Positions 1 through 64,000 of a DNA stretch of 64,000 bases are shown here, piece by piece. The translations under genes and the position numbers were made by a program. How positions within the stretch are numbered: the first letter of the stretch is position 1; the number at the start of each line of letters is the position of its first letter. Source of the stretch: Denitrovibrio sp. (GTDB taxonomy: Bacteria > Chrysiogenota > Deferribacteres > Deferribacterales > Geovibrionaceae); assembly GCA_002869185.1 (NCBI GenBank), contig PKTN01000013.1, positions 58,972-122,971 on the forward strand, in the 5' to 3' direction. A model generated the notes under the pieces. That model saw nothing but the letters and a program-made list of their open reading frames with translations, ran no database searches and was not told where the DNA came from.

Positions 1-3000
1 TTATATTCTCAGTCGATTCATTCTCTATAATCAGAGTCATAAAAGGTCTGTTAATAAAAGCATTTGGCATATTTGCAAATACAGGTTCAACACCTGCAAC
101 AGATAACACTATACCTTTATTCGGATCAGGTTTAGATTTTGCAGCCTTTTTAGCTGGTTGCGCTTTAGATGATGAAGCTGTTTTCTTGTTCCCTGATGCA
201 ACCTGAGGTGCCTGTTTAGGTGCACGTTTCCGTTCTATCTCTACAAGCTTATCTAGTACGTTTTGCTTTACACTTTCAAACGCCTTCCTCATAGCGGCTT
301 TTCTTCCCATACTTTCGTTCATATGGTAAACCACCACACCTTTGGATGCGTCAAATAACTGCAAGCCTGTCTTTGTGTCGAAAATGACTACGTCCATATC
401 CGCATTGATCATCTTGAGGTTCTTGCTAACTCTACTCTTAGAAGCAGAAGCAGCCTCTTTCACGATAACCAATACGTCAGGTTTATTAATATCTATATCT
501 TCTTTATAGCCTGTCACTCCACAACCCTTAGCAGGGAGTTCAGCAAGCGGAAAAAGAAGATTATTAAGCTCTTTTGCTAGTTCAGGTCTTATGATGTCTC
601 CATCACCACATGATGCTAGCCCTATCTTAATCTCTCTCTTTTTATTACCTATTATCCTAAGATCTTGTAAATCAGCTAATATCAAATTCGTATCCAGAAA
701 AACGACATAAAAGCCTTCGAACTTTGCACCAGATACTTTTGTTGTTACCGCATATGCTCCTGCTGAATACTTATCAGCAGCCGACATGATCTTATCTTTC
801 ACTATGTATGATTTTTTCCTAGGAAGCCTACCTGTAACACTTTTAATATGCTCTTTTACAGATTGCTTTGTTGCCTTGCTAATCGCAATTTTACCTATAC
901 CCTCTCCGTTGCCAAAGACAGGTATTTTCACTCTCACAAATCTAACCTTAGTAGGAGCCCCGCTCTGCTCAGCAAGCCCTAAAGTTCCTGCTAACCTCTT
1001 AACATAAGGAGCTTTACTACCTTCTATAAGCACCCTAGCATCTTTCTGCATGCCTGTTTTAAACAGAGCATAACCATCAATAGCTTGGATATCTTCGTAT
1101 CTCTTAGGAAATAGTTCTTTAAGTAGAGCTATATATTTCAGAGCATCCTCAAAGTTCTCAGACATTAGACTGTCACCAATCTTTGTCATCAGATCGTTAC
1201 CAGATGCATTAATAAGCTGACTGAGAGATTTTTTAAACGGCTCAACATAGTCAATTTTTACAGAGCCTCTAAAACTTCTAATTATTTCATATGATTCTTT
1301 ATCAGGTACAGTTGCCTTTTTTATCTCAAGTGGCGTCTCAGTAGTGATATCCAAAATATTGTTTTTCATCACTATAGTACCAATTAAAGTACTAACGTCA
1401 GCAAGGACAGACATACCTTCGTTATTATGAGCAAATTCTACATTGTCAAAATTAAACCCACCAGAAGTCGCTAGAAAAGCTGTTTTGTTATATCCAAAAA
1501 CAGCTTTTTTGATACTCACACTAGAGTTTTGACTAGATTTCAGACCTACTTCAAATGATTCGAACCGAGTATCTTCAAACCTAGCCTCTGAGTTTATCAC
1601 CTCAAATACTCCACCATTTCTGAAAAAAGTATTCGTGAATAAACCACCACCGGCACCAGTATCCGCAAGTGTAATGTTATAGCCCTTACCTTTGAATGTA
1701 ACGCCAGCATCTTTAGTACCGAGCTATTCTATACTACCTAATACCTTGAGCGATGCTGAGTCTTCAAATCGGATTACAGAACCAGCCTCTATGGTCAGCT
1801 TAATTCCATTAGGTACAGTGAATTCTCCTCTAACGATATACGGACTACCAAGACTGTAAAAGATTCTGTCTTCTTTCAGCTCACCAGTTACGTCCGTAGG
1901 GCCAGGTTTTACAGCGACCCTAGATATCTCAGCCGCAGGGCTGAGGTTGTCTGCGAAATCTTTTGTGTATACCCTATAGAATATCTTCTGACCGAAACTT
2001 ACTCCCTCGTCTAGGTATTCACTAAGTTCAGTAGTAGCCAACTCTTCAAATTCAGCCTGACCTACTACAGCTTTGTTTATAATGTACTCTTTTATGTCAT
2101 TATCTTCTGGTTTTTCCCAACTAAGTTTAAAACCTTTCTCTGATAGACCTGTTTGTAAATTAACTGGTTCAGAAGGAGGGATTGTATCCACAGTAACCAA
2201 ATATGGTACTTGATACTTAGTAACCTTTCTCTTTTCTGAATTAACTAAAAAGACCTCCATCAGAGCACCTTTATAGTTAGTCCCTTCAGTAACTACATAT
2301 TTTCCTAAGTACAGCCCCGGCTTGATCTCGTTAAGAGATATCGCGTCTGTCTGACCAACAATACTGAAGTATGACTTCATCCCCTCATCCCCTTTAAGGG
2401 AGACAAGGATCTCATCTTGAGCTTTGAAAGGGCTATCAAGAGTGTTAGTCACAACAGAGAATATAGTTGGAGGTCTAACTACAGCTAAGTTAGGAGGTTC
2501 TGGCAGTGCTTTAGCGATGTTTCGACAGAGTTTGTCAAAAAGTTCTATCTTAACACTGTCACGAAGAACAAGTGCGGACTGAACCGCAGTAGATATAGCA
2601 GCCCAAGGTGAAAGTGGAACACCACCAGCCTTACGGTCGACCTTCTCTTCTTTCTTCCATAAGATTCTACCTGTACTTGCTTCGACAAAGGTGACGTCCA
2701 GCTTCACAGTTAAACTACCGTAGAAACCAGCATACATCTTCTCTATACCTATGACGTTTAGAAAGATAAGCCCCTGAACGCCAAGCTCATCAGCTATCTC
2801 TTTATTAGTGAATTCACGCCATTTTTTACCAGATTTTTGTTCTAGAAGGAATAGTTTTGAATCGATATCCTCTAGCTCCATATCACGATAGTTCTTTGAT
2901 CCTATGTGATTAAAGAAGGTGACGCGAAGCTCTTTCAGATCTTCTGGTTTTCCGTCCCCTTCAATAGGGAGCACAGCGATATGCTCTGGCATAGCCGCTA

Positions 3001-3088
3001 GCACTTGTCCGGTACAAACCAGACAAAAAAAGGCCGCAATAAATGCGACCTTTATGTAGTTTTGATTAATAAGCTGTAAGAACATCAA
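1..3088 (-). CDS. Envelope protein, partial at window edge: signal peptide, GNA1162/DUF799-like domain, fibronectin type III-like domain, beta-helix-like region; interrupted by in-frame TAG at 1724-1726
   Basis: ORF 1724..3088. I translated on past the TAG in the same frame and found no further stop down to base 1 (about 574 codons). Residues across the stop (SLKVLGSIE*LGTKDAGVTFKGKGYNITL) look like one continuous repeat region. Confidence 0.7.
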
Positions 3089-5108
3089 GATACTTACCTG
3101 CTTTATCTTCTAACTCGGTAACATCTTTTTTCTTTCTAATTTTTAGAAGAATAGCATTTACATAGAGTTCAACAGCAGACTGAATATTATTAGATGATTC
3201 AAGCTTAATAGCTTCTGCTAAATACTTTTCATCTTGATCTTTGAAACGTTCCATTATCTCACTAGATATCTTATCGATAGTCTCTTTTCTAACTTCATTA
3301 CTCATTTCTATATCAGTAGGAAGCTTAGCAGCCTTCATATTTACCTGATATGTCCCGATATCTATACCGCTAGTCGCCTCGTCTCTCTCCTCTTTCTGTG
3401 CTCTTACAGTATTGCTGTATGTAACACGTCCCTGAGAAGTCTCAACCACACGATAGCTAATACTAAGGTAACTAACTTTTTCATGGAAAGCTACATCATA
3501 CTCAGCATATTCATAAACAGGCTTCATGAGATATTTTCTAGGTGCAGGCGGAATAGGTCTGTTCTGCTTACGAAGTTGCATAGCCTCTCTTGACCAATCT
3601 TCCCACTCGATATTTCTAATTTGGTTTTCACCAACTTTTACTCTTACTTTCTTCTTACTATTTTGAATATTTGTCTCAGTTCTTGAGTCGAGAACCTCAC
3701 CCATAAGAAGGTAATCTGCAGATTTAATACGGAAAGAATCAGTAGAAGTCTGCTCTTCTGCACTTCCTGCTACTGCTAGCTCGTATTCACGTAGGAGAAT
3801 CTCAAGAGCACCCCTTTCAATGATTTTTACGTCATCGCTAAGTGTGTTTTGAAGAATCTGCATTATATTCGATGTAACCTGCAGACCAAGCTCAGGCTCA
3901 CTCACAGGACTTTTAAATGGTATAACGGCTATAGACTTAAGAGCTCTAGCTAGAACTTTGTCCTCTACACTCTTCTTTATTGATCTGAGTCCGTGATATG
4001 AAGGGACAAGATCATAAAGCATCTTAAGGTAAAGATATGATTGACCATATGCTCCATTATCCATAGCCTTCTGACCAAGGAAGAACATATTGTCGTAATA
4101 CTGCTCTAGCTGATCTTTTGGTATAGAAACCATTGTTCTAAGCTCTAGCGGTAAGTTTTTCATAGTATTAAAAGCTGACATGAAGTTATCATAAGCTTGC
4201 TTATTCAGCTCTTGGCTAGCGAACTATACACCTTCAAGGAAGCTAACTTCAGCAAGCTGAACTCTTGTTTCATCTATTGCCTGCTGTGCAGCTTGTCTTG
4301 CATCTGGGAATGCCAGTGCTCTCTTAAAGTATATAAGAGCCTTCTCTAGCTCTCCGTTCTCTCTAGCTTCAGTACCTTTCTCTATATAGTAATCAGGGGT
4401 ATCACTCTTTGTAGCTTGCTCAAGGTATTGTTTTATCTGAGAGTTTTCAGAATCTATTTTAGCCATCTTAGTAAGAAGCTCTTTAGCCTCTTTCATATTA
4501 TCTTCAGCTAAAAGCTTTTCAGCTTCTGGCATATTTGACTTAATTGCCTTATATCCATACTCATCAGTGAGTGGACCAAGAACTGTTGGATCCAGCTGTT
4601 TAGCTGATAAAGCAGCATCATAAGCACCGAAAAAGTCACCTTTTGCTTCTAATTCACTAGACTGAGTTTTAGCTTCCATTACAGCCTGATCAGTAATTTT
4701 AGTGTATTCAGCAAGTTTTGCTCTATACTTAGCTGTTTCTGAAGAGTTACTAGCATAAGCTGTCGCTTTACTTAGCTTCTTATCAACAGCACTAAGTACT
4801 GATTTTGAGACTGGTGGATTAGCATCTAACTTTGATTTAACAAAGTTCATGTTATCGTTATAAAGTTCGCTTTTAAGAGTAAAAGCTTCAGCACAAAAAC
4901 GTTTATCTTCAGGATATTTTGAACACAAGGTTTGCATATTTTTTAATGCATTCTCCTTCTGACCTTTCTGAGCCATAACAAGACTGGAGTTATAAAGGTT
5001 TTGATCTGGACCAGAAACTACACAACCAGCGACTGTCATAAGCATGACTACCGCAACTGAGCAGTTCTTAAGCATATTGATAATGCTTGGCGAAAATGGA
5101 TTTCTCAT
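3066..5108 (-). CDS. Lipoprotein with TPR-like repeats and a C-terminal CsgG-like domain; interrupted by in-frame TAG at 4224-4226
   Basis: ORFs 4224..5108 and 3066..4181 are in the same frame, separated only by TAG and 14 sense codons (FASQELNKQAYDNF). Lipobox VAGC near the N-terminus; 'SIAVIPFKSP...IIERGALEILLREYEL' is CsgG-like. Confidence 0.72.
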
Positions 5109-5263
5109 TGAGTGCCCCCGTAAAAATCTGTAAGTTCTACAATACTACACGAATTACCTGTTTTTTTAAAGTAAAAATGAGGTTTTTTCTTCACATTACA
5201 GCTTATCAATAAAGGGATTTTTGTCAAATAATCGTCATGCGTTCTATCTTCAAATTTTGGGCA

Positions 5264-5292
5264 CAAAAAAACCCGCCTTTTACAGCGGGTTT
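5264..5292 (-). terminator. Rho-independent terminator downstream of M23 peptidase gene
   Basis: AACCCGC..GCGGGTT stem followed by a T-run on the minus strand. Confidence 0.75.
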
Positions 5293-5314
5293 ATATATTG
5301 ATTTAGTCAGTCTA

Positions 5315-6232
5315 TTAGTTAGAACCAACGATAAATTTAAGAGGATTTACTGGTATACCATTAACGAGAACTTCGTAGTGAACGTGAGGTCCAGTACTAC
5401 GTCCAGTACTACCAACTTTAGCAATAACATCACCCTTGCTAACCTTATCGCCAGCTTTAACAGTGAGTTTATTGTTATGTCCATACTTAGTAATATAACC
5501 ATAACCGTGATCGATAATGATAGTCTTTCCGTATCCAGCTTTTCTACCAGAGTATACTACAATACCTTTTGCTGCTGCCTGAACAGGCACATTGTATTTT
5601 GTAGCTATATCAAGACCTTCGTGGAAGACTCTGCGACCAGTAAAAGGTGAAATTCTGTAACCAAATCCACTCGATATCCAACCCTTAACAGGCCAGATTG
5701 TAGGAGTAGAGCTAAGCATAAGCTTTTGCTCTTCTAGAAAATCAGCAAGTTCTGAGAGACTAACTGCTCTCTGCTCTATCTCCATACCAAGGTTAGAAAG
5801 TGTTGTATTAAGACCTTCGAAAAATCTTTTATCCTTACGCTCAGAAACTTTTGAAAGATCCTGAAGAACATCAACCTCTTTACCACCAACAGCGAGCTGC
5901 TTGTGAGTTTTGTCTGTTGTTCCGTATGCCGCAAGGTTTCTCACTTTATCTTCAAGCTCGAGAACACCAGCAACCTTCTCGTTTATATTGATTATCTGAG
6001 CTTGGTACCCTGCAATCTTTTCTTTAAGACCAAGGTTTTCTTCTTGATATTTAGAAAGGACACTGCGTTCCTTGTAAAGATTATTCAAATAGTAAAAACC
6101 AGCGCCAGAGACAAAAACATATAAAGCAACTGAAAGCATCGCTAAACGAATGACCCTGCTGCTTATTTTACGGGTTTTAACATCGCCCAATCGGGATTCG
6201 TCAAAAATCATCACCGTATACTTCTTCTTCAT
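5315..6232 (-). CDS. M23 family metallopeptidase (LytM/NlpD-like), membrane anchored with coiled coil
   Basis: C-terminal SGFGYRISPFTGRRVFHEGLDIA...GHVHYEV motif; N-terminal TM and coiled coil. Confidence 0.9.
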   Translation of the reverse strand: MKKKYTVMIFDESRLGDVKTRKISSRVIRLAMLSVALYVFVSGAGFYYLNNLYKERSVLSKYQEENLGLKEKIAGYQAQIININEKVAGVLELEDKVRNLAAYGTTDKTHKQLAVGGKEVDVLQDLSKVSERKDKRFFEGLNTTLSNLGMEIEQRAVSLSELADFLEEQKLMLSSTPTIWPVKGWISSGFGYRISPFTGRRVFHEGLDIATKYNVPVQAAAKGIVVYSGRKAGYGKTIIIDHGYGYITKYGHNNKLTVKAGDKVSKGDVIAKVGSTGRSTGPHVHYEVLVNGIPVNPLKFIVGSN

Positions 6233-6306
6233 ACAACCTCCGACGTCCTGTCTACACGAAAATTTGCATTAGTCTACATAAAAATTTCTTATATTTCAAG
6301 GGATTA

Positions 6307-8022
6307 TTACGCTTTAGACGCTATTTCCTCGAGTTTCTGAACGATAGTGTCTATGCAACCATCAAAAGATATCTCAGTTGCTTCACTTTCTGTCCTTGCT
6401 CTAAGCTCTATTTTCCCTTCTGCAAGAGTCTTTTTGCCTATTACAACCCTTAAAGGGATACCCGTAAGCTCGGCATCTTTAAATTTAACACCTGCTCTCT
6501 CGTCTCTATCATCGAGCAGAACCTCAATCCCTTTATCTATAAGGTCCATATATATCTTTTCGGCAGCATCAACAACATCTTTATCTTTCATTGCTAATGG
6601 GAGTACACTTATTTTAAATGGAGCTAGCTCAACAGGCCAAATAATTCCACTCTCATCATGGTTTTGCTCGATAGCTGAAGCAACAACTCTTGTCACTCCA
6701 ATCCCGTAACATCCCATGATAAAAGGCTTTCTTTTGCCGTTATTGTCTAGAAACATAGCATTCATTGATTCTGAGTACTTTGTACCTAGTTTAAAAATGT
6801 GTCCAACCTCGATACCTTTAGTAATTTGATATTTTCCGCCGCAAGCAGTGCAAGTATCGCCTATTTCAGCGTTTCTAAAGTCACCCATATCTTCAAATTC
6901 GAAGTCTCTACCAAGGTTTACGTTTATTTTATGTACACCTTTGACGTTTGCACCAACACTAAAGTTACCCATAGCTGTGATAGCAAAATCGCCATAAACA
7001 GGAATTTTCGCTCCAACAGGTCCACATGAGCCTGCAGGGCTGCCCATGCTATCAAAAACCTCGCCAGCTCCTGCCAAATCCACAACAGATGCCCCGAAAT
7101 AGTTTTTCACCTTTGCAAGGTTGACATCATGAGTCCCCTTAACACAGATAGCGACAAGCTTTCCGTCAACATCCAAGACCATAGTCTTAAGTATATCGCC
7201 TTCTGGGATATTGAGGATTTTTGCAACCTCTGAAACAGTTTTAGCGTTTGGAGTCTCAACATCTTCTATAGCTTTCATTTCGCCAGAGAAGGCGACGTGA
7301 TCGTTCTTAAGTGGTGCTTTCTCTACGTTTGCGGAATAGTCACAGCTATCACAACTGATAACAAAATCTTCACCCGTATCAGCCAAAACCATAAACTCGT
7401 GAGAGAATGATCCTCCGATCGCGCCTGAATCAGCTTCAACAGTTTTGTATTTAAGCCCACACCTTTCAAAAACTTTACAGTATGCGTCATACATCTTCTG
7501 GTAGCTAATATTTGCCGCTGCATCATCCACGTCGAATGAGTAAGCATCCTTCATTACAAACTCTCTACCACGCATCAGTCCGAAACGAGGACGAACCTCA
7601 TCACGAAATTTTGTCTGAATCTGATAAAGGTTTATCGGGAGTGCTTTATATGATGTTATGTAACTCTTCACGATGTCAGTAATAACCTCTTCGTGTGTTG
7701 GTCCATAACAGAAGTCTCTATTATGTCTATCTTTTATCCTAAGTAGCTCTTTACCGTAGAAGTCCCATCTGCCAGACTCTTCCCACAACTCAGCAGGCTG
7801 TATGGACGGCATTGTAAGCTCGATAGCTCCTGCTTCATTCATACATTCACGAACAATCTGCTCAACCTTCTTTATAACTATCAGCCCTAGTGGGAGGTAG
7901 CTGTATATCCCTGAAGCTAGCTTCTTGATCATTCCAGCCCTTGCCATCAGCTGGTGACTGACAACCTCTGCGTCTGCTGGAACTTCTCTTAATGTAGGGA
8001 TAAAAAACTTACTATATCTCAT
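6307..8022 (-). CDS. proS: Prolyl-tRNA synthetase (bacterial type with insertion domain)
   Basis: Full-length 571 aa; GPTHEEVITDIV, FRDEVRPRFGLMRGREFVMKDAYSFD motifs. Confidence 0.96.
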   Translation of the reverse strand: MRYSKFFIPTLREVPADAEVVSHQLMARAGMIKKLASGIYSYLPLGLIVIKKVEQIVRECMNEAGAIELTMPSIQPAELWEESGRWDFYGKELLRIKDRHNRDFCYGPTHEEVITDIVKSYITSYKALPINLYQIQTKFRDEVRPRFGLMRGREFVMKDAYSFDVDDAAANISYQKMYDAYCKVFERCGLKYKTVEADSGAIGGSFSHEFMVLADTGEDFVISCDSCDYSANVEKAPLKNDHVAFSGEMKAIEDVETPNAKTVSEVAKILNIPEGDILKTMVLDVDGKLVAICVKGTHDVNLAKVKNYFGASVVDLAGAGEVFDSMGSPAGSCGPVGAKIPVYGDFAITAMGNFSVGANVKGVHKINVNLGRDFEFEDMGDFRNAEIGDTCTACGGKYQITKGIEVGHIFKLGTKYSESMNAMFLDNNGKRKPFIMGCYGIGVTRVVASAIEQNHDESGIIWPVELAPFKISVLPLAMKDKDVVDAAEKIYMDLIDKGIEVLLDDRDERAGVKFKDAELTGIPLRVVIGKKTLAEGKIELRARTESEATEISFDGCIDTIVQKLEEIASKA

Positions 8023-9821
8023 TTATCATTCTCCTTATCTATCTTGTCAGCAATCTTCAGGTCATTTCTGAACCAGACATCTTGCTGAGGAAACGGAATT
8101 TCTATACCATGTTCTTTAAATTTATGCCAGAGGGAGCTTAGAAAAACATTCTTAACAGATGTAATCTGGAGCCCTTCAGACATGTTCAGCCAGAATAGTA
8201 CCATAAAGTTTAGTGAACTGTCACCATACTCCATGAACCAGACATCATTCCCTTTGTATTTAACCACTTGTTCGCAATCATCTATAGCCTCATACATAAG
8301 CTTTTGAGCAAGTTCTATATCAGATGAGTAAGCTATCCCAACAGGGACACGTACACGTACATATTTATCACTTCTAGTATAATTAATAATCGTCTCTGAG
8401 ATAAATACTGAATTAGGAACCATAATCTCAATATTATCGAAAGTCTGAACTGTTGTGGCAAACATATCAATGGAGACCACACTTCCGAAGACACTGTCAG
8501 ATACGACCCCTACAATATTGCCAGCAGAACCAGGAAGCTCTACAAAATCGCCAATACGAATCTTTTTAGAAAAAAGGAGGATAAAACCACATACGTAATT
8601 GTTTATAACTGTTTGCAGACCAAAACCTATACCAATACCAAGCGCACCTGCAATAGGCACAACAACCTGCCAAGTGATACCTATTTGGAGTAGAGTAAAC
8701 ATAAAAACGAGCAATAGACCTAAGTTGTAGACAATAATCTCTAGCGAGTCGGTATCATCTGCAATATCTTTATCTGAAAATGCGACACGAAGATATTTCG
8801 TGAAAAGATATAAAAGTGATTTCAAAAATATAAAGACTATCACAGCAGACAGGAGACTAAGTATCGAAAGCGAAAATAATTTTGTTTCAAAGAGATACGT
8901 ACCTTTAAGCTTCTCTAAGATGTCCTTCATGTCGAGAGCATTATAGATCAGAAGATAGTAGATATTTATAAAAACCATAAAAATGAAACGAGTGGAGTTC
9001 TTCTTAATTAGTGCCCATTCAAGCTCTGAATAAAGCTCTCTACTGTATATATGGTTAATAAGTTGCTGAATCTTATGAAAAACGTATGACAAAAGAGCGA
9101 GTAGCATACCGAGTAGTGCTACAGCCATCACAGCTCTAAAATCTAATGTAAAAAGGTTAAAAATCCATAAGCAAGAAATAACTAGATAAGCAGCAACGAT
9201 CAGCCTTGCAAGCCCAGCTAAAAAAGCCAAGTCAGGATACGCCTCTTTCAATTGCCTAAGCGCCTGTGGCAAAACACCTTTAATATATATGAAGAAACCT
9301 AGGACTAAAAACACCTTTGAGATACTTCTTGCAAAATTAAAAGCCGAAATTAATTCTTTCTTATATATACCAACATAAGTGAATGAAACATCCACGTATA
9401 AAGCTATCGCAAGAGCAATAAATATAAAAAGCATAGCAGGTGTATAATATAGCTTTACCTTCATATCCATATACCTTGCAGGTATCTTCATAAGGGTGGT
9501 CGATAACCAGTAAAAACCTAAATAGTTAAGTAGTATATAAAGTGGATTCTCTGTATGCACTTTTACAGCGTAGTAAGTGAACAGGATAAAGATAAATGGT
9601 GAGGTTATGTATATTATAATCTCAAGTTTTTTATTAACAGCGTTCTTTGAGACTTTGATCTTGTAAAAATTCAAAAGAATATAACCAATAAAGGCTACTA
9701 TCGCAGTAGATATAAAAGAAACAGGGTGTTTTTGTATATGCTGGATAAGCTCCGCTAAAACAAAAAGCGAGGTATCCATAAGTGCCTCTACAAGAAGTGT
9801 AATATTATCTGCAACACTCAT
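8019..9821 (-). CDS. MscS-family mechanosensitive channel with extended TM N-terminus
   Basis: GALGIGIGFGLQTVINNYVCGFILLFSKKIRIGDFVEL MscS core motif. Confidence 0.9.
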   Translation of the reverse strand: MSVADNITLLVEALMDTSLFVLAELIQHIQKHPVSFISTAIVAFIGYILLNFYKIKVSKNAVNKKLEIIIYITSPFIFILFTYYAVKVHTENPLYILLNYLGFYWLSTTLMKIPARYMDMKVKLYYTPAMLFIFIALAIALYVDVSFTYVGIYKKELISAFNFARSISKVFLVLGFFIYIKGVLPQALRQLKEAYPDLAFLAGLARLIVAAYLVISCLWIFNLFTLDFRAVMAVALLGMLLALLSYVFHKIQQLINHIYSRELYSELEWALIKKNSTRFIFMVFINIYYLLIYNALDMKDILEKLKGTYLFETKLFSLSILSLLSAVIVFIFLKSLLYLFTKYLRVAFSDKDIADDTDSLEIIVYNLGLLLVFMFTLLQIGITWQVVVPIAGALGIGIGFGLQTVINNYVCGFILLFSKKIRIGDFVELPGSAGNIVGVVSDSVFGSVVSIDMFATTVQTFDNIEIMVPNSVFISETIINYTRSDKYVRVRVPVGIAYSSDIELAQKLMYEAIDDCEQVVKYKGNDVWFMEYGDSSLNFMVLFWLNMSEGLQITSVKNVFLSSLWHKFKEHGIEIPFPQQDVWFRNDLKIADKIDKENDK

Positions 9822-9955
9822 GTTTGCTCCTTGATAAAAATCTATCTAATATTATACTAAATCAGCCCCCAAGGCAAATAGGTAATAACATTTAGCTTTC
9901 ATGTTATTTGTTTTTGCGATAACATTTTAACAAATCATTAGAGGGTTTCATAAAA

Positions 9956-11626
9956 ATGGCTAAAAAGACTGTTGGACAACTACTTAAAGAAGAAGGATAC
10001 GTTACCGAGGAACAGATACAGGTAGCTCTGGAAGTAAAAAAGATCAAAGACATGCTCCTTGGGGAAATCCTTATCGAGCTCTCATTTGTTTCAGCTAGGG
10101 AGATCGCACTCGTTGTGTCAAAACAGTCGGGAAAACCATTCCTAGATATTAGTGAGCATCCACCAACTAAAGATGCTCTCCAAATGTTTGACAGAAATGT
10201 TGCCAAACAACTAGAAATGATACCTATCGAGAATAAAGAAGATAAACTAACTGTCGCTCTCGCTGACCCGTTCAACATTAATACTATCGACATCCTACAA
10301 AGGAAAGCAGGAAAGCAGATTGAAGTTTTCGTTTCTGACAAAGAGACGATCCTTAAAAACATCGAGATCAATTACTTCTTACTTGAAAGACCAATAGATA
10401 TAGAGATAAACAAATTAGTTAAAAAGGCTATAGATTCTGGGCTTACGAGTGAACTACCTCAGTTACTTGAGCTTATTATGAACAGTGCAATCATCGCACG
10501 TGCAACAGATATACACATCTCACCAGAAGACATAGCGACACACATCTTTTTCAGAATAGACGGAATACTCAGACACTACTATGCATTCCCATACGAAATG
10601 CACAACGCACTCTCATCAAGGATAAAAATTCTATCAAGCCTTGATATCGCAGAGCAAAGACTCCCTCAAGACGGTTCGATGAGCCACACATTCTTTGATG
10701 AGGATTTTGATATAAGGGTTTCAACCATCCCAACACTATATGGTGAAGGGATAGTTCTGAGGGTGCTGTCTAAAAACGTATCACTCTTTAACCTTGAGAG
10801 TCTTGGCTTCGAAAAGGATACAGAACACCGTCTGATGAAACAGCTAAAAAAACCTCACGGGATACTTCTTGTTACTGGACCAACTGGTTCTGGTAAAACA
10901 ACAACACTCTATGCATCACTCAGAAAGATCAATTCTCTACAGAGAAAGATCCTAACTGCTGAAGACCCTATAGAGTATAAGTTCCCATTTATAAAACAGA
11001 CTCAGCTGAACATAAAAGCTGGCTATACATTTGGCAAGGCAATGCGAGCCTTCCTCAGGCAAGACCCCGATGTTATCCTACTCGGTGAGATGCGTGACGA
11101 AGAGACCGCAGAAATGGCTCTAAGGGCAGCCATCACAGGTCACCTTGTTCTTTCGACACTCCATACTAACGACGCTGTAACAGCTATCCCAAGGCTTATG
11201 GAAATGAAGATCGAAGACTATATGATCGCATCTGGTGTTGGTGGCATACTCGCACAGAGACTAGTCAGGAAAACATGTCTGTTTTGTCGTGAAGAAGCGA
11301 GTGAACCTATAGCAGGTCTCATAGAACAAGGCATCCCAGAAGCTCTATTTGTAAAACATGGCTTAGCACCCGACGGCGAGATAAAATATCAAAAAGGGAT
11401 GGGTTGCGAACACTGCAAGCAAACTGGCTATTCAGGTCGTGGGGTTATCTGCGAGCTCCTTGATATCGACCAAGAGATTGGAGAGCTGATTGTTACAGGT
11501 GCAACGCCACTAACCATATTCAACAAAGCAGTAGAAAATGGTATGATACCAATACTAGAATCAGGTTTATTGAAGATTATTAATGGCATGACTACTCCAG
11601 AAGAGATATTAAGGGTGGCTATATAG
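9956..11626 (+). CDS. GspE/PilB-family secretion/pilus assembly ATPase
   Basis: Walker A GPTGSGKTTTLYASL, Walker B RQDPDVILLGEMRD, CxxC...CxxC zinc motif. Confidence 0.94.
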   Translation: MAKKTVGQLLKEEGYVTEEQIQVALEVKKIKDMLLGEILIELSFVSAREIALVVSKQSGKPFLDISEHPPTKDALQMFDRNVAKQLEMIPIENKEDKLTVALADPFNINTIDILQRKAGKQIEVFVSDKETILKNIEINYFLLERPIDIEINKLVKKAIDSGLTSELPQLLELIMNSAIIARATDIHISPEDIATHIFFRIDGILRHYYAFPYEMHNALSSRIKILSSLDIAEQRLPQDGSMSHTFFDEDFDIRVSTIPTLYGEGIVLRVLSKNVSLFNLESLGFEKDTEHRLMKQLKKPHGILLVTGPTGSGKTTTLYASLRKINSLQRKILTAEDPIEYKFPFIKQTQLNIKAGYTFGKAMRAFLRQDPDVILLGEMRDEETAEMALRAAITGHLVLSTLHTNDAVTAIPRLMEMKIEDYMIASGVGGILAQRLVRKTCLFCREEASEPIAGLIEQGIPEALFVKHGLAPDGEIKYQKGMGCEHCKQTGYSGRGVICELLDIDQEIGELIVTGATPLTIFNKAVENGMIPILESGLLKIINGMTTPEEILRVAI

Positions 11627-11627
11627 T

Positions 11628-12836
11628 ATGCAGCTATACTCCATAACCTCTATAGACGAGGATGGAAAGAAAGTTAAAAAGATTATCGAGATGGACGACA
11701 ATGAAGATGTAACGTCCTATCTTGATTCTTTCGGTTCAAATATTATAGCTGTCAAAAAGATACCTTCGTATTATAGACACTTAAAACCGTCCAAGAAGAT
11801 AAAGGCTCAAGAGGTCATCGAGATACTTGATAACCTTCACCTTATAGTTAAGGCTGGTCTACCTATCAATACAGCCCTCAGCGAACTGGCTAAAGACGCT
11901 GACAACCCACAGCTCAGAGACATGTTAGATGATGTCGCGCACAGAGTGCAGACGGGTATGTCATTCTCCAAGGCACTGTCTAAATATTCAAAATATTTCT
12001 CTGACATTACAGTTAGTTTGGTTAGAATAGGTGAAGAGACAGGTCAACTAGACAACACTCTGAAAGATGCGGCAGCTCACATGAAACGTATCACTGACCT
12101 TGTCTCTAAAACTAAATCAGCGATGATTTACCCATCATTCGCTTTTGTCGCTATGCTTGCGACAATGATCTTCTGGCTAGTTGTTGTTATGCCTAAGATG
12201 ATTAAGGCATTTGAATCATTCCAGATAGAACTTCCACCGACAACTCGGTTCATAATGTGGATGTCAAACTTCCTGCAAGAGTATTTACTCGTAATAGTTA
12301 TTGCAACTGTCATTAGTTTCGCCGCTCACGGCTTTTTCATACGAACTAACGACACATACAGATATATAACTGACAAAGTACTGACTAAAATGCCTATCTT
12401 TGGTCAGATAGTTAGGAACTTCAACTTCGCTTTCATAGCTGAATATATTCGACTCATGATATCCGCAGGTCTGACACTTTATATGGCTCTCTACATCATG
12501 GAAGAAAGTCTTGGCAATATGGTCTATAAACGTTCGATAGAAAATTCTAGAGAGTTGATTTCCACTGGTAAATCCTTCTCGGCGGCACTCGGAGAGCAAA
12601 AGATGTATCCGAATATTATCCTAAGAATGATAAGTATTGGTGAACAAACAGGTAACCTCGACTCTCAGCTTGATAACGTAGCTCAGTACTACTATTACAA
12701 GGTAGATTATATCGCTACTAACATCTCAAAAATGATAGAGCCACTCATCATAGGCTTTATTGGTATTTTTATGCTCATCATCATGCTCGGACTTATGGGA
12801 CCTATCTTCTCGCTCATCTCCAACATGCCAACCTGA
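11628..12836 (+). CDS. GspF/PilC-family inner membrane platform protein
   Basis: Two T2SSF-like repeats, TM segments, immediately downstream of the PilB-like ATPase. Confidence 0.92.
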   Translation: MQLYSITSIDEDGKKVKKIIEMDDNEDVTSYLDSFGSNIIAVKKIPSYYRHLKPSKKIKAQEVIEILDNLHLIVKAGLPINTALSELAKDADNPQLRDMLDDVAHRVQTGMSFSKALSKYSKYFSDITVSLVRIGEETGQLDNTLKDAAAHMKRITDLVSKTKSAMIYPSFAFVAMLATMIFWLVVVMPKMIKAFESFQIELPPTTRFIMWMSNFLQEYLLVIVIATVISFAAHGFFIRTNDTYRYITDKVLTKMPIFGQIVRNFNFAFIAEYIRLMISAGLTLYMALYIMEESLGNMVYKRSIENSRELISTGKSFSAALGEQKMYPNIILRMISIGEQTGNLDSQLDNVAQYYYYKVDYIATNISKMIEPLIIGFIGIFMLIIMLGLMGPIFSLISNMPT

Positions 12837-13021
12837 TCGCCAGCGGCGATGGGCATATCACAATACTTATTTAATCATTTACACTCAATAATTTTGCCGT
12901 TCCCGTTGGTCACTCAATGCCGTTTATGTCATTCTGAATTAACAGTGCGAACAAAAAATTTCAAACAATTAAGAAGGATATTACTCGCGGAGTGAACAGT
13001 AAAGGTTTAAGTGGAACGAAA

Positions 13022-13050
13022 AGTTTGGTTGCCAGGATAGCAACCAAACT
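13022..13050. terminator. Perfect 11-bp stem hairpin, probable (bidirectional) terminator
   Basis: AGTTTGGTTGC-caggata-GCAACCAAACT flanked by short A/T runs. Confidence 0.6.
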
Positions 13051-13060
13051 AAAAGTTATA

Positions 13061-13801
13061 TCAAAAATTAATTTCGCCAAGTATAGGGAACCACATTACA
13101 AGGTACCCACTAAGCATCTGCATACTATTAGTAGCCATTAAAAGCCCTATTATAATAAGCAGTATCCCAGATGTCTTCTCTACTACCATCACTATCTTGC
13201 CAACTTTTTTCATACTTCCAAGCACAAAAGTTACAGCAAAAGCTGAAAGCAAGAACGGTATCCAAAGACCAAAGCCAAAAGCGGCGAGTAGCCATATACC
13301 TTCCCATACAGTCTCTTTAGAGGCTGCGATGGCGAATATACCAGCAAGTACTGGTCCGAGGCATGGTGTCCAGCCAAATACAAATGCGATACCGAGTAGG
13401 AATGCATTTATATAAAATGGTTTACCTGATTTGTTAGAGTAATTCCATTTTTTCTGCACAAGGAGCTTGTTGATACGAAAGACTCCCATCATGTGCAGAC
13501 CAAGAACGATTATTACTACACCAGCTATTTTACCAATTATTAGTTTATAGCTTTTGAGTAGTATTCCGATTTTTGTTGCTGAGGCTCCAAGGAGCACAAA
13601 CACCAACATGAATCCCAGTCCAAAACAGACTGCGCCGAGGAATAACTTGAGTCTGGCAGCCTTCCTATCCCCTTTCGCTAGCGTGTCTATGGACTCTCCG
13701 GACATAAAAGAAAGATATCCAGGCAGGAGTGGCAAAACACATGGCGAAAGAAACGAGAGGACACCAGCAAGTATTGCGGTTGCTATTGAAATATTATCCA
13801 T
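13061..13801 (-). CDS. ccdA: Cytochrome c biogenesis transmembrane protein, CcdA/DsbD-TM family
   Basis: AGVLSFLSPCVLPLLPGYLSFMSG and FGWTPCLGPVLAGI motifs. Confidence 0.92.
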   Translation of the reverse strand: MDNISIATAILAGVLSFLSPCVLPLLPGYLSFMSGESIDTLAKGDRKAARLKLFLGAVCFGLGFMLVFVLLGASATKIGILLKSYKLIIGKIAGVVIIVLGLHMMGVFRINKLLVQKKWNYSNKSGKPFYINAFLLGIAFVFGWTPCLGPVLAGIFAIAASKETVWEGIWLLAAFGFGLWIPFLLSAFAVTFVLGSMKKVGKIVMVVEKTSGILLIIIGLLMATNSMQMLSGYLVMWFPILGEINF

Positions 13802-14014
13802 TTACATTCTTTATAAATTTTTTCTTGATAAAGCAATCATTTTTTCACATCATAAGTTTAAGAACTAATAAATAGTGTTGTATTACTACCTTTTAGAGAA
13901 TATTTATCCTTTAATACTTTTTTAAGTTGATGTGATAATAATACTGTAATATTATATCCAAATTAGTAAACTTTTGTTACAGTTACAGGTCGTTGTTTAT
14001 ACATGGAGTAGTAA

Positions 14015-14413
14015 ATGAAAAAATCTTGGAAATTGTTATTGGCTGGTTTGGTTTTTATTGGAGCGATTGGCTATCTTATGAACTCTGGTTTCAGCGAAGA
14101 GAGCGTCTACTATTTGGAAGTCTCTGAAGTGCTTGAAAACCCTGCGAAGTTCAACGAAAAAGGTATGAGAGTTAGCGGCGATGTTGTTACTGGCACTATC
14201 ACCAAAGACTTCAAAAAACAATATCTTGAGTTTGATATTGCTGACGCAGACGGTAAAGCTATGAAGGTCATTTACAATGGAATTATTCCTGATACTTTTA
14301 AAGAAGATATTCAGGTTATCGTAGAAGGTAGGTATGATCAGGAAGCTAAATACTTCAAAGCTGCATCTGTACTTACAAAATGTCCGTCAAAGTACGAGAC
14401 AGAAGTCGAATAA
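14015..14413 (+). CDS. ccmE: Cytochrome c maturation heme chaperone CcmE
   Basis: CcmE fold and position before ccmF; C-terminal 'AASVLTKCPSKYE' matches the A-K-CPSKY signature. Confidence 0.88.
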   Translation: MKKSWKLLLAGLVFIGAIGYLMNSGFSEESVYYLEVSEVLENPAKFNEKGMRVSGDVVTGTITKDFKKQYLEFDIADADGKAMKVIYNGIIPDTFKEDIQVIVEGRYDQEAKYFKAASVLTKCPSKYETEVE

Positions 14414-14468
14414 GACTGATATAATACCTAACATATTAGTTTGTATTTTATTTATATAGGGAGAAACA

Positions 14469-16385
14469 ATGGGACAAGTCGGTAATTTATTTCAACTGCT
14501 GGGGCTTTTTACAGGTCTGGTTGCATTCGGATTATACATCTACACTATGCAGTCTAAAGACAAATCATACTCAAAAATGGCAGATTGGTTTCTGATCGGT
14601 CAGGCTATATGCGCTAGTTTAGCATCTGTTGTGCTTATTTATGCACTTGCTACTGGCTACTATAAAATGGAATACGTAGCTCAATACACTGACAGAGCTC
14701 TACCTTTTATCTATAAGATAAGTGGCTGGTGGGCTGGTCAGGCTGGCTCACTCCTCTTCTGGGGATGGCTAGTTACTATGTGTGGCATAATAGAAATGAA
14801 AAGGATCAAAGACTATGACATTAAGCAAAAATCTGCTGTACTAGCCGTTTTGGCACTCACAGCAACATTCTTCCTTGTGTTAACAGTTTTTGTTACTAGC
14901 CCATTTAAAGAGCTAGATTTCTTTCCTGCGGACGGAATGGGGATGAACCCACTCCTCCAAAACCCAGGTATGCTTTATCACCCACCTACCCTTTTCCTTG
15001 GGTATGTTGGTTTCACAGTCGTTCTTGGTCACGCATTTGGTGCACTCGTCAGCAAGGAGATTTCATCCTTTTGGGCGATGGACACTAGACGCTGGACAAT
15101 GATCACATGGATATTCCTTACCATAGGTATTATCCTAGGTGGAGAGTGGGCTTATGTAGAGCTTGGCTGGGGCGGTTATTGGGCTTGGGACCCTGTAGAG
15201 AATGCTTCTCTTCTCCCTTGGCTCACTTCAACAGCATTCCTCCACTCAATAGTTGTCTATGAGCGTAAAGGGAAGCTCAAAATCTGGTCGCACCTTTTAA
15301 TACTTCTTTCGTTTCAGATGTGCCTATTTGGTACATTTATTACAAGAAGTGGTGTACTAGACTCAGTTCATACATTTGCAAAATCATCACTAGTATATTT
15401 CTTCCTTGTGTTTATGATAGTTACATCAGGAATATTCATCGGTTACTTAATCCCAATGATTAAGAAGCTCTCAGAGCACGAAGATGCAGAGTTTAACTTC
15501 TCATCAAGAGAAGGGATGCTCTTCCTCGGTAACTGGATTTTTGTTGGGCTAACACTCGTTATCATAGTCGGGACAATGATGCCTATTATCTCTGGTATAA
15601 TAATGCCAGACAAGATAACAGTGGGTATCCCTTACTACAATAAAGTTTCTGCACCATTCTTCACTCTTGTCCTTTTGGCTAGTGGTATAGCACCTCTACT
15701 CTCATATGGCAGGACTAGCAACGATGTTATAATGAAGAAGCTTTTACCATCGCTCGCATGTGGTGTAGCGGTTATGGTTGCAATGTTTGTATTTGGTTAC
15801 AAACAACCACTATCTCTCATTTTAGCTGGTGTTACAACTCTCTCACTTGTGACTATATTCATACAGATCGGCTCTGGTATCAAAAGGGGTGGGGTTAAAG
15901 TTCTCACCAAAAACAAAAGATACTATGGCGGACTTATCGTACACCTTGGAGTTGTTATGGTTGCATACGGAATCATAGCTTCATCATTTTACAACGCACA
16001 AACAGATAAGGTTCTTGCCCCTGGAGAGCAGTTCAGTTTCCACGGCTACACATTACAAGTAGCGGATGTTAAATTCACTGAGAGAGAGAACTATGTGTCA
16101 GCATACGCCCCTGTAAGAGTATTTAAAGATGGCAAGAAACTCTTTACTCTTGCTCCTGAGCGTAGATTCTATGCTAAGAATAAAGAGGCTTTTGCAGAAG
16201 TCGCTATCAGCTCTTCTTTAAAAGGTGACCTATACCTTATACTTTCATCTTACTCTAAGGATGAGAACTATGTAGGGATACAGGCAGTCTATCAACCACT
16301 CATTGCATGGATATGGTTAGGTTGTGTAGTGATGGTATTAGGCGGACTATTCGGACTTGGCGGACGGAAGAAGGCGAATGTCTGA
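14469..16385 (+). CDS. ccmF: Heme lyase CcmF
   Basis: WWAGQAGSLLFWGW and WGGYWAWDPVENASLLPWL (WWD domain). Confidence 0.95.
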   Translation: MGQVGNLFQLLGLFTGLVAFGLYIYTMQSKDKSYSKMADWFLIGQAICASLASVVLIYALATGYYKMEYVAQYTDRALPFIYKISGWWAGQAGSLLFWGWLVTMCGIIEMKRIKDYDIKQKSAVLAVLALTATFFLVLTVFVTSPFKELDFFPADGMGMNPLLQNPGMLYHPPTLFLGYVGFTVVLGHAFGALVSKEISSFWAMDTRRWTMITWIFLTIGIILGGEWAYVELGWGGYWAWDPVENASLLPWLTSTAFLHSIVVYERKGKLKIWSHLLILLSFQMCLFGTFITRSGVLDSVHTFAKSSLVYFFLVFMIVTSGIFIGYLIPMIKKLSEHEDAEFNFSSREGMLFLGNWIFVGLTLVIIVGTMMPIISGIIMPDKITVGIPYYNKVSAPFFTLVLLASGIAPLLSYGRTSNDVIMKKLLPSLACGVAVMVAMFVFGYKQPLSLILAGVTTLSLVTIFIQIGSGIKRGGVKVLTKNKRYYGGLIVHLGVVMVAYGIIASSFYNAQTDKVLAPGEQFSFHGYTLQVADVKFTERENYVSAYAPVRVFKDGKKLFTLAPERRFYAKNKEAFAEVAISSSLKGDLYLILSSYSKDENYVGIQAVYQPLIAWIWLGCVVMVLGGLFGLGGRKKANV

Positions 16386-17088
16386 ACCACTTATTCAGTT
16401 CAGTAAAGTTAATAAAAAATATGGGCACATCCAAGCACTAAAGGATGTGTCCGTCTCTTTTAATAAAGGCGAGTTTATCAGCATATTCGGACCTAACGGT
16501 GCTGGTAAATCCACCTTCCTAAAACTCTTGTGCACTATGACAGGTCCCTCATCTGGTGACATTCTTTTCGAAGGTACGCCACTCAAAAAACTTAAAGACG
16601 ACTACAGAAGCAAATTTGGTGTGATTTCGCATCAGCCTTTTCTCTATTCAGAGCTTACAGCTCTTGAAAACTTGCGTTTCTACGGTGGACTTTATGGTGT
16701 TGAAAAGATTGATGAGCGTATCAAAGAGATACTAACAAAAGTTGAGCTATACAAAAGGCGTAATGATAAAGTCAGAGGTTACTCCAGAGGGATGCTACAA
16801 AGGCTTTCTATCGCTAGGGCACTCATACATGACCCAGAGATTGTTGTTTTAGACGAGCCATACACAGGGCTTGACACACATGCATCAGGGATTCTTACAA
16901 ACATCCTACTAGAGCTATTCGATGACAAAAAAACTATCATAATGGTTACACACAACATCAAACAAGGGTATGACGCATCATCCAGACTAGCTATCATTAA
17001 AGGTGGAAAGTTCGTATTTAATGATGAAAAATCAAACATCTCTTTGGATGATTTTGAAAAAATATACACAGAGGCGGTGAGTAAATGA
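16378..17088 (+). CDS. ccmA: Heme exporter ATP-binding protein CcmA (start moved to ATG at 16378)
   Basis: ABC ATPase GPNGAGKSTFLKLL, SRGMLQRLSIARAL; overlaps ccmF stop. Confidence 0.9.
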   Translation: MSEPLIQFSKVNKKYGHIQALKDVSVSFNKGEFISIFGPNGAGKSTFLKLLCTMTGPSSGDILFEGTPLKKLKDDYRSKFGVISHQPFLYSELTALENLRFYGGLYGVEKIDERIKEILTKVELYKRRNDKVRGYSRGMLQRLSIARALIHDPEIVVLDEPYTGLDTHASGILTNILLELFDDKKTIIMVTHNIKQGYDASSRLAIIKGGKFVFNDEKSNISLDDFEKIYTEAVSK

Positions 17089-17762
17089 ATTACCTCAGAA
17101 CCATCTCCGCTGTTGTAAAAAAAGACCTCCTCCACGAGCTAAAGTCACGTGAGATTGTCGTATCTATGCTCCTATTCTCTGTTCTTACAGTTGTTGTTTT
17201 TAGCTTCATATTTGAACCAGGCTCAGAGTTTAAGAATAGAGTTGTTGGCGGAATCTTGTGGATGTCAGTAATATTTGCAGGACTTCTTGGTCTTAACAAA
17301 TCTATGATGAGCGAAGTAGATGGTGGAAATTTTTCCGCTCTCATGCTAGCTCCTGTCGACAGATCTGCCATCTTTTTTGGTAAAGCTATCAGTAACTTTC
17401 TATTCATGACGATAGTCGAAGCCATTACCATTCCACTATTCATGGTATTGTATAATGTCAATATCTTCAATACAGGATTTTTGCCATTAGTTGTATTCTT
17501 CTTGGGAACATACGGTTTTGCGATACTCGGAACACTCTTCTCTATCATCTCAGTAAACACTAGAACAAGAGAGGTTATGCTTCCACTACTGCTGCTCCCT
17601 GTTATGGTTCCTGTTATATTGGCGTCTGTACAAGCTCTAAACATATATGTTCTAGGCAATGACGTTGTCGAGTCTTATAAATGGTTGAAGCTTCTTGCTG
17701 TATTCGATATTATATTTACAGTGGTTGTTTTTGCAGTATTTGATTTTATAGTTGAGGATTGA
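17085..17762 (+). CDS. ccmB: Heme exporter permease CcmB
   Basis: Six-TM protein in ccm order; 'KKDLLHELKSREIVVSMLLFSVLTVVVFSF' typical CcmB N-terminus. Confidence 0.92.
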   Translation: MNYLRTISAVVKKDLLHELKSREIVVSMLLFSVLTVVVFSFIFEPGSEFKNRVVGGILWMSVIFAGLLGLNKSMMSEVDGGNFSALMLAPVDRSAIFFGKAISNFLFMTIVEAITIPLFMVLYNVNIFNTGFLPLVVFFLGTYGFAILGTLFSIISVNTRTREVMLPLLLLPVMVPVILASVQALNIYVLGNDVVESYKWLKLLAVFDIIFTVVVFAVFDFIVED

Positions 17763-17763
17763 T

Positions 17764-18420
17764 ATGAAAATTCAAAAAATTCTAGATATCTTTGCAGTCT
17801 TAATGGTCTGCGTCGCATTATATTTTGCTTTTATTTTCGCACCATCAGAAAAGGTTATGGGTGCAATCCAACGTATATTCTACTTTCACGTTTCATCTGC
17901 TTGGATAGCATTTTTTGCATTCTTCGTAACGTTTGTATTCAGCATACTTTTCCTCATTAAGCAGAACTATCTCTTTGATGACATTGCAGAAAGCAGTGCA
18001 GAAATTGGTATTCTGTTTTGTACAATAGTATTAATAACAGGTCCTATATGGGCAAAACCAGCTTGGGGTGTTTGGTGGACATGGGATCCTAGGTTGACTA
18101 CCACAACTATCCTTTGGTTTATATATGCTGGTTACCTAATGCTCAGAAAATTTATCGATGAGCCTGACAAGCGTGCTAGGTTTGCATCAGCTGTTGGTAT
18201 CATCGGTTTCATAGATGTACCTATCGTCTTCTTTTCAATCCGTTGGTGGAGAACTATACATCCAAACGTGGTTCAAGAGGGTGGTGGCGGACTTCACCCT
18301 GACATGACTAAGGCACTTCTCATAAGTGTTTTTGCATTTACAGTCCTATATGCAGCTTTGCTTTTAAAGCGTACTCACATAGCATCACTTACTAGAAAGA
18401 TCGATTCACTGGAGGGATAA
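17764..18420 (+). CDS. ccmC: Heme exporter protein CcmC
   Basis: WGVWWTWDPRLTTTTILWFIYAGYL WWD-like motif. Confidence 0.94.
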   Translation: MKIQKILDIFAVLMVCVALYFAFIFAPSEKVMGAIQRIFYFHVSSAWIAFFAFFVTFVFSILFLIKQNYLFDDIAESSAEIGILFCTIVLITGPIWAKPAWGVWWTWDPRLTTTTILWFIYAGYLMLRKFIDEPDKRARFASAVGIIGFIDVPIVFFSIRWWRTIHPNVVQEGGGGLHPDMTKALLISVFAFTVLYAALLLKRTHIASLTRKIDSLEG

Positions 18421-18422
18421 CC

Positions 18423-18554
18423 ATGCAATCATTCAATTACCTATTCGCTGGCTATACAGTCATATTTGTGCTCTTAGGATTTTACTTTGTATCTATAGGT
18501 AGTAAAGTTTCTGACCTTGAAAAGAGAGTTGATGCACTAACTGAAGAAGACTAG
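18423..18554 (+). CDS. ccmD: Small CcmD-like membrane protein (43 aa, absent from ORF track)
   Basis: MQSFNYLFAGYTVIFVLLGFYFVSIGSKVSDLEKRVDALTEED directly after ccmC. Confidence 0.75.
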   Translation: MQSFNYLFAGYTVIFVLLGFYFVSIGSKVSDLEKRVDALTEED

Positions 18555-18635
18555 CTAGCTCAGCGACCTAAGGCTCAAATAATGGTTGATTATTGTGTTG
18601 CATAGATATAACACCTACCGCTCTGGTCGGCTAGC

Positions 18636-19796
18636 TTATTGACGTTCTGAGCAAAGTTTAGTATCTAGCCTTAGGGTTAATCTACCGAATATTATTGTAC
18701 ACAGCATAATAATGCCTAGCACCAATAAGAAAATATTCCATCCATACTTCTCATATATGATACCTGGGGCTATAGAGCCTACTGTCCCACCAGAATAGTA
18801 AAAAGCAACATACAAACCATTAGTAACACCTTTATTGCTCTCAGCTAACCTATTAAGGTAACCAGATGCGACTGTATGTGTCATAAACATGCCCGCGCAA
18901 AATATAAACATACCTAAAAACATAACATATATATTGTGCTGAACAAAAAACACTAACGATATAACAAAGATAACTAGACCTGTCAGTATTGTGTTGACCT
19001 CATTCCTAAAAAGCTTAATCAATTTAAGCGAGTTTAATGATGTTACGATCCCCATTATGTATCCAGTATACATCACACCAATTAACATAGAACTCGAAGC
19101 TGGGTTTATCTCACGCATTCTGTATGGAATAAAATTTAGTACTGCTTCAAACATAAAGAACATACTAAATATCATTATGTAGATCACAGTAAACTTCTTA
19201 ATAGAAAGCACTTCGAAAATTGCACGTGCATTTAATTTAGTAATGCTAGCCTTATTATCTGATAACCTTCCAATAAGTAGAACAGAAACCATAAGACTTA
19301 TACCTAGAATAATAAACATCATTCTCCAATTAGTATAATAAGATATCAGCCCTGAAAAGAATCGACCAGAAAAGCCACCTATTATCGTAGAAGATATGTA
19401 TATCGCCATAATTTTCTGCACATTGCCCTTAGTAGTCATAGTAGAGATGTAAGTCATTATCCCTGTCAGAATTGCAGGTATAGCTAGGCCCTCTACTACC
19501 CTCAGCTCTATGAGTATATTAAACGATGTTGCTATGTAGAATAAAAACTGACAACTTGCTAATACAAATAGTGAGACTACCAGCATTCTTTTTGCAGACA
19601 CTGACTCAAGCATATATCCATAAAAAATCGGTGCGATACTAAGCGGAAACATAGTAACTGTAGTTAATAATGCTGAGCTGGATTGAGATACTCTAAAGTA
19701 TTCCATAATTATCGGTTGTATTGGCTGTGGAGCGTACAATGCAGAGAAGGTAAGTATTGAAGTGAATATAATAATTATTAGTTTTGCTCTGTCCAT
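18636..19796 (-). CDS. MFS transporter
   Basis: 12-TM pattern, conserved MFS repeats. Confidence 0.85.
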   Translation of the reverse strand: MDRAKLIIIIFTSILTFSALYAPQPIQPIIMEYFRVSQSSSALLTTVTMFPLSIAPIFYGYMLESVSAKRMLVVSLFVLASCQFLFYIATSFNILIELRVVEGLAIPAILTGIMTYISTMTTKGNVQKIMAIYISSTIIGGFSGRFFSGLISYYTNWRMMFIILGISLMVSVLLIGRLSDNKASITKLNARAIFEVLSIKKFTVIYIMIFSMFFMFEAVLNFIPYRMREINPASSSMLIGVMYTGYIMGIVTSLNSLKLIKLFRNEVNTILTGLVIFVISLVFFVQHNIYVMFLGMFIFCAGMFMTHTVASGYLNRLAESNKGVTNGLYVAFYYSGGTVGSIAPGIIYEKYGWNIFLLVLGIIMLCTIIFGRLTLRLDTKLCSERQ

Positions 19797-20012
19797 GGTT
19801 CCAATTCTAGCAGTCGGATTATGTAATTACTATAAGAAATTCTTCATTTGGTACAGAATGTTGTGATGCTTTTATTCTAAGAAAAAAAGTAGTGAATATA
19901 TCTTCCAGACGCCAACTATACAGAGCAAACTGAGTAAAGATGTGCTGTGTGTATTGTAAATACGTGATGCAAAATTTTATGAAGTTTAATGAAGTGTATA
20001 GAGGATATAGAT

Positions 20013-20048
20013 AAAAAAAGGGGTTAGTCGCATTGACTAACCCCTTTT
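20013..20048. terminator. Strong 14-bp stem terminator downstream of the porin
   Basis: AAAAGGGGTTAGTC-gcatt-GACTAACCCCTTTT. Confidence 0.85.
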
Positions 20049-20084
20049 GATTATTTACTAATTAAAATTAACTAACTAATTTGA

Positions 20085-21269
20085 TTAGAAGCTGATTTTA
20101 AGGTAGTGCTGAAGAAGGATAGCTGCATCAGGATCTGTACCTGTGTCAGCATCTATTTTAGCATAACCGAAGTCTACACCGTAGCTAAGAGCTGATGTGA
20201 TCTTGTATGTAGCGCCAAGGTCAAGTTCCATAGCTGATGTATCATCATTATCAAAGTTAGACTTAGCGTAAGCAAGTGAACCGTATACGTTTGCTTTAGC
20301 GTTTACAGCGAAATCAGCGTAAAGTGCGCTAGCCCATACACCTTTCAGACCACCACTGTAGTATTTAGCATCTACATTGCCCATTGCGTTGTAGTCACCA
20401 AGAACGAGGAAGTACATATCGTCGAAATCCTCACCCATTCCCATTGCTTTGTTACCGTTGTCTTTATCAACTGATGAATAAGCAGTAAGGAAACCAACTT
20501 TAGCACCAGCTACTTTTGTGAATACGTTAGCGTAGAGGTTCATGAAAGTAGGGTCGTCAGCTGTCTCTGTCTCTTTCTTAGCGTAGATGATTTCAGACTC
20601 GAAACCGATAGCTCCAAAGTTACCACCGATACCCATATCGAATTTAGTTGTTGTAGTATCTGCATCTTGGTCAGTAACATCTGTAGAACCATCTACTGTG
20701 TAAGCGATAGAAGGAGTGAACATAAGTCCAGCTACTTTCATTTTGTAACCTACGAAGTAAGTGTCACTATCATCTTTCTCTGCATCTTTAGTAGTTGAAC
20801 CAACGTTATTTTCGTAGTTTTTCTGTGTAAGAGCAACAAGTGTACCACCACCAACTTTAGCAGTAGCTTTAACTCTGTAGTAAGCGTCAACTGTGTTACC
20901 GAAAGCGTAAGACCAAGCAGCACCGTCCATCATACCAACATCGAGCGTAACAGCGCCGAAGTTGTGACCGAGCCAAGCTCTTTCAATTTGAATTTCTGCG
21001 CCAGTTTTTGTAGCTTGACCATCTTCCTTCCACTGACCATCGAGAAGCTCGATTTTAGATTTGAAGTAAGTGTCTTTATCTGTGCTTGCTTTAAGCCAGA
21101 TGTCAAGGTCGTGATCGTAGAACATGTTTTTGTCATCAGAATCAGAATCAACTGAAGCCATGTTAGCCATGTAGTTACCACGAGCCTTATAAGAACCGGA
21201 AAGTGTTACGTCAGCAAATGCAGTAGCAGCAAATGCAACGATCATGAGTGCAACAAGAATTTTTTTCAT
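20085..21269 (-). CDS. Outer-membrane porin-like beta-barrel
   Basis: Signal peptide MKKILVALMIVAFAATAFA, amphipathic beta strands, C-terminal Phe (HYLKISF); start placed at 21269. Confidence 0.85.
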   Translation of the reverse strand: MKKILVALMIVAFAATAFADVTLSGSYKARGNYMANMASVDSDSDDKNMFYDHDLDIWLKASTDKDTYFKSKIELLDGQWKEDGQATKTGAEIQIERAWLGHNFGAVTLDVGMMDGAAWSYAFGNTVDAYYRVKATAKVGGGTLVALTQKNYENNVGSTTKDAEKDDSDTYFVGYKMKVAGLMFTPSIAYTVDGSTDVTDQDADTTTTKFDMGIGGNFGAIGFESEIIYAKKETETADDPTFMNLYANVFTKVAGAKVGFLTAYSSVDKDNGNKAMGMGEDFDDMYFLVLGDYNAMGNVDAKYYSGGLKGVWASALYADFAVNAKANVYGSLAYAKSNFDNDDTSAMELDLGATYKITSALSYGVDFGYAKIDADTGTDPDAAILLQHYLKISF

Positions 21270-21686
21270 TTCTTTTTCTCCTGTAGGTTTTTTACATTTT
21301 AAAGGTTGTTTGACCTTTTTTTCTAATACTAAAGTGCTCAGCATAAACCAAGCGACTATATAATCGTCCTGATGCTATCATGGTAAAAATTACATGTCAA
21401 CATTAAAACGATTTTTTTTTTAGTAGCCTGACATACACTTACCTGATCAACAAATGATACAGTGTATACTTTTTTTAACACATTATTGCACTTTGTTGCT
21501 CTTATTATTGTGTACGTCATACTCTTAATTTAACTTTCTAACAACCAAGCATCTTTTAGACTATCGTCCTATGCTAGCAGTACTTTAGAAGCTTTTTGCT
21601 AGCCAGTGCTTTTTATTAGCTATCTTTGAAATATAGATTTCAATAACAACTTGTAGATAGTATAAGCATTAATCGTGCCAATTTTA

Positions 21687-23297
21687 CTATTTTGTCTCAA
21701 TATATATAAACTGACTGAGATCATCACCTAAGATGCCTTCACTTGAGGTGCGCAACAAGAAGAGATATGTTCTTCCAAACTCTTCGTACATATAATAATC
21801 CTCTATCGTTGGCTCAAATGTTTCTGACTGCCACATACTACGCAGTCTTCTACCGTCCCATGAGTATACAGCAAATCTTGAAGCTCCATATATTTTTGTA
21901 TTACTAAATATTTGATATTTTGGATCATTCTGAACAAGATATATATTATTATCAGAGTTAACAAAAACACGCCCTTTGATGTATTTCTTTTTCATTTCAT
22001 ATACAAAAGGGTCAGATTCCCCTTCTTTATAAGCACTAGTTTCATCAGCTACCTCATTCTTTAACATAAAGAAGTTAGGTGTTTGACCAAATTGCTCAAC
22101 AGAGGTGTATTTTAGTGCATTACCATTATATACACTCAGATGGTAATCCTTATCTATAGAAAGGACCTCATTCATACCATTACCATTTAGATCCGAATAA
22201 CCAAACCCATATATTGAAGCTTCTCTAGTCCCTGAAACAGCAGAACCACGTTCATACTTTCCATTATTATTCAGCAGGTTATGCACCATACCTATATAAC
22301 TACCATCAACAGCAAGCTTCTGAGCCACAATCTTCTTCTTGCCTTTCACGTGTACAGTCCTAAAGATGTACTGCATGTCACTATCTAGCTCTTTAAACTC
22401 TTTTCCATCAAATTCGTATATAGATGAGCGGACTGTAGTTTCATATTTTAATTCACTGACGAATAGTTCATCTGTCCCATCACCATCAAGGTCTGCAAGC
22501 TCTATATTCTGGATATTCTCAAACTTTTTATTTACACTGCCTGCAGGCGCAAAATCTTTACCATTAAACACATATAAATCTATATCTTTCATTGCTGCAG
22601 CTGCGATATAAATCTTCCCATCAGGCTTAGCATGCCCAACAGCCATAGATTTATATGACTTTACATACTGCTTGCTTCTAAGGATATCCTTAGTAGCCAT
22701 TGAGCCAACACCCTGTCCAAGGTCTTGATCAGAGAAGTATCTTGAGTATATAACGTTACCATTCTTGCTATCTGTCGCTGAATAGCCTATACCACCCTCT
22801 TCCTTTTGAGTAAAAGTGAGTGTAATGCTTGCATTATCTTTAATGATTATGTTTCTTGCTCGGCTAATCTCTTCCTTAAGCAGGAGTTCGAGCCTCACAG
22901 GCAGCTTCTCAATCTTTACAGCCACGTCAACAGGAGGGTTCATTGTCACAAGATCACCAGGTTTAATAGACCTAGTCAACTTGCTTATCTTAGCATTTGA
23001 ATATGTATCAAAAACCTCTGTGATTTCTATATCACCGATGAAAATCTTTTTATTGCCAAGAACCTGCTTAGTAATCGGGTGAATGATAGGTTCGTTCAGA
23101 CGGTAAATCTTAAGTTGCATACCATCATAAACGCCCTTATTTCTTCCAAGGTCAGTTATTAGGTCATTATTCTCCACACTCACAACATAGCCAGTGAATC
23201 TGCTGAACATATCATTAATGTCCGTCGTCAGTTTCTCAAAACGAGCAAATGCTATGGCAGGGATCATAAGCACAAGCAATAAAATAAATTTTCTCAT
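21687..23297 (-). CDS. Secreted protein with FG-GAP/VCBS-like repeats
   Basis: Signal peptide; 'LADLDGDGTDELFVSE' and 'YSDLNGNGMNEVLSID' repeats. Confidence 0.7.
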   Translation of the reverse strand: MRKFILLLVLMIPAIAFARFEKLTTDINDMFSRFTGYVVSVENNDLITDLGRNKGVYDGMQLKIYRLNEPIIHPITKQVLGNKKIFIGDIEITEVFDTYSNAKISKLTRSIKPGDLVTMNPPVDVAVKIEKLPVRLELLLKEEISRARNIIIKDNASITLTFTQKEEGGIGYSATDSKNGNVIYSRYFSDQDLGQGVGSMATKDILRSKQYVKSYKSMAVGHAKPDGKIYIAAAAMKDIDLYVFNGKDFAPAGSVNKKFENIQNIELADLDGDGTDELFVSELKYETTVRSSIYEFDGKEFKELDSDMQYIFRTVHVKGKKKIVAQKLAVDGSYIGMVHNLLNNNGKYERGSAVSGTREASIYGFGYSDLNGNGMNEVLSIDKDYHLSVYNGNALKYTSVEQFGQTPNFFMLKNEVADETSAYKEGESDPFVYEMKKKYIKGRVFVNSDNNIYLVQNDPKYQIFSNTKIYGASRFAVYSWDGRRLRSMWQSETFEPTIEDYYMYEEFGRTYLFLLRTSSEGILGDDLSQFIYIETK

Positions 23298-23334
23298 TTT
23301 ATATCTCCAAATTATCTTTTCTACATCTCAGTAC

Positions 23335-23403
23335 GTCATACTGAGTAACAGCGAATGATCTCTGGATTAAGATTCTTCATTCACTCCGCTCTTTCAGAAT
23401 GAC
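23335..23403. repeat. Imperfect inverted-repeat REP-like intergenic element
   Basis: Left GTCATACTGAGTAACAGCGAATGATCTC; right half revcomp GTCATTCTGAAAGAGCGGAGTGAATGAAGAATCT. Confidence 0.55.
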
Positions 23404-23412
23404 ACAATTATA

Positions 23413-24732
23413 CTACAGTACGTAACGGCTTAAATCGCGATCTTCGACGATATCTTTCAAGTGCTCATCGACATAAGCCGAATCCACAACAATCTTTTTA
23501 TCATTAATCTCTGGCGCTTCATAGGAGATTTCTTCCAAAAGTTTCTCAACTATTGTGTGAAGCCTTCTAGCACCTATGTTTTCTAGTGATCTATTAAGTT
23601 CATCAGCCATCTCTGCTATCCGCTCTATACCCTCGTCAGTAAAGCTCACATCGACACCATCAGCACCTAGGAGAGCTGTATATTGTCTTGTGAGTGAATT
23701 TTCTGGTTCTTTCAGGATACGGACGAAATCTGCCGCAGTAAGACTCTCAAGCTCAACCCTAATAGGGAAACGACCTTGAAGCTCTGGAATGAGGTCTGTC
23801 GGCTTAGACATGTGGAATGCACCAGCAGCTATAAAAAGGATATGGTCAGATTTAACCATGCCATATTTAGTATTAACAGTGGAACCCTCTACTATAGGTA
23901 ATAGGTCTCTCTGCACGCCCTCACGGGAGACATCGCCACCCTTAGCTCCAGCAGATTGGGATACACAAATCTTATCTATCTCATCAAGAAAGACGATACC
24001 GCTCTGCTCAACACGCTTCACCGCTACATCTTTCACGTCATCCATATCTATAAGACGGTTTATCTCTTGTTGCTCAAGTATTACCCTCGCCTCAGAGATT
24101 TTCATCTTACGCTTACGTTTTTTCGCTGGGAACATATTCTTCATCATATCAGATATACCAGCACCCATGTCCTCCATGCCAAGGTTAGTCAAAACCTCAA
24201 CCTGTGGACCTGCCTCTTCAACGTCAACTTCAACAACACGTTCGTCAAGCTCACCATTCATAAGCTTCACACGGAATTTGTCGCGAGTGCCTGTCTCTTC
24301 TGTAGCGTAACCAGATGTAGGCGGGATGAGTAGATCAAGAAGTTTTTCGATAACATTCTCTTTCGCCTTATCAATAACACTAGACTTGTTCTCTTCCTTA
24401 ACCATCCCAACAGCAATCTCTACAAGATCACGTATCATACTCTCTACATCACGACCAACGTAGCCAACCTCAGTATACTTACTAGCTTCAACCTTAATAA
24501 AAGGTGACCTCGCAAGCTTAGCCAGTCTTATAGCTACTTCAGTTTTACCGACACCAGTAGGTCCGATGAGAATTATATTTTTAGGAGAAATCTCTTCCTG
24601 CATATATTCAGGGAGTTGCAACCTTCTGTATCTATTTCTCATAGCCACAGCAACAGCCTTCTTAGCGTTGTTCTGTCCTACGACATATTTATCAAGTTCT
24701 TCTACTATTTTTTTAGGGGTATATTCTTGCAT
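23413..24732 (-). CDS. hslU: HslUV protease ATPase subunit HslU
   Basis: [51 protein letters not shown]. Confidence 0.97.
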
Positions 24733-24740
24733 CGACTCTT

Positions 24741-25286
24741 CTATATCTCCTCAATAATCAGGTTGTCATTTGTATATATACAAATATTAGCTGCAATAAG
24801 TAGCGATTTTTCGACAATCTCAGTCGACGAAAGTTCGCTATTATCCACAAGAGCTATAGCTGCTGCCTGAGCATAAGGTCCACCAGACCCAATAGCGGCT
24901 ACACCATTTTGTGGTTCTACAACATCGCCATTACCTGTCATTATATATAGCTCTTTTCCATCAGCTACTATCATCATAGCCTCTAGCTTACGCAGATATC
25001 TATCTGTACGCCAATCTTTAGCAAGCTCCACAGCAGAACGGAGCAGTTGTCCACCGTGCTGTTCAAGCTTAGCCTCGAAACGTTCCATAAGCGTAAATGC
25101 GTCAGCAGTAGACCCTGCGAATCCGCACAGAACTTTATTGTTGTATACTTTTCTCACCTTTTTGGCGTTGTGCTTAAGCACAGTATTGCCAAAGGTGACT
25201 TGCCCGTCAGCACCAATTGCTGTTTTTCCGTCTTTTTTTACTGCGACGACAGTTGTACCTTTCATCATAACGGTTTTTTGTACCAC
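24741..25286 (-). CDS. hslV: HslUV protease peptidase subunit HslV
   Basis: [37 protein letters not shown]; adjacent to hslU. Confidence 0.96.
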
Positions 25287-25404
25287 CCTATATCGTATAT
25301 GCGCAACATAAAAATTGCATATATATTAATGTTTGCATAGCTTATCATAATACTATATTCTAAAAAGCTATATTTAAGACACATAACAGGCGGAATGCGT
25401 TCAG

Positions 25405-26028
25405 ATGAAAGGTTTTTTAATTCGACTAATTTTGCGAATGTATATCTCTACTTTCAGACACAACCTTGTTATAGATGAAGAGGTTGTCAAACTTGCGAGT
25501 GATGGAAAAAGATTAGTCTTTTTCTGCTGGCACAACCAGCTAGCACTCTCTGTGGGTCAAAGTAACAGATTTAAATTTGTAAGCATGATATCCCGAAGCT
25601 CTGATGGCGACATTCTGACACCTCTCGTTGAAAGCTTCGGACACGCTGTCGTTAGAGCTTCATCATCAAAGGGAGCATCAGCAGGTGTAATTGAGATGCT
25701 TGAATATATGGATAAAGGATTCCACGCCGCCATGGCTGTTGACGGACCTAAAGGACCAAAATACAAGGCGAAGGCTGGAACTCTATATCTAGCTAAAAAG
25801 GCTGACTGTGTACTAGTCCCTGTTATTTGCGATTGTACAAGTTTCTTCAGGTTTGGTAGTTGGGATAATTTCATTATGCCTAAACCTTTTGCAAAGATAG
25901 ACCTTAGACTGGAAACACCTATTATCCTTAGTGACTCTGTAGAAAAGAGTGTTGTGAACAAAGAACTTGCTGAAGTTCAAAATAAAATTATGGAACTTAC
26001 ACGTGTTTATTCTAAAAATATTATATAG
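25405..26028 (+). CDS. DUF374-family (lysophospholipid acyltransferase-like) protein
   Basis: CWHNQLAL, DGPKGPKYKAKAGTLYLAKKA motifs. Confidence 0.85.
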   Translation: MKGFLIRLILRMYISTFRHNLVIDEEVVKLASDGKRLVFFCWHNQLALSVGQSNRFKFVSMISRSSDGDILTPLVESFGHAVVRASSSKGASAGVIEMLEYMDKGFHAAMAVDGPKGPKYKAKAGTLYLAKKADCVLVPVICDCTSFFRFGSWDNFIMPKPFAKIDLRLETPIILSDSVEKSVVNKELAEVQNKIMELTRVYSKNII

Positions 26029-27226
26029 TCTTTTTATCGCATGCATTGTACCAATAGCCGTACCAGTAGGCTACCTTATCGCTCTTCGAAAAAAAGAGGA
26101 TGAGGATTATTTCGAAAGATTTGGTTTTATTCAATTTCCTGAAGCACCAGAGCAAACGGTCTGGTTTCATTGCGCGAGTGTTGGTGAGGTTCGTAGCCTG
26201 AAATCCATAATTGAGTCTATAAAAGAAGAATTTCCTGAGATCAAAATCATCATCAGTACCACAACTGCAACAGGCAAGAAAATGGCTCAGGCTGAGCTTG
26301 ATCCTTACTATGCATTCCTCCTCCCAATAGAGAACTCTATGTCGATTGACCACATTATCGATTACATGAACATAAAGGCAGTCTTTATCGTTGATACTGA
26401 ACTCTGGCCAAACATGATCCGTATCGCTTCCAAGAAATCACGTCTATTCCTTATTAATGGACGCATCTCAGATAGGACATTCAAAAGCTATCAGAAATTC
26501 AGTTTCCTGTTTCGTAGGCTCCTTGGCAAGTTTGAAACCATCTATACTAAAAGCCCAGAAGATACTGAAAAATTTGCAAACATCAAAGGTAGCCACGAAA
26601 ATATAGTAACCCTCGGAAACATAAAATTCCAATCTAGAAGTGAAAAGATCGATAGTGGCATATTCAATTATATAAAGAACCATAACGTATTCGCCGCAGC
26701 TAGCACTCACTCTGGTGAGGAAGAGACTGTACTTCATTCCTTCTCTAATAGCAAAACATGCGATAGGCTTATAATAGCTCCAAGACACATAAACAGAGTT
26801 CAAGAGTTGGTAAAGGTAGTCAAAGAACACAACTTCACTGTCAGCCTACTTGCTGAGAGGGATAGTTCAACAGATGTCGTTATAATAGATAGATTTGGAA
26901 CACTTGAAGAACTCTTCGCTCTATCTGAAAAAATATTTATCGGCGGTTCGCTTAATAATACTGGCGGTCATAATATCTTTGAAGCCTTGCAGTTTGAAAA
27001 AACAGTCTGCATAGGACCAAACATGAAAAACTTTGAAGAGATATCAAAACTCGCTCTTGAGTGTAATGTTGCAACCACAGTAACAAACATAAACGAGATG
27101 ACTGATTATCTAAACTCAGTGTCAGAGCAAGTCGATTTCACAAGTTTCTTCGATGCTTTGGACAATGATAAAAACAATAAACTATCCAGCCTGAAAGAGG
27201 TTATTAAAAGTGTATCCTCTTCTTAG
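26003..27226 (+). CDS. waaA: 3-deoxy-D-manno-octulosonic acid transferase (KDO transferase); start uncertain
   Basis: WFHCASVGEVRS, FVDTELWPN-like, GGSLNNTGGHNIFEAL; GTG at 26003 is a possible start. Confidence 0.9.
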   Translation: MFILKILYSLFIACIVPIAVPVGYLIALRKKEDEDYFERFGFIQFPEAPEQTVWFHCASVGEVRSLKSIIESIKEEFPEIKIIISTTTATGKKMAQAELDPYYAFLLPIENSMSIDHIIDYMNIKAVFIVDTELWPNMIRIASKKSRLFLINGRISDRTFKSYQKFSFLFRRLLGKFETIYTKSPEDTEKFANIKGSHENIVTLGNIKFQSRSEKIDSGIFNYIKNHNVFAAASTHSGEEETVLHSFSNSKTCDRLIIAPRHINRVQELVKVVKEHNFTVSLLAERDSSTDVVIIDRFGTLEELFALSEKIFIGGSLNNTGGHNIFEALQFEKTVCIGPNMKNFEEISKLALECNVATTVTNINEMTDYLNSVSEQVDFTSFFDALDNDKNNKLSSLKEVIKSVSSS

Positions 27227-28088
27227 AGTCGTTTATGCAATATTAAATCTTTTTTCTTTCTCTGGTCTTCAAAGACTAGGCAGAATCCTCGGTTCCACCA
27301 TGTATTACATACTTAAATCTAGACGAGAAGTAGCATATAAAAACTGCGAAGTCATAGGCTTTAAAGATGACGCTAAACGTATAGTAAAGAGCTCCTTCAA
27401 ACACACATTTTCTGCGTATATGGAATCCTTTTACTCCAAACGTATAGACCAAAAATTCATAGACGAGATGGTTGAGGTTGAGCATATATCTGGTAAACCA
27501 TTCGAAGAAAGAGGATACTTCATGGTCTCTGCTCACTTTGGCGGATGGGAACTTGCCCCTTACTTTATGACTAAAAAACTTTGTCTCAAAGGTGCAGCTG
27601 TAGCCAGAAAGATAAAGGATAAAAAAGTAGATGAGTTCTTAATAAAGCAACGGGCGAACTCTGATATGGAATATATCCATCACAGAGGAGCCACAGATTG
27701 CATAAAGGAACATATAAATAAAAACCATTCTATTGGGGTACTCCTTGATCACAGTTCGATGGCAAAAGACAGTATGATAGTGCCACTATTCGGTATAGAC
27801 ACTTCCTTTATAAAAGGGATACCTCTTCTATCAGTAAGGCGCGATTACCCTATATTACCTATATTTGTTCTTCGAAAAGATCACGGTTTCAAGCTTATCG
27901 TCTATCCGGTCATTATGCCGAATAAAACACTCAAACCAAAAGAGCGTGCTTTTGATGTAGCTAAAAAGATCAATGAGACTTATGAAGACATCATCAAGAA
28001 ATACCCTGATCAGTGGTATCTTATACATAAGAGATTTAAAAGAATAGGCGACAAAAATGGTAATCTTGTAACTGGAATTTATAAATAG
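27210..28088 (+). CDS. LpxL/HtrB-family lipid A acyltransferase
   Basis: SAHFGGWEL and DHSSMAKDSMIVPLFG motifs; neighbours waaA. Confidence 0.85.
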   Translation: MYPLLRVVYAILNLFSFSGLQRLGRILGSTMYYILKSRREVAYKNCEVIGFKDDAKRIVKSSFKHTFSAYMESFYSKRIDQKFIDEMVEVEHISGKPFEERGYFMVSAHFGGWELAPYFMTKKLCLKGAAVARKIKDKKVDEFLIKQRANSDMEYIHHRGATDCIKEHINKNHSIGVLLDHSSMAKDSMIVPLFGIDTSFIKGIPLLSVRRDYPILPIFVLRKDHGFKLIVYPVIMPNKTLKPKERAFDVAKKINETYEDIIKKYPDQWYLIHKRFKRIGDKNGNLVTGIYK

Positions 28089-28093
28089 AGAAT

Positions 28094-28825
28094 CTATCTT
28101 TTCATCAGTGCTATAATCAATTTAGAAACAACTGCATACATAATGATGAATGACACCAAAGAACAAAAGCCTAATACCACACCCATAGGGACAAAGCTAT
28201 CTGGAGCTTTCAGCAGAGTACTCATCAGTGAATCCTCATAATAAAAAAACCATTCATGATTTTTAGGAAAGGTCGCATCATGCATAAAATAAAATATTTT
28301 CACAAAACCATATTTATTTATCAACAAGCCCAATCCGGCAATAAAGGCTCCCATGCTCCACAACACCCTGCTCAGATTAAACGGATAGACTCTACCCACC
28401 ACCATAGTACCTACTACACTTACCAATAGAACCAAAATAAGCTTCATAAACGATTTAAGCATAGTTATCATATCAGCCACGTCTTGCAGGTGAGTAAGTT
28501 CATTACTAGTCAAAAACTTCTTTCTTACATTATTAGATCGGTAGGTAATTTCATCTAACCCTTCTCCTTCATTGTTTACCCCTCTTAACATCTCACCAAA
28601 AATCTTAAGATGAGCCCCTGATGAGACAAAAACAAAGTCTTCCTTACCTGCTGTATTTTTTGGAGCATATTCAAAAACATTCCCACGGATATCCTCTAAC
28701 TCATAAATAACAGGAAAAAAGAAGTAGTTAGAATAGGATGCGAACCACCCAGCATAAACCGAGCAATACAAAAGGAAAAATATTAATAATGTATTTAATA
28801 AAAAGTGGTTTACTGACTTTATCAT
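28094..28825 (-). CDS. Integral membrane protein, possibly DUF1461-like
   Basis: TM segments; 'MHDATFPKNHEWFFYYEDSLMSTLLKAPDSF' resembles the conserved DUF1461 loop. Confidence 0.5.
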   Translation of the reverse strand: MIKSVNHFLLNTLLIFFLLYCSVYAGWFASYSNYFFFPVIYELEDIRGNVFEYAPKNTAGKEDFVFVSSGAHLKIFGEMLRGVNNEGEGLDEITYRSNNVRKKFLTSNELTHLQDVADMITMLKSFMKLILVLLVSVVGTMVVGRVYPFNLSRVLWSMGAFIAGLGLLINKYGFVKIFYFMHDATFPKNHEWFFYYEDSLMSTLLKAPDSFVPMGVVLGFCSLVSFIIMYAVVSKLIIALMKR

Positions 28826-28974
28826 TTATTTTTATATGCAAAAAAGACTAACATACCTACTACGCCAGCTATGACAACAAGTGTAATAATTTTCTTAACA
28901 TCAAAACCTGATGAGCTAAAGTGTTCATGCGCCCCCGCATATCTATCGACCGTCGATGTAACATTGAATAACAT
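28822..28974 (-). CDS. Small membrane protein (50 aa), overlapping the downstream ORF by ATGA
   Basis: RBS AAGGAG; MLFNVTSTVDRYAGAHEHFSSSGFDVKKIITLVVIAGVVGMLVFFAYKNK; one TM helix. Confidence 0.6.
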   Translation of the reverse strand: MLFNVTSTVDRYAGAHEHFSSSGFDVKKIITLVVIAGVVGMLVFFAYKNK

Positions 28975-29137
28975 AATCAATCTCCTTCAAATGAATTCTA
29001 TCTTACTATCGACATTTTTTAAAGAAAGAACATTCAGATTTAAGATATTGGCTGAAAACCCTTGAACTAAAGATATAAATATGCTTTTAATATTAACTTT
29101 ACGGCTTTTGCCGTAAGTAACAAACTAAAGGTGGTAT

Positions 29138-30307
29138 ATGTCCGCAATATTTAAAAATTATGCGAGGTATCCCCTCACTTTTGTAAAAGGTGAAGGATGC
29201 AGACTCACAGATGACAAAGGCGAAATATATTTCGACTTTGGAAGCGGCATATCTGTTGTGAACCTTGGGCACAGTAACAAAGCTGTAACAGAGGCTATCA
29301 CTAAACAGGCAGGCACGCTTATCCACACTTCCAACCTATACAGTATACCTGTACAGGAGAGAGTAGCGGATAAACTTAGCCGACGATCTTTTGGTGGAGA
29401 TGTATTCTTTTGCAACTCTGGAATGGAAGCGAATGAGGCAGCACTTAAGCTGGCAAGAATATATGGCAACACAAAGTACGAAGGGAAAAGATTAAGGGTT
29501 ATAACTCTTGAGAACTCTTTCCATGGCAGATCATTCATTACCTTATCAGCCACAGGACAAGATAAGATTAAGAAGGGCTTCGAACCTGTTGCTGACTTTT
29601 TTACTCATGTTCCTGCTAATGATTTTGCATCATTTAAGTCAGAGGCTGAAAAGGGTGATGTTGTTGCATTCATGCTAGAGCTTGTCCAGGGTGAAGGTGG
29701 TTTATCTATGATAGATGCCGACTACCTGGAAGAGTGTGCAGACTATTGTAAAGCAAACGGAATACTCCTCATTTTCGACGAGATACAGACTGCTTTTTGC
29801 AGAACAGGTAAGTTTTTTGCATATGAACATTACAACATAGAGCCAGACATAATGACACTCGCCAAAGGGATAGCTAATGGCGTTCCTATGGGTGCTATGC
29901 TCGCCAAAAAAGAGATAGCTGAGTACCTCTCTGCTGGAACTCACGGCACAACATTCGGAGGTAATTTCCTCGCATGTGCTGCTGCTGAGGCAGTATTTGA
30001 CATTATGGATGCTGATGGTTTTATCGAAAGAGTAGAGAGCAAAGCCGCATACATGCGTGAAGCTCTGATCAATATATTTAACGGCACAGATGTTACTGTT
30101 GTCGGTAGAGGAATGATGCTTGGTATTCAGGTACCAGGTATGCAAAAAGAATTTATAAGCAAGTCGATGGAGAACAGGTTGCTCGTTGTCCCTGCAGGAA
30201 ATGACGTTGTGAGGCTATATGCACCACTTAACATTTCGCAGGACGATCTGGACACGGGTCTGGAAAAGATAAGCAAAACCGCTTCCGATTTAGGGCTTGG
30301 AGGTTAA
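29138..30307 (+). CDS. argD: Acetylornithine aminotransferase
   Basis: FDFGSGISVVNLGHSNKAV, FFCNSGMEANEAALKLAR, PLP lysine region LAKGIANGVPMGAM. Confidence 0.93.
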   Translation: MSAIFKNYARYPLTFVKGEGCRLTDDKGEIYFDFGSGISVVNLGHSNKAVTEAITKQAGTLIHTSNLYSIPVQERVADKLSRRSFGGDVFFCNSGMEANEAALKLARIYGNTKYEGKRLRVITLENSFHGRSFITLSATGQDKIKKGFEPVADFFTHVPANDFASFKSEAEKGDVVAFMLELVQGEGGLSMIDADYLEECADYCKANGILLIFDEIQTAFCRTGKFFAYEHYNIEPDIMTLAKGIANGVPMGAMLAKKEIAEYLSAGTHGTTFGGNFLACAAAEAVFDIMDADGFIERVESKAAYMREALINIFNGTDVTVVGRGMMLGIQVPGMQKEFISKSMENRLLVVPAGNDVVRLYAPLNISQDDLDTGLEKISKTASDLGLGG

Positions 30308-30308
30308 G

Positions 30309-31226
30309 ATGAAAAGAGATTTTTTAACACTTAAGGACTGGACAACTGACGAACTGAAAGAGATGATAGATACAGCTATCAGGCTGAAAAAAGAGAACAA
30401 GAATAACGTTCGCCATCACCTCTTAGAGGGTAAAAAACTGGCGATGATCTTTGAGAAACCATCGACAAGAACACGTGTTTCATTCGAAGTGGGCATGTAC
30501 GAGCTTGGCGGTTACCCGCTATACCTCAGTTCTAACGATATACAACTTGGTAGAGGCGAAACTGTAAAAGATACAGCCAGAACTCTTTCAAGATTTGTTG
30601 ACGCTATAATGATAAGAACTAAAGGGCATGATATAATAGAAGAGTTGGCAAAATTCTCTACTGTCCCTGTAATAAACGGACTCACAGATGATTTTCACCC
30701 GTGTCAAGTAATGGCTGATGTGCAGACTATCTTTGAGCATACAGGTACTTATGATGTCAAAGTCGCTTTTATTGGTGACGGAAATAACATGGCACAGAGC
30801 TGGCTTTTCGGTGCTGCTAAATTCGGCATGGATATATCAGTGGCTTCACCTGAAGGTTACGAATGCAAGCCAGAGATTGTGGCTGGTGCTCGTGAAGTTG
30901 CTAAAGAGACAGGATCTACTATTGAGCTTGTACGCAAGCCTATTGACGCTGTCAAGGGTGCTGATATCATCATCACCGACACATGGGCAAGCATGGGACA
31001 AGAGGCAGAGAAGGAAGAACGCAAAAAGATTTTCTCTGGCTATCAGGTTGACAAGGCTTTGATGGATGCCACTGGCAAAAAATCATACTTCATGCACTGT
31101 TTACCAGCATATATCGGGCAAGAAGTAACAGAGGAAGTTTACGAATCCGAAGCATCGATCATCTGGGATGAGGCTGAAAACAGACTCCACGCTCAGAAGG
31201 CAGTAATGCTGAAGGTTATGTCTTAA
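30309..31226 (+). CDS. argF: Ornithine carbamoyltransferase
   Basis: FEKPSTRTRVSFE, HPCQVMADVQTI, MHCLPAYIGQEVTEEV. Confidence 0.96.
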   Translation: MKRDFLTLKDWTTDELKEMIDTAIRLKKENKNNVRHHLLEGKKLAMIFEKPSTRTRVSFEVGMYELGGYPLYLSSNDIQLGRGETVKDTARTLSRFVDAIMIRTKGHDIIEELAKFSTVPVINGLTDDFHPCQVMADVQTIFEHTGTYDVKVAFIGDGNNMAQSWLFGAAKFGMDISVASPEGYECKPEIVAGAREVAKETGSTIELVRKPIDAVKGADIIITDTWASMGQEAEKEERKKIFSGYQVDKALMDATGKKSYFMHCLPAYIGQEVTEEVYESEASIIWDEAENRLHAQKAVMLKVMS

Positions 31227-31293
31227 CATTGGGAACAATTTTAATCATCTAAGATGATAACTAACATATTAGTATTCGAAGGAGAAACATAAA

Positions 31294-32508
31294 ATGGCAA
31301 GAGATAAAGTAGTACTCGCCTATTCTGGCGGACTGGATACATCAGTTATCCTAAAATGGCTTCAACTTAAAGGATTCGACGTTGTTGCATACGTAGCAGA
31401 CCTTGGTCAGCTTCCTAATGTTGAGGAGATCCGTGAGAAGGCTATGGCTTCTGGTGCTGTAGATTTTTACGCTATAAACTTACAAGAAGAGTTCGTATCC
31501 GAGCTCGTATATACAGCTGTTAAATTTAACGCACTTTACGAAGGACGTTACCTTCTAGGTACATCCCTCGCTCGTCCTATCATTACAAAAGGAATGGTAG
31601 ACGTAGCACATAAAGTTGGCGCAAAACACCTAGCTCACGGAGCGACAGGTAAAGGTAATGATCAAGTTCGTTTTGAGCTATCCGCTGTTAGCCTCGACCC
31701 TGAACTTAAAAACATAGTTCCTTGGCGTATCCCTGAGTTCTTTAACGTAATCAAAGGACGTAAGGAAGCTATGGATTTCGCTGAAGAGCACGGTATCCCA
31801 GTTAAAGCGACTGTTTCACAGCCTTGGAGTAGTGACGATAACCTTCTCCATATCAGCTTTGAGGCTGGCGTACTTGAGGATCCAGCGAACAAACCTCCAA
31901 AAGAGATGTTTGAATACACTGTAGACCCACAGGATGCACCAGATACACCTGAAGCGATAGAGCTTACTTTCGAAAAGGGTGAGGCTGTTAAACTTAACGG
32001 TAAAGCCTACTCCCCTGCTGAAATGCTTCGCGAGCTTAATAGGCTCGGCGGGAAACACGGTATCGGTCGTGTAGACATGGTAGAGAGCAGATATGTAGGA
32101 ATGAAATCCCGTGGTGTTTACGAGACACCAGGCGGAACTATCCTTTATGCTGCACACCGTGACCTCGAAGCACTCACACTCGATGGTGGCGTTATAAACC
32201 TTAAAGAGACTCTTATGCCTAGATTCTCTACACTAGTTTACAACGGCTACTGGTACTGCCCAGAGATGGACGCTCTGAGAGCTCTGGTTGATAATACACA
32301 AGAGTATGTATGCGGTAATGTTCGTCTTGAGCTATACAAAGGTAACATCACTTGTGTTGGGCGTGATTCAGAATACTCTCTCTATGACGAGAAAGTAGTT
32401 TCAATGGAAGATGATGAGGGAGCATACGACCAGACAGATGCTAACGGCTTTATTAAGCTTCACGCTCTGCCTCTTCGTGCTCACGCTAAAAGAGCTAAGA
32501 AAAAATAA
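31294..32508 (+). CDS. argG: Argininosuccinate synthase
   Basis: VVLAYSGGLDTSVILKWL; GATGKGNDQVRFEL. Confidence 0.97.
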   Translation: MARDKVVLAYSGGLDTSVILKWLQLKGFDVVAYVADLGQLPNVEEIREKAMASGAVDFYAINLQEEFVSELVYTAVKFNALYEGRYLLGTSLARPIITKGMVDVAHKVGAKHLAHGATGKGNDQVRFELSAVSLDPELKNIVPWRIPEFFNVIKGRKEAMDFAEEHGIPVKATVSQPWSSDDNLLHISFEAGVLEDPANKPPKEMFEYTVDPQDAPDTPEAIELTFEKGEAVKLNGKAYSPAEMLRELNRLGGKHGIGRVDMVESRYVGMKSRGVYETPGGTILYAAHRDLEALTLDGGVINLKETLMPRFSTLVYNGYWYCPEMDALRALVDNTQEYVCGNVRLELYKGNITCVGRDSEYSLYDEKVVSMEDDEGAYDQTDANGFIKLHALPLRAHAKRAKKK

Positions 32509-32628
32509 GTGCCTCGGCACATATGCTATAAATATAACTGATGGCTGAAGCTAAACGAGGCTTCGTAAGTTCACGACTCACTAGAGTCTGCTTTGTGAAC
32601 CTTGGGCATCAGAAGGAGACTATAAAAG

Positions 32629-33498
32629 ATGTACTTTCAGGACGTAATACTGAAACTCCAGCAATTCTGGGCTGACAAAGGCTGTATCATATACCAGCCA
32701 TACGATAATGAAGTAGGAGCAGGAACTTTCAACCCTGCAACATTCCTGCGTTGCCTCGGACCTGAGCCGTGGAACGTAGCTTATGTTGAGCCTAGCCGCA
32801 GACCTACTGACGGACGTTACGGTGAAAACCCTAACAGGCTCCAGCACTACTATCAGTTTCAGGTTATCCTGAAGCCATCTCCAGACAATATCCAAGAACT
32901 CTACCTCGAGTCTCTTAAAGAGCTCGGCGTAGACCCAAAAGCTCACGATATCCGCTTTGTTGAGGATGACTGGGAATCACCAACTCTTGGTGCTTGGGGA
33001 CTAGGTTGGGAAGTTTGGCTCGATGGTATGGATATCACTCAGTTCACATATTTCCAGCAGGCAGGTGGTATAGACCTTAAACCTGTTTCTGGTGAGATTA
33101 CTTACGGACTTGAGCGTATCGCTATGTACATTCAAGGCGTTGAGTCAGTTTACGACCTCAAGTGGAATAAAGACGTAACCTATGGAGACGTTTACCACGC
33201 TAATGAGGTTCAGTTCTCTGCTCACAACTTTGAGCATGCTGACATAGATATGCTTTTCAAACTTTTCGAAATGTACGAGAAGGAGTGCATCAGCATTAAC
33301 GAAAAAGGGCTTCCACTTCCGGCATACGATTACTGCCTTAAGTGTAGCCACACTTTCAACCTGCTAGACGCTAGAAACGCTATCTCCGTAACAGAGCGTA
33401 CAGTATATATCGGACGTGTGCGTAACCTCGCCAAGATGTGTGCAGAAAACTATCTAGCCCACAGAGAAGAGCTTGGTTTCCCACTACTTAAAAAGTAG
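32629..33498 (+). CDS. glyQ: Glycyl-tRNA synthetase alpha subunit
   Basis: [36 protein letters not shown]; full length. Confidence 0.97.
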
Positions 33499-33574
33499 CG
33501 TTGAATCACAATACTGCGAAACTGACTAGAGCGAAGCGTTACGCCTACCACTGGTCGGCTGCAATAGATATAAA

Positions 33575-33602
33575 AAAAGCCAGACGATTGTCTGGCTTTT
33601 TT
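33575..33602 (+). terminator. Rho-independent terminator after glyQ (bidirectional)
   Basis: AAAAGCCAGAC-gatt-GTCTGGCTTTTTT. Confidence 0.85.
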
Positions 33603-33622
33603 AGTTTATGATTTAATGAATA

Positions 33623-34168
33623 TTATACTTTTTGTTCTTTATATAGGCTGAGGTAACCGTCACCATATAGATAGACAACCTTGCCACCTTCGATGAACTC
33701 AGGGAATGAATCGTCTTCACACTCTAATGATTCGAGAAGTTGATACGTTTGATCTGCCACCGAAAGCAGAGTAACAAGCCCATCAAATGTCTCTTTATCA
33801 CCTTTAATCACTTTACAGATTTTACGCACATCCTTCCTGTCGCCAGTGATGATAAGCTTACCTGTCCTGTTATTAAGGTCTATCTCAAAAGGAGGATCGT
33901 TCGTCATGCCATGCATATTTAAAAGAAATTGAATTTTTTCTCTTATGTAGGAAGAGAATGCCAGAATATACTCTAAACTAGGAAGAAATGACTCCTCATT
34001 TTCAGGCATAATATCATCGACGTTTTCAGAGTTCGCAAATCTATCCTCTTCATCAAAAGCTTTTAGCGTATTAAGAAATATTACTGATGTATCAACATTT
34101 TGGCCAGCATCGCCACATGATGTCGAGCTAATACCACAGCTGATTGTATTGGTAGTTTCATTATCCAT
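33623..34168 (-). CDS. Paralogue-family protein of unknown function (most diverged; start placed at ATG 34168)
   Basis: RBS GAGAGG before ATG 34168 (MDNETTNTISCGISSTSCGD...); shares NDPPFEIDLNN..KLIITGDRKDVRKICKVI with the neighbouring ORFs. Confidence 0.7.
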   Translation of the reverse strand: MDNETTNTISCGISSTSCGDAGQNVDTSVIFLNTLKAFDEEDRFANSENVDDIMPENEESFLPSLEYILAFSSYIREKIQFLLNMHGMTNDPPFEIDLNNRTGKLIITGDRKDVRKICKVIKGDKETFDGLVTLLSVADQTYQLLESLECEDDSFPEFIEGGKVVYLYGDGYLSLYKEQKV

Positions 34169-34313
34169 AAAGCACCTCTCAAGCTGTATAAAGCAAGAGG
34201 CGCGCCAAAATATAATATATGTCGCAAACAACATCCGTGTCATTTGCGATCATCATCGATATATCTAACTATATGCTAGACAGAAGAGCACATCCTTGTG
34301 CAAATTTTTAAAA

Positions 34314-34925
34314 TTAAACATTCAGTTCTTTACCATCAGAAAGTATAGAAATAGAATCGCAATAGATAATACTTGCGTGTGGCATCTTTCTATTATCATT
34401 AAAGAGCCATGAATACTTATCTACAACAGCTTCAGGGTTCGAGCTATTCCGATATTCCTCCTGAAACTTCAAAGAATCAGCCATCGCAACGACATGACTC
34501 CCAATAGCGAGTGTTGTTCTGACCGCCTCTTTAAGGTCTGCATTTTCATTAATAAGCCCACTTATCTCGTCAAGATCATCCCTGTCACCCTTAACTGTCA
34601 CTTCATTCTTGCTATAGTCATAGTCAAGTTCCACAGGAGGATTAGATGGAATATCATTTCTCGCATAGACGATATCTAGCAAATATTTTAATCTTGAATT
34701 GAGCTCTTCTAAGTTTTCCATCGATGGTAAGATAAGCTCTTGATCCAAAAATGTCCCTGATGGATCCTCTATTCCCTTTGCAGAAAATGAATTAAGGTCA
34801 TCTGTATTCATAAATTCGTCCAGAGCCTTCTTAAAATTTGAACCATACTCGGTTTCTTTCTTAGTACTTTCTGTTTTTTGCGTCAAAATTACTGTCGATT
34901 GATTCACCATAAAAACATTACTCAT
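34314..34925 (-). CDS. Paralogue-family protein of unknown function
   Basis: MSNVFMVNQSTVILTQ...NLEELNSRLKYLLDIVYARNDIPSNPPVELDYDYSKNEVTVKGDRDDLDEISGLI. Confidence 0.8.
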   Translation of the reverse strand: MSNVFMVNQSTVILTQKTESTKKETEYGSNFKKALDEFMNTDDLNSFSAKGIEDPSGTFLDQELILPSMENLEELNSRLKYLLDIVYARNDIPSNPPVELDYDYSKNEVTVKGDRDDLDEISGLINENADLKEAVRTTLAIGSHVVAMADSLKFQEEYRNSSNPEAVVDKYSWLFNDNRKMPHASIIYCDSISILSDGKELNV

Positions 34926-34934
34926 CACTCTCTC

Positions 34935-35582
34935 CTAAACTTCTAATAATGGTGTTTTTTCAGCCAGAATTGGGCTATATGTCTGCACTACTCTCTCAGA
35001 CCTAAAGTAGGTAATGGTCTCGCCATAACTCATCTTTGGATAGTGAAACTTGCCATCTTCATCAAAAAGATCAGGATATTCTTCCTTAGCAGTCTCTACT
35101 TCTGGATTGTCATGGTTGAAATTCTGAGATTGAAGTGCGTCATACATACCGAGAAAATTATTCCAAATGTCGTTAATCTTCTTAACTTCATCTTTGATCT
35201 CTTTGTTATCATTCATAAGCTGGCTTATCTGATTGATATCTTCCCTATCCCCTTTAACAGTTATCTCTGTTCTGGTGTAGGAATACTCAATCTCCACAGG
35301 TGGGTCAGTTGGAATATCGTTGCGGACAAACATAAGGTCCATAAGATATTGTAAACGTTCAGTAACCTCTTCCAGATTCTCCATATCTGGCAAGCTCAGT
35401 TCCTCATTAGACATTACCGTCCCTGAAATCTCGATCTTAGTCATTGAGAATTCTGCATCAGAAGAATCAAGGAAACTATTAAACATATTCCCGAAAACAT
35501 CGGATGTGTCACTGTTTTTACAGCAACACTTATTTTGCGTCGAAGGTGATATACTGTCATTTACCATAAATGCGTTGTTCAT
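34935..35582 (-). CDS. Paralogue-family protein of unknown function
   Basis: MNNAFMVNDSISPSTQNKCCCK...NLEEVTERLQYLMDLMFVRNDIPTDPPVEIEYSYTRTEITVKGDREDINQISQLM. Confidence 0.8.
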   Translation of the reverse strand: MNNAFMVNDSISPSTQNKCCCKNSDTSDVFGNMFNSFLDSSDAEFSMTKIEISGTVMSNEELSLPDMENLEEVTERLQYLMDLMFVRNDIPTDPPVEIEYSYTRTEITVKGDREDINQISQLMNDNKEIKDEVKKINDIWNNFLGMYDALQSQNFNHDNPEVETAKEEYPDLFDEDGKFHYPKMSYGETITYFRSERVVQTYSPILAEKTPLLEV

Positions 35583-35614
35583 GGCTCACCTCCTAATAAT
35601 CTCTAAGTTAAAAG

Positions 35615-36232
35615 TCACATGGTCTTTGCAGGCTTATCCTCAGCCTTCTCTTTAACGACCTTCCCATTTGTAAGAATTTTCTCTTCGGTAGTATCTTCGT
35701 CCTCTTCTTTCGCCTTGTTATAGATGTCTATTGCGAAAGCATACTTATTCTTATCAGTTCCGCATTTTTCCAATGCATCTTTACGTGCTTGCTCTATAGA
35801 CTCCATGAGCTCTTTATACTCAGCAAGGGCATCATCAGCCTCAGTAGTCGTTGCCTCGACAAAGTCATCCCCGCCCTCGCCAGATTCAGAGTCTTCCTCC
35901 TCTTCCTCCTCAGGGTCTTCCCCGATATAATTCAACAGTAAAAGATATTGCATACGATCAAAAAGTTTTTCAGTCTCGGTCATCTCAGAATCGTCAACTT
36001 TGACTTCTTGATTTGCAGTTACAGCTTCATTATCAATTTGTGGGAAATTTTGTTCGAAGTCTCTAAGCAGATTTTGTGCTGACGAGGAAATATTTACCTC
36101 ATCTTCACGACTAGATAGATTCTTTTCATAGACATCACGAAAGGATGAAAATCCTGTTGAGGTCTTTGTACAGCAGGTTGCAGGTTGCGTCGAAGGTGAA
36201 ATACTGTCATTGACCATAAATGCGTTGTTCAT
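35615..36232 (-). CDS. Paralogue-family protein with shared N-terminus and divergent acidic C-terminus
   Basis: MNNAFMVNDSISPSTQPATCC...ETEKLFDRMQYLLLLNYIGEDPEEEEEEDSESGEGG. Confidence 0.8.
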   Translation of the reverse strand: MNNAFMVNDSISPSTQPATCCTKTSTGFSSFRDVYEKNLSSREDEVNISSSAQNLLRDFEQNFPQIDNEAVTANQEVKVDDSEMTETEKLFDRMQYLLLLNYIGEDPEEEEEEDSESGEGGDDFVEATTTEADDALAEYKELMESIEQARKDALEKCGTDKNKYAFAIDIYNKAKEEDEDTTEEKILTNGKVVKEKAEDKPAKTM

Positions 36233-36258
36233 GGCTCACCCCCTAAGACCTTAGGAGT

Positions 36259-36274
36259 AGCAATTTTAACGCCT
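36259..36274 (-). promoter_or_regulatory. Candidate sigma54-like -24/-12 promoter upstream of the paralogue cluster
   Basis: AGGCGTTAAAATTGCT: GG-N10-GC spacing with TTGCT; the -24 half is weak. Confidence 0.35.
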
Positions 36275-36310
36275 AAAATATGTATCTTCTTACATCATTA
36301 CAAAAATATC

Positions 36311-36886
36311 TTAATCATCTCCAGAAAAAAGCATAGCTTCGCGGAGATTCTCAGCAGTGTCTTCCTCAACGAGTAGCTCAACAAGAGTAAAAGCGAACTC
36401 TGCTGCTGTGGCTGGACCTCTGCTTGTAATGATTGTCTCGTCTACCACGACCACAGCATTCTGATAGTCACAATCTGTCTCTACCTTACTTCTAAAAGTA
36501 GGATAACTAGTTGCCAGACAACCAGCTAAAAGCCCTTTTTCAGCTAGGACAAACGGTGCCGCACAAATAGCTGCGATATATTTTTCTTCCGCTTTGAATT
36601 TACGTAGGATCTTATCTGCGACATCATCATTTAAAATATTTCTTGCACCACCACTACCACCAGGGAGAACTATCATGTCATATTCATCTTCATTTATATC
36701 TTTTAGTTCTGCATCAGGCATAACAGCGAGCCCTTGTTGACCTTTAACCAACCCTTCTTTGATGCATACCACACAAACATCAAGTTCTGCTCTGCGTAGA
36801 ATATCAATCACACTAACAGCCTCGATCTCCTCGAAACCGTCCGCCAAAACAACTATAACCTTGCTCATTCTCCACCTCATATACAT
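36311..36886 (-). CDS. DJ-1/PfpI family protein
   Basis: VVLADGFEEIEAVSVIDILRRA; ICAAPFVLAEKGLLAG (nucleophile Cys). Confidence 0.93.
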   Translation of the reverse strand: MYMRWRMSKVIVVLADGFEEIEAVSVIDILRRAELDVCVVCIKEGLVKGQQGLAVMPDAELKDINEDEYDMIVLPGGSGGARNILNDDVADKILRKFKAEEKYIAAICAAPFVLAEKGLLAGCLATSYPTFRSKVETDCDYQNAVVVVDETIITSRGPATAAEFAFTLVELLVEEDTAENLREAMLFSGDD

Positions 36887-36991
36887 AGATATATCAAAGA
36901 TACCCCAAAGAGCCTTGAAATGGGACTCAATTTATTATAAAATCGAACTTAAACAATGTTTGACAATACTAAATAACATAGAAGGTGCAAT

Positions 36992-38344
36992 GTGAAAAAG
37001 ATTTACCTAAGCCCAAGTGATATGCCTAAACAGTGGTATAACCTGCTAGCGGATATTCCTCAGCTAGCTCCACCTATAAGCCCAGTAACTGGCAAACCTG
37101 CAACCCCTGATGAACTTCTTAAAATTTTTCCTGGACCAATCCTTGAGCAAGAGATGTCAGCAGAGAGATATATCGATATACCTGAAGAGGTTATGGAAAT
37201 TTTATCTATCTGGAGACCTACTCCTGTTGTTAGAGCTGAAAGACTTGAAAAAGCTCTCGGTACTAAATGTAGAATCTATTACAAAAATGAAGGCGTTTCA
37301 CCAGCAGGTAGCCACAAGACTAACACTGCTGTTCCGCAAGCCTTCTACAATAAAATCTGTGGCATCAACAAACTAGCTACAGAGACTGGCGCTGGTCAGT
37401 GGGGTAGTGCTCTATCTTTCGCTACTAACATCTTTGAAATGGCTCTTAAAGTTTACATGGTTAAAGTTAGCTATCACCAGAAGCCATACAGAAAATCATT
37501 CATGAACATGTTCGGTGCTGAGGTTATCCCATCACCATCGATATTCACAAATGCAGGTCGTGCGGAGCTCGAAAGAGATCCTGCTTCCAATGGTTCACTC
37601 GGTTTAGCTATCAGCGAGGCTGTGGAAGACGCTGTAATGAACGATGATACTAACTATGCACTCGGTTCAGTACTTAACCACGTTATCCTCCACCAGTCTA
37701 TCATAGGGCTTGAGGCTAAGAAGCAGATGGAGATAGGTGGTGATTACCCTGACATGGTATTTGCATCTTGCGGTGGTGGTTCCAACTTCGGTGGAATCGC
37801 ATCTGCATTCGTTAAAGATAAATTAGACGGCAAAAAAGTAGAGTGTGTTGCTGTAGAACCACTCTCATGCCCTACACTGACTAAAGGTCAGTTCACATTC
37901 GATTATGGTGACGTGGCAAAGATGACTCCTATCATGCAAATGTTCACCCTAGGACATGACTTTATGCCACCAGCTATCCATGCTGGCGGACTTCGTTACC
38001 ATGGAGACAGCCCAATCGTTAGTAAGATGTACCAAGAGGGTATCGTCGGAGCTAGAAGCATCGGTCAGACTGACGTATTCAAATATGGAACTATGTTCGC
38101 TAAAACAGAAGGTATCATCCCTGCACCAGAATCATCACACGCAATAGCTGGCGTAGCTAAAGAAGCTCTCGCTTGTGACGAAAGGGGCGAATCCAAATCA
38201 CTCCTCTTCTGTCTTTCTGGTCACGGTCACTTCGATATGGCTTCATACGATTCTTATTATGAAGGCAAACTTGAAGACTACGATTACCCTGAAGAGGCTA
38301 TTAATGAGTCACTTAAAAACGTTCCAACGGTTGATCTATCTTAG
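36992..38344 (+). CDS. TrpB2-type tryptophan synthase beta-like PLP enzyme
   Basis: RPTPVVRAERLEKALGTKCRIYYKNEGVSPAGSHKTNTA; TETGAGQWGSALSFA; CGGGSNFGGI. Confidence 0.93.
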   Translation: MKKIYLSPSDMPKQWYNLLADIPQLAPPISPVTGKPATPDELLKIFPGPILEQEMSAERYIDIPEEVMEILSIWRPTPVVRAERLEKALGTKCRIYYKNEGVSPAGSHKTNTAVPQAFYNKICGINKLATETGAGQWGSALSFATNIFEMALKVYMVKVSYHQKPYRKSFMNMFGAEVIPSPSIFTNAGRAELERDPASNGSLGLAISEAVEDAVMNDDTNYALGSVLNHVILHQSIIGLEAKKQMEIGGDYPDMVFASCGGGSNFGGIASAFVKDKLDGKKVECVAVEPLSCPTLTKGQFTFDYGDVAKMTPIMQMFTLGHDFMPPAIHAGGLRYHGDSPIVSKMYQEGIVGARSIGQTDVFKYGTMFAKTEGIIPAPESSHAIAGVAKEALACDERGESKSLLFCLSGHGHFDMASYDSYYEGKLEDYDYPEEAINESLKNVPTVDLS

Positions 38345-38415
38345 TCGTCTTACGACGACATGCACTTAAGCAAGATTTTCACTTGCGATTGTGCCAATAG
38401 ATAGTACGCTATTAT

Positions 38416-38991
38416 ATGAAAATACTTTTACATCAATGCTGTGGTCCTTGCTCTGCTTACCCTGTTAAGATTTTACAAGAGCAGGGTCACAGTATTATGG
38501 GTTACTGGTATAACCCAAACATACACCCAGTGGTAGAGTTTTACAAAAGACTCGAGACTCTCAAGAAGTTCAATGATGCAAATGACATAAAGATGATCAC
38601 CGATGAGACATATGGTCTCACAGAGTTCGTCCGCATGGCAGCCTTTCGTGAAACAGAGCGATGCCGTTTCTGTTACCAGATGCGTATCGAAAAAGCGGCT
38701 CAGATAGCTTCCCGTGGCAACTTTGACGCGTTTACTACGACTCTGATGTATAGTAAATGGCAAGACCACGAAATGATGAAAGAGTTCTGTGAAATTGCCG
38801 CAAAGAAGTATAAGGTCGCATTCCACTACGAAGATTATCGTGAAGGCTGGCAGGAAGGTATCAACATCTCCAAAGAGCAAGAGATGTATAGACAACAATA
38901 CTGTGGATGCATATATTCCGAAGAGGAAAGATACAAAAAACAACTCAGCAAAAGATTCGCAAATGGCGAAGATATTGTTGGATATGTCTAG
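38416..38991 (+). CDS. queH: Epoxyqueuosine reductase QueH-like (DUF208)
   Basis: LLHQCCGPCSAYPVKIL, GYWYNPNIHPVVEFYKR, CRFCYQMRIEKAA, TTTLMYSKWQDHE. Confidence 0.9.
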   Translation: MKILLHQCCGPCSAYPVKILQEQGHSIMGYWYNPNIHPVVEFYKRLETLKKFNDANDIKMITDETYGLTEFVRMAAFRETERCRFCYQMRIEKAAQIASRGNFDAFTTTLMYSKWQDHEMMKEFCEIAAKKYKVAFHYEDYREGWQEGINISKEQEMYRQQYCGCIYSEEERYKKQLSKRFANGEDIVGYV

Positions 38992-39000
38992 GAGATTTAG

Positions 39001-39093
39001 ATGAACATGAAAATTTTATTATTTCTCTTATTAGCTGTTGCATGTGGGATAGGTTTTTATATCGCTACTAACTTTGCTATGTGCTCTTCATAG
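39001..39093 (+). CDS. Very small hydrophobic ORF (30 aa)
   Basis: MNMKILLFLLLAVACGIGFYIATNFAMCSS after AGGAG, 9 nt downstream of queH. Confidence 0.35.
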   Translation: MNMKILLFLLLAVACGIGFYIATNFAMCSS

Positions 39094-39185
39094 TTTTCTT
39101 CTCAATTTCTTTCTATACAGCTTAACCATTCTTGCATAACACTCTCAACTAGTTTAGACTTTGGAAAAAGCTATGGAGGGTATAG

Positions 39186-39605
39186 ATGAAATCTTTTCGT
39201 AAAGAGCTATGGTTTAACACCAGAGAGCGGATGGAATTTATCAATATTACCCATGATGTCGAAGACTGTATTCGTGAAAGCGGGATAATAGAAGGTCTCT
39301 GCCTAGTGAATGCTATGCATATCACAGCATCAGTCTTTATCAACGACAACGAGAGCGGGCTCCACCAGTACTATAAGGACTGGCTGGAAGAGCTAGCTCC
39401 ACACGAACCACTATCTAGATATCGCCACAACCTGACTGGAGAAGATAATGGTGACGCTCACCACAAACGCCAGATAATGGGACGCGAAGTTACTGTAGCT
39501 ATCACTGATGGACAACTTGATTTTGGTCCATGGGAGTGTATATTCTATGGAGAGTTTGACGGTAAACGCCGTAAAAGAGTTTTAGTAAAAATAATAGGCG
39601 CCTAG
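39186..39605 (+). CDS. YjbQ/UPF0047 family protein
   Basis: [56 protein letters not shown]. Confidence 0.9.
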
Positions 39606-39651
39606 GTCGGTCAACACCGACAGATATAATACTATACTGGGAGAATTTAAC

Positions 39652-40506
39652 TTGATACTGCACATTTCACATAATGATCTAGACGGAGTGACCTGTGGGG
39701 CACTCACTAAGAAATTCATCAAAGACGTTGACAATATGTTTTGTAATTACAACGAGATAGATGCAATACTCGAAGAGGCTAGCCTCAGAAAATATGATCA
39801 AATATTAATAACTGATATGTCCCCTAGCCAAAGAGGTTTAAATCTTATACTAGGCGAGATAGAAGTACTTGTTATAGACCACCACGAAACATCATCATGG
39901 ATGAAAGAAGTTACTACAACTATCCATGATATCACTAAAAGTGCTACCCTTCTCACGTGGGAATGGTTACGTGATTCAGGATATGACGTTTCAGAATATC
40001 AAAACCTTGCAGAGTGCGTAAACGACTACGACATGTGGCACCTAAAGCGTGAAGACAGCCTCCAGATGAACATGTTCTTTATGAAACTAGGTGTCGTAAG
40101 ATATATGGAACAGTTCTCTAAAAAGCCATTCAAAGGCTTTACCCCTGAAGAGATGCTTATCGTTGATCTAGAGACAGAAAGACGTGACAAATATCTCTAT
40201 TCTGCTGGTCAATCTGGAGAAATAATGCAAGACAGAGACGGGCTCGAGGTTTGTGTTGTCTTCGCTGAAGAGTATAGTTCTGAACTTGGTAACTATATTA
40301 TAAAAGAATTTGGGGTCGATTATGTCGCTCTCATTAATATGCAACGCAAGAAAGTTTCACTAAGATCAAGAGCTGATGTCGATGTTCGTTCAATAGCTGA
40401 GTATAACGGCGGTGGCGGACACATGAACGCATCAGGTTTCTCCATAAATTTTGAATTTAATACAATAGATTTTTTAAAAGAGGCGGGAATTTTACATGAA
40501 GGCTGA
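39652..40506 (+). CDS. DHH-family phosphoesterase
   Basis: HISHNDLDGVTCGAL; VIDHHETSSW; GGGGHMNASGF. Confidence 0.9.
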   Translation: MILHISHNDLDGVTCGALTKKFIKDVDNMFCNYNEIDAILEEASLRKYDQILITDMSPSQRGLNLILGEIEVLVIDHHETSSWMKEVTTTIHDITKSATLLTWEWLRDSGYDVSEYQNLAECVNDYDMWHLKREDSLQMNMFFMKLGVVRYMEQFSKKPFKGFTPEEMLIVDLETERRDKYLYSAGQSGEIMQDRDGLEVCVVFAEEYSSELGNYIIKEFGVDYVALINMQRKKVSLRSRADVDVRSIAEYNGGGGHMNASGFSINFEFNTIDFLKEAGILHEG

Positions 40507-41071
40507 ATTTATAACATCTGCGAAAGAACCTAAGGGATATCCTCCAACGGAGTTCCCTGAAATTGCATTTGCAGGACGAAGTAATGTTGGTAAATCCAGC
40601 ATGATAAACACTCTCCTCGGCACTAAAAAGCTTGTTAAAGTTGGTAAAACACCAGGTAAGACAAGGCTAGTTAACTTCTTTCTAGTAGCTGATAAGACTA
40701 TGCTTGTCGACCTCCCTGGCTACGGCTTTGCAAAGGTCTCTAAAGCTGAGAAAGCTCAGTGGGGCGAGACAATAGAGAACTATTTTACTGAACGCAAGCA
40801 ACTAACCGCATGCATCCTCATCATGGACATCAGACGTGACCCATCAGATGATGATCTTGGCATGATATACTGGTTAGATCATTATAATGTTCGTAAAGTA
40901 ATTGCACTCACTAAATGCGATAAACTCTCAAACAACCAACAGGCATCAAGATTAGCAAAAATAAGTAAGCAACTGAACCTATCTAAAGATAATTTCCTTA
41001 GATTCTCTTCACTCACCAGAAATGGGAAAGAAGAGATGTGGGCTAAGATAGATGAACTCACATCGGATTAA
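40496..41071 (+). CDS. engB: Ribosome biogenesis GTPase EngB/YsxC
   Basis: IAFAGRSNVGKSSMINTLLGTKKLVKVGKTPGKTRLVNFF; DLPGYGFAKVSK. Confidence 0.96.
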   Translation: MKAEFITSAKEPKGYPPTEFPEIAFAGRSNVGKSSMINTLLGTKKLVKVGKTPGKTRLVNFFLVADKTMLVDLPGYGFAKVSKAEKAQWGETIENYFTERKQLTACILIMDIRRDPSDDDLGMIYWLDHYNVRKVIALTKCDKLSNNQQASRLAKISKQLNLSKDNFLRFSSLTRNGKEEMWAKIDELTSD

Positions 41072-41603
41072 AGCTCTTGCCCTTATATTTGCGCTTGTAT
41101 CCTTCTTTATCTATGCCAATGTAACTGCGGATACTAACAGGCATCAGGCAGAAGTAACTATACTACCTGATGGCAAGCTTCTACCTGAGTTGATAAGAGA
41201 TATTGCAGAAGCCAAGCAGAGTATATACATTGCTATGTATATGTTTAAGTCGTACGACAATGTGAATAATGGAGCTGGACTTATTAAAGCTTCATTAGTA
41301 AAAGCGGCAAAGCGCAGCGTTAAGGTTTATATAGCATTGGATAGCTCGAAAGATGGCGATTTTATTGAGAAAGAGAATAAAAAACTTGGCAAATATTTAT
41401 TAAAGAACAATATTCAAGTAGTTTACGATTCACCTGATAATAGAATGCACACAAAGGCATTGGTGATAGACGAAAGAATTTCTTATATTGGGAGTCACAA
41501 TTATACTAATAGTGCTCTAAAATATAATAGAGAGATGACAGTTAGAATAGTATCTGAAGAGGCGTCTCGTGATGCCATTAGACATATAAAATCGATTAAA
41601 TAA
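41052..41603 (+). CDS. Secreted single-HKD phospholipase D-like endonuclease (Nuc-like)
   Basis: Signal peptide; HTKALVIDERISYIGSHNYTNSAL. Confidence 0.87.
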   Translation: MNSHRIKALALIFALVSFFIYANVTADTNRHQAEVTILPDGKLLPELIRDIAEAKQSIYIAMYMFKSYDNVNNGAGLIKASLVKAAKRSVKVYIALDSSKDGDFIEKENKKLGKYLLKNNIQVVYDSPDNRMHTKALVIDERISYIGSHNYTNSALKYNREMTVRIVSEEASRDAIRHIKSIK

Positions 41604-41612
41604 GGAGGAGAC

Positions 41613-41855
41613 ATGAAAAAATCAGCAATAACTATGTTATTCTTATTCGTAGCATTCATAGCATTCGCCGCTACAACAGGTGAGGAGACTTTTTATAAAA
41701 AATGCACCTCTTGTCATGGCTCATCCCTTTCATTAAAAAAACAGAAATCTATGAAACAATGGTCAGCTACAGTCAAAAGGATGAAGAAGCACGGTCTCAG
41801 CATTTCATCCAGTGAAAGCCAATCTGTTGCTGAATTCCTATCCGGAGGGAAATAA
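41613..41855 (+). CDS. Small periplasmic monoheme cytochrome c
   Basis: Signal peptide plus CTSCHGSS. Confidence 0.85.
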   Translation: MKKSAITMLFLFVAFIAFAATTGEETFYKKCTSCHGSSLSLKKQKSMKQWSATVKRMKKHGLSISSSESQSVAEFLSGGK

Positions 41856-41857
41856 TA

Positions 41858-42382
41858 ATGAATTTTAAAGAACTAGAGCCTACTAAACTAAAAGAAAACC
41901 CTTTTACGCTTATAAATAATGACTGGATGTTAATATCTGCTGGCGATAAAGCTAACTTTAACACTATGACAGCTAGTTGGGGTGGTCTAGGTATAATGTG
42001 GCACAAAAACGTCGCTTCTATTGTAGTTCGTCCGACAAGATACACATTCGAGTTTTTAGAGAAATACGACTACTTCACTCTCTCATTCTTCGAAGAAGAG
42101 TACAAAGATGCACTAACTCTGTGTGGCACAAAATCTGGAAGAGATTGCAACAAGGTAGCCGAAGCTGGTTTAACGCCTATATTCGACAATAATGGAATTT
42201 ATTTCGAAGAAGCTAAGATTATTATGGTTTGCAAAAAACTCTACTGGCAAGATATCAACCCAGATAATTTCGTCACAGATTTAGAAGAATTCTATCCAAA
42301 GAAAGATTACCACAGACTTTATATGGGTGAGATTGAGAATATGTATGAGAAGTGGATTATAAACCCATTAGACCTGCAATAA
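41858..42382 (+). CDS. Flavin reductase-like (flavoredoxin-type) protein
   Basis: MTASWGGLGIMWHKNVASIVVRPTRYTFEFLEKYDYFTLSFF. Confidence 0.82.
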   Translation: MNFKELEPTKLKENPFTLINNDWMLISAGDKANFNTMTASWGGLGIMWHKNVASIVVRPTRYTFEFLEKYDYFTLSFFEEEYKDALTLCGTKSGRDCNKVAEAGLTPIFDNNGIYFEEAKIIMVCKKLYWQDINPDNFVTDLEEFYPKKDYHRLYMGEIENMYEKWIINPLDLQ

Positions 42383-43712
42383 CAGGCTTCTGATCTATAC
42401 AACCAGGGCATACCCACTCGACAGCTTCAGTTGAAGACTCTCGGAGGCGTTCCCGCATTCGCACAACATTATCAATGAGCTGTAGGTTAGATTCATTTAG
42501 CCTGCGGCTCATTACAGATTTAAGCATATACTTTCTTTCGTTCAGCTTCTTAAATGACTGCTTATCTTTTGCCTTTATCTTAAACACGACTTTATAGTCA
42601 CCTATCATGGAAGAAAAACTCGCTGGAATAATCATATTAAAATTTTCATCAGAACTTGTTTTAGTACGTTTCACTGATTTAGCACTCATTTTTAAATTCT
42701 TGCGTTCTGGTTGCATCACTGGTGGGTTATTCTGCAATGACTCATATATCTCTCTTAATCTTATAAGTGCTTTTGTTGCGTTTGGAGAGTATGGATTCTT
42801 TTTAATAATCGCTATTAGTTTTTCTTTTTCTGAGCTATGTGGATCAGCCTCTTCACCTTCTCTAACGTCGAAATCTTTGTTAATAAAGACAAATTCACCT
42901 TCGTATCCAGCCATTTTACCAAATGCAGGAGTTTGCGTACCTTCTGTATAAGCAGATACTTTCGATTGAAGATACTGCCCAAGCTCTGAGCCAGTTATCA
43001 CCCTATCTTGGTTGGAATCAGCCGAACCATTAACACCATCAATAAACCTTCTGCGGAAGACAGAATCATCAGGGACTAGCTGGTTCTCTGTTCCAGAAGA
43101 TATAAATTGCCTAACTGGTTTATTAAGTATCTCAATAATAAGTTCAGGTATGGAACGCATAGTAGAGAAGACTGACCCAGAAAAACAACTATCAAAAGCA
43201 AATAACACTTGATTTGCTTTTATCTCCTTAGCCTTCTCAGCAAAAAATGACATAGGCACGCTTCCAGAGATAAACTTCTCTTTGCTAATCTTAGGGTTAC
43301 CAGCATCTTTGAAAACGATGTACCCCTCTTTACCTGAATTAGCTTTAAGAGTGTGACCATGACCAGCAAAGTATATTACAATTCTTCCCCTATCGTTATA
43401 GGCATAACGCCTTAGAAAAGTGTCAAAATTATTTTCGAATTCCCTTTTAGTATTATTAAGTGATTTCTCAATTTTGAAGCCTTTAGAATAGAGGAGTGAA
43501 ACTACAGCATCTATGTCACGTTCAACTCCAGGTAGGTCTGCCCAATTATCATTGTATTCAGATACCCCAGACACAAAAGCAACACTGTCAGTAAATAGTT
43601 CGCCAGCACTGATTTTATTGACTCTATCAGGCGATAATAAAGCCCTATCAGTGGCCTGCGAATTAAAGCTTATAAGTAGTATGGTAGAAAAAAGTAGATA
43701 TTTGAGCATCAT
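42357..43712 (-). CDS. Secreted caspase-like (peptidase C14/metacaspase-type) protein
   Basis: Signal peptide; His motif IVIYFAGHGH, Cys motif VLFAFDSCFSGS; EF-hand-like loop DSNQDRVITGSE. Confidence 0.87.
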   Translation of the reverse strand: MMLKYLLFSTILLISFNSQATDRALLSPDRVNKISAGELFTDSVAFVSGVSEYNDNWADLPGVERDIDAVVSLLYSKGFKIEKSLNNTKREFENNFDTFLRRYAYNDRGRIVIYFAGHGHTLKANSGKEGYIVFKDAGNPKISKEKFISGSVPMSFFAEKAKEIKANQVLFAFDSCFSGSVFSTMRSIPELIIEILNKPVRQFISSGTENQLVPDDSVFRRRFIDGVNGSADSNQDRVITGSELGQYLQSKVSAYTEGTQTPAFGKMAGYEGEFVFINKDFDVREGEEADPHSSEKEKLIAIIKKNPYSPNATKALIRLREIYESLQNNPPVMQPERKNLKMSAKSVKRTKTSSDENFNMIIPASFSSMIGDYKVVFKIKAKDKQSFKKLNERKYMLKSVMSRRLNESNLQLIDNVVRMRERLRESSTEAVEWVCPGCIDQKPVIAGLMGL

Positions 43713-43981
43713 CGCCCAACATACTGACCGAGATTAGTAAACAGATCTATAGTGTATGCCATTATCTTATCTAGCATCCAAGGTGCAAAAATCATAACAG
43801 CAGCCACAACGCCTACGATTTTAGGGATAAATGTAAGAGTCATCTCCTGAATAGAAGTCACGGACTGAAATATACTAATAGTCAGACCAATAACAAGACC
43901 AGCACCAAGCATAGGAGCTGCAATAATAAGAGACAACTGTAAAGCATGAACCAACATATCGATAACTAAATCTGCATTCAT
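43709..43981 (-). CDS. fliQ: Flagellar export protein FliQ
   Basis: APMLGAGLVIGLTISIFQSVTSIQEMTLTFIPKIV. Confidence 0.96.
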   Translation of the reverse strand: MNADLVIDMLVHALQLSLIIAAPMLGAGLVIGLTISIFQSVTSIQEMTLTFIPKIVGVVAAVMIFAPWMLDKIMAYTIDLFTNLGQYVGR

Positions 43982-43984
43982 AAA

Positions 43985-44716
43985 TCACTCAAAACTTTTT
44001 ACAATAGAAGTTATAATAAGACCCCATCCATCAACTAGCACAAATAGCATAATCTTAAATGGTACCGAGACCATTACTGGTGGTAGCATCATCATACCCA
44101 TTGACAGGAGTACACTCGCCACAACAAAGTCTATCACCAAAAATGGTAAAAACAACAAAAAACCCATTTGGAAAGCTGTTGACAACTCACTAACCACGAA
44201 TGAAGACAACAGAACTAGATCAGGGATATCTTCTGCTGACTGAGGTCTTGGTTCTCCACTTATTTCCAAAAAGGTGCGAACATCCTTCTTTCTAGTATTA
44301 TACAACATGAATTTACGAACGGGCTTCTTCACTTCTGCTACCATATCCTGAAAAGTTATCTTTTCCTCAAAATAAGGTCCAAAACCTTTATCATACATCT
44401 CAGTGAAAACAGGATTCATTATATAAAGTGTAAGAATCAATGCGAGGCTCAATAACACCTGTGAAGGTGGCATAGAAGGTGTGCCCATTGCCGTTCTAAG
44501 GAGAGACATAACAATAACGATACGAGTAAATGACGTCATTAGCACCAGAAAGCCTGGCGCAATCGTGATAAATGTCATAAGTAGCATCAGTTGCAATGTA
44601 ACAGAAACATCTTGAGGACTTGTCGCCTGCTCCATGCCAAACCTAAATGCAGGAAAAGGTATAGGATCTGCGGCCAATACTGCCGTCATAGGCACAGCAA
44701 GAAAGAGCAGAACCAT
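43985..44716 (-). CDS. fliP: Flagellar export protein FliP
   Basis: FTRIVIVMSLLRTAMGTPSMPPSQVLLSLALILT; SMGMMMLPPVMVSVPFKIMLFVLVDGWGLI. Confidence 0.97.
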   Translation of the reverse strand: MVLLFLAVPMTAVLAADPIPFPAFRFGMEQATSPQDVSVTLQLMLLMTFITIAPGFLVLMTSFTRIVIVMSLLRTAMGTPSMPPSQVLLSLALILTLYIMNPVFTEMYDKGFGPYFEEKITFQDMVAEVKKPVRKFMLYNTRKKDVRTFLEISGEPRPQSAEDIPDLVLLSSFVVSELSTAFQMGFLLFLPFLVIDFVVASVLLSMGMMMLPPVMVSVPFKIMLFVLVDGWGLIITSIVKSFE

Positions 44717-45498
44717 TATCGTTTTTTTAATGACTCTAACCTCTCATTTATTGTATTCCTAGATATATCAACTTCGTCTTTTATAGCAGGAGATTTTTTA
44801 AAGAATTTCATATATGACCCAAAGTCAGTCTTACGAGAAAAACCTGCCTTAATCCTTGCGACTTCATCTTCGTTGCTAATCTTATCTATAAGGTTCATAG
44901 AAGCATCTGTAACACCAATGATATATATCGATTCATCAACTTCATAAAAATAAAGTGTTTTCCTAAGGTCAAGATCTGCCTTGCCTAGTAGGCGTCCCAT
45001 ACCAGGAATATCTGTTAATATTTGTTTTTTAAAGAAAGATTTCGCGATCCAGAAAATAACTAACATAACAGCAAGAACAATGAGCAGGCCCCATATCATC
45101 CTTGCATATGCTTTTTTACCAACTGCTGGTTCTTCTGATATTTTTTTGGGAAATGTGAACGTGACCTTAAGTAACCCCTCTTGAGATAACACCTCAGGAA
45201 CCACGATCTCAGATTCAAAATCCACAATCAGACGTTTTCTTGTGCCATCTGATGTTGTTGTTATTGACTTTATAGGCATATCCCAAAACGTTTTTTCGAA
45301 ATCAATCTCTTCATTCGTCTCAAAGCTAATCACATAGCTTTTATCGAGTTGAAGAGTATTCACATTGGAATAGCCTTTATTAAAACTTATTTTTAATGTT
45401 AATGTTGTGCTGTCCACGTCATACACTATCCCCGCAGCCATTGCCGGCATAGACGATAACAATAGGATAAATATTATATATCTAACGATACATGCCAT
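44716..45498 (-). CDS. fliO: FliO-like flagellar biosynthesis protein
   Basis: Position between fliN and fliP; TM followed by a cytoplasmic FliO-like domain. Confidence 0.65.
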   Translation of the reverse strand: MACIVRYIIFILLLSSMPAMAAGIVYDVDSTTLTLKISFNKGYSNVNTLQLDKSYVISFETNEEIDFEKTFWDMPIKSITTTSDGTRKRLIVDFESEIVVPEVLSQEGLLKVTFTFPKKISEEPAVGKKAYARMIWGLLIVLAVMLVIFWIAKSFFKKQILTDIPGMGRLLGKADLDLRKTLYFYEVDESIYIIGVTDASMNLIDKISNEDEVARIKAGFSRKTDFGSYMKFFKKSPAIKDEVDISRNTINERLESLKKR

Positions 45499-45769
45499 TT
45501 TTGAACATCTCGGTTAAGTCTTCCTTGTCTAATATTTCAGTTATACGCACAGCAAAACTATCTTCCAGTACCATTATCTCGCCAAGTGCAAGCGGTTTAC
45601 CGTTTACAAGAAAGTCAACAGGTTCACCAGATGTCTTAGAAAACTTAAGGATAGTCCCCTTCTCCCAGTTGAGAAGTTCGCGTACTTTAACTAGTTTTCT
45701 ACCCAGCTCCACGTCAACTTCAAATAGAATTTCGCCAAATTCATTTTTAGCTAGTTCGACATTAGTCAT
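45482..45769 (-). CDS. fliN: Flagellar motor switch protein FliN
   Basis: DVELGRKLVKVRELLNWEKGTILKFSKTSGEPVDFLVNGKPLALGEIMVLEDSFAVRITEI. Confidence 0.92.
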   Translation of the reverse strand: MTNVELAKNEFGEILFEVDVELGRKLVKVRELLNWEKGTILKFSKTSGEPVDFLVNGKPLALGEIMVLEDSFAVRITEILDKEDLTEMFKNGMYR

Positions 45770-45778
45770 CTTGTCCCC

Positions 45779-46306
45779 TTACTGAGCCACAAACTCAGTA
45801 AAATACACATTCACTATTGAGCCTTCTGTTATTAAACTATTAAGCCTTCGAAGCAGCTCTTGCTTCAAAATGAGTTTTCCTTGAGCAGAGCTAACCTCTT
45901 CATATCTTTTAGAAGCGAGCACAGTGAGGATTGAATCTCTAAGCTGTGGTTTTCTCATGTCTAACGCTTCAACAAACTTCTTTGTATCATCAAGCTCAAG
46001 TTGGAGCGTAACTCTAAGATATCTCGTTCCACCAGAATCTGCCATATTTACTATGAAATTTTCTAGAGGATATAGCGTTCCTATTCCTGTCCCTTCTTTC
46101 TTCTCTTTCTTTGGAGCTGCTGCTTTCTTAGCTGGCATATTTTCAGCTGTTTCATCAGGTTTTGGCTTTAGGAACATCATGTAACCTGCTCCACCTAACA
46201 CTCCAAGTATTATAAGTAAAAGTAAAACGATTATAATGAGTTTTAACTTCCCACCCTTTTTCTTTTTCGGTTCACTCGATTCTTCTACATTTTCTTCTTC
46301 AGCCAT
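45779..46306 (-). CDS. fliL: Flagellar basal body-associated protein FliL
   Basis: TM plus 'YPLENFIVNMADSGGTRYLRVTLQLEL'. Confidence 0.92.
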   Translation of the reverse strand: MAEEENVEESSEPKKKKGGKLKLIIIVLLLLIILGVLGGAGYMMFLKPKPDETAENMPAKKAAAPKKEKKEGTGIGTLYPLENFIVNMADSGGTRYLRVTLQLELDDTKKFVEALDMRKPQLRDSILTVLASKRYEEVSSAQGKLILKQELLRRLNSLITEGSIVNVYFTEFVAQ

Positions 46307-47052
46307 TATTCCTCTCCTGTATCTTCATCATCAAATAATTGTTTATTAGCTTCAGCAAACTCAGGACTCACAAAATTAACTTCTACACGTCTATTTTTAG
46401 CCCTACTAGCTTCACTGATGTTTGGTGTAACTGGATGGTTCTCTGCATATCCAGCAGCAGATAGTTTTTGTGCGCTAACCTGCTTACTAAGGAAATATTT
46501 CACTACAGCAACAGCCCTAGCTGTGGAAAGCTCCCAGTTTGAAGGGTAAATTGCCGTACTTATTGGAATGTCGTCGGTATGCCCTTCGACCATAATATTA
46601 AATGGGGATTCTTCTATGACTGCAGCAAGTTTATCAAGCAGTGGTTTTGCCTGATCTAATAACTCTGCACTACCAGGCTGAAATAGCATTTTATCTAGGA
46701 TACGGACAGAAACACCTTTCTTTGTCTGAGCAATGGTAACCACCTGAGACATTTGGGCACTCTTTACGTATTCTTTAAGACTTTGACTTACTTTTCTTTG
46801 GACACTTCTAACATTCTGAACAAAGGATAATCTAGAGAGTATATCTTCTTGACTCATCTCTGTTTTATTACCCTCTTTCAGTACTCCGAGTGAACCTTGA
46901 AGTGAACCGAGCGCAACTTTAATCTTCCTCTTATCCATGGATGCCATAGATAGTAGAAGAATAAAGAATGTCATCAGTAATGTTGCCATATCAGCGAATG
47001 TTCCCATCCACAGTGGCAAACCAGGTTTACACTCTTCGCATTTCTTGCCCAA
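46306..47052 (-). CDS. motB: Flagellar motor protein MotB
   Basis: PLWMGTFADMATLLMTFFILLLSMA; OmpA-like VEGHTDDIPI. Confidence 0.95.
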   Translation of the reverse strand: MGKKCEECKPGLPLWMGTFADMATLLMTFFILLLSMASMDKRKIKVALGSLQGSLGVLKEGNKTEMSQEDILSRLSFVQNVRSVQRKVSQSLKEYVKSAQMSQVVTIAQTKKGVSVRILDKMLFQPGSAELLDQAKPLLDKLAAVIEESPFNIMVEGHTDDIPISTAIYPSNWELSTARAVAVVKYFLSKQVSAQKLSAAGYAENHPVTPNISEASRAKNRRVEVNFVSPEFAEANKQLFDDEDTGEE

Positions 47053-47099
47053 ATTAAAACTCCTCGTTCAGATAGATAGAGCTACAATATAAACAGTTT

Positions 47100-47864
47100 T
47101 TAATCAAACTGTGATTTACGCTCTTTAGGTGAAAGATAAGCATTGAGCTTTTGCTCAACGATACGTGGGTTGTCACCAGCCTGTATAGCCATGATACCAC
47201 CTATCATAATCTCTCTGATGAGCTGTTCTTGTGATGAACGATACTCAAGCTTTGCCTTGTATGGTCCACCAAAAAGGTTCGCAAACATAGCACCATACAT
47301 TGTAGTAAGGAGAGCAACAGCCATCGCAGGTCCAATAGAACTAGGATCTTCCATCGATTGCAGCATCGCAACAAGACCAATGAGAGTACCGATCATACCC
47401 ATCGCAGGCCCAAATTCAACAACGATACCCATTACACCCTGCCCAGCTTTATGTCTTTGGACCATATAATCAAGTTCAGTTTCAAGAATATTTTTTATAA
47501 CTTCTGGCTCTGTACCGTCAACGGCAAGCCTTATACCCTTTCTAAGGAATTCATCACTAACCTCATCTTCTGCTGACTCAAGAGAGAGTATTCCGTCTCT
47601 CCTCGCTTTAACAGCGAACTCAACAAGTTGAGCTATAAGAGTCGCAGCGTCATCAAGAGGATATTTGAAGGCTCTTCCAGTAAATTTCATGATAGCCATA
47701 GCTTTATCCATAGGATAACTCATCATGATAATTCCGAAAGTACCACCAAAAACGATAAGAATAGAAGGGACATCGATATAAGGTGCAATACCCGCACCCA
47801 TTATAATCGCTGCGAAAATCAGCGCATAGGCTACAATGGTTCCGACTAGGGTTGCTATATCCAT
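47100..47864 (-). CDS. motA: Flagellar motor protein MotA
   Basis: Four TMs; FGPAMGMIGTLIGLVAMLQSMEDPSSIGPAMAVALLTTMYGAMFANLF. Confidence 0.95.
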   Translation of the reverse strand: MDIATLVGTIVAYALIFAAIIMGAGIAPYIDVPSILIVFGGTFGIIMMSYPMDKAMAIMKFTGRAFKYPLDDAATLIAQLVEFAVKARRDGILSLESAEDEVSDEFLRKGIRLAVDGTEPEVIKNILETELDYMVQRHKAGQGVMGIVVEFGPAMGMIGTLIGLVAMLQSMEDPSSIGPAMAVALLTTMYGAMFANLFGGPYKAKLEYRSSQEQLIREIMIGGIMAIQAGDNPRIVEQKLNAYLSPKERKSQFD

Positions 47865-48042
47865 ACTATCTCCCAGATTTAATAATTCTCACAAGCATGT
47901 ATAAATATGCAGAATTATTACAAATTAATACAATGATATTGTATGACTTTCACTTTAAAGATACAGGACTTACGAGGCATCAGTCAACAGAAATAATATT
48001 CTGAAAAGCAATAGCAGTGCTGTATTACGATATATATCAACG

Positions 48043-48074
48043 AAAAAAAAGCCATGATCATAAACCACGGCTTA
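48043..48074 (-). terminator. Terminator downstream of flgE
   Basis: AAGCCGTG...CATGGCTT followed by T8 on the minus strand. Confidence 0.75.
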
Positions 48075-48095
48075 AATATTTAGTTATTCACTTAC

Positions 48096-50594
48096 TTATC
48101 GTTTAAGTGACATTAGCTCTTTAAGCATCTCATCAGAAGTTGTGATTACCCTTGAATTGGCTTGGAATCCCCTCTGAGTAGTAATCATACCTACAAATTC
48201 TGCCGAAAGATCTACGTTTGAGTTTTCGAGTGCACCAGATGCGATCTCACCTCTGAAACCAGACCCAGGTTTACCTATTGCGCCGTCACCAGAGTTTGCT
48301 GTCGCTTTAAATGTTGTATCACCAACCTTCAAAAGACCTTGCGTATTTGTAAATGTTGCAAGAGATATCTGAGCGATAGTAGATACCTGACCATTTGTAT
48401 AGTAACCAATGATCTCACCTGCAGGGTTAAAGAGTGTAGATTCTAGTGTACCTGTTGAGTATCCATCTTGCTCTGTTCTTGATATAGACCCCTCATCTGA
48501 AGAGATATATATACCATCAAATCTAGCAGGAGTACCAAGCTCCATCTGAATATCATTAATTACACCAGCTCCAGTACCAGTGTCAAAGTTCATAGTAAGA
48601 TTTGCAACCCTCTGACCATTAGGACTAGATAGATAGTTAAACGAACCATCTCCATTAAAATTCAGATATACTTCGTTACCTGTTGTCTCATTGAATGATA
48701 TATTAACATTATCGTCAGGTGAAGTTAGAGAGAGTTTCCACTGGTTATCAAGCGAATCTTCAATCTCAAAGTTGTACTGAAGCGTATGTGCTTCACCTTG
48801 AGAGTCATATATTGTCTGAGAAGTCACCAATGTACCACCATCAGCACTTTGGACTGTCTGGTACTCGAAATAATCGTAAAAAGTATCATAACTGGAGCCA
48901 CCAACTACTTCAAATTTTACGAAGTCGAGTTCATTAGGGTCACCCTTCTCGCCTGTAATCTTTAATTTTCCAGAATTGTCCGCAAAACTAGCAATATGCT
49001 GAAGAACCTCTGTTTAATTTGAAGAATCATATCCAAGATACTCAGCGATTGCAGTACGCATATCATCAAGTGTTGATGTACCCGCAGGGATGCTTGCTGA
49101 TCCAGGAGTAAGTACACCACCAACAGAAGATGAGAATTGCACTATAGCTGTGGCATCAAGCCCTAGACTATCGCCAGAACTTGTAAATAGCTCTGTCATT
49201 GGGTCATTGTCTTGAGCTGTCCTCAAAAATGTACCACTCAGTGTGGACTGAGCAGTCATACCGTATGAAGCAGAAAGACTCGATGATCCCGCTGGAACTA
49301 TATTATTCTCAAACACTGAACCACTATAAGCTTTATCAAGTGATAGACCAGATAAACTAAGTGTTCCAATTGCTGAGTTCGTGTTGTGATCTATGGTGAA
49401 TGCAAACTGACCTGTAGTATTGTCATAAGAGACTGAAAACTCATTCGAGCTAATAACGTTACCGTCAAGCTCACCTTCAATAGCAACAGCTAGGTCTGTA
49501 AGAGTTGTGAAATCTCTACCAGCGTATATCTGGCTTTCAAAATACATTTCACTACTAGACTTAGTATCACCAAGGTCATCATAGGTATTTGCGAGATTAG
49601 AAAGACCAACAGCAAGGAGTGGTGTTCCACTAAAAGAGTCGATCGACACTGTAGCACCAGCACTCATTACTCTATCAACTTTAAGTGTTCCGCCAGTAAC
49701 AGACACATCAAATGCTCCCGTCTGCCCAGCAACAGTATCCATCCGAGCTTCAATAGCATTCGCAAGTCCATTCATAGTAGAAAAATCAGTTCCATATGTG
49801 AATGTGTAAGCTGTTGAGTTCATATAGACCAGAAGTGACTGATCATTTTCGAGGTTCATATTAACATCTGAACCATTGTAAACATATTTCATATCTGTAA
49901 CGCCAGCAGCATGAGCCTAGACCTTTATAGGCTCGTTATCAGACAAGTCCATGTTTGCACCATTTTCACTATAAACAGCAAAGATACTGTCAGCAGGGTC
50001 TGCATAGTGTAAAAGTGATGGATATTCTACTATTGTAGGATTTGCTTCGGTATTTAAAACACCAGAAAGACTGATTTCTGAAGTAGGATTAGCTTGAGCT
50101 GTCTGATAGTCACTAGACAAAATAATGTCTGTTACTGTTCCATCTGTCTGAAGCTCTCCAGTTGCAGGATCAATCATCCAACCTTGAACATTATAACCAC
50201 CAGGGTTCGTCAAAGCACCAGTAGAGTCAAAGTTAAAGTCTCCAGCTCTTGTGTATATATATTCATTAGCACCTTCGCCGCGCATAACAAAGAAGCCCTC
50301 TCCCTGAATGGCAAGGTCAGAGTTCTTTGCTGTGGTTTGCATAGTACCTGTTTCAAACATTGTATCGACTGCAGCAAGGTAACTACCAAGACCAACCTGT
50401 CTTGGATTGATACCACCTCTTGCATCTGTAGGTGCTTTACCACCTACAAGCGTCTGACTAAGCAGATCTTGAAACACAGCTCTACCAGATTTGTAACCAA
50501 CAGTGTTTACGTTAGATATGTTGTTACCCAACACATCCATAGCCTTCTGGTTTACACCCAGACCACTAATGGCTGAATAAAGTGACCGCATCAT
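48096..50594 (-). CDS. flgE: Flagellar hook protein FlgE, 833-codon frame interrupted by in-frame TAG (49917-49919) and TAA (49014-49016)
   Basis: ORFs 49917..50594, 49014..49892 and 48096..48830 are all in one frame. N-terminus MMRSLYSAISGLGVNQKAMDVLGNNISNVNTVGYKSGR, C-terminus EFVGMITTQRGFQANSRVITTSDEMLKELMSLKR. Confidence 0.85.
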
Positions 50595-51299
50595 TTAAGC
50601 ACCTCCAAGAGAAGCATCTCTTACCGAAGTGACTTTATCTGCAGGGACATCACTTCCATCGACTTCATAAACAACAGCATTACCGACTGTTTTAACACCT
50701 GTAACTAAACCGTTACCGTATGTTGTAACATCTATCTCTTCTCCGTCGAGACCTGTGGCTACAACAGAGAATGTGTATTTTCCTTCATCGACGAGGTTTC
50801 CATCAGAATCTGTTCCATCCCAATAGAATGTGTTCATATCTGTATCTGTAACAGACGGATTAAAATCTCTCACATAGTTACCGGCACCATCTTTAATAAC
50901 TACGGTAGTCTTAAATGGTACTTCATCAGCCTCAAATGAGACTGCGGCAACTCCACCAGCCATGTATGTATTATTACCTTCATACTCCACTAGCTTTCCT
51001 ATGTAGCCTGATGCAGACATCATGTACTGTTGAGTATTTGTAGCTTCATTGCCCGCGGCCATCTTAGCGATGTTCTCTTCCATGCTTGTTAAAAGCTCTA
51101 CCTGAGAGAACTGTGATGTTTGTTCCATCATAGCAGCATCATCCATTGGTGCTGTAGGGTCTTGATTCTTTAATTGTGTAATAAAGAGATTGAGGAAATC
51201 TGATTGCCCAAGGGTTCCAGAAGCAGCCTCGTCTCTCTCTTCAAATTGTGTCGTATCGTAAGTGGTATAGTTCACTTCTTTTGTTGATGAAATTTGCAT
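50595..51299 (-). CDS. flgD: Flagellar hook capping protein FlgD
   Basis: LGQSDFLNLFITQLKNQDPTAPMDDAAMMEQTSQFSQVELL. Confidence 0.95.
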   Translation of the reverse strand: MQISSTKEVNYTTYDTTQFEERDEAASGTLGQSDFLNLFITQLKNQDPTAPMDDAAMMEQTSQFSQVELLTSMEENIAKMAAGNEATNTQQYMMSASGYIGKLVEYEGNNTYMAGGVAAVSFEADEVPFKTTVVIKDGAGNYVRDFNPSVTDTDMNTFYWDGTDSDGNLVDEGKYTFSVVATGLDGEEIDVTTYGNGLVTGVKTVGNAVVYEVDGSDVPADKVTSVRDASLGGA

Positions 51300-51320
51300 A
51301 ATATCCTCCGATCTTCGCCC

Positions 51321-52472
51321 TTAGGCGTAGACACCATCTGCCTCATCCGTTTCTTGTTCATTGTTTAAGTCTGCTAAAACACCCATATTGATGTTTCCAC
51401 CCTTTCTGCTTCCTTTTCCTTCTCTTCCTTCCCAGCCAGCAAATTCATGGTGTTCAGATTCACTAAATAAAAATTCTAGATTCTCTACTGTCACACCTTT
51501 ATCTGCTAGTTGTTGACGAAGTCCTTCAGCGTTGTTCGCAAACAGGTTTCTAGCGGTTTCAGACTCGAACATAACTTTTCCTGATATCTTTCCAGCCTGC
51601 TCGGTTAATTCAATATTTACTCTACCGAGCTCCTGTGGATGAAGCTGAATATTCAGCTTTGTCGCTTTTTGATTCTTCGCAAGTTCCACAAGCTCTGCGA
51701 ATTTCATAATGTCCCTAGGGGACTCTATTCTTATTTCTGCTTTTATCACTTTCTCTGACTCATCAGATTTAAGTGTAAAATTATTTTCAATATTATTTGT
51801 ATTAGGTTTTTCAGCCTTTGCCTCTGTAGCAAGCTCAAGAAGCTTATCTTTAATATCCGCAGGAATATATTCAGAATTCTTTTGAACCATAGACAAGAAA
51901 GCTTCTTTTTTAGGTTCGTTCTGCTTGCTTGTATCTTCCTGTGTTGTTTTCCCATCAGTTTTAACAACAGTTAGCTGAGGTGTGTTTTTTTGCTGTGTTT
52001 GAAGAGCGACAATCTTATCTAGTGACTGCTCCAAAATAATATTTTCTTTTGGTGTCCTGTCACCCTCTGATCCTAAAATGCTCTTAGCAATATCTGTCAT
52101 TGCTGTCTCTATATCTCCAACTGCTTCTCCAGCTTCCTGCATCATTTCCACGATTCTGTCTAAAAGCTTCTTCACATCTTCTGGTGATTCAGCCTCTGCC
52201 AATAAACGTTTAAGCTCTGCTTTCTCTTCCTTTGGAATATCAAGATTCTCTATAACTTCCTCAGGCGTCTCCGGTTCTTCCGCTTTAACGCTTTTACTCT
52301 TGGTTTCTGCAGTGTCTGTTTCAGCTGGTTTTTCAGAACGGTCCAGATATTTTTTAAATACATTTTCGAACTCACCTTGACCAGTGCTGGCAGCCTCTTT
52401 GGGCAGCTCTATATTTGGTTGCGCACTGAAAAGGTTAAGTATGGACATATTCTCCATTAGACACCTCCGCAA
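51321..52472 (-). CDS. fliK: Flagellar hook-length control protein FliK (start may be internal)
   Basis: C-terminal LNIQLHPQELGRVNIELTEQAGKISGKVMFESETARNLFANNAEGLRQQL. Confidence 0.9.
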   Translation of the reverse strand: MRRCLMENMSILNLFSAQPNIELPKEAASTGQGEFENVFKKYLDRSEKPAETDTAETKSKSVKAEEPETPEEVIENLDIPKEEKAELKRLLAEAESPEDVKKLLDRIVEMMQEAGEAVGDIETAMTDIAKSILGSEGDRTPKENIILEQSLDKIVALQTQQKNTPQLTVVKTDGKTTQEDTSKQNEPKKEAFLSMVQKNSEYIPADIKDKLLELATEAKAEKPNTNNIENNFTLKSDESEKVIKAEIRIESPRDIMKFAELVELAKNQKATKLNIQLHPQELGRVNIELTEQAGKISGKVMFESETARNLFANNAEGLRQQLADKGVTVENLEFLFSESEHHEFAGWEGREGKGSRKGGNINMGVLADLNNEQETDEADGVYA

Positions 52473-52528
52473 ATTCCTAATAGGAAGAATGGTGCCAGTT
52501 TAAGAAAACATGATATTTAAAGAAAAAA

Positions 52529-53692
52529 CTAAAGTTTTATGGATTTAGAACGATACAAAATGGTAGAATTTTCCGTACCTATTTTTTCCATGAAGGAATA
52601 TATTTCCCCAGCAGCAGCTTCTGCAGCGTCCACATCAGGAAAATACTCGCCAACCTTGACTAAATCAGCTTTAACAGTATCGATATTTGATAAAATCTTC
52701 TCTGTGAACTTCACAAGATTAAAAGGTGTCGCGTCACTCTGAACTAGTTCAGGTATAACAGCCTTGTTCATTATTATATTTGGCATTCCGATATATTTCA
52801 GGCGATAAAAGATTTTGCCTAAAAAGTATGTGAGAAAGCCTGTTTTATAAAGAAGGATAAGTGGAGTACCTACTATTGCAGACTCTAGAGTCGCCGTACC
52901 AGAGCATACCCATAAGATATCAGAATATTTCATAATATCGTGGGTAAGGTTAGTCGCAAACCTAATCTTAGTCCCTTTTATCTTATCCTTTATGTACTCT
53001 TCATCTACTCCATCTGCTGCACCAACAACAAACTCAAATTCTGGAAGTGCTATCGCAGCATTTATCATCACAGGCAGGAGGGATTCTATCTCTCTCTTTC
53101 TGCTACCTGGGAGCATACCTATTATTTTTGAAGACTTATCAAAGTTCCCCTTTTCGAGAAAATCTTCTTTGCTCTCGCATTTAAATTTAATCTGCGTTTT
53201 TAAGGGATTACCAACATATTTTGCGTTAACCCCCTCTTTCAGTAATATATCTTCCTCGAAAGGATAAATACAGATAACAAGATCGCAATAGTCACGAAGT
53301 TTATAGACACGTTTATAATTCCAAGCCCAAAAAGTAGGTGATATAAAAAAGATCACAGGAATACCTAGCTTCTTCACCTCTTTCGCAAAACGAAGATTAA
53401 AGCCGGGATAATCTACCAAGACAACAGCATCGGGTCTGTTTTCGTTAAGTTCTTCGAGCAGTCTATCACGCACCTTAAACAGAAAACGAAGCTTTCTGAT
53501 AGCCTCATCAACACCTATTACACTAAGATCGTTAACATCATAAAGTTGCTTCTGCCCAAGGCGTAAAAGATCTGGACCACCTGTCCCCGTAAGAGTTAGA
53601 TTATATTTTTCAGAAAGAGCAGACACAAGCTCACCCGCATGGGAATCGCCTGATTTCTCTGCCGCCATTATAAACAATTTAAGTTCTTTCAA
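52529..53692 (-). CDS. lpxB: Lipid-A-disaccharide synthase
   Basis: MAAEKSGDSHAGELVSAL; GTGGPDL; GMLPGSRKREIESLLPV. Confidence 0.95.
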   Translation of the reverse strand: MKELKLFIMAAEKSGDSHAGELVSALSEKYNLTLTGTGGPDLLRLGQKQLYDVNDLSVIGVDEAIRKLRFLFKVRDRLLEELNENRPDAVVLVDYPGFNLRFAKEVKKLGIPVIFFISPTFWAWNYKRVYKLRDYCDLVICIYPFEEDILLKEGVNAKYVGNPLKTQIKFKCESKEDFLEKGNFDKSSKIIGMLPGSRKREIESLLPVMINAAIALPEFEFVVGAADGVDEEYIKDKIKGTKIRFATNLTHDIMKYSDILWVCSGTATLESAIVGTPLILLYKTGFLTYFLGKIFYRLKYIGMPNIIMNKAVIPELVQSDATPFNLVKFTEKILSNIDTVKADLVKVGEYFPDVDAAEAAAGEIYSFMEKIGTENSTILYRSKSIKL

Positions 53693-53694
53693 GA

Positions 53695-54714
53695 CTAGCC
53701 TCTATAGAATACGACAAAGAATTTATCACCAGAATAGTATTTACGATATTTCAGGTCACCATTATAAAGGAATATAAGCCATAGCATGCCATCCTTCTCT
53801 CTAGCTTCAACCTTGTAAACATTGCCATCAATATATTGCTGAAATACCTGACTGAAAAGCCTAGTATCTTTGAATCCGAATGCTGTCATGCCTTCAATCT
53901 GCATAACTTTCATCTCTGGTCTACCAGGTAACATAAAAAGAAAAGACTCTGTCTTTGCATTCTTCTCTCTGGTAAAGCCAGATAGACCGACATAGCCAGT
54001 GCAAGATTTCCCAAGTATCAGATCAAACTCGTCAGGACAAACCTGAACCTTATTCTTAAAAATTAGTCTTGTTTTTCCATCCAGCTTGTTTGTCGCAAGT
54101 ATCCCTTTATGCTTAATTATACCCGAAAGTATATCAACTCCAAAGATATCTAGATAATGTCTCCCCCCTGCTTCGCCAGTAGCATATAGAGGTGGAGCAT
54201 CAAAGCTGATAATAGACTGCATCTTTTGATGGTCTATGCCTTTAAATTTTCTCGCTGGATGCACTGGGTCAGACCAAGCTCCAAAGGTCTTCATTGCAAG
54301 CATCTCCATATCAGGTTCTAAAGCTGTTAATACAATATGGAGTCCAAGTTCATTCTTGAATGTTTCAAGTTTTTGTCTATTAGCAAGATTAAATACAAGC
54401 TTAAAACCACTTGGATAATCTGTTCTCTTAACTGAAAGTATCGGACGGATCATATTTACGTCACCAAGCTTTCGTTTTATGTCCTTGACCACTATAGTAT
54501 AGTAGTGACCATCATCACTTAAGACAGATGTATAATCCCAAGAGGCTTCAGGAATAAGAATATCAATATTTAAATTACCGTCACCACGATATATACTCGT
54601 ACTAACATATGCATCTTTGATAGGCTCGACCTTTACAGGCACCTCTATCTGTGCACAGGCATATATACCAGCTATAACTACAAGAACCCACAGTAACCTG
54701 ATCATATTTTTCAT
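53695..54714 (-). CDS. Hypothetical exported protein, possible AMIN-like beta domain
   Basis: Signal peptide/lipobox-like N-terminus, beta-rich; downstream of and overlapping pilM-like gene. Confidence 0.5.
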   Translation of the reverse strand: MKNMIRLLWVLVVIAGIYACAQIEVPVKVEPIKDAYVSTSIYRGDGNLNIDILIPEASWDYTSVLSDDGHYYTIVVKDIKRKLGDVNMIRPILSVKRTDYPSGFKLVFNLANRQKLETFKNELGLHIVLTALEPDMEMLAMKTFGAWSDPVHPARKFKGIDHQKMQSIISFDAPPLYATGEAGGRHYLDIFGVDILSGIIKHKGILATNKLDGKTRLIFKNKVQVCPDEFDLILGKSCTGYVGLSGFTREKNAKTESFLFMLPGRPEMKVMQIEGMTAFGFKDTRLFSQVFQQYIDGNVYKVEAREKDGMLWLIFLYNGDLKYRKYYSGDKFFVVFYRG

Positions 54715-55733
54715 GATTTCCTCATGGCTAGTCCAGCCGCGACAGCAAATGTTCCTGCTCCACTCGCGTCCACAATAGGTCTAAGGTTCGCAGGTATCTC
54801 AATATATTTAAAAGGGTCTATATGGGAGACTGAAACTCCCATTGATGTTTCAATATTACTAAGTACTTCAGACACATATGAGACTGCGCCACATGCGTAA
54901 AAATCGATAGGTTCCTTCCCTTTTTCTTGCATATAAACTTCTATGGCCGTTTCGATCTCAGATCCGATACTACTGCCATATGCCATAGCTGCTGCTTGTG
55001 CATCAGCATCACTATCCATAGCTTCGGTATCTCTAAGTATATCCTCGGCCTTTTCTGGGTCGATCTCCATATCTTTTGCAAGATCTTCCGCCATGAATTT
55101 TCCACCTTTGAATATAGTGGTAATAGAATCAACATGACCATTCTCATAAAAGATAATTCTTACTGCATCATGCCCTATATCGATTATAGCGTTAACATGC
55201 CCTTGAGCACCCTTAAACTGAGTAATGAGATTGACTAAAGCCAATGCTTCAATATCAACAACAATAGGTTCTAAGCCACTCTGAGAAGCTGCCGTAAGTA
55301 GATCTGCGATTTTATCTTTAGATGCAGCAGCAAGAACAGTCTCTGCTATTTGCCTCTCCATATCGAAGCTGATCAACTGAGCGTCAAATGATGCTCTCTC
55401 AGCACTGATCCCCATGTATTGTTCTGCACTCCAGAGGAATGTCTCCTGAAAATTACCTTTACCATTCCAAGGTAACTTCAGCTTTTTCACTATGACATCA
55501 GCACCATGTATAGCAAGTGCTGCATCTTTCTGAATACCTTTAGCGTGGGCGATAGTATCACTGATAACTTTGCTCACAGCACCATGATCTATAACAGAAC
55601 CGTCCACAACGGTACTAGCAGGGGTTCTAGCCAAAAAGATATTCTTAACGGCAAAACCACTTTTCGTCTCTTTTAGTTCAACAATCTTGATATTAGATGC
55701 GCCAATGTCGACACCTAAAAGGTTGTTACTCAT
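54711..55733 (-). CDS. PilM-like (actin-fold) protein
   Basis: LLGVDIGASNIKIVELKETKSGFAVKN; NAIIDIGHDAVRIIFYENGHVDSI. Confidence 0.85.
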   Translation of the reverse strand: MSNNLLGVDIGASNIKIVELKETKSGFAVKNIFLARTPASTVVDGSVIDHGAVSKVISDTIAHAKGIQKDAALAIHGADVIVKKLKLPWNGKGNFQETFLWSAEQYMGISAERASFDAQLISFDMERQIAETVLAAASKDKIADLLTAASQSGLEPIVVDIEALALVNLITQFKGAQGHVNAIIDIGHDAVRIIFYENGHVDSITTIFKGGKFMAEDLAKDMEIDPEKAEDILRDTEAMDSDADAQAAAMAYGSSIGSEIETAIEVYMQEKGKEPIDFYACGAVSYVSEVLSNIETSMGVSVSHIDPFKYIEIPANLRPIVDASGAGTFAVAAGLAMRKS

Positions 55734-56065
55734 TATATATGCTCTCCAGCTGAGTCGATCTTAGTATAAAAACAACTACGCTCACCAGTGTGACAAGCTA
55801 CACCAGTTTGGTCGATTAGATACAGGATTGTATCTCCGTCACAATCAAGATAAATATCAACTATCTTCTGCAAGTGGCCTGACGTTTCTCCCTTCTTCCA
55901 TAGCTGATCGCGACTTCTAGAATAGTAATGAGCATACCCCGTTTCAAAGGTTAGCTTAAGTGCATCTTTATTAACATACGCAAGCATAAGAACTTCTTTG
56001 CTCTCTGCGTCCTGTGCTATAGCAGGTAGTAACCCGCCCTGTTTTGCCCAATCTATCTTTATCAT
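55733..56065 (-). CDS. hisI: Phosphoribosyl-AMP cyclohydrolase
   Basis: [69 protein letters not shown]. Confidence 0.96.
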
Positions 56066-56067
56066 CT

Positions 56068-56343
56068 CTATTCACTTCCGAGTTTATTATATAATTCTTG
56101 CATTAAAATTTTCTCATCTGCTTCACTTATCTTTAGCCCTCGAACCTTCATCCCGTAAACAACCCTATCCCATTCCGCCTTAGACTTCTTGTTCAGATAG
56201 ACGATGTCAGGTTTGTGGCACTTACCACACTTGTCTTCGACAATATTTATACGGTCAACACCATCACTGCAACCTGCTATAAAGAGACTAGCAGATGCGA
56301 GGAAGAAGCTCACCACTAGGCATTTCAATATGCCTTTTTCCAC
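56068..56343 (-). CDS. Small monoheme c-type cytochrome lipoprotein (start moved to GTG 56343)
   Basis: Lipobox FIAGC, heme motif CGKCH. Confidence 0.75.
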
Positions 56344-57280
56344 CGATAAGAGTTTCAAGGACAACACCTTTACCCTCCACATGCCCAACGATCTTGGCTC
56401 TTTCGCCATTTTTAGAGGCTCTAATCTTAGCAAGTGCACCAGCACTATCAGCCTCACTTACAATTATAACAGCTAAGCCCTCGTTAGCAACCGCCAAAGG
56501 ATCGAATCCAAGCATATCGCATAGATAGCCAACATTCTCATCCATTGGTATATCAGCCTCTTTAATAAAAAAGCCTCTACCTGAGTCAGTATTGATCTCG
56601 TTCAAAACCGCCGCAACACCACCTCTTGTGGCATCTCTGGCAAATTTAACATCAAACCCTCTCACAGATTCGAAAAGGTCAACAAGGCATGCACAATCAG
56701 ATTCAACCTGACCATCAAACACAAGCTCACCCCTAGCGAGCATAACGCTCATTCCATGTCTTGCGATATCTGAAGTAAGGATAACAACATCCCCATCTTT
56801 TATATTATCATATTCTGTATAGTTATTTATAGATTCACCAATACCTGACGTATTAATTATAAGTCCGTCAACTCCGTCCTTCTCCACAACCTTTGTGTCG
56901 CCACAGACGATTTGAACACCAGCCTTCTCACACTCATATGCCATGCTATCTATCACACGTTCAAGATCATTCACAGGGTATCCCTCTGGCATTATCAGAC
57001 CAAAGGATAAAAAAAGTGGTTTAGCACCTGAGACAAGCAGGTCGTTTATGGTCCAGCAGACTGCAATCTTACCTATGTTACCACCAGGAAAAAACTCAGG
57101 GCGGACAACATAGCTGTCAGTAGTGAAAGCTGTCTTTAATCCAGTTGGGACTATAGCAGCATCTGAAGCCCTCTCCAGATAGCTATTACCCAATCTCGAA
57201 AAGATTATCTCAGAAATAAAAGAGCGAGAGGACGAGCCACCGCTACCTACTGACATTGTTACTCTATTCATTAATACCAC
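56288..57280 (-). CDS. hypE: Hydrogenase maturation protein HypE
   Basis: GVQIVCGDTKVVEKDGVDGLIINTSGIG; RDATRGGVAAVLNEI; C-terminal LPRIC. Confidence 0.94.
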   Translation of the reverse strand: MVLMNRVTMSVGSGGSSSRSFISEIIFSRLGNSYLERASDAAIVPTGLKTAFTTDSYVVRPEFFPGGNIGKIAVCWTINDLLVSGAKPLFLSFGLIMPEGYPVNDLERVIDSMAYECEKAGVQIVCGDTKVVEKDGVDGLIINTSGIGESINNYTEYDNIKDGDVVILTSDIARHGMSVMLARGELVFDGQVESDCACLVDLFESVRGFDVKFARDATRGGVAAVLNEINTDSGRGFFIKEADIPMDENVGYLCDMLGFDPLAVANEGLAVIIVSEADSAGALAKIRASKNGERAKIVGHVEGKGVVLETLIGGKRHIEMPSGELLPRIC

Positions 57281-57405
57281 TCATTTCACGTCATACTTAG
57301 TTAATATTATACCTATTTATGAAGATTTTAACAGATGAAATTATCCATCCCAAAATGCTTTGTAATGGTGCGTGAAGTGTGGTAAAAATCTATTAGTGAG
57401 GACAT

Positions 57406-58656
57406 ATGAGTTATATTGATTTTTTTGAGTTCAAAGAACATCCATTCAGGATAACACCTGACGTTGAGTTCTATTTTACATCCGAGACTCACTCAGGGTC
57501 TTTCGAATCACTGAAATATTTTGTCGGCTCAGACGAAGGCTTTTCTACACTTATAGGTGAGCCAGGAACTGGCAAGACCATCACTCTGCGCAAATTCATA
57601 AATGAACTCCCAAAAGATGTTGAATACGCTTACATCCTCTTCCCTTCACTCGAACCTGAAGATATGTTTCGTGCTGTTTTGGAAGATTTTGGTTACAAGA
57701 TCGAGCAAGGGGTCTCAAAGAACACTCTATTCTCTGGGTTCCGTGATTTTCTCACAGATAAGAAGAAGCAAGGTAAAAGGATACTCCTTATTATAGATGA
57801 AGCTCAAAACCTGCCAATCGAAACAATGGAAGAGCTGCGTATCCTATCTAACCTCGAGACTGAAAAAGAGAAGCTCATACAGTTTGTTTTAGCTGGTCAG
57901 CCTGAACTGGCAGATAAGCTAAACTCACAGAAGCTACGCCAACTTAAGCAGAGGATATCTCTCCAAACAGAGCTATCACTACTTAACCTGCAAGAGATCG
58001 AAAGATATGTTGTTTTCCGCCTATCCAAAGCAGGATTTAACGGGAAATACCCTAGTAATAAATTCTATAAGAAATTACAGAATATAACAAAAGGAAACCC
58101 TAGGCTTATCAATCTCACCATGGAGCGTGCCCTTATGGCGGCATACCTCAAGCAGAGTAGTTTTTTAGTCAATGAGGACATAGAGACAGCTGCTGAGAGC
58201 CTAAAATTAAACGAACAAACGACTGCTCCTACTGAGACTAATAGCAATAAGATCACTTACCTATTAGTCGCTATAATAATAGCCATGGCTGGTCTCTTAG
58301 TTTATCAGTTTATGCAAAAACAGCCTCCTGTCGAAACTAAACCTACTGTCATTAAACAAGAACCAGAACCAGTAAAAGATATTATAGTAAAGCCAAAACC
58401 AACCCCTAAACCTAAGCAGGCAGAAGAGCCTGTAATAAAAAAGAAATCTACTGTCAAAAAAGGATACGTCATAACTGACAACCTAAACCTGCGATCCAAG
58501 CCTACAACCAAAGAGAAAAATATTCTAATGAAACTAAACAAAGGAACATCTGTTATTGTAAAAGGAAATGTAGGAAAATGGATAATGGTAGAGACCTTAT
58601 CTGATACTCCAGTTATCGGCTGGGTATATAGTGACTTTATTCTTATTCCGGAGTAG
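57406..58656 (+). CDS. ExeA/GspA-like AAA ATPase with TM and C-terminal SH3b domain
   Basis: FFEFKEHPFRITPDVEFYF; GEPGTGKTITLRKFI; LLIIDEAQNL; C-terminal NLRSKPTTKEKNILMKLNKGTSVIVKGNVGKWIMVE. Confidence 0.88.
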   Translation: MSYIDFFEFKEHPFRITPDVEFYFTSETHSGSFESLKYFVGSDEGFSTLIGEPGTGKTITLRKFINELPKDVEYAYILFPSLEPEDMFRAVLEDFGYKIEQGVSKNTLFSGFRDFLTDKKKQGKRILLIIDEAQNLPIETMEELRILSNLETEKEKLIQFVLAGQPELADKLNSQKLRQLKQRISLQTELSLLNLQEIERYVVFRLSKAGFNGKYPSNKFYKKLQNITKGNPRLINLTMERALMAAYLKQSSFLVNEDIETAAESLKLNEQTTAPTETNSNKITYLLVAIIIAMAGLLVYQFMQKQPPVETKPTVIKQEPEPVKDIIVKPKPTPKPKQAEEPVIKKKSTVKKGYVITDNLNLRSKPTTKEKNILMKLNKGTSVIVKGNVGKWIMVETLSDTPVIGWVYSDFILIPE

Positions 58657-58658
58657 AT

Positions 58659-59780
58659 ATGTCAAAGTTACTCAGAGATGTTTTCAACATAGAAGCTATC
58701 AAGGGACTCACAGACAGACTCAAGTCCGCATATTCACCACTTAATTCTGATCTATTTTACAAAGATGCGACATCAGACTTATCTGAGCTGGACTATGGCG
58801 AGCGGATCGAGCTCATTACGGACGCCATACACAAACACTTACCAAAGGATTATGACACGGCCGTCACTATATTATTAAACTCACTTCCACCTGCAATAGA
58901 AGCTACTGGAGATTTCAAATTCCAAAGTAGAGATTTTATCAACCTTCCTCATTGCAGATACATCTCTAAATTCGGGTTAGATAATTTTGACTTATCTATA
59001 AACGCACTCAAAGAGATGACATCACGCTTCACCTCAGAATACGACATGAGATACATAATCGAAAAGTATCCACAAGAATCTATAGCGCTCATTAAGACAT
59101 GGGTAAACCATGAAAACCTACACATAAGAAGGCTCGCAAGTGAAGGGACAAGACCAAGGCTACCTATGGGTAAAAGGCTTCAAATCTTTGTAAAAGACCC
59201 GTCCCCTATCTTACCCATACTTGAGGCTCTCAAAAACGACGAATCTCTATATGTAAGGCGCTCTGTTGCAAATAGCCTAAACGATATTTCAAAAGATCAC
59301 CCTGATCTTGCCGCAGATATTGCAGAACAATGGCTAAAAGAAGATTTCGAACATGCAAAATGGGTCTGCAACCACGCCATGAGGTCACTCTTCAAAGCTG
59401 GACACGTAAAAGCACTAGCTATCTCAGGATATCCAGAACCGAAAGGTGTTGAAGTTTGGGGGATAGACATCAAAGATACTACCCTTCAAGTTGGCGATGA
59501 TCTTCAATTTTCATTTGTTGTCGATAATAACTCTGAAGAAGACATAAACCTCATGATAGACTTTGAGCTTATTCTCCTTAAGAACAACAAAAAATACTCA
59601 CCAAAAGTCTTTAAACTGAAAAAAACGATCCTTAAAAGTGGTAAAAAACTTAAACTTTTCGCAAAACATCCATTTAGAGAGCGTACAACTCGCAAATATT
59701 ACTCAGGCAAGCAATATGTCAGAGTCGTAATCAATGGCGAAAGACAGGCTCCCGTCCAATTCTACCTCCACCAAGGTTAG
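58659..59780 (+). CDS. DNA alkylation repair HEAT-repeat protein, AlkC-like, with C-terminal Ig-like domain
   Basis: HEAT-like repeats, RRLASEGTRPRLPMGKRL, LYVRRSVANSLNDISKDHPDL; beta-rich C-terminus. Confidence 0.85.
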   Translation: MSKLLRDVFNIEAIKGLTDRLKSAYSPLNSDLFYKDATSDLSELDYGERIELITDAIHKHLPKDYDTAVTILLNSLPPAIEATGDFKFQSRDFINLPHCRYISKFGLDNFDLSINALKEMTSRFTSEYDMRYIIEKYPQESIALIKTWVNHENLHIRRLASEGTRPRLPMGKRLQIFVKDPSPILPILEALKNDESLYVRRSVANSLNDISKDHPDLAADIAEQWLKEDFEHAKWVCNHAMRSLFKAGHVKALAISGYPEPKGVEVWGIDIKDTTLQVGDDLQFSFVVDNNSEEDINLMIDFELILLKNNKKYSPKVFKLKKTILKSGKKLKLFAKHPFRERTTRKYYSGKQYVRVVINGERQAPVQFYLHQG

Positions 59781-59943
59781 CAGTTTGAGGCTTGTTATAA
59801 GTTAATCATTTGTGCTACCACGCTTTCACGGCTCATGTTATGAGCTTGTAAAAAAACTAACAGTTATAAATCCTACCCCATTAAAAACTTTCATTTTCAC
59901 TAACGATATGTTAACTTAAGACTATTCAATAATGGAGGTAGTA

Positions 59944-61695
59944 ATGAAATTCTTATTACGATTTGTTTTAGTGTCTATGTTTTTATCATTAATTGCATGT
60001 GGAGGAGCTGGTTCAGGTACCACTACACCAGATGCTACTGTTCCAGAGGACTCAACCATCCTTTCAAAAGTAAGTGGAGTGGCCGCTGCTGGTGCACCAG
60101 TTATCGGATTTGTATACCTTACTGACGCAAATGGAGACTCGCCAACAATAAATCCTGTAACAACAGAAGATGATGGTTCTTTTGAGGTTGATGTAACAGG
60201 ACTTGAAGCACCATTCATTCTGAGAGTGGTGGGTAGTGTTGGAGACACACGTTACGATCTACTCAGCATCAACTACGACAGTGAGATCGCAAACCTTAAT
60301 CCACTCACTAATATCATCGTTCAAAGTGTTTTAGGTGGAGTAGATGCTGATACTCTCATGAGTAATTCCAGTGGTGCTCTAAACGGAGTCACAAAAGAGC
60401 AGGTTGGACTTGTGCTTGATGAAATTATTACTCTCTTCTCACCTTTAGCTGGTGAAGAAGTTGACCCAATATACGCTGAATTTACTGCAGACCACTCAGG
60501 TCTCGATGGTATTTTTGATGTTATTAATATAAATGTAGACGCAAATGCAGGCACAGTCACAGTGAGTAATAAACTTGATGACACTACTCTAATCTCTAGT
60601 GATCTAGATGATTTAGAAAATGCTCCAGCGGTTTCTGATAGCCAAGTGACTGAACTACAAACTCAACGCTCAGTTATTAATGACATAAAATCTATGCTGA
60701 CAGATTTTACCTCTGTCATAAACTCATCGACCTCTACAGCAACAGACTTTGATCCTTATGTTGCCACAAGCTTTGGAACATTCTTTGGGAAAAATCGTAC
60801 AGAATTCATCGATTCTTTACTCGTTCTTGACGAGAGGATCCTTGATGACAAAAGGATTTCTAGTATAACTCACCTCTCAATAATATCAAAAAACAATGAT
60901 ACCTATAAAATATCTTATACCCTTCTCTATAATGATAGATCAAAAACTAAAAAAACAAGATGGGTAACACAAGAGGGTGACAACTGGAAATTTACTGGAA
61001 ATGGTAAACTTGCAGATATAGGTATACTACGCTACCAAACATTCAGACTCGATACACCAACTGAGGCTATCACAGAGTCTGGATTATTTTTGTATCAAAT
61101 ATTCCAACACTCAACAATGGCTAAAGCTAAAGTCTTCGGAAGTGGTTTACCAACAGACGGTCTACTCCTTATTGATATCAATAACTCAGATGGTATGGTA
61201 ATACATTCTGATAGTCGAAATGCTAATATCTCCAGTTCTGTCTTTTACAAATTGTCTGACGATATCATCGATAGTTTAGAATATAATGAAGTCTATACAA
61301 TAAAATTCTTTAATGCTAACAATGAGCTTATTGAGACACAGACAAGGAAGCTTGCTGCTCCACCATTAAAACCATCAGAAATAAATGATAATAGTTTCCC
61401 ATCAATAGTGAGCACATCATATGCTGTGGCAGATACACACATAGACGGTCTTGTCACTATAAATTACAAAATGCCTACTGCTGTTATCCCTATGTGGGGC
61501 TGGTGTAAAGCAACATTCAGATACCAAGATAATACTAAAGCAGCTGTTATCAAACTCATTTACCCTAAACTATCTGACAGATCAGTTAGCTATACACTCA
61601 ACGACTATGCTGACTTACTTGCTTCCTACCAACTCGTGGGTGTTAAAGACCAGTATGGTCGAGCATATGTTTCGATGAAACATTTTACCGAATAA
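59944..61695 (+). CDS. Hypothetical lipoprotein with Ig/carboxypeptidase regulatory-like N-domain
   Basis: Lipobox LIACGG; 'VSGVAAAGAPVIGFVYLTDANG'; start set at ATG 59944. Confidence 0.7.
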   Translation: MKFLLRFVLVSMFLSLIACGGAGSGTTTPDATVPEDSTILSKVSGVAAAGAPVIGFVYLTDANGDSPTINPVTTEDDGSFEVDVTGLEAPFILRVVGSVGDTRYDLLSINYDSEIANLNPLTNIIVQSVLGGVDADTLMSNSSGALNGVTKEQVGLVLDEIITLFSPLAGEEVDPIYAEFTADHSGLDGIFDVININVDANAGTVTVSNKLDDTTLISSDLDDLENAPAVSDSQVTELQTQRSVINDIKSMLTDFTSVINSSTSTATDFDPYVATSFGTFFGKNRTEFIDSLLVLDERILDDKRISSITHLSIISKNNDTYKISYTLLYNDRSKTKKTRWVTQEGDNWKFTGNGKLADIGILRYQTFRLDTPTEAITESGLFLYQIFQHSTMAKAKVFGSGLPTDGLLLIDINNSDGMVIHSDSRNANISSSVFYKLSDDIIDSLEYNEVYTIKFFNANNELIETQTRKLAAPPLKPSEINDNSFPSIVSTSYAVADTHIDGLVTINYKMPTAVIPMWGWCKATFRYQDNTKAAVIKLIYPKLSDRSVSYTLNDYADLLASYQLVGVKDQYGRAYVSMKHFTE

Positions 61696-61708
61696 AACTC
61701 TAATCGTT

Positions 61709-61742
61709 AAAGGGCTTTAATACTAACATTAAAGCCCTTTTA
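61709..61742 (+). terminator. Rho-independent terminator
   Basis: AAAGGGCTTTAAT-actaac-ATTAAAGCCCTTT then TT. Confidence 0.85.
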
Positions 61743-61831
61743 TAATTCTCGAAAACACTTTTTAAAAAAACTTGAAAATAGACATGCAAAATACTATATA
61801 TATTACTTGAAATTAGTTCGAGGAGATACAG

Positions 61832-62077
61832 ATGCCGATATACGAATACGCATGCGATAACTGCGAAACAATCACTGAGAAACTGGTAGGGATTTCATCT
61901 GATAATGGCGAAATAGAATGCCCTAAATGTAAAGGGAAAGCCGTTAAGATCATGTCCGCATCAGCTTTTCACCTGAAAGGTGGCGGTTGGTACTCACAGG
62001 GATACAATAGCACACCCTCTTGTGGAAGCAAAAATGACAGCCCCGCTTGCCAATCCTGCCCAGCCTCAAAAGGCTAA
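61832..62077 (+). CDS. FmdB-family zinc ribbon regulatory protein
   Basis: MPIYEYACDNCETITEKL...CPKCKGKAVKIMSASAFHLKGGGWY. Confidence 0.93.
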   Translation: MPIYEYACDNCETITEKLVGISSDNGEIECPKCKGKAVKIMSASAFHLKGGGWYSQGYNSTPSCGSKNDSPACQSCPASKG

Positions 62078-62097
62078 ATCAAGCTAGTTTATCTCAC

Positions 62098-62127
62098 AAA
62101 AAAAGGCCCACAGATGTGAGCCTTTTA
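62098..62127. terminator. Bidirectional terminator between convergent genes
   Basis: AAAAGGCcCACAgatGTGaGCCTTTT. Confidence 0.7.
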
Positions 62128-62161
62128 TATTTTTACACTTTAAAAGATCAGCACAAACTAC

Positions 62162-62587
62162 TTATGCCTTTTCCTTCTTAGCTATCCTTGTTTTAAGATA
62201 GTCACCCAGAACCTTATCAGGTTTGCTAATGTGCCTAACTAACCAGCTACTCATAAGGCGTTGTACATCTAAAGGCATATTATGATCAGCACCAGCCTCT
62301 TCGTACTTTTTCATATAGACAAGTATCTGGCTTCTAAGCTCTTCATGCCCTTTAGAGTGGCTTGCTTCATCATAAAACTCATACTGAGCCATCACCTTGT
62401 TTTCAAAAGCTAAGTGAGTCTCACAAAAATCTTTAAGGTAATCGATAGCAAATATTACATACTGCCGACCTTCACCATTTTTCATAGCATCGCTGAGCTT
62501 ATTCAGCTCTGAAATAAACCTTTTAGTAGAGTTATCCATAAAAGGGATGCCGCATGAGAACTCGTCATTAAATACTACCATCCTCAC
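62162..62587 (-). CDS. Bacteriohemerythrin-like protein
   Basis: VVFNDEFSCGIPFMDNSTKRF...HLAFE...HSKGH...HISKPD. Confidence 0.87.
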   Translation of the reverse strand: MRMVVFNDEFSCGIPFMDNSTKRFISELNKLSDAMKNGEGRQYVIFAIDYLKDFCETHLAFENKVMAQYEFYDEASHSKGHEELRSQILVYMKKYEEAGADHNMPLDVQRLMSSWLVRHISKPDKVLGDYLKTRIAKKEKA

Positions 62588-62701
62588 CCACCTTTAAATA
62601 TTTAATTGATTATCTCATCAAAATTGTTGTTTTTCAATCAAAAAAGTGTATTTTATTTAATTAGGCCTCATAAAAAATGGGGTTATTTAACAAGGATTTA
62701 T

Positions 62702-63145
62702 ATGAAAATTTTTGCAAAGAATAAAAAAGCCTTTTTTGACTATGAGATACTGGAAACTTATGAGACTGGTATTCAACTTGTTGGGACAGAAGTTAAGTCA
62801 ATTAAAAATTCTAACGTCAGTCTTAAGGAAGCTTTTGTTAAAGTTATCGGTCATGAAGTTTTTCTTGTGAACTCACATGTGGCAGAATATCTTCAAGGTA
62901 ATCTGAATAATCATGTACCAACTAGAAGCAGAAAGCTACTCATGCATAGAAAAGAGATAGACAAAGTCATGGGTAAAATAAAAGAGGCAGGGCTAACACT
63001 TATACCTCTTAAAATTTACCAAAAAGACCGTCTTATAAAGCTGGAAATAGCTCTTGGCAAAGGTAAAAAGACACACGATAAACGTAATACTATAAAAGAA
63101 CGTGATCTCAAGAGAGAACTTGGAAGAGATCTAAAGATAAAATAA
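62702..63145 (+). CDS. smpB: SsrA-binding protein SmpB
   Basis: NKKAFFDYEILETYETGIQLVGTEVKSIKNSNVSLKEAFV; start at ATG 62702. Confidence 0.97.
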   Translation: MKIFAKNKKAFFDYEILETYETGIQLVGTEVKSIKNSNVSLKEAFVKVIGHEVFLVNSHVAEYLQGNLNNHVPTRSRKLLMHRKEIDKVMGKIKEAGLTLIPLKIYQKDRLIKLEIALGKGKKTHDKRNTIKERDLKRELGRDLKIK

Positions 63146-63213
63146 GTCTTATATACCCATTGACAAACGTCTCGAATGTTATATATATGTAGATATAACT
63201 CTAGGAGGCAATT

Positions 63214-63765
63214 ATGAAAAACGTTCTGGTAGTGCTTGGTCACTCAAACTTTGAAAATTCACTTTCCAATAAGACAATCATAGACAACATCAAAGATAAT
63301 CCTAATATCACAGTAAGGAATCTTGACGATGTTTCAGATAATTACAAATTTAACATTGAAGCTGAGCAAGCTGCTCTTTCTGCGGCTGATGTAATAGTCT
63401 TACAATTCCCTTTCCACTGGTATTCTACACCTGCAATCCTGAAAAAATGGTTTGATGATGTGCTCACATTCGGCTTCGCTTACGGTCCTGGTGGAGATAA
63501 GCTCGCTGGAAAACAGCTCGTAATATCAACAACAACTGGCGGTCCAGAAGATGCATATAAGGCTGATGGAGCCAAGGGACATACGGTCGAACAGCTACTT
63601 GCACCTGTAGTTCAAACTGGCACTTTTTGCAGTATGGTTAATGCAGGGATCGTAAGTACATCTGGTCAGCTTTTTATACCTGACATGATGGGAGACAAGG
63701 ACGAAGTTACCGCAAAGGCTAAAGACCATAGCGTAAGACTTCTTAAACTACTTGAGACACTATAA
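63214..63765 (+). CDS. Flavodoxin-fold NAD(P)H:quinone oxidoreductase (KefF/MdaB-like)
   Basis: VIVLQFPFHWYSTPAILKKWFDDVLTFGFAYG; TTTGGPEDAY. Confidence 0.9.
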   Translation: MKNVLVVLGHSNFENSLSNKTIIDNIKDNPNITVRNLDDVSDNYKFNIEAEQAALSAADVIVLQFPFHWYSTPAILKKWFDDVLTFGFAYGPGGDKLAGKQLVISTTTGGPEDAYKADGAKGHTVEQLLAPVVQTGTFCSMVNAGIVSTSGQLFIPDMMGDKDEVTAKAKDHSVRLLKLLETL

Positions 63766-63818
63766 AACTTGCAAATATTTAAATAATGACTATAGTATCA
63801 TTTGAGCAGTAATAAATG

Positions 63819-63856
63819 CCTGCACACTACTTTTAAGGTTTTGTGCAGGTTTTTTA
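63819..63856 (+). terminator. Rho-independent terminator between the oxidoreductase gene and ssrA
   Basis: CCTGCACA...TTGTGCAGG followed by TTTTTT. Confidence 0.8.
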
Positions 63857-63880
63857 TTCTCTTACCTTATTTATAAATGA

Positions 63881-64000
63881 GGGGGCGCTCGGTTTCGACG
63901 AGGGATCGTAGGTCTCTAGGTGCATGTCCGGGGCGGCAACCCGGTTAGCAAGCCAACGCAAGTAATTGCAAACGACGAATACGCACTCGCTGCTGCTTAA
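63881..64000 (+). ncRNA. ssrA: tmRNA (SsrA), 5' part; tag peptide ANDEYALAAA*
   Basis: GGGGGCGCTCGGTTTCGACG 5' end; reading frame GCAAACGACGAATACGCACTCGCTGCTGCTTAA ends at base 64000. Confidence 0.95.

Follow-up and report, generated by a model that had tools for sequence, protein, structure and literature searches.

An N-terminal signal directs flagellar proteins, and others exported along with them, to the flagellar type III system; for Campylobacter FlgM, export is driven by the N-terminus (PMC2764114). FlgM is among the late substrates (PMC13344023). Flagellar genes make up a large share of the Desulfovibrio vulgaris sigma-54 set, and flagellar activator sites may lie 40–70 bp downstream of sigma-54 promoters (PMC4641369). 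The flagellar sigma-54 regulator of D. vulgaris also targets hypothetical proteins (PMC3333781). Campylobacter FspA, CiaB, CiaI and FlaC are non-flagellar proteins with a non-Sec N-terminal signal, and their secretion depends on the flagellum.

A tandem of four genes in Denitrovibrio sp. was analyzed and compared with these systems. Three of its proteins belong to a family that resembles FlgM (PF04316) in a disordered N-terminus, a D-x-V-x-[LI]-S-x-x-A motif from about residue 40, a sigma-54 promoter in this genome and occurrence in genomes with FlhA. FlgM lacks the folded core of ~130 residues, and the family lacks the FlgM domain past the motif. As with the Campylobacter proteins, the genes lie outside flagellar operons and have a flagella-linked promoter; export is shown for those proteins, and for the family we infer it. 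Its hosts are mostly free-living bacteria, unlike the Campylobacter secretors. The D. vulgaris flagellar regulon (DVU1063/FlbD-type) likewise has sigma-54 promoters both at flagellar genes and at genes for hypothetical proteins.

The gene cluster and its core domain

The window, the whole stretch of DNA analyzed, is 64,000 nucleotides long (C10:58972-122971) and belongs to a genome of 2.78 Mb. All four minus-strand ORFs and the N-termini quoted in the initial annotation were present when ORFs were inspected, and the tandem with a common N-terminal peptide in genes 2–4 is real. The genes are:

Gene 4, 35615..36232, minus strand: 205 aa; the leader MNNAFMVNDSISPSTQ and, at residue 44, the motif DEVNISSSA; also a helix, an acidic tail and a conserved C-terminal helical region; orthologue in congener G002.
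Gene 3, 34935..35582, minus strand: 215 aa; leader as in gene 4, plus core domain.
Gene 2, 34314..34925, minus strand: 203 aa; related leader MSNVFMVNQSTVILTQ, core domain; structure modelled.
Gene 1, 33623..34168, minus strand: 181 aa from the ATG at 34168; leader match absent, core diverged, own promoter.

Genes 4 and 3 start identically (MNNAFMVNDSISPSTQ), gene 2 starts with MSNVFMVNQSTVILTQ, and gene 1 is without the leader. The true start of gene 1 is most likely the ATG at 34168, with ribosome-binding site GAGAGGTG and N-terminus MDNETTNTISCG, and not 34243. Gaps in the 4-3-2 series are 32 and 9 bp. On either side of the cluster are genes that we take to be glycyl-tRNA synthetase-like and DJ-1/PfpI-like. 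Judged by sequence, similarity among the cluster genes is far beyond chance. As paralogues, genes 2 and 3 are close to each other (core ~35–38% identity, E = 4e-37), and gene 1 is remote from both (E = 2e-8). The NDIP core earlier ascribed to three of the proteins is closely conserved between genes 2 and 3 and only remotely in gene 1, which has TNDPPFEIDL...LIITGDRKD in place of NDIPxxPPVE...VTVKGDRxD. Gene 4, as annotated, keeps the leader and helix and then turns acidic; a motif and the RxQYLLxL helix are all that it shares with the others besides the leader. No further copies were found in the 2.78-Mb genome.

The core of genes 1–3 is an undescribed, unnamed and widespread family of ~200-residue proteins. 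The initial annotation recognized no family, and searches of Pfam, NCBIfam and PHROGs agreed, giving chance-level matches only. The PDB gave no match by sequence (best E = 0.03, to designed proteins) and nothing by fold with two models as queries (best E = 1.5). None of these libraries names the family. The annotation's picture of divergent bodies as diversifying substrates was not upheld, since genes 1–3 have a single conserved core domain in common, which occurs in several phyla. Profile searches reached Geovibrionaceae, a second family of the phylum, Desulfovibrionales (58 of 150 genomes), Desulfarculaceae, Planctomycetota and Cellvibrionales, with genera including Desulfovibrio, Solidesulfovibrio and Dethiosulfatarculus, as well as genome G129.

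In the typical form, a Ser/Thr-rich leader is followed by '..GI....PFEL....G.VRV.GDHPDK..IE.LF.DNPDL...' and a helical C-terminal half; GDRxD replaces GDHPDK in the window members. The initial profile scan of genome contigs with a window protein as query gave no match, probably because of this divergence, and an alignment of the short form succeeded as query. Some Desulfovibrionales members reach ~430 residues with two or three tandem core copies (e.g., G545:C1:170624-171772 and G479:C8:60354-61514). Structure prediction, a check proposed with the annotation, returned a disordered leader and an ordered core. In the AlphaFold model of gene 2, residues 1–65 are disordered and the core at 70–201 is ordered. 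This model and that of a Dethiosulfatarculus member agree on a helix, beta-hairpin, helix and long helix after the leader, with pLDDT <50 over residues 1–65 and about 1–71, respectively.

Synteny was checked as well: two congeners each have three genes at the same locus. In G001 all three are core genes, and G002 has an orthologue of gene 4 (L018:8910-9500, 44% identity) with two core genes. The sister genus has a single gene in the same area, adjoining the DJ-1 gene in most genomes, with different neighbors in G009 and G011. In other Geovibrionaceae, a more typical form adjoins a gene that is presumably htpG-like. Gene 1 clusters in the tree with one gene per congener, and genes 2 and 3 cluster with another set; therefore, the tandem dates from within the genus or shortly before it. 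From synteny and tree together, the simplest account of the cluster is a local, genus-specific expansion from one ancestral gene.

The leader and its motif

Leader DNA of genes 3 and 4 is identical at 46 of 48 nt, with both differences synonymous, and identity falls to 22 of 60 in the next stretch. This looks like a local gene conversion or duplication of 48 bp. The leader also recurs in a relative: the G002 orthologue of gene 4 matches at 42 of 48 nt, with the following 60 positions aligning poorly without gaps, and keeps 14 of 16 leader residues (three synonymous and two non-synonymous codon changes) beside a diverged next stretch. The pattern fits a segment copied between neighbors and then held by selection.

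The constant 16-residue leader put forward in the annotation is genus-specific, and only general features remain outside the genus. The general form is a leader that is predicted to be disordered, is rich in Ser/Thr and often has D-x-V-x-[IL]-S-x-x-A near residues 40–50. Ser/Thr/Asn/Gln content of the leaders is 0.22–0.48, against a background median of 0.18. The pattern [VILA]-x-[IL]-S-x-x-[AVL] starts at residue 40–50 in gene 4 and in about half of the other lineages, and is missing or degenerate in genes 1–3. FlgM of the same genome has the motif at residue 40. An unrelated pair of small proteins (G000:C5, ~92,000) has it at 45–47, each with its own sigma-54 promoter; leader features are common to gene 4 and this pair, and the bodies are unrelated. 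Because ~10% of other proteins also contain the regular expression, the motif's weight lies in its position and company, not in its letters. The leaders are polar, and neither a hydrophobic stretch nor a Sec or prepilin signal was seen by eye. Cys residues, unusual in flagellar substrates, occur in the leaders of genes 1, 3 and 4 and speak against export.

The two C5 proteins (L116:1551-1910 and 1988-2461) have no Pfam family, and their leader motifs read DSVSLSPEA and DQVELSAEA. A unit like 'LSPEAYAAIKEYNPEMLISLGY' occurs twice in the first. Next to a Cellvibrionales member, a 578-aa protein without a Pfam family (L073:2047-3783) has an N-terminal DQVQLSLSS motif and no sigma-54 site.

Sigma-54 promoters and the link to flagella

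Promoters were scanned with a sigma-54 matrix made from the published consensus. The relevant features of the window are:

36259..36275, minus strand: candidate sigma-54 -24/-12 promoter TAGGCGTTAAAATTGCT, 43 bp upstream of gene 4 (P = 0.002); would drive genes 4-3-2.
34192..34208, minus strand: candidate sigma-54 promoter TTGGCGCGCCTCTTGCT, 40 bp upstream of gene 1 (P = 0.003).
43985..52472, minus strand: flagellar operon with FliP, FliL, MotB, MotA, hook/rod proteins, FlgD and FliK, 8–16 kb from the cluster.
At -41 of the FliK start near 52457: sigma-54-like site CTGGCACCATTCTTCCT, with -12 element TTCC.

No promoter of its own was found for gene 3 in the matrix scan. The gene 1 promoter is the sole match without mismatch to TTGGCRCGNNNNTTGCT in the 2.78-Mb genome; with up to two mismatches, this pattern has 94 matches genome-wide and its reversal 45. 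Outside Planctomycetota, most members have a site at -40 to -65. Of the 321 genes at the loci examined, a site scoring at least 10 lies within 90 bp upstream of 12, and 11 of these are family or gene 4-type genes, the twelfth being fliK of the window. For most members, dinucleotide shuffles gave P values of 0.001–0.03; combining 13 representatives by Fisher's method gave P = 1.9e-13. Further Desulfovibrionales members have a site scoring at least 9 in 10 of the 16 cases whose ORF could be placed. No clear promoter was found for the planctomycete members tested or for G129.

Other strong sites in the genome precede nifH, PII, amtB, flhG, flgH, flgM and fliK. FlgM, FlgN and FliK were assigned by Pfam, and nifH, PII, amtB, flhG and flgH are presumed identities. 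Recovery by the same scan of nifH, PII and amtB, which are recognizable classic sigma-54 targets, indicates that the sites are of a working type, yet also that sigma-54 here serves non-flagellar genes. Known roles of sigma-54 include nitrogen, pili and others besides. The family genes are very probably under sigma-54 control, as read from these sites. FlbD-type GGCA-N4..7-TGCC sites were absent at the window genes, and exact inverted sites were found in one Cellvibrionales locus only.

FlhA is encoded in 87 of 88 carrier genomes, each genome counted once. It is present in 23/23 first-found carriers and in 8/9 carriers of the planctomycete class, where the exception is a genome that is 72% complete. 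In Desulfovibrionales, 58/58 carriers and 76/92 non-carriers encode FlhA (P = 2.6e-4, uncorrected for kinship and RpoN); the planctomycete class by itself gives no significant association (P = 0.26). FlhA might stand in for RpoN or genome size. Most family genes are located outside flagellar operons. Membership of the family in the flagellar regulon is probable. The promoter link is strong and the flagellar link good, and export would follow by inference.

The family gene of G049 follows the gene for an unrelated short protein (L046:9104-9619), which stands behind the strongest promoter of the set, a near-perfect sigma-54 site (TTGGCATGCTATTTGCT); this parallels gene 4.

Proposed export and alternative roles

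Flagellar proteins carry N-terminal export signals and flagellar sigma-54 targets include hypothetical proteins; the family is therefore best taken as flagellar-regulon proteins that are probably exported. In full, this preferred but tentative reading has sigma-54 flagellar-regulon proteins as likely substrates of flagellar type III export, with the leader as export signal. Sigma-54 RNA polymerase and, presumably, a flagellar activator would use one promoter for genes 4-3-2 and another for gene 1. The first 60–70 residues would be kept unfolded as a putative export or chaperone-binding leader, which in gene 4 and many relatives bears the FlgM-like D-x-V-x-[IL]-S-x-x-A near residue 45. The helix-hairpin-helix core may be cargo or regulator. 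Passage through the flagellum itself is a step that may well occur, and we propose it with reserve. Less secure, though possible, is the broader idea of a family in several phyla that is exported via the flagellum under sigma-54 with a portable leader recombining onto different bodies. With promoter and FlhA data added, a delivery role appears to be the best reading of the leader. The annotation's delivery idea survives in changed form, with a constant leader local to the genus and bodies that are one conserved domain plus gene 4.

The main rival to export is a cytoplasmic regulator or chaperone of the sigma-54 flagellar regulon, which would bind sigma-28 or export components in the manner of FlgM or FlgN and use the disordered leader as its partner-binding segment. 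Promoter, FlhA and motif evidence also fit this, and the motif opens the Pfam FlgM domain, a portion of which binds sigma-28. The remainder of that domain is missing, however, and the varying copy number and leader recombination within the genus are unusual for a core regulator; we consider this role rather unlikely. FlgM was absent from the 25 Pfam families listed, of 31 that matched the 27 members at E ≤ 1. The NCBIfam model FlgM_jcvi matched the leader of one Desulfovibrio member weakly (E = 0.032), and the true FlgM of this genome scores 8e-18 against the FlgM profile.

A sigma-54-dependent role elsewhere, at the exterior or in nutrition (type IV pili, nitrogen), would account for FlhA through a shared need for RpoN or a free-living lifestyle. 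Sigma-54-type sites also precede nif, PII and amtB genes in this genome, a homologue in G048 lies near genes that we take to be pseudopilin-like, and the FlhA association is without phylogeny correction (planctomycete class, P = 0.26). This role is nevertheless unlikely, and slightly more so than the regulator, given that inspection revealed no Sec or prepilin leader, that the diverse carriers nearly all have FlhA, and that the same kind of site stands at fliK, flgH and flhG. Improbable is a purely DNA-level conservation of the leader, by recent 48-bp gene conversion or as an operator downstream of the promoter, with a functionless peptide. The near-identity of the gene 3 and gene 4 leaders (46/48 nt, both differences synonymous) with its sharp edge suits it, as do possible flagellar activator sites 40–70 bp downstream of sigma-54 promoters (PMC4641369), but the G002 orthologue keeps 14/16 leader residues, with three synonymous and two non-synonymous codon changes, beside a diverged stretch, and gene 3 has the leader without a promoter of its own.

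If the export reading is true, extra-protein export via the flagellum would be a widespread trait with its own conserved family, beyond a few pathogens, and the leader motif, GDHPDK core and sigma-54 promoter would form a sequence tag for finding more substrates. Even without export, a large unnamed family is placed in a sigma-54, flagella-linked context, and its function is directly testable in motile Desulfovibrio.

Two other genes of the window were noted. The 451-aa product of the gene at 42357-43712, next to the flagellar operon, has a Caspase domain (Peptidase_C14) and a hydrophobic N-terminus. An AAA ATPase with a C-terminal SH3_3 domain (57406-58656) has an ExeA-like layout.
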